Assembly: GCA_024413635.1 (NCBI GenBank)
Contig: JAKSTT010000006.1
Location: forward strand, 1 to 34,649
Length of the DNA stretch: 34,649 nt
Direction of reading: 5' to 3'
From: Treponemataceae bacterium
GTDB lineage: Bacteria; Spirochaetota; Spirochaetia; Treponematales; Treponemataceae
Position numbers and translations under genes: made by a program. Positions 1 through 34,649 of this stretch are shown here, one piece after another; positions within the stretch are counted from its first letter, which is position 1, and every line of letters begins with the position of its first letter. Below the pieces are notes generated by a model. The model saw only the letters and a list, made by a program, of their open reading frames with translations, was not told the origin of the DNA and made no database searches.

Positions 1-12
1 CGGGATGACATC

Positions 13-46
13 AGGAACTGTCCTTTCGGGACGGTTCCTTTTTTTT
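13..46 (+). terminator. Rho-independent terminator of an upstream gene outside the window
   Basis: AGGAACTGTCC (13-23) pairs with GGACGGTTCCT (29-39) through one G-U wobble and a five-base loop, and is followed by eight T. It must end a plus-strand transcript that begins left of the window, and it isolates purH from that unit. Confidence 0.85.
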
Positions 47-78
47 ATCTGAAAACTACTGCAAACATTACGGTTTTT

Positions 79-87
79 TGATATAGT
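79..87 (+). promoter_or_regulatory. Candidate extended -10 promoter of purH
   Basis: TGA followed directly by TATAGT (82-87) forms an extended -10 element. No convincing -35 is visible at 16-18 bases upstream. The predicted start near 94 gives a leader of about 55 nt with a GGAG Shine-Dalgarno at 136-139. The same TGN-TATAGT arrangement precedes the aconitase-like gene at 23507-23515. Confidence 0.45.
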
Positions 88-148
88 GTGCCCATTACTG
101 CGTGATAGTCCATTCACACGCACATTAACTCTTATGGAGATTTGACAA

Positions 149-1813
149 ATGAAACGAAGGGCACTTTTGAGCGTCTTTGTAAAAGACGGCATTTTGGATC
201 TGGCACAGTATCTTCACAGTGCAGATTGGGAAATCTTATCAACTGGCGGAACCGCACGTTACCTGACCGAAAACGGCATCCCGGTAACTGACGTATCAAG
301 CGTAACCGGCTTCCCTGAATGTCTGGACGGCCGTGTAAAAACACTGCATCCTGCTATCCACGCAGGTCTTCTGGCTATCCGCTCAAACGAAGAACACATG
401 AGCAAAATTGCAGAGCTTGGTGTTCAGCCCATCGACCTGGTTTGTGTAAACCTGTATCCATTCTTTGAAAAAGTACAGGCCGGCCTGAAATTTGAAGAAA
501 CCGTAGAATTCATCGACATCGGCGGACCAACCATGATCCGTGCCGCTGCCAAAAACTTCCAGGATGTTATCGTTCTGACTGATCCTGCCGACTATGCAGA
601 AACCATTGAAGGCCTGAAAGCCGGCAACGTACCGTTTGAATTCCGCCGCAAGCTGGCCGGTAAAGTTTTCAACCTGACTTCTGCATACGATGCTGCCGTA
701 AGCCGCTTTATGCTGGAAGAAGAACTGCCAGCCTACTACGACATGCCACTGGTTAAGGCTCAGGAACTGCGCTACGGCGAAAACGGTCACCAGAAAGCAG
801 CCCTGTACACTCTGGCTGATAAAAAAGGCGCTTTTGCCGGCATGAAACAGCTGCAGGGTAAAGAACTTTCCTACAACAACATCCGCGACCTGGACGTTGC
901 ATGGAAAGGTGTATGCGCATTCAACCGTTTCGTAAAGGAAGCTAAATCTGTTTCCGGAACTGACTACTCAGCCTGGAACGGAATCATCGCCGGTAAAGAT
1001 GCAGACGGCAACAAAGCTTGTCCTCAGGGAACTCCTGTTACCGCAGAATTCGGCGAAGCTTCAAAATCAGTATTCACCATTGCCCTGAAACACAACACTC
1101 CCTGTGGTGCTTCTCTGGGAAACACCGTTCTTGAATCATACAAACAGACCTATGACTGCGACCCGGTATCAATCTTTGGTGGTATCGTAGGTTGTTCTGC
1201 CGTAGTAGATAAAGCTGCTGCAGAAGAAATGGTAAAAACCTTCCTTGAAGTAATCGTAGCCCCCGGCTTTACTGATGAAGCTCTTGAAGTATTTGCCGCC
1301 AAAAAGAACCTGCGCGTTGTCATTGCAGAAGTTGCAGCAGACGATGACTGGGAATGCATGGCCGTTGCCGGTGGCCTTCTGGTACAGAACCGCGACAACA
1401 ACCTGTTTGAAAAATGGGATATTGTTACCAAAGCAAAACCAACCCAGCAGCAGATTGATGAAATGGCATTCGGCATGACGGTTGCCATGTTTGCCAAATC
1501 AAACGCTATTCTGGTTATCAAGAACCGCACTGCTTACGGTATCGGTTGTGGCCAGACCAACCGCATCTGGGCTGCAGAACAGGCTCTGTCACGTGCAAAA
1601 GAAAAAACCGATGCACTTGGACTGGGAACTGCCGAAGTATTAATCAGTGATGCATTCTTCCCGTTTGCAGACTGTGTAGAAAAAGCTCACGAATTCGGTA
1701 TCAAAGCCATTGTTCAGCCTGGTGGATCAATCCGCGACCAGGAATCAATCGATGCCTGTAACAAATACGGTATCGCAATGGTTTTCACTGGTACCAGACA
1801 CTTTAAACATTAA
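149..1813 (+). CDS. purH: Bifunctional AICAR formyltransferase / IMP cyclohydrolase
   Basis: PurH carries out the last two steps of de novo purine synthesis in the cytosol: formylation of AICAR by 10-formyl-THF, then ring closure to IMP. The N-terminal MGS-like cyclohydrolase domain (about residues 1-130) shows the STGGTA phosphate-binding stretch, DGRVKTLHP and RAAAKNF. The remainder is the AICAR transformylase domain; its Lys-His pair lies in KHNTPCG (K314, H315), where the usual form is KHxNPCG. At 554 residues it is somewhat longer than the roughly 510-530 typical of the family, with extra sequence around residues 265-300. GGAG lies nine bases before ATG. It stands alone behind a terminator, with mraY 53 bases downstream, so the two may be cotranscribed. 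Its presence suggests purine prototrophy, unlike T. pallidum (recalled, not checked). Confidence 0.95.
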   Translation: MKRRALLSVFVKDGILDLAQYLHSADWEILSTGGTARYLTENGIPVTDVSSVTGFPECLDGRVKTLHPAIHAGLLAIRSNEEHMSKIAELGVQPIDLVCVNLYPFFEKVQAGLKFEETVEFIDIGGPTMIRAAAKNFQDVIVLTDPADYAETIEGLKAGNVPFEFRRKLAGKVFNLTSAYDAAVSRFMLEEELPAYYDMPLVKAQELRYGENGHQKAALYTLADKKGAFAGMKQLQGKELSYNNIRDLDVAWKGVCAFNRFVKEAKSVSGTDYSAWNGIIAGKDADGNKACPQGTPVTAEFGEASKSVFTIALKHNTPCGASLGNTVLESYKQTYDCDPVSIFGGIVGCSAVVDKAAAEEMVKTFLEVIVAPGFTDEALEVFAAKKNLRVVIAEVAADDDWECMAVAGGLLVQNRDNNLFEKWDIVTKAKPTQQQIDEMAFGMTVAMFAKSNAILVIKNRTAYGIGCGQTNRIWAAEQALSRAKEKTDALGLGTAEVLISDAFFPFADCVEKAHEFGIKAIVQPGGSIRDQESIDACNKYGIAMVFTGTRHFKH

Positions 1814-1822
1814 TTAATTGCA

Positions 1823-1852
1823 GACAGGGCGGCAGTTACTCGCGGCCCTGTC
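1823..1852 (+). other. Intergenic hairpin between purH and mraY
   Basis: GACAGGGC (1823-1830) and GCCCTGTC (1845-1852) form a perfect 8-bp stem around a 14-base loop. No T run follows, so this is not an intrinsic terminator. It ends three bases before the probable mraY ribosome-binding site (GAAGG near 1855) and could stabilise the purH 3' end or affect mraY translation. Confidence 0.5.
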
Positions 1853-1866
1853 CGCGAAGGCAGATC

Positions 1867-2931
1867 ATGTTATTCAGACTTGCAGCGCTGCTGCGCCCTT
1901 ACTTTGGTCCTGCACGGCTTTTACAGTCCTATACCGTGCTTATTACCCTGGCCCTGTATATCGGCTATCTTGTTACTTACTGGCTTCTTCCAAAATTCTA
2001 CGATAAGCTGCCCCATGACCGTGGCCGCGAATTTACCGCTGCTGCAGCCCTGGCAAAAGGTAAACCAACGGGTAGTGGTGTTGTATTCATCTCTATTTTC
2101 GTATTGATCTGTTTTCTCTTTGCTCCCCTCAGCTGGGTGCAGACCGTTATCATCATCCTTACCTGGTTCACCATGCTTACCGGCTATCTTGATGACCGCA
2201 GTACCACCAGCTGGGGTGAATATCGTAAGGCATTCCTGGACCTGGTAGTTTCAGTAGCTGCAGCCGTTGTCCTGTACTACGGACTCCGTGATGAAAACGG
2301 CGCCATCAGTTACTGGCTGCCCTTTACCTCAAAGACCCTGACCGTCTGGCCCTGGCTGCACATCTTGATTTCTACGGTGCTCATCTGGGCATCCATCAAT
2401 ACCACCAACTGTACTGACGGCGTAGATGGACTTTCTTCAACGCTGGTACTTATTGCCCTTATTACCATGGGCGTTATTTTCTATTTCATCCTGGGACACA
2501 AGGATATTGCCGCATACCTGCTGGTTCCGCATCTGGAAGACGGTGCCAAATGGGCAATCATTACCTTTGCGCTGGCCGGAGTACTCATGGGGTATCTGTG
2601 GCACAACGCATTCCCCAGCAACGTCCTCATGGGTGATGCCGGTAGCCGTGCACTGGGATTCTTCATTGCCGTTACCGTAATCGTCAGCGGAAATCCATTC
2701 CTTATTCTGGCAACATCAACCGTTATTTTTATAGATGGTGGACTGGGGCTTCTGAAAGTAGCACTGATGCGCTTCTGCAAAATCAAGATTTTCCAGAAAG
2801 TCCGGTTCCCGCTGCATGACCACGTACGCCAGGTTCACGGCTGGTCTCCTACCCATGTACTGGTAAAGTTCATGATCCTGCAGCTGCTCTGCACCGTTGC
2901 AGTCATCGGACTGATTTTCAAAATCCGGTAA
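1867..2931 (+). CDS. mraY: Phospho-N-acetylmuramoyl-pentapeptide transferase, divergent
   Basis: A polytopic inner-membrane enzyme expected to transfer phospho-MurNAc-pentapeptide from its UDP carrier to undecaprenyl phosphate, making lipid I. About ten hydrophobic helices and 354 residues fit MraY (about 360). Visible family motifs are the Asp pair in YLDD (D109, D110), NCTDGVDGL (D184, D187), NVLMGDAGS (D257) and a C-terminal PLHDHVRQVHGW. Two departures are notable: the usual HHH of the last motif reads H317-D-H319, and the usual PTMGG near residue 67 reads PTGSG. The HGW ending favours MraY over WecA-type GlcNAc-1-phosphate transferases, but that alternative is not fully excluded. GAAGG precedes the ATG. 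It does not sit among other mur genes here. It converges on the phosphatase gene with only three bases between stops. Confidence 0.8.
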   Translation: MLFRLAALLRPYFGPARLLQSYTVLITLALYIGYLVTYWLLPKFYDKLPHDRGREFTAAAALAKGKPTGSGVVFISIFVLICFLFAPLSWVQTVIIILTWFTMLTGYLDDRSTTSWGEYRKAFLDLVVSVAAAVVLYYGLRDENGAISYWLPFTSKTLTVWPWLHILISTVLIWASINTTNCTDGVDGLSSTLVLIALITMGVIFYFILGHKDIAAYLLVPHLEDGAKWAIITFALAGVLMGYLWHNAFPSNVLMGDAGSRALGFFIAVTVIVSGNPFLILATSTVIFIDGGLGLLKVALMRFCKIKIFQKVRFPLHDHVRQVHGWSPTHVLVKFMILQLLCTVAVIGLIFKIR

Positions 2932-2934
2932 GCC

Positions 2935-4962
2935 TTATTTCCGTTTCAGAATAAGCAGCGTTACATCGTCCTCAAAAGAATCGCTCATGGTAAAGCGTTT
3001 CAGGGAACGGACGATGGCGTCTGCCACATCCTGGGCGCTGGATGCCGGGTTATCATACAGCGTCTGGCTGGCAACTTTTTCAATCATATCCCGTCCGTAC
3101 TGGATACCGTGAGGGTCCGTTGCTTCCGTAATACCATCGGTATACAGTATCAGCACGTCGCCATTCCTGATTTTGATTTTTGTAACGGCAAAAGAAGTAT
3201 CAAGGTCTGCAAATCCAATCATTCCATACTGCACGGCATCATCCGGTGGCATCAGGAATTCAGATTCCTGGATACCGGTATGAATCAGGATCGGGGGCTG
3301 GTTTCCGGCGCCTGTCAGTTCACAGCCGCCGTCAGGACTCAGACGGACCATGGATCCGACCAGATAATTTTCAATATCGCCTTTCTGGGCAATAATGGAC
3401 TTCGACATATTGGTCAGCACCTGGTTCAACGGCTCGTCCATGTCAAAACAGTTCTCTATGATGGTCTTGCACAGCATGGTTACCAGTCCTGCTGCAAGTC
3501 CGTGACCTGAAACATCAAACAGTGCCATTCCCTGTAACGTACCGTCACTGATGAAAAAGTCAAAGAAATCTCCGGAAACCCCGCCGGCCGGCTGCAGGTG
3601 ATACCCCAGTTCCCAGTTATCAAATTCCGGCAGCTGCTTGGGAAAAAAGTTCTTCTGTACGTTCAGTGCATAATCCAGGTCATCTTTATTTCGCTGGATC
3701 TGTACTTCAAGGGCCTGGTTTGTCTTAATCAGGTCTCGGGTACGGTCCTGTACCTGTTTTTCCAGGGAGGTATTCAGGGATTCAATTTCATTGTACAGAT
3801 AATTCAGACGGTAGCTCAGGATAATCAGGTTCAGGAGAATGGTGAACTGCCAGCCGTAAATGGTGTAAATTGGCCGTGATTCATCCTGAAAGATGATGTG
3901 TACGAAAAAGTCTGCAATAACGGTAATGGTTACCGGATAGAAGGAAGCAAGAATTGAACGTAACTGTACGGTGCCACGGATAACACCGGTAACAAAGGGC
4001 CACACTGCGAACATAATCTGTAAGCCGACAAACAGGAAGAAGAACGGAAGTGACCGGGTGTAGCTGTAGAAATCCGGAATGGCATACAGAACGGCAATAG
4101 GTGCTATGACTATGGCCAGCCGGACCAGGAGGATGTTTTCCGTAGCCGGTTCATGGATGGCCTGCCGGATATAACTGGTAGCAAAGAAACAGGTAATGAG
4201 GGCGCAGCTGATTTCAAAGGTTTTGTTGAAATTCAGCAGACTCATCAGGTCTGAATTGATGCTGGGAATTTCGCTGACGAAAAAAGGAACGAGGAAGAAT
4301 GCCGTAAAGGCATTGACCAGGGCGTAATACAGATTTTCCTTTGACTTGGGCCGTGACAGGAACTGGAAGAAATAGAACAGGGAAATGAGGAACATGAAGA
4401 AACTGAAAATTTCATTGATGCGTGAATGATAAAAGTTTTCACGGCCCTTAATCTGGTTTACTTTATCGGATGGTCCGATAGCACACTGTGAATAGAGTCC
4501 GCCGGTTCCTTCAAGGTACAGTTCTACGATAATCCGGTTTGATTCGTGTATGTTCAGCATGTGGTCGCTGAGCTGATAGGCACGGGCACCGTATCCTGCC
4601 GTAAACAGGTTGGGCGGAAACTTGCCGCCACCGCCAATGAACTTGCCGTTCAGGTATACCCGGTCTGCAATTCGTGCGCGGCCCAGATAAAATGACGTAT
4701 CAGTATCATCAAAGTCCGCCGGAACGTCAAAATCAGTTATCAGGAAAATAACGCCACGCTGCTCCGGCAGTTTTTTATACAGGTGATACAGTTCTTTTTT
4801 ATCCTGAATGGGAGTAAAGGAAGATTCATCAGTAATATCCGTCGTCCAGTACCAGTTACTGTCCAGCAGGATGAAGCCGTCCCGGGGCAGATTGCTGCAG
4901 GAACAGCACAACAGGGTGAGCAGGATGAGGATACTGATAGTGATGATCTTTTTGATATTCAC
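2935..4962 (-). CDS. 7TM-DISM-like membrane sensor with SpoIIE/PP2C serine phosphatase output
   Basis: The protein (675 residues) starts with a basic N-end and a hydrophobic stretch ending in CCSC (C19-C22), which suggests a signal peptide and possibly a relaxed spirochaete lipobox. Residues 25-175 look like an extracytoplasmic beta-rich domain, followed by seven hydrophobic helices (about 183-203, 211-231, 248-265, 277-296, 305-328, 337-358, 369-390), the 7TMR-DISM plan. A coiled coil (about 390-435) leads into a PP2C/SpoIIE phosphatase domain with GDFFDFF (D465, D468), DVSGHG (D483), LYTDGITEA and a final DDVTLL. The family typically dephosphorylates anti-sigma antagonists or similar partners; ligand and target are unknown here. 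The start codon is GTG. There is no Shine-Dalgarno, and a TATACT box ends six bases upstream, so the mRNA may be leaderless. Confidence 0.85.
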   Translation of the reverse strand: MNIKKIITISILILLTLLCCSCSNLPRDGFILLDSNWYWTTDITDESSFTPIQDKKELYHLYKKLPEQRGVIFLITDFDVPADFDDTDTSFYLGRARIADRVYLNGKFIGGGGKFPPNLFTAGYGARAYQLSDHMLNIHESNRIIVELYLEGTGGLYSQCAIGPSDKVNQIKGRENFYHSRINEIFSFFMFLISLFYFFQFLSRPKSKENLYYALVNAFTAFFLVPFFVSEIPSINSDLMSLLNFNKTFEISCALITCFFATSYIRQAIHEPATENILLVRLAIVIAPIAVLYAIPDFYSYTRSLPFFFLFVGLQIMFAVWPFVTGVIRGTVQLRSILASFYPVTITVIADFFVHIIFQDESRPIYTIYGWQFTILLNLIILSYRLNYLYNEIESLNTSLEKQVQDRTRDLIKTNQALEVQIQRNKDDLDYALNVQKNFFPKQLPEFDNWELGYHLQPAGGVSGDFFDFFISDGTLQGMALFDVSGHGLAAGLVTMLCKTIIENCFDMDEPLNQVLTNMSKSIIAQKGDIENYLVGSMVRLSPDGGCELTGAGNQPPILIHTGIQESEFLMPPDDAVQYGMIGFADLDTSFAVTKIKIRNGDVLILYTDGITEATDPHGIQYGRDMIEKVASQTLYDNPASSAQDVADAIVRSLKRFTMSDSFEDDVTLLILKRK

Positions 4963-4968
4963 AAAAAC

Positions 4969-4977
4969 AGTATAGCA
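4969..4977 (-). promoter_or_regulatory. Extended -10 promoter of the 7TM-SpoIIE gene, leaderless type
   Basis: On the minus strand TGC-TATACT occupies 4977-4969 and is followed by exactly six bases and the GTG start at 4962. With normal -10 to +1 spacing, transcription would begin at the start codon itself. No good -35 is seen, which fits an extended -10 promoter. Confidence 0.55.
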
Positions 4978-5019
4978 CGGATTGTCGGTTTCGCAGTATG
5001 CAGTGATGACTCTTTGGAG

Positions 5020-5025
5020 TATAAT
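5020..5025 (+). promoter_or_regulatory. Candidate -10 box for mrp
   Basis: A perfect TATAAT lies 37 bases before the mrp start. A -35 match at the right distance is poor. It is divergent from the phosphatase promoter about 45 bases away. Confidence 0.45.
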
Positions 5026-5062
5026 GGGCAGACACTCATCATACTATTTATTGGAGGCTCCC

Positions 5063-5896
5063 ATGAGCGAGTCATGTTCACATAACTGTGAAAGCTGTGG
5101 ATCAAACTGCGCAAGCCGCGAAAAACCACAGAGTTTTCTTGAAAAACCACATGAAAAAAGCCATATCAAAAAAGTAATTGCCGTTGCCAGCGGTAAAGGC
5201 GGCGTCGGCAAATCATTTGTTACGTCATATCTTGCTGTTCTGATGAACCGTCTGGGATACAACGTTGGTATTCTTGATGCTGATATTACCGGACCTTCAA
5301 TTCCCTGTGCCTTCGGTCTTACTGAAAAAGCCGGCGGTGACGATACGGGCATTTACCCGGTTGCTACCGGCAAGGGTATTAAAGTTATGTCACTGAACCT
5401 GCTGCTGGAAAACGACAGTGATCCGGTTGTATGGCGTGGTCCTGTTATTGCCGGTGCCGTAAAACAGTTCTGGACTGACGTAATCTGGGGCGACATTGAT
5501 TATCTGTTTGTTGATATGCCTCCGGGAACCGGGGACGTTCCGCTGACGGTATTCCAGAGTCTGCCGGTAGACGGTATCGTTATTGCTACCTCACCACAGG
5601 AACTGGTTGGCATGATTGTAGAAAAAGCCATGAAAATGGCCAACATGATGAACATTCCGGTTCTTGGCCTGGTAGAAAACATGAGCTACGTAAGCTGCCC
5701 TGACTGCGGAAAGAAAATCGAAGTATTCGGCAAAAGCCACATTGATGAAATTGCCCAGAAATACGGCGTAAAAACCGCCGCCCGTGTACCTATTGATCCG
5801 TCCATCGCCTCAAAAGCCGACGGCGGCCAGATTGAAACCGTAGACGGCACCTGGCTTGACGGTCTGGCAGAAATGCTGAAGGAACTGAGTAAATAA
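5063..5896 (+). CDS. mrp: Mrp/NBP35-family iron-sulfur cluster carrier ATPase
   Basis: A cytosolic P-loop ATPase of the Mrp (ApbC/NBP35) family, which binds and delivers [4Fe-4S] clusters as a dimer. The deviant Walker A is SGKGGVGKS (43-51), followed by DADITGPSIP (72-81) and VDMPPGTGD (150-158). The conserved CxxC that bridges a cluster between subunits is C212/C215. The N-terminus carries an extra Cys cluster (C5, C9, C12, C16), as in NBP35-like proteins, that may hold a second cluster. I chose ATG 5063 because GGAGG lies five bases upstream; an in-frame ATG at 4982 has no such site and would cover the promoter. dnaE follows after 25 bases. Nearby iron-sulfur clients could include the aconitase-like hydratase. 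Confidence 0.9.
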   Translation: MSESCSHNCESCGSNCASREKPQSFLEKPHEKSHIKKVIAVASGKGGVGKSFVTSYLAVLMNRLGYNVGILDADITGPSIPCAFGLTEKAGGDDTGIYPVATGKGIKVMSLNLLLENDSDPVVWRGPVIAGAVKQFWTDVIWGDIDYLFVDMPPGTGDVPLTVFQSLPVDGIVIATSPQELVGMIVEKAMKMANMMNIPVLGLVENMSYVSCPDCGKKIEVFGKSHIDEIAQKYGVKTAARVPIDPSIASKADGGQIETVDGTWLDGLAEMLKELSK

Positions 5897-5921
5897 CACA
5901 AGCGCCGGGGGAGGGGAGCAT

Positions 5922-8900
5922 ATGGCAGACTGGTTTGAGAAATTCAAAGACATCGACAACGAAGGAAAACCCGAATCAAAATTCGTCCACCTTCACGTTC
6001 ATTCTGACTACTCCCTTCTTGACGGTCACGGCAAAGTCCGTGACCTGGTACACCGCGCCAAAGAACTGAACATGCCGGCTCTGGCCTTAACGGACCACGG
6101 CAACATGTTCGGTGTCCTGAACTTTGAACACCTGTGCCACGCCAACGGCATCAACCCTATTGTCGGTTGTGAGTTCTACATGGCCTACGGCAGCCATCTT
6201 GAAAAAGAATCCGTGCCCTATGGCCGTAACGGCAAACATGCCAAATACTTTCACTTAATCCTTCTGTGCAAGAACCAGACCGGCTACAAGAACATGAGCT
6301 GGCTGTCATCCATTGCATTCCAGGAAGGATTTTACTACCGTCCCCGTATTGACTGGGAACTGCTGGAAAAATACCACGAAGGCTTAATCTGCTGCTCTGC
6401 CTGTATTGCCGGGGAAATTCCCCAGCTGCTGCTCTGCGGCCGTGATGAAGAAGCCTACGAAGTGGCAAAAAAATACCGCGACCTTTTTGGCCCTGATAAC
6501 TACTACATTGAAGTACAGAATCACTTTCTGCAGGACCAGATTGAAGTTGCGCCCAAACTGGTGAAACTGGCCCACGATCTTGGCATCGGCCTGGTGCTTA
6601 CCAACGATATCCACTATGTAAACAAAGAAGACGCTGAAGCCCAGAATGCTCTGGTTGCCATCGGACAGAAAAAGCCCCTGAAGGATGTTGAACCCATGGG
6701 CGGTCCTGAATGGTACATGAAAGATGAGCAGGAAATGGCCGGCGTCCTGAAAGATATTCCCGGTATTACTGATGCTGATATTCAGGAAGCCATGGATAAC
6801 ACGCTGAAAATTGCTTCCATGTGTGACCTGACCATCCACCAGTACAAAACCCAGGAACTGAAGGGCACCCTTCCGCGGTTTGAACTTCCTAAGGAATATC
6901 AGACCCATGGCGATGACTACCAGTCCAATCAGAACGACTTTGTCCGCCATATTGTAGAAGAGGGCTTAAAAAAACGGTATCCGGAAATTACCCCGGAAAT
7001 CCGTGAACGTGCCGAATATGAAATCGGTATTATCTTCAGTATGGGTTTCTCCGGCTACTTCCTCATTGTATGGGAATTCATCAACTGGTCAAAATCCACC
7101 TGGGATACGGTTCATGACTGTCCCAAACCATATATTCCTATTGGTCCTGGACGTGGTTCCGGTGCCGGTTCCCTGGTTGCCTACTGCATGGGTATTACCG
7201 ACATTGACCCCTTCAAGTTCGGTCTGATTTTTGAACGCTTTTTGAATCCTGAACGTGTATCAATGCCTGACTTTGACGTTGATATGGACTTCGATTACCG
7301 GCAGGACATCATCAAGCATACCCAGGACCTGTATCATCCTGAAAACGTTGGCCATATCGTAACCTTTGGTACCTTAAAGCCCAAAAACTGTATTGCCGAC
7401 GTTGGCCGTATCCTTGAAATTCCACTGTCTGAAGTAAACATGCTGAAGGCCTGTGTGCCGGATAACCCTAAGGCAAAACTGAAGGACTGTTTTTCTGAGC
7501 CCACGGAAAAAATGCCTGATGGCGGACAGCTGATTCCCTATAAGGATGATCCCCGCTACCAGAAACTGTTTGAACTGGCATTGAAACTTGAAGGCTGTGT
7601 CCGCAATACTGGTCTTCACGCATCCGGAATGGTAATCGGCTTAACGCCGCTGCCGGACTGGGCTCCCGTTTTCAAGGACAACAAGACCGGTGAAGTTGCC
7701 GTTCAGTACACCATGGATATTATTGAACCCTGCGGTCTGGTTAAGTTTGACTACCTGGGGCTCAAGACTCTGTCCCTTATCCGCTACGCTGAAGACATCA
7801 TCAACAAGCACCGGCCGGAAGGAACGCCGGAATTCAGTGTCAGCACCGTGCCTGATACGGATCAGGAAACCTATGACCTGTTCTGCCGCGGTGATACGGT
7901 AGCCATTTTCCAGTTTGAATCTCCCGGTATGCAGAAATGGATGCGCGTTCTGCACCCGGAAAAAATTACCGACCTGGTAGCAATGAACGCCCTGTACCGT
8001 CCGGGACCTATGGATTACATCCAGACCTTCGTAGACGGAAAGAATGACCCCAGTACCGTAAAATATCCGGACCCCTGTCTGGAAGGCATCCTGAAGGAAA
8101 CCTACGGTGTAATGGTATACCAGGAACAGATCATGCAGGTTTCCCAGCGTATTGCCGGGTTCTCCCTTGGTGGTGCCGACATGCTGCGCCGTGCCATGGG
8201 TAAAAAGAAACTTGAAGTTCTGATGGGCAAGAAAGTTGAGTTTGAAGACGGAGCCATGAAAGAAGGCTTCACCAAAGAGCATGCGGATGAAATCTTTGAA
8301 ATCATGATTCCGTTTGCAAACTACGGTTTCAACAAGTCCCACGCTGCTGCCTACACCGTTCTTGCGTATCGCACCGGCTACCTGAAGTGCCACTATGCGG
8401 CAGAGTTCATGGCTGCCAACCTGACCAACGAAATTACCTCTACCGATACGCTGCCTGAGTACATTGCAGAGTCCCGCCGCATGGGTATTCCCGTAGACGG
8501 CCCGGACGTAAACCGCTCGGACGTAAACTTTGACGTTATTGACGGCCATATTGTATTCGGTCTTCGCGGTATTAAGGGTGTTGGTGGAGCCGTTGCAGAA
8601 GAAATCGTCAATGAACGGGTAAAGAACGGTCCGTACCAGAGTTTCATGGACTTCCTGGAACGTGTTGCAGACCAGAAAATCAATAAACGCACCCTTGAAA
8701 CCCTCATTAAAACCGGTGGACTTGACTGCTTTGGCATGAGCCGTCCCCAGATGCTGCAGAACATTGAAGGGGCAACAGCCTATGTAGATGCAAAGAAGGC
8801 TGCAAAGGAATACGGACAGGCCAGTCTTTTTGAAGACAGCGGTGAAAAGGAATTTGAAGATTACAAGTTTACCACCTGTGAAGACTGGAGTGACCTTGAA

Positions 8901-9605
8901 AAACTGGCCATCGAAAAAGAACTGATCGGTTTTTATATCTCCGGCCATCCTCTTGATGGCTACCGTGACATCATGAAAAAATGTGCCACACTTACTTCGG
9001 CCAACATTGCACAGGCTGCAGCCCAGGATAAGGCTGAAAACGCTGCCTGGGAGGCAAAACAGGGTAGTGGCGGACAGAACGGCGGTTACCGGCGCGAACG
9101 CCGCCAGCGGAAAAAGTGGGTTGCCATCGGTATGATACAGAATCTGCGGCCGTTTACTACAAAAAACGGTAAGCTCATGTGCTTTGGAAAAATGGGCGAT
9201 TTTGACGGCCAGATAGACCTTACCTTCTTTGCCAACACCTGGGAACGGCTGGCGCCGCTGGTACATCAGGATTCGGTCCTGGCCTTCCGGGGAGAGGTAG
9301 ACGGTACCCGTGACCAGCCCAGTTTCATGGTTGATGAAATTCTTGATATGAATGAGCTGGAACAGAAGTCCATTCAGGAAGTACATATTCTTCTGAAACC
9401 CGGCCAGTGTTCTGAACGCGACATGATGCAGTTCCGTGAGTTTTTATTTGGCTATAGCGGTAATTGCTTAGTATATTTTCATGTAGATACCGGTGGAAAC
9501 CGGTACATCATCAAATGCGGTAACCTGACAAAAGTTCCTGCCACTGATGAATTCCTTGATGATATGCGCAGCCAGCCGCAAGTACGTGAAGTCTGGACTG
9601 CATAA
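5922..9605 (+). CDS. dnaE: DNA polymerase III alpha subunit
   Basis: The replicative polymerase, 1227 residues, longer than E. coli DnaE (1160). Order: PHP domain (about 20-300), palm with the catalytic Asp pair in PDFDVDMD (D450, D452), fingers with RPGPMDYI, an internal beta-clamp motif QASLF at 966-970, and a C-terminal OB fold (about 1065-1135) before the tail. The PHP metal ligands that E. coli has lost appear present: HVH (H25, H27), D34, TDHG (H59), CEFY (E84), H111, CSAC and NDIH. A long very strong Shine-Dalgarno (GGGGGAGGGG, about 5906-5915) precedes the ATG. It follows mrp by 25 bases and precedes the YggT gene by 13, so these form one transcription unit with recG. A low-complexity Gln/Gly/Arg-rich linker lies just before the OB fold. 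Confidence 0.97.
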   Translation: MADWFEKFKDIDNEGKPESKFVHLHVHSDYSLLDGHGKVRDLVHRAKELNMPALALTDHGNMFGVLNFEHLCHANGINPIVGCEFYMAYGSHLEKESVPYGRNGKHAKYFHLILLCKNQTGYKNMSWLSSIAFQEGFYYRPRIDWELLEKYHEGLICCSACIAGEIPQLLLCGRDEEAYEVAKKYRDLFGPDNYYIEVQNHFLQDQIEVAPKLVKLAHDLGIGLVLTNDIHYVNKEDAEAQNALVAIGQKKPLKDVEPMGGPEWYMKDEQEMAGVLKDIPGITDADIQEAMDNTLKIASMCDLTIHQYKTQELKGTLPRFELPKEYQTHGDDYQSNQNDFVRHIVEEGLKKRYPEITPEIRERAEYEIGIIFSMGFSGYFLIVWEFINWSKSTWDTVHDCPKPYIPIGPGRGSGAGSLVAYCMGITDIDPFKFGLIFERFLNPERVSMPDFDVDMDFDYRQDIIKHTQDLYHPENVGHIVTFGTLKPKNCIADVGRILEIPLSEVNMLKACVPDNPKAKLKDCFSEPTEKMPDGGQLIPYKDDPRYQKLFELALKLEGCVRNTGLHASGMVIGLTPLPDWAPVFKDNKTGEVAVQYTMDIIEPCGLVKFDYLGLKTLSLIRYAEDIINKHRPEGTPEFSVSTVPDTDQETYDLFCRGDTVAIFQFESPGMQKWMRVLHPEKITDLVAMNALYRPGPMDYIQTFVDGKNDPSTVKYPDPCLEGILKETYGVMVYQEQIMQVSQRIAGFSLGGADMLRRAMGKKKLEVLMGKKVEFEDGAMKEGFTKEHADEIFEIMIPFANYGFNKSHAAAYTVLAYRTGYLKCHYAAEFMAANLTNEITSTDTLPEYIAESRRMGIPVDGPDVNRSDVNFDVIDGHIVFGLRGIKGVGGAVAEEIVNERVKNGPYQSFMDFLERVADQKINKRTLETLIKTGGLDCFGMSRPQMLQNIEGATAYVDAKKAAKEYGQASLFEDSGEKEFEDYKFTTCEDWSDLEKLAIEKELIGFYISGHPLDGYRDIMKKCATLTSANIAQAAAQDKAENAAWEAKQGSGGQNGGYRRERRQRKKWVAIGMIQNLRPFTTKNGKLMCFGKMGDFDGQIDLTFFANTWERLAPLVHQDSVLAFRGEVDGTRDQPSFMVDEILDMNELEQKSIQEVHILLKPGQCSERDMMQFREFLFGYSGNCLVYFHVDTGGNRYIIKCGNLTKVPATDEFLDDMRSQPQVREVWTA

Positions 9606-9618
9606 GGAGTCTTTGAGT

Positions 9619-10221
9619 ATGCTTCGTTTCCTTTTCAGAACCTTTTCAAGCGCTCTGTCTATTTATATGTTTCTCTGCCTTATCCGGGTATTCCTTACCT
9701 GGCTTCCGGAACTGAACCGTTCCCAGTTTGGCCGTATCCTGGCTGAAGTCTGCGACCCGTACCTGAACTTTTTCCGCCGCCTGCGGTTACTGCAGATTGG
9801 TGGACTCGATTTTTCACCGGTACTGGCACTGGGAGCCCTTACCCTGGTATCAAGTCTGTTCAGCGAACTGGCAGTGTACGGTGTATTCCGTATCGGCGTT
9901 ATCCTTGCGTCCCTGCTGAATGTCTGCTGGTCACTGGTTTCCTCGCTCATCGGCCTCCTGAATATCCTGACCGCCATCCGTCTGGTATTCTTCCTCCTGA
10001 AGCGTGAGTCCTACACTCCGTTATGGAACAACATTGACCGTACCATTTATGCCGTTTCATCAAAAATTACCGGTCTCTTTGCAAGACTTACCCACAAACG
10101 TGGTGCCTATTCCTTTACGGTACAGCTGGTTATGGTCCTTGTTGCCGGTATTCTGGTACAGATCCTTGGCAGCATGCTTTTCGGCCGCATTGCCTATCTT
10201 ATTGCCCAGCTGCCCTTCTGA
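9619..10221 (+). CDS. YggT-family integral membrane protein
   Basis: A hydrophobic 200-residue protein whose N-terminal half matches the YggT signature: a helix, then FLTWLPELN, then the conserved CDPYLNFFRRL, followed by a second helix pair. Four to five membrane segments are likely (about 8-28, 62-85, 92-125 and 165-195). YggT proteins are linked to membrane or osmotic functions and, in some bacteria, division; the exact role here is unknown. I chose ATG 9619 because AAGGAGT lies eight bases upstream; longer in-frame starts run into dnaE. Its stop overlaps the recG start as TGATG, which implies translational coupling. Confidence 0.8.
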   Translation: MLRFLFRTFSSALSIYMFLCLIRVFLTWLPELNRSQFGRILAEVCDPYLNFFRRLRLLQIGGLDFSPVLALGALTLVSSLFSELAVYGVFRIGVILASLLNVCWSLVSSLIGLLNILTAIRLVFFLLKRESYTPLWNNIDRTIYAVSSKITGLFARLTHKRGAYSFTVQLVMVLVAGILVQILGSMLFGRIAYLIAQLPF

Positions 10222-12461
10222 TGAAACTGAGAGAGATAGAAACTCCCGTATCAGCTGTTTCCGGTGTCGGCACCCAGACCGCAAAACTGCTGGCCAAACT
10301 GGGTGTCTTTACGGTTTCTGACCTGTTGACCCTGTGGCCCAGAAATTATGATGACCGGACCCAGCGCCGTCCTCTTGCCCAGTGGAATGAAGGCCGGGTA
10401 CACACTATTGCCCAGGTACTGAACCATACCTGGTTTGGCTATGGCAAAATGAAAACGCTCCGCATCACCATTTCTGACGGCACTGCCCAGGCGGAACTGG
10501 TCTGCTTTAACCGGGGATTTCTGGAGAAAACCCTGACCATCGGGTCCATTGTTGCCGTTACCGGTCAGTTTGCGCCCCGGTACAACCAGCTGCAGTGCAC
10601 CGCCTTTGATACCCAGGTTCTTGATCATCACGGGAATCTTGCAGAATTTGCCTCAAGCCCGGTTCCCAACTCAAAAGTCATCCCTGTGTACCCTTTGACG
10701 GCCGGACTGAATCAGGGTACGGTGCGGAAAGCCATTACGGCTGCCTTAAAGCAGTATGCCCGGGGAATTGATGATGAATTGCCCCAGACCGTCATTGCCC
10801 GGCGGAACCTGATGCATAAGCAGGAAGCTGTCTTTGCCATGCATCTGCCGGAAAACCTGGCACAGGCAGAAAATGCCCGGGCAACCTTTATCTATGAAGA
10901 ACTCTTTCTGTTTCAGAAATCCATCATTTCTCAAAGCCAGGCACGGCGCCGCAGTGTGGAAAAAGCGCTGGCACTCCATGCCGGAAAAGCCGTGCTCTGG
11001 AATACGGATGAAACATCTGCAGAACACAGTGCTGCACAGAACAGTATCAGTCAGTTTGAGCTGACCCTTTCTCCCCGGCAGAAAGACCTGTATCACCGGT
11101 TACCCTTTGATCTGACTGATGACCAGAAGCAGGTTGTTATGGATATGAACCGGGATATGGATTTAAGCCACGGCTTCCGCGATGGCAGCCTGCAGTCTGA
11201 TGATCCGTTCCATATGTCCCGCCTGCTGCAGGGTGACGTTGGCAGCGGTAAAACTCTGGTAGCTTTTTTTATGGCCCTGCGTACCGTTGATTATGGCGGG
11301 CAGGTAGCAATCCTGGCACCAACGGAAATCCTTGCAAAGCAGCATGCGCAGAATGCGGCAAAACAGCTGGAAGTTCTTGGGGTTCGGGTCGCATTTTTAA
11401 CCGGTAATCTGACTTCGGCATCCAGAAAGCCGTTACTTTCTGCACTGAAGAATGGCGAAATTGATATTCTGATCGGAACCCATGCCCTGTTCAGCCAGAA
11501 TGTGCTGTATAAGAACCTGCAGTTTGCCATTATTGATGAGCAGCACCGGTTTGGTGTTGTCCAGCGCAATGCCATTCTTGATAAGGGACGGCAGAGTATT
11601 GAAGGCAAAGGCCTTGCACCTGACTTTCTTCTGATGAGTGCAACTCCTATTCCCCAGACGCTGGCACTGACGGTCTTTGGAGACCTGGACGTCTGTACCA
11701 TCAAAACCATGCCAGCCGGTCGTAAACCCATTGTGACCCACTTGACCCGTGAAGGCAACGAAACCCGGGTGTATGAAGCGGTCCGTTCGGAACTGAACGC
11801 CGGCAGACAGGCGTATTTTGTCTATCCCCTCATTGACCGAAATGACCACAGTCTTGATGAAGGCTTTATGGGCGATGGAGAATCATTTGATGATATGGAA
11901 ACTGGTAGTGCCGGTGGAGAACGCAGCGGCAACAGACTGAAAAGTGCAACGGAAATGTTTGATTTCCTGCAGCATCAGGTGTATCCCGGATTCCGCTGTG
12001 CACTGATTCATTCTCAGATTGATGATGAAGAGCAGACCCGTATCCTGAAAGAATTCCGTGATGGAAAAATCCAGATTCTGGTTGCCACCAGCGTTGTTGA
12101 AGTAGGGGTAGATGTACCCAATGCCACCTGTATGGTCATTGAGTGTGCAGAACGTTTTGGCCTTGCTGCCCTGCACCAGTTTCGGGGCCGTGTCGGCCGT
12201 GGAGACGCACAGAGCCAGTGTTTCCTCATTTACGGGGAAAAGCTTACGGAACTGGGAAAAGCCCGTTTACGGGTGCTTCACGAGTCTGTAGACGGCTTTT
12301 TCATTGCAGAAGAAGACCTGCGGCTGCGTGGTCCCGGTGATGTTACCGGCATCCAGCAGTCAGGTTACTTTACCCTGGGACTTTCTGATCCTGTCCGGGA
12401 TCGTGCCATTCTGGAAGTGGCCCGCACTGACGTCATCAGCGAACTGAATGTCCGCTCGTAA
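10221..12461 (+). CDS. recG: ATP-dependent DNA helicase RecG
   Basis: A superfamily 2 helicase that remodels stalled forks and branched DNA. An N-terminal helix-hairpin and OB wedge domain (about 5-180) precedes the motor: Walker A GDVGSGKT (338-345), DEQHRFG box (439-445), SATPIPQTLA (473-482), VVEVGVDVPNA (625-635) and HQFRGRVGRG (652-661). At 746 residues it exceeds the usual 650-700, because of acidic or Ser-rich insertions at about 252-275, 311-333 (just before motif I) and 543-573. The start overlaps the YggT stop by one base and has no Shine-Dalgarno, so it depends on coupling. It converges on the MATE gene with a two-base gap and no terminator between. Confidence 0.96.
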   Translation: MKLREIETPVSAVSGVGTQTAKLLAKLGVFTVSDLLTLWPRNYDDRTQRRPLAQWNEGRVHTIAQVLNHTWFGYGKMKTLRITISDGTAQAELVCFNRGFLEKTLTIGSIVAVTGQFAPRYNQLQCTAFDTQVLDHHGNLAEFASSPVPNSKVIPVYPLTAGLNQGTVRKAITAALKQYARGIDDELPQTVIARRNLMHKQEAVFAMHLPENLAQAENARATFIYEELFLFQKSIISQSQARRRSVEKALALHAGKAVLWNTDETSAEHSAAQNSISQFELTLSPRQKDLYHRLPFDLTDDQKQVVMDMNRDMDLSHGFRDGSLQSDDPFHMSRLLQGDVGSGKTLVAFFMALRTVDYGGQVAILAPTEILAKQHAQNAAKQLEVLGVRVAFLTGNLTSASRKPLLSALKNGEIDILIGTHALFSQNVLYKNLQFAIIDEQHRFGVVQRNAILDKGRQSIEGKGLAPDFLLMSATPIPQTLALTVFGDLDVCTIKTMPAGRKPIVTHLTREGNETRVYEAVRSELNAGRQAYFVYPLIDRNDHSLDEGFMGDGESFDDMETGSAGGERSGNRLKSATEMFDFLQHQVYPGFRCALIHSQIDDEEQTRILKEFRDGKIQILVATSVVEVGVDVPNATCMVIECAERFGLAALHQFRGRVGRGDAQSQCFLIYGEKLTELGKARLRVLHESVDGFFIAEEDLRLRGPGDVTGIQQSGYFTLGLSDPVRDRAILEVARTDVISELNVRS

Positions 12462-12463
12462 GG

Positions 12464-13813
12464 TTACGCAGCGGATGGTACCTGTATCCGCCTCATGTAC
12501 TGAATGAAGAACAGAACATTGATGGCGCTGGTAATGATCCAGCTGATCGGGTAGCTGATGAAAATAGTGAAGGGTGAATGAAACATACCGAAGACGATTG
12601 AAATCCAGAGTACGCGGTACAGACAGCAGCCGATGGTTATTGAGACAACCGGCATGACTGAGTGTCCGATTCCCCGGATGGCGTTACCCAGAGCATGCAT
12701 GATGCCGCAGATGAAAATACCTGGATATACAATCTTCATCCTGAATATTCCGGCGTCAATTACTTCCTGATTTGAGGTGTATAAGCTCAAAAGCTGCCTT
12801 CCGTAGTACAGGAACAGATTACCTGCCAGTAAGCCGGAAACTCCTGCACAGACAACCGATATGACAACTTCTTTTGTTATGCGGTCCATTTTTCCTGCCC
12901 CCATATTCTGGGAACAGAACGTCAGGTTTGCTACTGTAAATCCGTTCATGATCTGGTATAGAAAATTTTCAAGACTGCAGGCCGCAGAATTACCGGCAAT
13001 CATTTCAGTTCCAAAACTGTTGATGGATGACTGGATCTGTATGTTTGAAACTGAAAATAAAACACCCTGCAATCCGGCAGGAACACCGATTTTAATCAGA
13101 TCAACTAAGACGTGTATATCAAGGGTCAGTTTCTTTAAGTCCAGATGGAAATCATCTTTTTCACGAACCAGAAGAATCAGTACCAGAACGGCAGAATAGG
13201 TCTGAGAGATAACTGTTGCCAGGGCAACGCCGGTAACATCCAGATGCAGAAGGATGACGAAAACCAGGTTCAGAATAAGGTTCAGGACTCCGGCAGAAAG
13301 CAGGATCCAGAGAACTCTGCGGGTGTCGCCTTTTGCCCGTAACAGTGCGCTTCCGAAGTTGTAGATCATGGTGGCCGTAATACCTAAGAAATAAATGGTC
13401 AGGTAACGGGTAGCCAACGGCAGTACATTCTCCGGAGAATGAATCAATACCAGAATGTCAGCTGACCACAGTAATCCGAAGAAGGTAATGATAAGGCCGC
13501 TGATGACGGATACAATGATTGATGTATGAACGGTTTTCTGCAGTTTTTCCGAATCCTTGGCCCCGAAATATCTTGCAGCAAGAACGTTGGTACCAACAGA
13601 GATACCGGTAAAAAGGTTGATGAAAAGGTTAATCAGTGAACCAGTTGAACCTACCGCTGCCAGGGCGTTTTCGCCGGAAAACTGACCGACTACCGCAGTA
13701 TCAACAGCATTGAATAACAGCTGCAGTACATTGGAACAGACAACCGGTATTGAAAACTTCAGAAGGTTACCTAAAATAGGCCCCTGGGTCATATCCAACT
13801 GATTTCTGGCCAT
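12464..13813 (-). CDS. MATE-family multidrug/toxin efflux transporter
   Basis: A 449-residue protein with about twelve membrane helices arranged as two six-helix repeats. It begins with DMTQGPILGNLLKFSIP and NAVDTAVVGQF, the signature of the MATE (DinF/NorM-like) family, which exports cationic drugs or metabolites by sodium or proton antiport. Substrate cannot be told from sequence. It starts four bases after the HAD phosphatase stop and is probably the second gene of a two-gene unit from the promoter at 14485-14514. Confidence 0.9.
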   Translation of the reverse strand: MARNQLDMTQGPILGNLLKFSIPVVCSNVLQLLFNAVDTAVVGQFSGENALAAVGSTGSLINLFINLFTGISVGTNVLAARYFGAKDSEKLQKTVHTSIIVSVISGLIITFFGLLWSADILVLIHSPENVLPLATRYLTIYFLGITATMIYNFGSALLRAKGDTRRVLWILLSAGVLNLILNLVFVILLHLDVTGVALATVISQTYSAVLVLILLVREKDDFHLDLKKLTLDIHVLVDLIKIGVPAGLQGVLFSVSNIQIQSSINSFGTEMIAGNSAACSLENFLYQIMNGFTVANLTFCSQNMGAGKMDRITKEVVISVVCAGVSGLLAGNLFLYYGRQLLSLYTSNQEVIDAGIFRMKIVYPGIFICGIMHALGNAIRGIGHSVMPVVSITIGCCLYRVLWISIVFGMFHSPFTIFISYPISWIITSAINVLFFIQYMRRIQVPSAA

Positions 13814-13817
13814 GTGC

Positions 13818-14477
13818 TTATTCTTCCAGCAGTGGTTTCAGACACCCGATGGCATCTTCAAGGGTGCTGCACTTCCAGGTGACGTTTTCCAGTACTTCAG
13901 GGGGAACTTCTGCCAGATCCGGAACAAAGACACTCATCATGCCGGCGCGGCGTGCAGCTTCAAGCCCTGCAGGACTATCCTCAAAGACAATGCACCGTTC
14001 CGGCGGAGTATTCAGTCTGCCTGCTGCCATGAGGAAAATATCCGGTTCCGGTTTTCCATGGGGAACTTCAGTTCCAAAGGCATAGGCATCAAAGTATGGT
14101 TCAAGTCCGGAGCGGCGGATCATGTCCCGGGCGTGTTTTTCATTATTGCTGGTAGCAAGGGCAAAGGGAACCTGGTGTGACTTGAGGAAATCAAAAAGGG
14201 GATGGATGCCCGGTTTGTCAGGTGTTCCGTACTGTTCAAAGTGCTGAACCATACGCTGGCGCACAAGGACGAAAAAGTTTTCACAGGGGAACGATTGGCC
14301 GAACATATCTTTCAGGATAGCAATAACATCTTTTTCGTTGTGACCGATGCAGCGGGCATACTGCTCGTAGGTGCAGGTTACACCACGTTCCTTGCAGAGT
14401 TCTATCCAGATGGAGCGGCATAATTCTTCCGTATTGAAGAGGAGCCCGTCCATATCAAAAATACAGGCGATGTTCAT
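13818..14477 (-). CDS. HAD-superfamily phosphatase, beta-phosphoglucomutase-like
   Basis: A soluble 219-residue HAD subfamily IA hydrolase. Motif I is FDMDGLLFN (nucleophile D8, acid D10), motif II ATSN, motif III KPEPDIF and motif IV VFEDSPAG. The helical cap between motifs I and II and the DMDGLL form resemble beta-phosphoglucomutase, 2-deoxyglucose-6-phosphate phosphatase and related sugar-phosphate phosphatases; the substrate is not identifiable. The ATG has no Shine-Dalgarno and a TACTAT box lies seven bases upstream, so it joins the leaderless set. It is cotranscribed with the MATE gene four bases downstream. Confidence 0.88.
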   Translation of the reverse strand: MNIACIFDMDGLLFNTEELCRSIWIELCKERGVTCTYEQYARCIGHNEKDVIAILKDMFGQSFPCENFFVLVRQRMVQHFEQYGTPDKPGIHPLFDFLKSHQVPFALATSNNEKHARDMIRRSGLEPYFDAYAFGTEVPHGKPEPDIFLMAAGRLNTPPERCIVFEDSPAGLEAARRAGMMSVFVPDLAEVPPEVLENVTWKCSTLEDAIGCLKPLLEE

Positions 14478-14484
14478 GACACAG

Positions 14485-14514
14485 ATAGTATCAGACCATC
14501 GCCTTGCATTTCAA
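14485..14514 (-). promoter_or_regulatory. Promoter of the HAD-MATE unit
   Basis: On the minus strand TTGAAA (14514-14509) is separated by 18 bases from TACTAT (14490-14485), which is preceded by TGA as an extended -10. Seven bases then lead to ATG 14477, so the 5' leader should be zero to one base long. GATACT at 14492-14487 is an overlapping alternative with 16-base spacing. Confidence 0.55.
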
Positions 14515-14531
14515 GTTTACGGTGTTACTTA

Positions 14532-14559
14532 TGCGGCGACATACTCTCCCGTCGCCGCA
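14532..14559. repeat. Inverted repeat with a copy of the sigma gene 3' end
   Basis: TGCGGCGAC (14532-14540) and GTCGCCGCA (14551-14559) are perfect 9-bp arms around ten bases. The left arm and its flank, TTATGCGGCGACATAC, nearly repeat TTATGCGGCGACGTAT at the end of the sigma gene (from 14602), where it encodes YVAA and the stop. The minus-strand hairpin lacks a T run, so at best it is a weak terminator or RNA 3'-end stabiliser for the sigma gene. Confidence 0.5.
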
Positions 14560-14601
14560 GGGTGACGCTGTTCAATAATTTCCGCTATGAGCACGGCGCC
14601 G

Positions 14602-15444
14602 TTATGCGGCGACGTATGCTTCCAGACGGGCTGCGCGGGTTGGGTGCTGCATCCGTTTGATGGCTTTCTTTTCAATCTGGCGGATGCGTTCTTTTGTCAG
14701 GTTGAAGATATCGCCAACTTCTTTCAGTGACATGCTTTCCTGTCCGTTCAGACCGTAGCGGTAACGGAGTACTTCTGCTTCTTTTGCAGTCAGGGTTTCA
14801 AGAACGGCATCAATATCACTTACCATGTTTTCTTCAATAGCCATGGTTTCCGGATTATTGAAGGAATCGTCTTCCAGGAAATCTCCCAGGGTAGCGCTTT
14901 CACTGTCGCCAGGGCGAACGGTAGCATCAAGGGAAACCATATCACGGCTGATTGCCAGAAGATCGCGTACGTGGTCAGCATCCATATCCAGGTTACCGGC
15001 AATTTCCATGATTTCTTCTTCTTCGGTTTTCAGACCGCTTACTGCTTTCCGTGCCTTTTCAATCTGAACCAGTTCATTGGCACGGTTCAGTGGCAGGCGG
15101 ATCATCCGTGATTTTTCGCAGATGGCTTTCAGGATGCTCTGACGGATCCACCATACAGCGTAAGAAATGAAATGGTATCCCTTATCGGCATCAAAGCGGT
15201 CAATGGCGGTCAGCAGGCCGATATTGCCTTCGCTGATCAGGTCAGTCAGGTCAAGACCGTGGTTCTGGTATTTCTTTGCAACCGATACTACAAAGCGCAG
15301 GTTGGCATTTACCATCTTGTCTTTGGCTGCTTTATCACCGGCTTTTGCCTTCTGGGCCAGTTCGTTTTCTTCTTCACGGGTAAGAAGGGGGATTTTATTG
15401 ATATCTTTTAAGTACATTGCTAATACTGCATCGTCGTTGTTCAT
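14602..15444 (-). CDS. Group 2 (RpoD/RpoS-like) RNA polymerase sigma factor
   Basis: A 280-residue sigma-70 family protein without region 1.1 or the non-conserved insert of primary sigma factors. Region 1.2 covers about 5-36, region 2 about 45-110 (NLRFVVSVAKKY, DLISEGNIGL, ISYAVWWIRQSI), region 3 about 120-195 and region 4 about 215-265 with the helix-turn-helix LKEVGDIFNLTKERIRQIE. Region 2.4 resembles RpoD, so its -10 preference is probably TATAAT-like. Size and organisation suggest a secondary, stress- or phase-type factor like RpoS; a shortened primary factor is less likely. AAGGAG precedes the ATG. It is divergent from groES, as I recall for the T. pallidum TP1012-TP1013 pair. Its upstream DNA holds a near-consensus sigma-54 promoter, so it may be made in an RpoN-dependent way. 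Confidence 0.9.
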   Translation of the reverse strand: MNNDDAVLAMYLKDINKIPLLTREEENELAQKAKAGDKAAKDKMVNANLRFVVSVAKKYQNHGLDLTDLISEGNIGLLTAIDRFDADKGYHFISYAVWWIRQSILKAICEKSRMIRLPLNRANELVQIEKARKAVSGLKTEEEEIMEIAGNLDMDADHVRDLLAISRDMVSLDATVRPGDSESATLGDFLEDDSFNNPETMAIEENMVSDIDAVLETLTAKEAEVLRYRYGLNGQESMSLKEVGDIFNLTKERIRQIEKKAIKRMQHPTRAARLEAYVAA

Positions 15445-15487
15445 AGTGTAACTCCTTTAATTGTGAAATACGTTACATATATGACTA

Positions 15488-15504
15488 TGCAGATACCGTG
15501 CCAA
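15488..15504 (-). promoter_or_regulatory. Sigma-54 (-24/-12) promoter of the sigma factor gene
   Basis: Read on the minus strand from 15504 the sequence is TTGGCACG-GTAT-CTGCA. The known RpoN consensus is YTGGCACG-N4-TTGCW; all eight bases of the -24 block match, four of five of the -12 block match, and GG to GC spacing is exactly ten. Transcription would begin near 15477 and give a ~33-nt leader that includes the AAGGAG site. No comparable sigma-70 promoter is visible on this strand. Confidence 0.7.
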
Positions 15505-15589
15505 CTTTTAAAATCTTAGAATAAATCATGTAAATTGTCATTTTTGCACTGTTTTCACACGGAAAATAACACATTTTTTATCTTTTTTG

Positions 15590-15619
15590 TTGCCGACAGG
15601 GTCATTTTGTTAGTATATT
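15590..15619 (+). promoter_or_regulatory. Possible sigma-70 promoter for groES
   Basis: TTGCCG (15590-15595), 18 bases, then TATATT (15614-15619) is the best -35/-10 pair found upstream of groES. It would give a leader of about 85 nt containing two of the TCATTTTG repeats. The match is modest; no CIRCE element and no clear sigma-32-type promoter is present. Confidence 0.3.
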
Positions 15620-15697
15620 CAGTACATAGAAATTCTAATGGTTCATTTTGACACACTGGCTTTTTTTAGTAGCTGTAGTGGGTCATTTTGATACACT
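15599..15697. repeat. Three direct repeats, 40-41 bp apart, between the sigma gene and groES
   Basis: Copies start at 15599 (GGGTCATTTTGTTAGTAT), 15640 (GGTTCATTTTGACACACT) and 15680 (GGGTCATTTTGATACACT). The core TCATTTTG recurs at 15602, 15643 and 15683, so spacings are 41 and 40 bases, close to four helical turns, which puts all copies on one DNA face. In copies 2 and 3 the core TCA-TTT-TGA is itself an inverted repeat. A weaker GTCATTTTTG lies at 15537. They are probably protein sites, either groES operators or enhancer sites for the sigma-54 promoter. Confidence 0.65.
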
Positions 15698-15711
15698 TAT
15701 AGGAGACAAAC

Positions 15712-15984
15712 ATGACTGTACGTCCATTAGGTGACAGAGTTCTGGTTAAAACAGAAAAAACCGAATCAAAAACTGCCAGTGGTATCATCATTCCGGATAC
15801 TGCACAGGAAAAAACTCAGATTGCTACTGTTGTTGCTGTAGGCGATGACAATGAAAAAATCTCAAGCATGATTACTGTTGGTGCACGGGTAATGTATGAC
15901 AAATATGCCGGTACCAATGTAAAAATCGACGGCGAAGATCATCTGATCCTGAAAGCTGCTGATGTTATTGCTATTATTGGCTGA
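15712..15984 (+). CDS. groS: Co-chaperonin GroES (10 kDa)
   Basis: A 90-residue Cpn10 that caps the GroEL folding chamber. It starts with MTVRPLGDRVLVK, has the mobile loop around residues 20-34 (ESKTASGIIIPDTAQEK) and ends with KAADVIAIIG, all typical. AGGAG (15701-15705) lies six bases from ATG. It is a single-gene unit closed by a strong terminator; groEL is not adjacent, as in some other spirochaetes. The third TCATTTTG repeat ends only a few bases before the Shine-Dalgarno, so factor binding there could affect transcription through this region. Confidence 0.97.
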   Translation: MTVRPLGDRVLVKTEKTESKTASGIIIPDTAQEKTQIATVVAVGDDNEKISSMITVGARVMYDKYAGTNVKIDGEDHLILKAADVIAIIG

Positions 15985-16005
15985 TTACTGAGTGCCAGAT
16001 ACACG

Positions 16006-16041
16006 AAAGCCGCCTGAGCTGGACGCCGGGCGGCTTTTTTT
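16006..16041 (+). terminator. Rho-independent terminator of groES
   Basis: AAAGCCGCC (16006-16014) pairs with GGCGGCTTT (16029-16037), followed by seven T. On the opposite strand only three T follow the stem, so it is mainly a plus-strand terminator, although it lies five bases past the stop of the minus-strand TPR gene. Confidence 0.92.
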
Positions 16042-16046
16042 GTAGT

Positions 16047-17798
16047 TCAGTTATTCAGAAGATTGTACAGCAGCCGTGCCCGATAATTATCCGGGTTCAG
16101 CTGCAGGCTGTAGGTTACTGATAACAGGGCGTTCCGTTTTTCACCCCGGTCATTCTGGATACCGGCAATGCGGTAGTGAACGTCTGAAAGCAGCTGCTGG
16201 TTTGTTTCAAGTCCGGCAGCAGTGCTGTACAGTTCCAGCGCAGCGTTGGTCCGGTTAATAGCCTGATACAGTGCCCCAAGATTTAAGGCAATTCTGGTAT
16301 CACCACTGTTATGGCGGTTAAACAGATAGTTTTCGTACAGCTCCTGGGCACTGGCAATATCATTCTGCCGCAGGGCAAAATATGCTGCGGTTTCACATTC
16401 CCAGTCTGCCAGGGATGCGGCCATTTTTTCCAGATGAATGGTACCGTATTTATCAGCACAGAAGTCATTGAACAGTGACAGTGCCGTATTTTCCTGGTGA
16501 TGACGCAGGAACCAGCTGATGGCAAAACGGGTCAGCATGGTGTACTGCTTGGGATAATCCCGGTTTTCTTCCAGCAGGTGCCAGATATCACTTTTGCAGG
16601 CATCTTCTGAATACCCGTATTCATCCCAACGGAGACGGGTATAGCTGAGCAGCAGCCGTTCATCGTCGTAGGTGTTGTTTTCAATGGCAGTCTCAATGCG
16701 GTACAGGGCATCAGAAACCGGAATTGACGGCAGGCTGCTGGCTGCCTGGATGGCAAGTGTTTCTATTCCATGGGACTGCAGGTTTTCAGTGTACATCTGA
16801 TGTACAGTACTGCTGGTACGGGTTAACAGGGCAAAGTTACCGTAATCGGCAAGACCTGCGGCATAATCCGGGTGTGCCGTTACCAGTGCAAAAAGAGTAT
16901 CTTTAGCCTGTTCAAGATTGCCGGCTTTTACGTAATACCGGGCCAGGTTCTTGTAAATTTCCTTTGGTGCGGTTATCTGCTGCTTGTTACAGGCTGCAAT
17001 GGTTGCTTCCCAGTAACGGCGGGCTTCTTCTATCTCACCCATCATGATGTAGGCATCTGAACAGAGTACCTGCGCCCGTTCCCGGTACGGGGTATCCAGC
17101 GCTGCATCACACAGCAGGGTACACTGGCCATAAAAACCTGCGTAATAATTGATCAGTGCCCAGAAGTATGGATCATCGGCAGCAGAAACGGAACGTGGCG
17201 TATAGCTGGCGGCCTTTTTGATGTCACCGTCACGGGCTGTCAGCAATGCTGCATTTTTCAGCCAGCGGGAATCATGGGTCATGCGGTAGGCTTCTTCGTA
17301 GATGCCGATATAGTGAGTCTGGTAAAAAGCTCCGTCTTCATCGGTATTCATCAGAAGCAGCTGGGCATACAGGCTTTCGTAGGCACTGTCCTTCAGTTTC
17401 TGTGCGTAGGGAAGTGCTTCTGCATACCGGCCTTTGTTCATCAGACTTTCGGTATACAGCGCGGTAAGTGCAATACTGTCCGGCAGTTTTTTTACTGAGT
17501 CTTTCAGAAAATCCTGACTCCGGTTATCAGCCATAAGCCGGTTGTACCGTTTGACGATGCTGAGCCGCTGCTGTTCGCTGATTGCTTTCTTTTCTGCTTT
17601 TTTCAGCTGGCTTAATGCTTCATCAGTTTGATTACGGGCAATGCAGGAATCAATGATATCAAGCTGATGAAGGAACCCGGTATTATCCAGTGATTTTGAA
17701 CAGGACGTCAGTACCGTAGCACTGAATGCCAGGGCAAAAAAAAGCACTGCAGCGGATCGTGAGGCGTTATGCTGGAAACGGACTGCAGTGCTTTTCAT
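16047..17798 (-). CDS. TPR-repeat lipoprotein of unknown function
   Basis: A 583-residue protein with an N-terminal signal peptide ending in the lipobox LTSC (before SKSLDN), so probably a lipoprotein exported and anchored to a membrane. The rest is almost wholly helical with many degenerate tetratricopeptide-type repeats (for example the A-x-x-x-x-P and Y/L spacing near ALPYAQKL, NLARYYVKAGNLEQA, and NLGALYQAINRTNAALELY). Such proteins act as scaffolds in envelope complexes; no enzymatic motif is visible. It follows nusB by 14 bases, with AAGG at the nusB stop as the likely ribosome site, in the unit surA-like, nusB, TPR. Its partner may be an envelope assembly factor because of that context, but this is inference. 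Confidence 0.8.
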   Translation of the reverse strand: MKSTAVRFQHNASRSAAVLFFALAFSATVLTSCSKSLDNTGFLHQLDIIDSCIARNQTDEALSQLKKAEKKAISEQQRLSIVKRYNRLMADNRSQDFLKDSVKKLPDSIALTALYTESLMNKGRYAEALPYAQKLKDSAYESLYAQLLLMNTDEDGAFYQTHYIGIYEEAYRMTHDSRWLKNAALLTARDGDIKKAASYTPRSVSAADDPYFWALINYYAGFYGQCTLLCDAALDTPYRERAQVLCSDAYIMMGEIEEARRYWEATIAACNKQQITAPKEIYKNLARYYVKAGNLEQAKDTLFALVTAHPDYAAGLADYGNFALLTRTSSTVHQMYTENLQSHGIETLAIQAASSLPSIPVSDALYRIETAIENNTYDDERLLLSYTRLRWDEYGYSEDACKSDIWHLLEENRDYPKQYTMLTRFAISWFLRHHQENTALSLFNDFCADKYGTIHLEKMAASLADWECETAAYFALRQNDIASAQELYENYLFNRHNSGDTRIALNLGALYQAINRTNAALELYSTAAGLETNQQLLSDVHYRIAGIQNDRGEKRNALLSVTYSLQLNPDNYRARLLYNLLNN

Positions 17799-17812
17799 CG
17801 GTATGGGATACC

Positions 17813-18226
17813 TTACTGATTGTCTTTTCTGATGTTATCAAGAACGGCGTTGATGAATTTGAATGAATCATCACTTCCGAATTCTTTTGAAATATCAATG
17901 GCTTCATCAATAATGATGGTTGCCGGTACGTCTTTCTGGAACAGCAGAGGATAGGTACTCATACGGAGAATAGCCAGGTCTACTTTATTCAGACGGTCAA
18001 AATCCCAGTTTGTCAGATGGGCTTTAATTTCCTTATCGATGGTTTCGATATTTTCGATGGTTCCGGTAATCAAGAGGCGTGCAAAGGTCTGTCCTTCATC
18101 ACCCATGCGTTCAAGAACAGCGCTGTCTACCCATTCAAATTCCATCAGTTCATCTACGGCAATCTGTCCCATATCCCATGAGTACAGTGCCTGAAATGCT
18201 AAAATACGTCCTTTACGTCTAGCCAC
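17813..18226 (-). CDS. nusB: Transcription antitermination factor NusB
   Basis: A small (137 residues) all-helical RNA-binding protein that pairs with NusE (S10) on boxA RNA during rRNA antitermination. Family features are the N-terminal ARRKGRILAFQALYSWD and the C-terminal NKVDLAILRMSTYPLLF, the VPATIIIDEAIDISKEFGSDDSFKFINAVLD stretch and a final basic tail. Start is GTG with a strong AAGGAG six bases before it; that site overlaps the stop of the upstream surA-like gene, suggesting coupled translation. Confidence 0.95.
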   Translation of the reverse strand: MARRKGRILAFQALYSWDMGQIAVDELMEFEWVDSAVLERMGDEGQTFARLLITGTIENIETIDKEIKAHLTNWDFDRLNKVDLAILRMSTYPLLFQKDVPATIIIDEAIDISKEFGSDDSFKFINAVLDNIRKDNQ

Positions 18227-18236
18227 AGAAAGCTCC

Positions 18237-19322
18237 TTACCAGTTTTCCAGTAATTTGTCTAAAGCGTCACCGGTTTTCATCATCTGATAATTGCCGCCG
18301 GCGCGCAGTGATTCGGTAATGTCTGAAACAGCAGTAGAAAAGAACGCCTGCTGTTTCTGTGCAGTCAGCTGATCACGGATCAGTTCATATACAGTGGTGG
18401 TTGCATCAGGCTGTACCACATCACTGAGGGACAGAATCTTTTCAGGATACCGGTCAATGATGATGTAGAACTGATAATCAGATGAGGTTTCGTTAAAATC
18501 GGACACAAAGCCGATATTGTTTTCAAAGAGGGAAAGCAGGTCATTGTAGGTAAGTCCCAGCTGCTGTGCTGCAGTGTTGTTTTTGCTTACATACATATCG
18601 CCAGCCTGAATGACCGAGTGGTCAGCAGTAATCTTTGCCCGCAGTCCGTCTGCAGAAAGGGTACCGTTCTTAATGGCTTCGTATTCTGCGTACAGTGCTT
18701 CGCGTGCAGTTGCCGGATTGTTGCCTTTGGGGGCTACGACCAGGAACATTTTCAGGATATCGGTCTGATAGAAAGAAGCTTTGTTCAGCTCATACCAGCT
18801 GCGGACTTCTGCATCGGTGGCAGCTACTTTTGCCAGTTCATCCTGTTTTGCAGCAAGTACATACTGCTGGGCAATATACTGGTTTTTCAGATAGGTTTTG
18901 TATTCTGCTACGGTCATGGCCAGCTGCTGCTGGAAGAATTCTTCAAGGGAAAGATTGTACTGCTGGCGTACCAGAGAGGCGTACTGTGCCTCGGTTACCA
19001 TCTGTCCAACCTGCTGTGAAAGACTTGAAAGATACAGTTCAGTTACCTGTGAATCGGTGAGTGCGATACCTGCTTTGGCAGCTGCCTGAAGAATCAGTTT
19101 TTCATCAATCAGGGCATCAAGGATTTCTTTTTTCTGGTCAACGGTAAAGTTGGTGATGCCGGTCTGTTTCTGATATACCGCACAGCGGGCCTTCAGGTTC
19201 TTCAGGGTGATTGATTCTGATTTATTCAGTTTGATATTTACCAGTGGTTGTAAGTCTGCCTGGGCAAATAAAGATGTGGCAACAAGAGCCATGACACAAA
19301 GAGCAACGAGACGTTTCTTCAT
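18237..19322 (-). CDS. SurA-like periplasmic chaperone / Tpn39b-type protein
   Basis: A 361-residue exported protein: MKKRL start, hydrophobic core and a cleavage site after LFAQA. The helical N-terminal part (about 35-175) resembles the SurA_N/PpiC chaperone region, with LDALIDEKLILQAAAKAGI and repeated Gln-rich helices. The parvulin-like middle (about 185-300) is weak and may be inactive. It corresponds in position to the T. pallidum basic membrane protein Tpn39b (recalled). The likely role is folding or delivery of outer-membrane proteins in the periplasm. AGAGGAAG precedes the ATG. It is the first gene of the unit with nusB and the TPR lipoprotein, driven by the palindrome-overlapped promoter at 19352-19393. 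Confidence 0.8.
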   Translation of the reverse strand: MKKRLVALCVMALVATSLFAQADLQPLVNIKLNKSESITLKNLKARCAVYQKQTGITNFTVDQKKEILDALIDEKLILQAAAKAGIALTDSQVTELYLSSLSQQVGQMVTEAQYASLVRQQYNLSLEEFFQQQLAMTVAEYKTYLKNQYIAQQYVLAAKQDELAKVAATDAEVRSWYELNKASFYQTDILKMFLVVAPKGNNPATAREALYAEYEAIKNGTLSADGLRAKITADHSVIQAGDMYVSKNNTAAQQLGLTYNDLLSLFENNIGFVSDFNETSSDYQFYIIIDRYPEKILSLSDVVQPDATTTVYELIRDQLTAQKQQAFFSTAVSDITESLRAGGNYQMMKTGDALDKLLENW

Positions 19323-19351
19323 GAATCTTCCTCTGTTTTTATATGACGTTT

Positions 19352-19393
19352 ATCTCAGATAGAGCCCGTATGGCCCTATCTGAGATTATAACA
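19352..19393 (-). promoter_or_regulatory. Promoter with overlapping 11-bp inverted repeat for the surA-like operon
   Basis: On the minus strand TGT-TATAAT (19393-19385) is an extended -10. Its last two bases open a perfect inverted repeat: ATCTCAGATAG (19352-19362) and CTATCTGAGAT (19376-19386), 13 bases apart, with three more pairs inside after one mismatch. The start point (about 19378) falls inside the repeat, as expected for a repressor operator. It lacks a T run on either strand, so it is not a terminator; a 5'-mRNA hairpin is less likely because the start point splits one arm. Confidence 0.65.
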
Positions 19394-19431
19394 ATCGTTT
19401 GGAATTTTTGTTACAGTTTTTTGCTTACGGA

Positions 19432-21228
19432 TTATTCGATAACTGCTTTAATGCGGCGTACGCCGGCAGAAGAAGACTGTTCCTTTACAATCTTGAACTT
19501 ACCGATAACACCGGTGTGTTCAACGTGTGGTCCACCGCAAACTTCCTTGCTGAACCAGTTGTCTTTGGTACCGATGGTATATACTTTTACGTCTTCGCCG
19601 TATTTGTTGGTAAAGAGGGCGCGTGCCCCTTCTGCCTTTGCTTTTTCAAGGCTCATAACTTCCATGGTTACCGGAAGGTCAGCCTGAATCTGCTGGTTAA
19701 CGATTTCTTCTGCCTGAGCAATTTCTTCTTTTGTCATAGGACGTTCAAAAGTAAAGTCAAAGCGCATGCGTTCATCGTTGATGTTTGAACCTTTCTGTGC
19801 AACCTGTGGTCCCAGGATGTTAACCAGGGCCTGCTGCAGCAGGTGGGTAGCAGTGTGGTACTTGGTAGCGGTTTCGCTCTGTTCAGCGATACCACCTTTA
19901 GCTTTTCCGGCATCCAGGGTTTTTGAAGCTTCCTGGTGTTTGCGTTCTGCTTCCTTGAAGCCTTCAATATCTACGGTAAATCCGTTTTCTGCACCCAGTT
20001 CCTGAGTCAGTTCCAGTGGGAAACCGAAGGTATCATACAGACGGAATGCAACTTTACCGCTGATTTCTTTTTTCGGGTTCTTCATCAGGTTAGGCAGCAG
20101 CTTCTGGAATTCCAGTTCACCCTTGCGCAGGGTATCGCGGAATTTGTGCTCTTCTGCAGTCAGTTCCTTGTATACTTTTTCTGCGTTTTCTTCCAGTTCA
20201 GGATAAGCAATCTTGAAGTTTGCAACTACGGTTTCTGCAACAGGAGCCAGGAAGTCTTTATCGATACCCAGTTTCATTCCGTGGCGTACTGCACGGCGGA
20301 TCAGGCGGCGGAGAACGTAGCCTGCACCAACATTAGACGGGGTAACACCTTTCTGGTCACCCAGAATGAATACTGATGAGCGGCTGTGGTCAGCAATGAT
20401 GCGTACTGAAGCATCTTTTGCTTCGTCGGTGCCGTATTTGTATCCGGAAAGTTCTTCAATTTTGGCAATGATAGGCTGGAAAACTTCAGTCAGGTATACG
20501 CTGTTTTTGCCCTGCAGGATACAGTTGGTGCGTTCAAGACCCATACCGGTATCAACGTTCTGTTTAGGCAGTTTTACCAGAGTCTTTTCATCAACGCGGT
20601 TGTATTCCATGAATACGTTGTTCCAGATTTCCATCCAGTTTTTGCTGTCGGTTCCCTTGTTTGAACCAACTGGTGGAACACCTTCCCCAACCCAGTAGAA
20701 GATTTCAGTATCAGGACCGCAGGGACCGGTAGGACCTGCTGCCCACCAGTTGTCTTCTTTTGGCAGGTAAGCGATTTTATCTTCAGGCATGCCGTTTTCT
20801 TTCCAGTATCCGGCAGCTTCTTCGTCACGTGGAGCTGATTCGTCACCGGCAAATACGGTAACGGAAATCATTTTTGGATCCAGACCAAGCCATTCTTTGC
20901 TGGTCAGGAATTCGTAGCTGAATGCGATTGATTCTTTCTTGAAGTAGTCACCCAGTGACCAGTTACCCAGCATTTCAAAACAGGTAAGGTGTGAAGGATC
21001 TCCTACTTCATCAATATCGCCGGTACGTACACATTTCTGGTAGTCAGTAAGACGGGTTCCGGCTGGATGTTTTTCACCCAGCAGATAGGGTACCAGTGGG
21101 TGCATACCTGCGGTGGTAAAGAGAACGGATGGGTCATTTTCAGGAATCAGAGACTGTCCTGAAATCTCAGCATGATTTTTACTCTTGAAAAAAGCGATGT
21201 ATTTGGAACGTAATTCGTTTGCGGTCAT
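19432..21228 (-). CDS. alaS: Alanyl-tRNA synthetase, short form lacking C-Ala
   Basis: Class II synthetase charging tRNA-Ala, 598 residues against about 870 in most bacteria. The catalytic core (about 1-240) opens with the AlaRS motif ELRSKYIAFFKSKNH and has LFTTAGMHPLVPYLLG; the tRNA-recognition helical part follows (about 250-440). The editing domain is present with both metal motifs, HTATH (H458, H462) and CGGPH (C564, H568), so mischarged Ser/Gly can still be hydrolysed. The protein ends soon after, without the C-terminal dimerisation/tRNA-elbow domain. That shortened form is, as I recall, also seen in T. pallidum. No Shine-Dalgarno precedes the ATG; a well-formed promoter ends eight bases upstream, so the leader should be only one or two bases. 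Confidence 0.95.
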   Translation of the reverse strand: MTANELRSKYIAFFKSKNHAEISGQSLIPENDPSVLFTTAGMHPLVPYLLGEKHPAGTRLTDYQKCVRTGDIDEVGDPSHLTCFEMLGNWSLGDYFKKESIAFSYEFLTSKEWLGLDPKMISVTVFAGDESAPRDEEAAGYWKENGMPEDKIAYLPKEDNWWAAGPTGPCGPDTEIFYWVGEGVPPVGSNKGTDSKNWMEIWNNVFMEYNRVDEKTLVKLPKQNVDTGMGLERTNCILQGKNSVYLTEVFQPIIAKIEELSGYKYGTDEAKDASVRIIADHSRSSVFILGDQKGVTPSNVGAGYVLRRLIRRAVRHGMKLGIDKDFLAPVAETVVANFKIAYPELEENAEKVYKELTAEEHKFRDTLRKGELEFQKLLPNLMKNPKKEISGKVAFRLYDTFGFPLELTQELGAENGFTVDIEGFKEAERKHQEASKTLDAGKAKGGIAEQSETATKYHTATHLLQQALVNILGPQVAQKGSNINDERMRFDFTFERPMTKEEIAQAEEIVNQQIQADLPVTMEVMSLEKAKAEGARALFTNKYGEDVKVYTIGTKDNWFSKEVCGGPHVEHTGVIGKFKIVKEQSSSAGVRRIKAVIE

Positions 21229-21236
21229 AGTTAAAT

Positions 21237-21265
21237 AGTATAAAGATATGAAATAGACGTGACAA
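21237..21265 (-). promoter_or_regulatory. Promoter of alaS with near-leaderless start
   Basis: On the minus strand TTGTCA (21265-21260), a 17-base spacer and TATACT (21242-21237) form one of the best sigma-70 promoters of the window. Only eight bases separate it from ATG 21228, so transcription should begin zero to two bases before the start codon. Confidence 0.7.
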
Positions 21266-21321
21266 TATGCGGAGCGGTGAACGTCACTATAGCTGTACTT
21301 TAGCGGGAACGTGCGGTAACG

Positions 21322-21346
21322 AAAAAAAGGCCCCGGATGGGGCCTT
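21322..21346 (-). terminator. Rho-independent terminator of the alcohol dehydrogenase gene
   Basis: On the minus strand AAGGCCCC, a four-base loop, GGGGCCTT, then a run of T (A22-A28 region on plus, 21322-21328). It begins seven bases after the dehydrogenase stop. Confidence 0.9.
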
Positions 21347-21352
21347 ATGGTA

Positions 21353-22576
21353 TCAGAAGTCTACTTCAGTGTCGTAGTAACAGCACTTCAGCAGTTTTTC
21401 CATTTCTTCCTGGGTCGGCTGGCGTGGGTTGCTGCCGGTACAGGCATCACCGATGGCGTTCTTTGCAATTTCGCTCAAGCGTTCCAGGAATACGTTTTCC
21501 GGAACAAATCCCTGGTCGCATGGATAGCTGTCGGCACCGTAATTCTTGATACAGTGTGGAATCTTCAGGTCATCATTCATCTTGCGCAGGTATTTGATCA
21601 ATGCTGCAACTTTTTCGTCATCGCTGGCAGTCTTGTCACAGATGCCCATGTAGTCAACGATTACGCCATAGCGTTTTTTTGCAGTGGCATCTTTTGCATT
21701 GAAAGCAATTACTTTCGGCAGGTACATGGCGTTGGCAGCACCGTGGATGATGTGGGCGCCAAAGTCTGCGAAGGCAGCACCGGTTTTGTGTGCCATTGAG
21801 TGAACGATACCCAGCAGTGCATTACTGAATGCCATACCGGCCAGACACTGTGCATTGTGCATGCGGTCACGGGCAGCCATATCACCGTTGTAGGAAACAA
21901 CCAGGTCTTTCATGATCATTTCAATGGCGTGGATTGCCAGTGGGTCAGTGTAGTCGCAGTTTGCAGTAGATACGTAGGCTTCTACGGCATGGGTCATGGC
22001 ATCCATACCGGTATGGGCTACCAGTTTCTGTGGCATGGTTTCTGCCAGGTCCGGGTCTACGATGGCAACATCAGGGGTAATTTCAAAGTCTGCAATAGGG
22101 AATTTGATACCTTTGTTGTAGTCAGTGATGATTGAGAATGCGGTAACTTCCGTTGCGGTACCGGAAGTAGAAGAGATTGCGCAGAAATGAGCCTTGGTGC
22201 GCAGGTGTGGCAGGCCGAATACCTTGCACATGTCTTCAAAGGTGCATTCAGGATATTCGTATTTGATCCACATGGCTTTTGCAGCATCGATAGGAGAACC
22301 GCCACCCATGGCAATAATCCAGTCTGGACCGAATTCGCTCATGAAGGCAGCACCTTTCATTACGGTTTCAACAGAAGGGTCCGGTTCAATGCCCTCAAAA
22401 ATCTTAACTTCCATGCCGGCTTCTTCAAGATAGGATTTTGCCCGGTCAAGGAATCCGAATTTCTTCATTGATCCACCGCCAACGCAGATAACTGCCTTTT
22501 TTCCGGTGAAGGTTTTCAGTGCTTCAAGAGCACCTTTTCCGTGATACAGGTCGCGGGGGAGTGTAAAACGTGCCAT
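21353..22576 (-). CDS. Iron-dependent (group III) alcohol dehydrogenase
   Basis: A 407-residue cytosolic NAD(P)-linked dehydrogenase. The N-terminal nucleotide domain has AMGGGSPIDAAKA (89-101) and SSTSGTATEVT (135-145). The C-terminal helical domain supplies the metal ligands in MDAMTHAVEAY (D192, H196), GIVHSMAH (H259) and IIHGAANAM (H278). The tail TGSNPRQPT is like the alcohol dehydrogenase half of AdhE and related butanol dehydrogenases, so the role is probably reduction of acetaldehyde or butyraldehyde to regenerate NAD(P)+ in fermentation; the true substrate is uncertain. AAGGAG lies seven bases before ATG. It forms its own unit, with a terminator and a 182-base upstream region holding two palindromes. 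Confidence 0.92.
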   Translation of the reverse strand: MARFTLPRDLYHGKGALEALKTFTGKKAVICVGGGSMKKFGFLDRAKSYLEEAGMEVKIFEGIEPDPSVETVMKGAAFMSEFGPDWIIAMGGGSPIDAAKAMWIKYEYPECTFEDMCKVFGLPHLRTKAHFCAISSTSGTATEVTAFSIITDYNKGIKFPIADFEITPDVAIVDPDLAETMPQKLVAHTGMDAMTHAVEAYVSTANCDYTDPLAIHAIEMIMKDLVVSYNGDMAARDRMHNAQCLAGMAFSNALLGIVHSMAHKTGAAFADFGAHIIHGAANAMYLPKVIAFNAKDATAKKRYGVIVDYMGICDKTASDDEKVAALIKYLRKMNDDLKIPHCIKNYGADSYPCDQGFVPENVFLERLSEIAKNAIGDACTGSNPRQPTQEEMEKLLKCCYYDTEVDF

Positions 22577-22629
22577 ATTTTTCTCCTTTTGTTCAGGTCG
22601 CTTTTTCTTTTGGGAAACAGCAACTTTGT

Positions 22630-22643
22630 TTCTCTACAGAGAA
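22630..22643. repeat. Short palindrome upstream of the alcohol dehydrogenase
   Basis: TTCTCT (22630-22635) and AGAGAA (22638-22643) are perfect 6-bp arms two bases apart, about 55 bases before the dehydrogenase start. It lies close to a weak -10-like TACACT on the minus strand, so it could be a second operator or an mRNA leader element. Confidence 0.35.
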
Positions 22644-22687
22644 GTGTACACCCAGAGTTTGAATATGGCGAGAAAAAAATAAAAAAA

Positions 22688-22708
22688 TATAGATAAAATT
22701 TATCTATA
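22688..22708. promoter_or_regulatory. 21-bp perfect palindrome, probable operator of the alcohol dehydrogenase
   Basis: TATAGATAAA (22688-22697) and TTTATCTATA (22699-22708) are perfect 10-bp arms around one A. It lies 112 bases upstream of the dehydrogenase ATG and 51 bases past the Nudix stop, in very A+T-rich DNA. It does not match Rex, FNR or CRP sites I know. The arms include TATA-like boxes in both directions, so a bound protein would block any promoter there. Confidence 0.6.
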
Positions 22709-22758
22709 AAGAAAGTTCTAATTTACAGACTATGGCTGACTGATAGTATTTTCATGCA

Positions 22759-23430
22759 TCATCCGCACTGGCTGACAAAGTACATGAGGGCTGCCCAGGT
22801 GTATACGGAGTAGAAAATACCGTCATCATCGGTTCCCTGGTGCAGGATCCGCTGTGCATCCTCTACGGTCAGAAGCTGATAGCCGGAAAAACATTCGCTG
22901 CCCTCTGCACCGTCCTGGTTGATGGCGGGCATAACATCCCGGTGCAGTTCTACGGAGAGCAGGGCATTGCTTTCATCGGTCATGCCCGGCGTTGAGAACA
23001 GAAACGGATTGAGTACGGAAATGGTGTCTGTACCGGTAAGGGTAACGCCGCATTCTTCAAACAGTTCCCGTTTTGCTGCGGTTTCCAGCGGTGTGGCAGT
23101 TTCCCGGTCAGCCGGATCGATGAGCCCGGCGGGAACACCCAGCAGAAACTGGCCTGCCGGATAGCGGAATTCCTTGGTCAGGCAGAGGAGCGGTGCTTTG
23201 TCCGCAACGTGCAGGGTAAGGACGATGCTGACGGCATCAGGCAGTTCATTCTGGTACGTAGCGCCTGGCTTTACTGCCATCAGGTTGTCTTTGGTGCGGC
23301 GGGTGGCATCGTAGTAGTGTTTCCCCGGTGCGTACTGGATATCAAATACTTTGATGAATTTTGTTTCGTATAAGGTCTGGATGCATTCCGGCGTGATAAC
23401 CGGTGCAACAGTGACAGGTGGCTTTTTCAT
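22759..23430 (-). CDS. Nudix hydrolase, ADP-ribose pyrophosphatase-like
   Basis: A 223-residue Nudix protein. The box reads from G of PAGLIDP to LETAAKRELFEECGV: the REL-EE-G core is intact, but the gap between the first Gly and the following Glu is longer than in the standard GX5EX7REUXEEXGU. The upstream PAGQFLLGVPAGLID is typical of ADP-ribose/NADH-type pyrophosphatases, so cleavage of a nucleoside diphosphate-X is likely; the substrate is unproven. I chose ATG 23430 rather than an in-frame ATG 18 bases upstream because the upstream one lies inside the -10 promoter box. TATACT ends six bases before 23430 and no Shine-Dalgarno exists, so a leaderless mRNA is predicted. Confidence 0.85.
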   Translation of the reverse strand: MKKPPVTVAPVITPECIQTLYETKFIKVFDIQYAPGKHYYDATRRTKDNLMAVKPGATYQNELPDAVSIVLTLHVADKAPLLCLTKEFRYPAGQFLLGVPAGLIDPADRETATPLETAAKRELFEECGVTLTGTDTISVLNPFLFSTPGMTDESNALLSVELHRDVMPAINQDGAEGSECFSGYQLLTVEDAQRILHQGTDDDGIFYSVYTWAALMYFVSQCG

Positions 23431-23436
23431 AGGGAG

Positions 23437-23445
23437 AGTATAGCA
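23437..23445 (-). promoter_or_regulatory. Extended -10 promoter of the Nudix gene, leaderless type
   Basis: Minus-strand TGC-TATACT (23445-23437) is followed by six bases and ATG 23430. The nine bases are identical to the promoter of the 7TM-SpoIIE gene (4977-4969), and the six-base gap is the same. Confidence 0.6.
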
Positions 23446-23486
23446 CATAAGTTAATGCATATTTATACAAAAATATTCTATATCTA

Positions 23487-23515
23487 TTCATTGTTTTGCA
23501 TAAAGTTGCTATAGT
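23487..23515 (+). promoter_or_regulatory. Promoter of the aconitase-like gene
   Basis: TTCATT (23487-23492), a 17-base spacer and TATAGT (23510-23515) preceded by TGC form an extended -10 promoter. TGCATAA (23497-23503) lies in the spacer; the same heptamer is repeated in the ktrB upstream region. Start near 23522 gives a ~27-nt leader with AAGGGG at 23535-23540. Confidence 0.5.
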
Positions 23516-23548
23516 GTGGTAGAAACCTGAAAAGAAGGGGATACCTAT

Positions 23549-25819
23549 ATGATTAATTTATGGAATGGTGGTGCGTACTACGAAAACGGCACCCTGATAA
23601 CTGCTGAAGAAGGAAATGCAAAAGGCTTCAGTGCTGCTGAAAATAAAAAGAACACCATGGCCTATGGCATTCTCCAGAGCCATAATACTTCAGGAAATCC
23701 TGAAAAACTGAAAATCAAGTTTGATAAAATTACCTCTCACGATATTACCTTCGTCGGTATCATTCAGACCGCCCGCGCTTCGGGACTTGAAAAATTCCCG
23801 CTGCCCTACGTTCTGACCAACTGCCACAACTCACTGTGTGCCGTAGGTGGTACCATCAACGAAGATGACCATATGTTCGGTCTTACCTGTGCCCAGAAAT
23901 ACGGCGGTGTATACGTTCCGCCACATCAGGCTGTAATCCATCAGTTTGCCCGTGAAATGCTGGCAACCTCCGGCGGCATGATTCTGGGTTCAGACAGTCA
24001 CACCCGTTATGGTGCTCTGGGTACCATGGCTATCGGTGAAGGTGGCGGAGAACTTGCAAAACAGCTTCTGGGCCGCACCTACGATGTTGACCTTCCCGGT
24101 GTTGTAGCCGTTTACCTGACCGGTAGTCCTGTTCCCGGCGTTGGTCCTCAGGACGTTGCCCTTGCCATTATCGGTGCCGTATTTGAAAAAGGCTATGTAA
24201 AGAACAAGGTAATGGAATTCATCGGCCCCGGTATTGCAAACCTTTCTGCAGACTTCCGTATCGGTGTTGATGTCATGACTACTGAAACCACCTGTCTGTC
24301 ATCAATCTGGGAAACCGACGATATCATCAACGGATTCTATGCAACCCACGGACGCGCCGGTGACTACAAACCCTTAAAGCCACAGAATTGTGCCTGGTAC
24401 GATGGCGTAATCGAAGTAGACCTGTCAAAAATCCGGCCTATGATTGCCATGCCGTTCCATCCAAGCAACGTCTATACTATTGAAGATGTTAACAAAAACC
24501 TGGCAGATGTCCTTGCCGAAACCGAAAAACGTGCCCGCGTTTCTTTTGGCGATAAAGTAAACTACAGCTTGCAGGATAAAGTGATTGACGGAAAACTGTA
24601 CTGTGACCAGGGTGTCATTGCCGGATGTGCCGGCGGTGGATTTGAGAACATCTGTGCCGCTGCAGACATCCTCCGTGGACAGAGTATCGGTAGCGGTAAG
24701 TTCACCCTGAACGTATATCCTGCATCCATGCCGGTCTATATGGAACTGGTTAAGAACGGCGCCTGTACTGACCTGATGGCAACCGGTGCCATCATGAAGA
24801 CGGCATTCTGCGGTCCCTGCTTTGGTGCCGGCGATACTCCTGCCAACAATGCATTCAGTATCCGCCACTCAACCCGTAACTTCCCTAACCGTGAAGGTTC
24901 AAAAATCCAGAACGGTCAGATTTCATCCGTTGCCCTTATGGACGCCCGTTCCATTGCCGCAACTGCCGCAAACAAAGGTTTCCTGACCCCGGCCACCGAG
25001 TATCACGGAGATTACACCAAACGCAGCTACCACTTTGACAAGACCATTTACGAAAACCGCGTTTATGACAGCAAGGGTGTTGCCCATCCTGAAGTTGAAA
25101 TCCAGTTTGGTCCCAACATCAAGGACTGGCCGGCCATGAGTGCCCTTACCGATGACCTGCTGCTGAAAGTTGTTTCAGAAATCCATGACCCGGTAACCAC
25201 CACTGACGAACTGATCCCCTCAGGTGAAACCTCAAGTTTCCGCAGTAACCCGCTGGGACTTGCTGAGTTTACCTTAAGCCGCAAAGACCCTGATTACGTA
25301 CCGCGTGCCAAAGCTGTCCGCGATGGTGATGAAGCCGTAAAGGCAGAAGTTGCCGCCGCAGCCGGTACCCTTGAAAGTGCCGCCGCAGGTTTTGGAAAGC
25401 GCGCTGCTGCTGCCGGACTCGGTTCTACCATTTATGCGGTAAAACCGGGTGACGGATCTGCCCGCGAACAGGCTGCCAGCTGCCAGAAAGTACTGGGCGG
25501 CTGGGCTAACATTGCCCGCGAATACGCAACCAAACGCTACCGCAGCAATCTGATTAACTGGGGTATGATTCCGTTCCTGTTTGATGATGCTGCCAACGGC
25601 GGAAAACTGCCTTTTGCCAACGGGGATTACGTATTTGTTCCAGACGTACGGAAAGCCATTGCAGACAAGGCAGAAAGCATTACTGCCTACGCCGTAGCCA
25701 TGAAAGACGGTACGGCTACCGGTTCGGTAACAGCATTCCAGCTGAGTACCGGTGCCATGACTGATGACGAACGCCAGATCATTGCTGACGGTTGTCTGAT
25801 TAACTACTATAAGAATTAA
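23549..25819 (+). CDS. Aconitase-family hydratase (YbhJ-like), substrate uncertain
   Basis: A 756-residue aconitase-superfamily protein. The three cluster-binding cysteines are C360, C421 and C424 (C-x60-C-x2-C), so a [4Fe-4S] cluster is expected. [20 protein letters not shown] and the C-terminal swivel domain (about 580-756) also fit. However the usual aconitase GSCTNSSYED around the first ligand reads [11 protein letters not shown] here, so substrate contacts differ from citrate/isocitrate aconitase. It most resembles the hydratase group that includes E. coli YbhJ, whose reaction is not settled. The segment at about 605-650 is Ala-rich and unusual. AAGGGG lies eight bases from ATG. It is monocistronic with its own terminator and stands before a flavin reductase, so a role in organic acid metabolism is plausible but unproven. 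Confidence 0.85.
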
Positions 25820-25861
25820 CAGTCGGGGCCCTTTGGCGCCCTGACCGGATATGATTGATAC

Positions 25862-25886
25862 GGGGGCCAATGGCCCCCTTTTTTTT
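25862..25886 (+). terminator. Rho-independent terminator of the hydratase gene
   Basis: GGGGGCC (25862-25868), three-base loop, GGCCCCC (25872-25878), then eight T. A weaker GC-rich pairing lies just before it at about 25821-25845. Confidence 0.95.
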
Positions 25887-25950
25887 ACCCATCCTATAAA
25901 AAATCAAGGATTTCTCACAAAAAACCAGTAAATCAGTTTATTTTCACTTT

Positions 25951-25997
25951 TTTATCGATAACGAAAGATTGATTTATCGAACCGAAAATATTATACT
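25951..25997 (+). promoter_or_regulatory. Promoter of the flavin reductase with tandem TTTATCGA sites
   Basis: TTGATT (25969-25974), 17 bases, TATACT (25992-25997) is a strong promoter. Two direct repeats, TTTATCGATAACGAAA (25951) and TTTATCGAACCGAAA (25973), are 22 bases apart and bracket the -35; the ACCGAA part recurs at 26000. They look like two sites for one regulator on the same DNA face. Start near 26004 gives a leader of about 88 nt. Confidence 0.6.
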
Positions 25998-26021
25998 TAA
26001 CCGAATTTATAACACTTTTTT

Positions 26022-26086
26022 AATAAGATTTGCCGGAAGGTTTTCCTCCTTATTCAGGCTGATCTGAGTAAAAAAGCGATAGGAGA
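26022..26086 (+). other. Structured leader of the reductase mRNA with possible SD sequestration
   Basis: AATAAG (26022-26027) can pair with CTTATT (26049-26054), with AGG/CCT pairs inside (26038-26040 with 26045-26047). The same segment contains CTCCT (26046-26050), complementary to the gene's own Shine-Dalgarno AGGAG (26081-26085). The two pairings are mutually exclusive, so the leader could switch translation. It matches no riboswitch class I recognise. Confidence 0.35.
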
Positions 26087-26091
26087 TAAGA

Positions 26092-28653
26092 ATGAAGAAA
26101 GTTCTTCATACTGTACTGAGCGTACTGATGTGCGCTGTACTGCTTCTTTCAGTTGTATCATGCGGCGGTAAAAAACTGACCGATGGTACCTATACTGGAA
26201 GTGCAGATGGTCATCATGGTCCTGTAGCTGTTGAAGTTACCGTATCAGGTGGCAAAATTGCTGCAGTAAAAGTTACCGACCACAACGAAACTGCCGGTAT
26301 TTCTGATGCTGCTATTGCAGACATTCCTGCTGCAATCGTAAAGGCTAACTCAGCCAATGTTGATATCGTATCAGGTGCAACCCACACTTCTGATGCAATC
26401 ATTAATGCAGTAAAAGCTGCTCTGGCTACTGCCGGTGCTTCTGCTGACAATGGTAAAAAAGCTGCACACAAAAATGTAGCTGTTACCTACAAAGCAGGAA
26501 CCTATGAAGGAACCGCTCAGGGTATGAACGGTCCTGTTACCCTGGCTGTAACTTTCAGCGACAAAGCTATTACCGCTATTGAAGTTAAAGCTTCTAAAGA
26601 AACCGCTCACGTAGGTGATCCTGCATTTGACATTATGTTTGCTGATGCAATCGCTGCCAACGGTTCAGGTGTAGATATCGTTTCCGGTGCAACCTTTACT
26701 TCTATTGCTGTTCGCAATGCACTGACCGATGCTGCTAAAAAAGCAAACGCTTCTGACCTTGACGGATTCAAGAAGAACAAGATCGTACATGCTGCACAGG
26801 CTGACATCAATGAAACCTATGATGTAGTAATCGTAGGTGCCGGTGGTGCTGGTATCGGTGCTGCAGCTCAGGCTGCCCAGAACGGTCTTTCTGTTCTGGT
26901 TATTGAAAAGAACGCAGAAATCGGTGGTAACACTGTAGTTTCTGGTGGACAGTTCCAGTCAGCAATGCCTTACCTGTGTTGGGAAGCTGACCGTCCGGAT
27001 GCTACCACCGGTGTATATGACTTTGATGGTAAAGAATACAACAAAGTTAAAGCTGCCAACGGTGATATCGCTGTACTGAAAACCATCCTGAACTGGAGCG
27101 AAAAACCATTTGATGGTACCGGTTCAAAAGAATGGTTCGAAGCTGGTGACATTGACCGTCTTTCAACCCATGGTGTTCATCAGGAATACCTGCCTGTTCT
27201 GAAAGAACTGAAAAACGAAATCAAAGCTTACCTGGCTTGGGCTGAACCAAAACTGAAAGCAGGTACCGATGAAAACAAACTGACTCTGTTCTCTACCGTT
27301 AACCTGCATATCTTCCAGACCTACTACGGCGGACTCCGTCCTAATGCAGACCACACTGCATGGATTTACGGTGACTATGACCTGGTTTGCCAGTTCATCC
27401 GCGACGGTCAGGACCTGAAACCATGGCTCGAAGATCAGGGTTCACAGTTCATTCCAGACCAGCAGCCAACTATCGTAGGTGCTCTGTGGCAGCGTGAAAA
27501 CGACTACGTTAAAGGTGCTCTTGATACCGATGGCGATGGTGTAATGGAATCTGCTCAGTGGGCTGCTTACTTTGCTCCTACCCGCAAGACCCTGCTGAAA
27601 ACTTCACCAACCGCTTCTAAAAACAAGATCATGACCCGTACCACTGCTGACGAACTGATCGTTGAAAACGGTCGCGTTACCGGTGTTAAGGCTACCATGT
27701 ACGACGGAACCAAAGTTACCGCTAAAGCTACCAAAGGTGTTATCCTTTCTACCGGTGGTTTTGCTGCTAACATCGACCTGGTTCGCAAAACCAACGAATA
27801 CTGGAAAGCTTCTGCAATTACCGAAAAAACCCAGACCACCAACCGTTCTTCACTGCAGGGTGATGGTATCACTCTGGGACAGAAAGCTGGTGCTGGTACT
27901 ACCGGTATGAACTTTACCCAGCTGATGCCTATCTCTTGGATCAACAACGGACAGCTGGCATTCGGTGGCGGTAACTACGCTATCTACCTGAACCCAACCA
28001 CTGGTAAACGCTTTGTTAACGAAACCGGTGAACGTGACGTTCTGTCACTGGGTGAATTCAACAACGGTATTGAATACCGCGGATTCATGGGTACTGTAAT
28101 TGAAATTGCAAACAGTGCTCAGGCTATTCCTGGTCCATATCCTTATGGAACTCCAGCTACCCCTGAAACCTGGGAAGCTGACGTTGATCCACATCAGTGG
28201 ACCCGCACCGTTGACCAGTTTGCAGCTCTGTTCAAAGAACTGGGTCTGCCAACCAACGCTGACGATGTAATTGCTGAAATCAAAGCTTACGATATGGCTC
28301 TGATGACCGGAAAAGAAAGCTCAATGGCTGTTAACAAAACCGGTTGGACCCGCCTTATCGGTAATGCAGAAAAAGATGCTAACGGTCACTACATTCCTGA
28401 AACCTACACTCTGGATGGTGTAAAACTGAAGATCCGCCTCCTGGCTCCTTCTACTCACCACACCATGGGTGGTCTGACTGTTGATATTGACCGTCACGTT
28501 CTGGATGCAAGCGGTAAAGCTATCCCAGGTCTGTACGCAGCTGGTGAAGTTACCGGTGGTATCCACGGTGGTAACCGCCTTGGTGGTAACGCAATCGTAG
28601 AAATCTTCGTTTCTGGACGTACTGCTGCCAACGCAATCACTAAAGACAACTAA
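26092..28653 (+). CDS. Lipoprotein flavin reductase: two FMN-binding domains plus FAD (fumarate/urocanate reductase-like) domain
   Basis: An exported 853-residue protein. The signal peptide ends in VVSC (C24), a lipobox. Two FMN-binding domains follow (about 30-112 and 133-213), each with the ApbE-type attachment motif DIVSGAT (T97, T201), where FMN is joined covalently to Thr. The rest is a fumarate reductase/succinate dehydrogenase-type FAD domain: VGAGGAGIGAAAQ (about 248-260), dinucleotide acid E272, substrate-site HTMGG (H790) and GGIHGGNRLGGNA (R829). It should pass electrons from membrane donors through FMN to FAD and reduce an unsaturated organic acid outside the cytoplasm as anaerobic respiration; fumarate, urocanate or an acrylate are candidates, not separable here. 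Codon use differs from neighbours (Ala GCT/GCA, Gly GGT instead of GCC/GGC), suggesting very high expression. AGGAG lies six bases from ATG. Confidence 0.9.
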   Translation: MKKVLHTVLSVLMCAVLLLSVVSCGGKKLTDGTYTGSADGHHGPVAVEVTVSGGKIAAVKVTDHNETAGISDAAIADIPAAIVKANSANVDIVSGATHTSDAIINAVKAALATAGASADNGKKAAHKNVAVTYKAGTYEGTAQGMNGPVTLAVTFSDKAITAIEVKASKETAHVGDPAFDIMFADAIAANGSGVDIVSGATFTSIAVRNALTDAAKKANASDLDGFKKNKIVHAAQADINETYDVVIVGAGGAGIGAAAQAAQNGLSVLVIEKNAEIGGNTVVSGGQFQSAMPYLCWEADRPDATTGVYDFDGKEYNKVKAANGDIAVLKTILNWSEKPFDGTGSKEWFEAGDIDRLSTHGVHQEYLPVLKELKNEIKAYLAWAEPKLKAGTDENKLTLFSTVNLHIFQTYYGGLRPNADHTAWIYGDYDLVCQFIRDGQDLKPWLEDQGSQFIPDQQPTIVGALWQRENDYVKGALDTDGDGVMESAQWAAYFAPTRKTLLKTSPTASKNKIMTRTTADELIVENGRVTGVKATMYDGTKVTAKATKGVILSTGGFAANIDLVRKTNEYWKASAITEKTQTTNRSSLQGDGITLGQKAGAGTTGMNFTQLMPISWINNGQLAFGGGNYAIYLNPTTGKRFVNETGERDVLSLGEFNNGIEYRGFMGTVIEIANSAQAIPGPYPYGTPATPETWEADVDPHQWTRTVDQFAALFKELGLPTNADDVIAEIKAYDMALMTGKESSMAVNKTGWTRLIGNAEKDANGHYIPETYTLDGVKLKIRLLAPSTHHTMGGLTVDIDRHVLDASGKAIPGLYAAGEVTGGIHGGNRLGGNAIVEIFVSGRTAANAITKDN

Positions 28654-28674
28654 TCTCAGTCATACTGAGTAATG

Positions 28675-28710
28675 AATCCCGCAGTTCAAACGAGCTGCGG
28701 GATTTTTTTT
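28675..28710 (+). terminator. Rho-independent terminator of the flavin reductase
   Basis: AATCCCGCAG (28675-28684) pairs with CTGCGGGATT (28695-28704), followed by T to 28710. A small hairpin CTCAGT-CAT-ACTGAG (28655-28669) precedes it, straight after the stop. Confidence 0.95.
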
Positions 28711-28734
28711 GACACATACTGTTAACGTGTCAAA
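28708..28734. repeat. Inverted repeat TTTGACAC-N11-GTGTCAAA
   Basis: Perfect 8-bp arms at 28708-28715 and 28727-28734 with an 11-base spacer that contains the palindrome GTTAAC. No T run follows on plus. It resembles a transcription factor operator; the TTTTGACACA half also occurs in the second groES repeat (15647). Confidence 0.5.
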
Positions 28735-28736
28735 CC

Positions 28737-28802
28737 TGCATAAGTATGCATAAAATTGTGAAAATATTATATTTTTATGCAAAATATACTTGCATTTATG
28801 CA
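28737..28802 (+). promoter_or_regulatory. TGCATAA operator array around a TATACT promoter
   Basis: TGCATAA occurs at 28737 and 28747 (ten bases apart), and its complement TTATGCA at 28775 and 28796. TGCATAAAA (28747-28755) and TTTTATGCA (28773-28781) are perfect 9-bp inverted arms. A TATACT -10 (28785-28790) lies between the third and fourth copies, so a bound protein would control it. No good -35 is visible, which suggests an activator. The predicted start is about 28797. Confidence 0.55.
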
Positions 28803-28913
28803 TGTTTCTATGTAAAGTAAAGTTACTGAGTAATTGTACGCAACCTCCTCTTACTCAAGACCGATTTTAAAACGAAGCGCTTTTATCCTCCTTTCGGCGC
28901 TTCGTTTTTTTTT
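28798..28913 (+). ncRNA. Candidate small RNA (about 115 nt) with two anti-Shine-Dalgarno segments
   Basis: The segment runs from the predicted start to a strong terminator. GAGTAA (28828-28833) pairs with TTACTC (28851-28856); inside, TTG-TACG-CAA forms a mini-hairpin and leaves CCTCCTC (28844-28850) unpaired. The terminator loop (28881-28896) holds a second CCTCCT (28887-28892). Exposed C-rich loops that pair with Shine-Dalgarno sites are a hallmark of some bacterial trans-acting RNAs. Alternatively it is a terminated leader of ktrB, whose start lies 23 bases past the T run. No open reading frame longer than five codons is present. Confidence 0.5.
28869..28913 (+). terminator. Strong terminator directly upstream of ktrB
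   Basis: AAAACGAAGCGC (28869-28880) and GCGCTTCGTTTT (28897-28908) form 12 perfect pairs around a 16-base loop, with nine T (28905-28913). Since no protein gene lies between the previous terminator and this one, it must end a non-coding transcript or attenuate ktrB. Confidence 0.92.
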
Positions 28914-28923
28914 GCAATCTGCC

Positions 28924-28935
28924 GATATATAAGTA
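28924..28935 (+). promoter_or_regulatory. Possible -10 of ktrB
   Basis: GATATA (28924-28929) lies six bases before ATG 28936, the same geometry as the leaderless genes, but the match is weak and the -35 position would fall inside the terminator stem. Confidence 0.25.
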
Positions 28936-30318
28936 ATGCGTTACACGGGAAAAATGAAAACACCGGTTATCGGTCCGGTTTCACAACTCTTTCTTTATTT
29001 TGCTACCCTGGCGATTCTTGGTTCCGTGGCACTTTCCCTGCCACTCTGCTACAGCAACAGCCAGCTTCCACCCTATCTGGACCGGCTGTTTACTGCAGTC
29101 AGTGCCCTGTGCGTTACCGGACTCAGCACCGTCAATGTTGAAATATTTTCCATCACCGGCCTCATTGTCCTTATGGTTTTGATTGAGTCAGGCGGTCTGG
29201 GGCTTATCAGTTTCTTTATTTTCTATCTGGTTCTGCCTCGGAAAAAAGTAACCCTGGCCAACCGGAAATTTGCCCGCAGTTTTTTCGTCAGTGGCGTAGA
29301 AGCCGATCCGGTAAAAATCATCCGGGATATTCTCATTTACAGCGGCTTTTTCCAGCTGTGTGGTGCCCTGATATTAGGTGCAATCCTGTATACCCATAAC
29401 TATGACTACCCCTGGTTTACCGGGCTGTTTACGGCCGTTTCAGCCTTCTGTAATGCCGGTTTTACTCCCTGGGGAACCAGTCTGATCAGTGTAAATCATA
29501 ATGCCGGTTATCTGGTTACCGTAATGGTGCTGATCCTGTTGGGTGGCCTGGGATTCACCGTTATGCAGGATGTAAACGGCTGGCTGTATTCAAGGGTGCG
29601 TCATAAGCAGATGCGCCGTATCCGCCTGAGCCTGCACAGTAAAATCGTACTCTGTGCCACGGTAGTACTGGTATTTGTTCCCGGCGTTCTATTCCTCATG
29701 ATTGAATGGAATCATGCATTCAGTGACCTGCCTCTTGGCGCAAAAGTTTCCAATGCCCTGTTCCAGAGCGTTACCTGCCGTACTGCCGGTTTTGAAGCAG
29801 TCAGCCAGTCCCGTTTTACCAATGCATCTACGCTCCTCAGTGAACTCCTGATGCTCATTGGTGGAAATCCGGGGTCCATGGCAGGCGGCATCAAGACCAC
29901 AACCGTGTTCATTGCCCTCTGCACTGCGTTCAGGACAGAAGAAGATACCGGAGCCCTGTCGATTTTCCGCCGGGACATTCCCTTTGCTGATACTGAAAAA
30001 GCACTTTCCGTCATCGTAAAGGCTGCCTTATTCCTGCTTGTCATGACCCTCATCATTTTCATGGTAGAACAGAGTCAGCTGGAATCAGGCGTGTTCAGCA
30101 CTACGGATCTGATTTTTGAAACCATTTCGGCCCTGGGAACCACCGGGTTAAGCCGGGGTATTACGGCGGACCTGCTGCCGGTTACCAAAATTCTGCTGAT
30201 TCTAACCATGTATGCAGGACGTACCGGTGTCATAACCCTGACCATGCGGGTTGCATTTGTTGAACAGAAAATAAAGGCAAGTACGGAATTCCCTCAGGAA
30301 TCAGTACTGATTGGATAA
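28936..30318 (+). CDS. ktrB: Potassium uptake channel subunit, KtrB/TrkH family
   Basis: The membrane subunit of a Ktr-type K+ (or Na+-coupled K+) uptake system, 460 residues with eight core helices in four M1-P-M2 repeats. The four filter loops are SALCVTGLS, SAFCNAGFT, SVTCRTAGF and SALGTTGLS, each with the conserved Gly, and GGNPGSMAGGIKTTT marks the intramembrane gating-loop region of the third repeat. Length and pairing with a single-RCK partner favour Ktr over Trk. No Shine-Dalgarno precedes ATG 28936; ATG 28954 (after GGGAAAA) is an alternative start six codons inside. It sits just behind a strong terminator, so it has its own weak promoter or is controlled by readthrough. ktrA follows nine bases downstream. 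Confidence 0.9.
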   Translation: MRYTGKMKTPVIGPVSQLFLYFATLAILGSVALSLPLCYSNSQLPPYLDRLFTAVSALCVTGLSTVNVEIFSITGLIVLMVLIESGGLGLISFFIFYLVLPRKKVTLANRKFARSFFVSGVEADPVKIIRDILIYSGFFQLCGALILGAILYTHNYDYPWFTGLFTAVSAFCNAGFTPWGTSLISVNHNAGYLVTVMVLILLGGLGFTVMQDVNGWLYSRVRHKQMRRIRLSLHSKIVLCATVVLVFVPGVLFLMIEWNHAFSDLPLGAKVSNALFQSVTCRTAGFEAVSQSRFTNASTLLSELLMLIGGNPGSMAGGIKTTTVFIALCTAFRTEEDTGALSIFRRDIPFADTEKALSVIVKAALFLLVMTLIIFMVEQSQLESGVFSTTDLIFETISALGTTGLSRGITADLLPVTKILLILTMYAGRTGVITLTMRVAFVEQKIKASTEFPQESVLIG

Positions 30319-30327
30319 GGAGATACT

Positions 30328-31077
30328 ATGATTACGATTGCAGTTATCGGTCTTGGCGCGTTTGGTATTCGCGTCATTGAAGAACTGGCAGAAGAAAATG
30401 TTGAAGTAGTTATTGTCGATAAAAACCGCGAGATGGTGGAAAAATACAAGAATCTGGTACGCGACGCCTATATTACGGATGCCATCACCAATGAAATGAT
30501 CGATAAGATTGTTCCCCATGATGTGGCAGCCGTTGTCATCGATTTTGGATCTGACGTTGAAGCATCGATTCTGCTGACCAACCATCTGCACAAAACCGGA
30601 ATCCAGAAAATCATCGTAAAGGCAAAGACCACTGAACATGGTGAAATCCTGAAAATGGTGGGTGCCACCTCTGTGGTATATCCGGATCATGATGCCGCTC
30701 AGCGCATCGTTCCGCAGCTTCTGTCATCTGAACTGTTTTCTTTCCTGACCGTTTCTCCACTGTTTGCACTGGCAGAAGTAGCCGTCAGTGTTGATGACAT
30801 CGGAAAAACCCTGGCTGCCGTAAACTTCCGCCAGACCTATAAGCTGAATGTTATTGCCTACCGTCAGAGCGAAGATCAGGATTTTGAATTCATTGACAGC
30901 GGTGATTTTGTATTTGTTGAAGGTATGCGCCTGCTGATTGCCGGAAAGGAAAAGGACATCAATACCTATGTCCGTGATACGTCAATCCTGTCACGGTTTG
31001 AAGGTAAGGCGTCAAAACTGGGGAAAAAGTTCCAGCGGAGACTGGCTGCCGTAGCAAATACGCCCAAAAGCCTTTAA
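30328..31077 (+). CDS. ktrA: Potassium uptake regulatory subunit, KtrA (RCK) protein
   Basis: Cytosolic RCK protein of 249 residues. An N-terminal Rossmann fold with GLGAFGIRV (8-16) and acidic VDKNREM binds nucleotides (NAD/ATP family ligands); the C-terminal RCK_C-like part (about 140-225) may bind a second ligand. It would form the octameric ring gating KtrB. AAGGAG lies seven bases from ATG, and only nine bases separate it from the ktrB stop, so the pair is an operon. A basic tail of about 25 residues follows the RCK_C region. The stop codon overlaps that of the convergent diguanylate cyclase gene. Confidence 0.9.
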   Translation: MITIAVIGLGAFGIRVIEELAEENVEVVIVDKNREMVEKYKNLVRDAYITDAITNEMIDKIVPHDVAAVVIDFGSDVEASILLTNHLHKTGIQKIIVKAKTTEHGEILKMVGATSVVYPDHDAAQRIVPQLLSSELFSFLTVSPLFALAEVAVSVDDIGKTLAAVNFRQTYKLNVIAYRQSEDQDFEFIDSGDFVFVEGMRLLIAGKEKDINTYVRDTSILSRFEGKASKLGKKFQRRLAAVANTPKSL

Positions 31078-33017
31078 GAGCGGCGCTGGCGTTTTACTTC
31101 ATACTGGCGGGCATCAGCAATTTTCAGAAGATTGATCAGGTCTGACTGCTCGCTGGTAAAGGGTGCCGTTCCAAGACTGATAGAAAGATTGAAAGGCTCT
31201 CCTGACGTTCTGTTCCATTCCTCGCACATTTCAACCAGCCGTGCCTGGATTTTCGGAAACGATGATTCATCAAGACCTGCGGCAACAATACCAAATTCAT
31301 CACCACCCAACCGTCCGATGATATCGGAGTTCCGGAACAGTTTTTTCAGCATCCGGGCTTCTGAAATGATGGCCCGGTCGCCGGCTTCATGACCGTAGGT
31401 GTCGTTGATTTTTTTCAGGTTGTCCATATCACCAAACACAACCAGACCGGTTTTCTGCAGCTGCACAGAAAGATTGATCTGCTGCTGTCCCATCATCAGG
31501 AATCCCCGCCGGTTCAGAATGTCGGTCATTTCATCAGTATATGAAATACGGTTCAGGTTATCGTTGGTTTCTTCCAGAAGACGGTTTTTTTCCAGTTCCA
31601 GACTGAATACTTTTGATGAGGATACGATGGTTGCTATGATGATACCCAGCATGGAATAAATGGTGGGATCATAGCTGCCCTGACGGTACACAAAGTACCC
31701 GAACTGTTCCGTGCCGTGATACAGCGGTACAACGCTCAGTTTTCCCTGATGTGACAGAATGGTTGGGGGTATGATGGCGGTATGGGGATTGAAGGATCTT
31801 AAGGCTCCGTGACCACGGAAAACGTTATCGGTATCAAAGCCGGTTTCAGCATCATAGGCAGTAAAGATGGAAATTTCCGGCGGCAGGTGAAATTCGGTAT
31901 ATTCACTGACCGTTATGGGTTCTGCGTACAGACAGATGGCGGCTCCGCTGATGTCAAAGGAGCGCAGGTCCCGGTTGATGCAGGTTTTCAATTCTTCCAG
32001 GCTCATGATGTTCTGGGTGTTTTTCTGATATGAAATAATCTGCAGCAGTTCCGGTTTTTTTGCATACCATTCTGTTACACCTTTGATGGTACTGTTGTCG
32101 ATAATGTCGCCGGTGGACGTCTGGGCCTGCAGGGTAGGGTCAGTCAGGGCGACACAGCCGCAGCTCTGGCGGAAGACGGCAATGGAATCAATGAATGTTT
32201 CCTGGGGAATGGTTTTACGGTCAATCAGGTCATTGAGCAGTTTTGCCGCTTCATACCCCTGGGTATAAATCCGCTGGTCTACGCTGGAAAGGGTCGGGCG
32301 TGAAAAGGCGGTCCGTTCTACGTTGTCAAAACCGGTTATGCAGAAGTTTGAAAGCCGGTATTTATGCTCGTTGATGTAGTCGATAAGGACGTAGGCCATG
32401 GTGTCGTTCAGGCAGACAAAGGAGTCATACTTGTTCAGGTCATGGGTTTTTGCCCAGTGTGTCAGGGCATCCATGGAACTGCGGTAGGTAAAGTTTCCCT
32501 TGATGATATCGTCATCTGAAAAGGTAATGCCGTATTCTTTGACACAGTCCAGGAATACCTTGTTCCGTTCCAGAATTTCCTGGCTTACCCCCATGCAGCT
32601 GAATAAGGCAGGCCTTTTGCAGTGGTGTTTTTCAAACAGATGGGAAATCTGTGCCTTCAGGCCGGGAGCAGGATTTGAAAGGACTGAATTGATGTCCGGA
32701 AATGACGCCCCGATGCTGATCAGCGGCAGTTTCCCGAAGGATTGCAGCAGGGTATGCAGGTCGTTGTAGGAAGCATGGTTTCCGATGGTTGCAGAGGCTA
32801 CCAGAAGCCCGTCCAATGTCTGGGTGGAAATCAGGGAAGAAATGGCATTGTTCTGGTACGCGTAGGCGTCACTGGTGTATCCCAGTTCCTCTACTGGAAA
32901 CTCAAAGAGCGTACAGTTGTTGTTTTCTGTAAATGCCAGGATGCCTTCTTCCAGTTCCAGGGCATATTCTGACCCGTAATCAAAAAGAAGCAGTCCTATC
33001 TTCCGAGACGTATCCAT
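31074..33017 (-). CDS. Diguanylate cyclase with cytoplasmic LacI-type sensor domain
   Basis: A 647-residue protein without signal peptide or membrane helix. Residues 5-290 form a periplasmic-binding-protein fold of the LacI/GalR ligand domain type (GLLVAS, ITGFDNVE, RPTLSSVDQ and the closing FRQSCGC), but there is no DNA-binding helix-turn-helix. A GAF-like middle (about 310-480) and a short coiled coil (about 485-510) lead to a GGDEF domain with intact GGDEF (571-575) and an I-site RNSD (562-565). It should make c-di-GMP in response to a small molecule, possibly a sugar or purine, with product inhibition. TATACT lies eight bases before ATG and no Shine-Dalgarno is present. Its stop overlaps that of ktrA by three to four bases. 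Confidence 0.88.
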   Translation of the reverse strand: MDTSRKIGLLLFDYGSEYALELEEGILAFTENNNCTLFEFPVEELGYTSDAYAYQNNAISSLISTQTLDGLLVASATIGNHASYNDLHTLLQSFGKLPLISIGASFPDINSVLSNPAPGLKAQISHLFEKHHCKRPALFSCMGVSQEILERNKVFLDCVKEYGITFSDDDIIKGNFTYRSSMDALTHWAKTHDLNKYDSFVCLNDTMAYVLIDYINEHKYRLSNFCITGFDNVERTAFSRPTLSSVDQRIYTQGYEAAKLLNDLIDRKTIPQETFIDSIAVFRQSCGCVALTDPTLQAQTSTGDIIDNSTIKGVTEWYAKKPELLQIISYQKNTQNIMSLEELKTCINRDLRSFDISGAAICLYAEPITVSEYTEFHLPPEISIFTAYDAETGFDTDNVFRGHGALRSFNPHTAIIPPTILSHQGKLSVVPLYHGTEQFGYFVYRQGSYDPTIYSMLGIIIATIVSSSKVFSLELEKNRLLEETNDNLNRISYTDEMTDILNRRGFLMMGQQQINLSVQLQKTGLVVFGDMDNLKKINDTYGHEAGDRAIISEARMLKKLFRNSDIIGRLGGDEFGIVAAGLDESSFPKIQARLVEMCEEWNRTSGEPFNLSISLGTAPFTSEQSDLINLLKIADARQYEVKRQRRS

Positions 33018-33025
33018 ACTACTAG

Positions 33026-33031
33026 AGTATA
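33026..33031 (-). promoter_or_regulatory. TATACT box of the diguanylate cyclase gene
   Basis: Minus-strand TATACT (33031-33026) lies eight bases before ATG 33017, implying a leader of about two bases. No clear -35 or TGN extension is seen. Confidence 0.5.
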
Positions 33032-33050
33032 GATACGTCTGAACGGAAGT

Positions 33051-33069
33051 GCGTAGGATTATCTTACGC
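33051..33069. other. Imperfect hairpin after the decarboxylase gene
   Basis: GCGTAGGAT (33051-33059) and ATCTTACGC (33061-33069) pair with one G-U wobble; in RNA the stem is about seven pairs with a five-base loop. No T run follows on either strand, so it is at most a weak terminator for the decarboxylase or an operator for the cyclase gene. Confidence 0.35.
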
Positions 33070-33088
33070 TCAAAAAGAACGATTTTGG

Positions 33089-34609
33089 TTAATGTGCAGC
33101 GGCTTCTTTGCCCAGTTTTTTAATCAGGGTAAGGAGTCCGTCCAGTTTTTCGTGGCTTACCAGCGGGTTCAGCAGGGTGAACTTAAGGCATACGTGACCG
33201 TTGCTTACGGTCTGGCCGATAATGACGCCTTCCTGGTGAATCAGGTGACGGCGTACTTTTTTGTTAACGATGTCGCACCAGGGTTCATCACTGGGGGTGC
33301 CGTCAAGGCCGGTTTTATTGGCAGGTTCCGGGCCACAGAAGCTTTCTGACAGGCGGAATACTACAGAACTGATTTCAGGTTCTGTAATGGTAACAAAGTC
33401 TGTATCCCCGGCAAGGCGGCTCTGCAGGTACTGGGCGTTTTCCATACAGGTGGTAATCAGTTCTGACCAGCCGTCTTTACCGCGGGTCTGGAAACTTACC
33501 CATACTTTCAGGGCGTCAAAGCGGCGGGTGGTCTGCAGTGATTTGTCTACCAGGTTGGTGTAGCCGTCTTCTTCGTCTTCCGTACGGTTCAGGTAGTCTG
33601 CGTGGATGGTCAGGGCATCAAAGGTGGTGCCGTCTTTAACCAGCACGGCAGAGCAACTGATGGGCTGCATGAACATTTTGTGGAAGTCTACGGTAATGGA
33701 ATCGGCCTTTTTCAGGAACTCAACCCGGTTACGGTATTTATCAGAAAGGATAACGCCGCTTCCGTATGCTGCATCGGCATGAAGCCACATATGGTTTTCA
33801 TCACACAGCTCCCGGATGGCATCAATATCATCGATGGAACCAAAGTCGGTAGTTCCTACGGTGGCTACAACACAATAGGGGATATTGCCGGCGGCTTTGT
33901 CTTCTGCAATCAGTTTTTTGAGGGCGGCAATGTCCATCTTTTTATGGGCATCTACCGGTACTTTTACGACGCATTCATAGCCCATACCCATAATGTGGCT
34001 GGTTTTTTCCATGCTGAAATGACTGATTTCAGAAGTGTACATGCGCATTTTGCGGAAGTTTTCAGGAAGTCCGTGTTTTTTTACGTCGTAGTTGAGGACG
34101 GTGTTGCAGAACCAGTCGCGGGCAAGAATCAGGGCTGTCTGGTTACTCTGGGAACCGCCGGAGGTAAAGACACCGTCTGCTTTGGTAACGTCGTAGCCGT
34201 ACAGCTGGCACAGGAATTGTACAACGGCAACTTCAACTTCAGTTGCTACAGGAGCCTGGTCCCAGCTGTCCATGGACTGGTTGAAGGTTGAAAGAATCAG
34301 CTCTGCTGCAACGCTTTCAAGGGTAACGGCGCTGTGCAGGTGAGGCATGTAGTCGGTAGAAGAAGTGCGGAGAAAGTTGGGAAGAATCTGTTTTTTAAGG
34401 CGTTCAAATACGGCGTCCCAGCCAAGTCCGTTTTCAGGAAGCAGTGAGTCTACGGCAATGGCTTTCTGCAGGTCGGCAGGAACGGGGCCTACGTAGGCTT
34501 TGCTGTCAGTGATGGCATCGGCAACGGCCTGGGCGGTCTGAGCCATCATGGTGGTGTAGAGTGTTTTGGTTTCCGGGGTGTCGGTTAAGAAAAGGTCGTT
34601 GTTGTTCAT
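33089..34609 (-). CDS. Group II PLP-dependent decarboxylase, diaminobutyrate/glutamate decarboxylase-like
   Basis: A 506-residue pyridoxal-phosphate enzyme. It shows MPHLHSAVTLESVAAE (88-103), TSGGSQSNQTAL (149-160), the His that stacks on PLP (H197), HADAAYG (D279 holds the pyridine nitrogen) and the Schiff-base lysine in DFHKMFMQP (K311). It resembles bacterial L-2,4-diaminobutyrate decarboxylases and other group II amino-acid decarboxylases (Glu, Tyr, Asp); the exact substrate is not decided by sequence. A role in polyamine synthesis (1,3-diaminopropane) or acid resistance is possible. TATACT lies exactly six bases before ATG, and the six bases are all C, so no Shine-Dalgarno exists and a leaderless mRNA is likely. 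Confidence 0.9.
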   Translation of the reverse strand: MNNNDLFLTDTPETKTLYTTMMAQTAQAVADAITDSKAYVGPVPADLQKAIAVDSLLPENGLGWDAVFERLKKQILPNFLRTSSTDYMPHLHSAVTLESVAAELILSTFNQSMDSWDQAPVATEVEVAVVQFLCQLYGYDVTKADGVFTSGGSQSNQTALILARDWFCNTVLNYDVKKHGLPENFRKMRMYTSEISHFSMEKTSHIMGMGYECVVKVPVDAHKKMDIAALKKLIAEDKAAGNIPYCVVATVGTTDFGSIDDIDAIRELCDENHMWLHADAAYGSGVILSDKYRNRVEFLKKADSITVDFHKMFMQPISCSAVLVKDGTTFDALTIHADYLNRTEDEEDGYTNLVDKSLQTTRRFDALKVWVSFQTRGKDGWSELITTCMENAQYLQSRLAGDTDFVTITEPEISSVVFRLSESFCGPEPANKTGLDGTPSDEPWCDIVNKKVRRHLIHQEGVIIGQTVSNGHVCLKFTLLNPLVSHEKLDGLLTLIKKLGKEAAAH

Positions 34610-34615
34610 GGGGGG

Positions 34616-34621
34616 AGTATA
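34616..34621 (-). promoter_or_regulatory. TATACT box of the decarboxylase gene, leaderless type
   Basis: Minus-strand TATACT (34621-34616), six C, then ATG 34609. Spacing is identical to the 7TM-SpoIIE and Nudix genes. The window ends 28 bases further, and no clear -35 is visible in that stretch. Confidence 0.55.
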
Positions 34622-34649
34622 TGATGAAAGTCTGTAAAAAATCTACCGG

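Follow-up and report, generated by a model that had tools for sequence, protein, structure and literature searches.

We found that the interval between a flavocytochrome-c-like gene and the potassium transporter gene ktrB of a treponeme ends in an intrinsic terminator whose hairpin belongs to a family widespread among treponemes, in which a CCUCCUU loop stays invariant on a stem that covaries. The interval lies in the window, i.e., the whole stretch of 34,649 nucleotides that was analysed, within an assembly of 2.44 Mb in 220 contigs. In our judgement, positions 28826-28913 probably encode a stand-alone small RNA that would act in trans against Shine-Dalgarno (SD) sites, with the loop of its terminator as the seed.

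The locus and its predicted fold

The terminator of the flavocytochrome gene marks the boundary between this gene and the RNA unit, and is followed along the window by an A+T-rich stretch, a 5' hairpin, a strong intrinsic terminator and ktrB (Table 1). The latter probably starts at the ATG at 28954, which has GGGA upstream, rather than at the first ATG (28936), and we do not think that it forms one element with the RNA unit. In congeners, the flavocytochrome gene precedes other genes and ktrB has no such leader; a first contig scan with KtrB returned no relative. The flavocytochrome protein has its highest-identity relatives in ruminant-gut Treponema and Treponemataceae assemblies. These relatives identify the genome as that of a treponeme (Spirochaetota), so that the Gram-positive setting proposed in an earlier note on this DNA was mistaken. 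Elsewhere in the window, we observed a short alanyl-tRNA-synthetase-like protein of 598 aa (19432-21228, minus strand) with tRNA-synt_2c and tRNA_SAD domains, from which the usual C-terminal part is apparently missing, and a GGDEF protein with a periplasmic sugar-binding-type domain (31074-33017, minus strand) that adjoins ktrA.

The structural description in the earlier note, of a unit without a gene between two terminators, with a hairpin exposing CCTCCTC and a 12-bp terminator with CCTCCT in its loop, was borne out in all its parts. The upstream terminator has 14 pairs, and between the two terminators there is no convincing gene on either strand and no convincing peptide ORF. The first CCUCC (28844-28848), in the 5' hairpin, is predicted to be unpaired with a probability of 0.93-0.96 for its first four bases and 0.58 for the last. 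The stem of the terminator has 12-13 bp (at about 28869-28908), and its loop holds AUCCUCCUUU, in which the CCUCC at 28887-28891 is unpaired with a predicted probability of 1.0. Compared with dinucleotide shuffles, the fold of the segment has a z-score of -3.65, with 1 of 200 shuffles as good. The genome has four CCTCCT-N20..50-CCTCCT pairs and its reversed control three: the paired words alone are thus not remarkable; the hairpin bearing them is.

Table 1. Features of the RNA unit and its surroundings in the window.
Feature	Positions	Strand	Basis or detail
Flavocytochrome-c-like gene	26092-28653		Pfam/NCBIfam; upstream of the RNA unit
Intrinsic terminator of the flavocytochrome-c-like gene	28674..28710	+	14-pair stem (28674-28705) and T tail
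A+T-rich upstream stretch that contains five TGCAT/ATGCA words	28737..28802	.	Words at 28737, 28746, 28777, 28791, 28798
TATACT box	28785..28790	+	Sequence; no -35 partner
Weak alternative promoter TTGCAT-17-TAAAGT	28791..28819	+	Sequence, compared with the closest relative
Predicted small RNA	28826..28913	+	Fold; start set by the TAAAGT box, 3' end by the terminator
5' hairpin predicted to expose the first CCUCC (ACCUCCUC)	28827..28857	+	Fold prediction
Conserved terminator hairpin with anti-SD loop UUUUAUCCUCCUUUC and U tract	28867..28913	+	R2 covariance model
TrkH/KtrB-type K+ transporter gene (ktrB)	28954..30318	+	Downstream of the RNA unit

A hairpin family with an invariant loop

A DNA search across 274 genomes of the bacterial family matched only the 3' hairpin, and this in a single genome (G138, 84% over 50 nt, E 4.2e-8); the 5' half of the window RNA had no relative in any genome searched. 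In G138, a good promoter (TTGACC-17-TAAAGT) is followed by a short RNA that ends in a hairpin with the loop AUUCAUCCUCCUUA, and the differences between its stem and that of the window are paired changes. A subsequent pattern search revealed further units of the same build. Every match to the pattern (ATCCTCCTT..T6) was checked for an enclosing stem; the pattern alone was discarded as evidence for the family, its matches being mostly reverse-strand SD sites or chance. We defined the family by a 13-bp terminator stem, UCCUCCUU in the 3' part of a loop of 14-16 nt, and a U tract that follows.

Two models were used to describe the spread of the family, and their weak reverse-strand matches on the same hairpins were removed. 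The first (R1), built on seven sequences including the window, gave matches at E <= 0.01 in 161 of the 274 genomes; it matched 87 of the 128 assemblies of better quality and every one of the six congeners, and the copy number was usually close to one per genome. Its members were found through the loop, and loop conservation among them thus proves little. The second (R2) is a covariance model of 48 members from which the window was left out. Each of the 13 pairs of its stem has double changes (126 cells versus 30 in shuffles), a count made on an alignment fitted to the structure, which favours covariation. In the window, R2 recovered the terminator hairpin with 57.3 bits (E 3.2e-11), the next-best match having 22.3 bits, and this hairpin has the stem, loop and U tract that define the family. 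In the whole genome, R2 found exactly two sites, the window copy being the better one (E 1.0e-9 per genome) and the other a copy linked to pfs (G000:C197:2315-2358). Among 394 genomes sampled across the order, 189 had a match, counting the second family of the order and taking the weakest matches as scored. A phage collection gave no match.

The association with pfs, which encodes the MTA/SAH nucleosidase, provided a sample independent of the loop. Of 20 loci with family units, 18 have pfs divergent upstream, and luxS or birA often comes after it. We took 30 pfs loci by protein alone, with no regard to the RNA. In 19 of them, a divergent unit has a terminator at its end, and the loop carries TCCTCCTT in all 19, even where the stem is unrelated in sequence (e.g., in G015). 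Of the other 11 loci, one (G049) has a similar terminator that lacks CCTCC, and most of the remaining ones are in genomes with a family match elsewhere. The earlier note had proposed a covariance search in relatives, and had regarded loss of the CCUCC segments alongside a conserved ktrB leader as evidence against a small RNA. The search gave a conserved, covarying stem with an invariant CCUCCUU loop, and the opposite pattern: relatives keep the loop but not the ktrB leader.

The canonical copy of the genome that holds the window (L213, L187) is linked to pfs and luxS and has a strong promoter and a 5' AGCAGCAACAA stretch, whose ARN-like repeats might suit an RNA chaperone. Other units differ in number and build. 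One treponeme genus (G020, with L306, L307, L227 and L228, and related g15 genomes) has at least three paralogous units per genome, two of which share an ACACACA..GATACACA 5' stretch. Units of the second family of the order (L308-L314) have TGTAAC at about 75 nt before the loop and their first CCUCC near the likely 5' end.

The window copy and its alternative explanations

The window copy is not divergent from pfs; it lies between the flavocytochrome gene and ktrB, and for lack of this linkage we filed it as a paralogue rather than as the canonical gene. By sequence comparison, it is a second, non-syntenic copy of the treponeme-wide family. The window copy has another CCUCC upstream of the conserved loop, as do 9 of 19 other units away from pfs and none of 19 canonical units. 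These nine represent at least three separate lineages by sequence, and several of them form one clade, so they are not nine independent events. The sequence of the 5' hairpin is not conserved in relatives, yet the second upstream CCUCC recurs in these other non-pfs members.

Relatives in the family have promoters of the TTGACA-17-TATAAT type just upstream of their units, which is why we regard them as transcription units. The window copy lacks the strong sigma-70-type promoter and the 5' AGCAGCAA stretch of the canonical copies, having only TTGCAT (28791)-17-TAAAGT (28814). This pair matches the consensus at 7 of 12 positions by eye and occupies the same position as TTGACC-17-TAAAGT in the closest relative (L142/G138), which suggests a weak alternative promoter. 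Since it is weak, transcription of the window copy is something that we infer. The TATACT box that had been proposed as the promoter of the unit does exist; a -35 hexamer is missing at 16-18 nt upstream of it, and a consensus promoter scan did not list it. The proposed length of about 115 nt would stand if transcription started near 28797 (116 nt), but with the TAAAGT box the start would be near 28826 and the RNA would have about 88 nt. Upstream, the five TGCAT/ATGCA words fall within about 65 bp and are partly palindromic, in a region of low G+C (0.26 for 28710-28825 versus 0.48 for the whole window), and could possibly form an operator or an UP-like element. Several relatives share a conserved TGTAAC at about 75 nt from the loop on its 5' side, and the window has TGTAAA (28811-28816), also 75 nt upstream.

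The weakness of this promoter, and the position of a non-syntenic copy after another terminator, would also suit a copied or acquired hairpin that serves only to stop flavocytochrome read-through into ktrB, with no separate RNA; some terminators with CCTCC loops are indeed found directly 3' of genes elsewhere (L129, L141). We consider such a backup function unlikely: the flavocytochrome terminator is already strong, the copy still matches the family in loop, stem length and U tract (as the 57.3 bits indicate), and two exposed CCUCC segments would be superfluous. Rather less probable is a decoy or sponge, whose loop would mimic the 3' tail of 16S rRNA (CCUCCUUU) or soak up SD-like RNA or protein. 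CCUCCUU is the anti-SD word of the 16S rRNA 3' end, and its invariance in a widespread family with usually near one copy per genome is in line with such a role; however, there is no partner to name, a single RNA of 88 nt would need high abundance, and the closest characterised analogues act on mRNA. Finally, the ktrB attenuator or leader put forward as an alternative in the earlier note, controlled, e.g., by K+ or c-di-AMP, is very improbable: ktrB starts on the same strand about 40 nt after the terminator, a strong separate ktrB promoter is not evident, and same-strand genes closely follow two other copies (L324, a second copy in G003, and L306 in G020), but no antiterminator competes with the terminator (-5.0 versus -22.1 kcal/mol), no Rfam riboswitch matches at the gathering threshold, the ktrB genes of relatives have no such element upstream, the non-pfs copies examined are all followed by different genes, and the ktrB ribosome-binding site pairs poorly with the loops (-5.5 kcal/mol).

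Proposed function and relation to known RNAs

Under the preferred reading, of a stand-alone RNA acting in trans, the intrinsic terminator would double as the seed, its AUCCUCCUUU loop being kept open on a stable and freely varying stem. The loop would pair with the strong extended SD sites of a few mRNAs (AAGGAGGA followed by an A-rich spacer), which would block 30S binding and thereby translation, and the 5' hairpin would offer a second, possibly redundant, CCUCC seed. The trans-acting repressor of the earlier note is retained in part. The evidence supports a discrete small RNA whose unpaired CCUCC is conserved. Its anti-SD nature has support from the family as a whole and is the best-supported function, which for the window RNA we infer from predicted exposure and complementarity.

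Candidate targets come from the full complement of the loop, AAGGAGGANAAA, which has four sites in the genome: two are the antisense of the two RNA loops, a third coincides with the ribosome-binding site of a gene that starts with TTG and encodes an SBP_bac_1 solute-binding protein, and the fourth lies at no ribosome-binding site. Genes downstream of this complement in congeners include SBP_bac_1, SBP_bac_8, CstA and desulfoferrodoxin genes. The three solute-binding proteins with this motif are not orthologous and the motif is not enriched over the reversed control, and the target set is therefore a lead rather than a proof. SD sites in this genome are mostly shorter, with GGAGG in 1 of 36 long reading frames in a rough survey. 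Among the genes of the window, dnaE, one of the targets suggested earlier, has the best predicted duplex (-22.3 kcal/mol), and the flavocytochrome gene the second (-15.1 kcal/mol); these are raw energies and not evidence of regulation. An ABC solute-binding lipoprotein would be among the candidate targets, and dnaE more weakly so.

The csRNAs of streptococci, CyaR and RepG bind SD or G-rich leader sites through loops or stretches rich in C and U. RepG uses its terminator loop for this binding (PMC8295292), and RsaE and FsrA are UCCC small RNAs with C/U-rich SD-binding stretches (PMC4132741). All of these differ from the window RNA in sequence, structure and phylum, and none matches the window at its Rfam gathering score. 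More similar are the alpha-r14/cuckoo RNAs of Rhizobiales (NfeR1, SmelA075/SmelA099), which carry the anti-SD word in hairpin loops on highly variable stems, have redundant copies of the motif, and block ribosome-binding sites, with tested targets that include mRNAs of ABC periplasmic components (PMC3927594, PMC10746234). The treponeme family shares with them the anti-SD loop on a stem of variable sequence. However, they have three or four hairpins each with CCUCCUCCC, whereas the treponeme family has one conserved CCUCCUU terminator loop, with a second CCUCC in some non-pfs copies only; the window has two hairpins, with CCUCCUC and CCUCCUU. They also belong to a different phylum, and their sequence relation to the family was checked through Rfam only.

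LhrC of Listeria has CU-rich motifs in the loops of a 5' hairpin and of the terminator, which are redundant in binding the SD sites of targets (PMC4132741). Its model (RF00616) aligned in full to 28818-28912 of the window, but with 29.4 bits versus a gathering score of 110, and LhrC differs by its UCCC words, a third single-stranded motif and its occurrence in Firmicutes. This score, like those of NsiR1, RybB and others on the upstream terminator, was taken as chance or resemblance, and no Rfam 15 family matched the window at its gathering threshold. As for regulation linked to LuxS and pfs, the canonical copy adjoins pfs divergently, often with luxS, whereas the window copy is elsewhere; the literature searched contained no known small RNA at the pfs/luxS locus.

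Very few small RNAs are on record for Spirochaetes, with six in one survey (PMC9029176). No conserved small RNA of treponemes was described in the literature that we searched, and this literature, which covered few subscription journals, and Rfam contained no earlier description of a treponeme RNA with a CCUCCUU terminator. Provisionally, we therefore regard the family as previously uncatalogued. Our assessment leans slightly towards a small RNA family that spans an order of spirochaetes and uses its terminator as the seed, with an invariant anti-SD loop on a drifting stem, a core copy at pfs-luxS, and spreading paralogues that have a second seed. If this is true, treponemes would have a tractable riboregulator, made of a single hairpin with an invariant anti-SD loop, found in the majority of treponeme genomes and anchored beside pfs and luxS. 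If the solute-binding protein targets hold, it would link the state of the methyl cycle with nutrient uptake.
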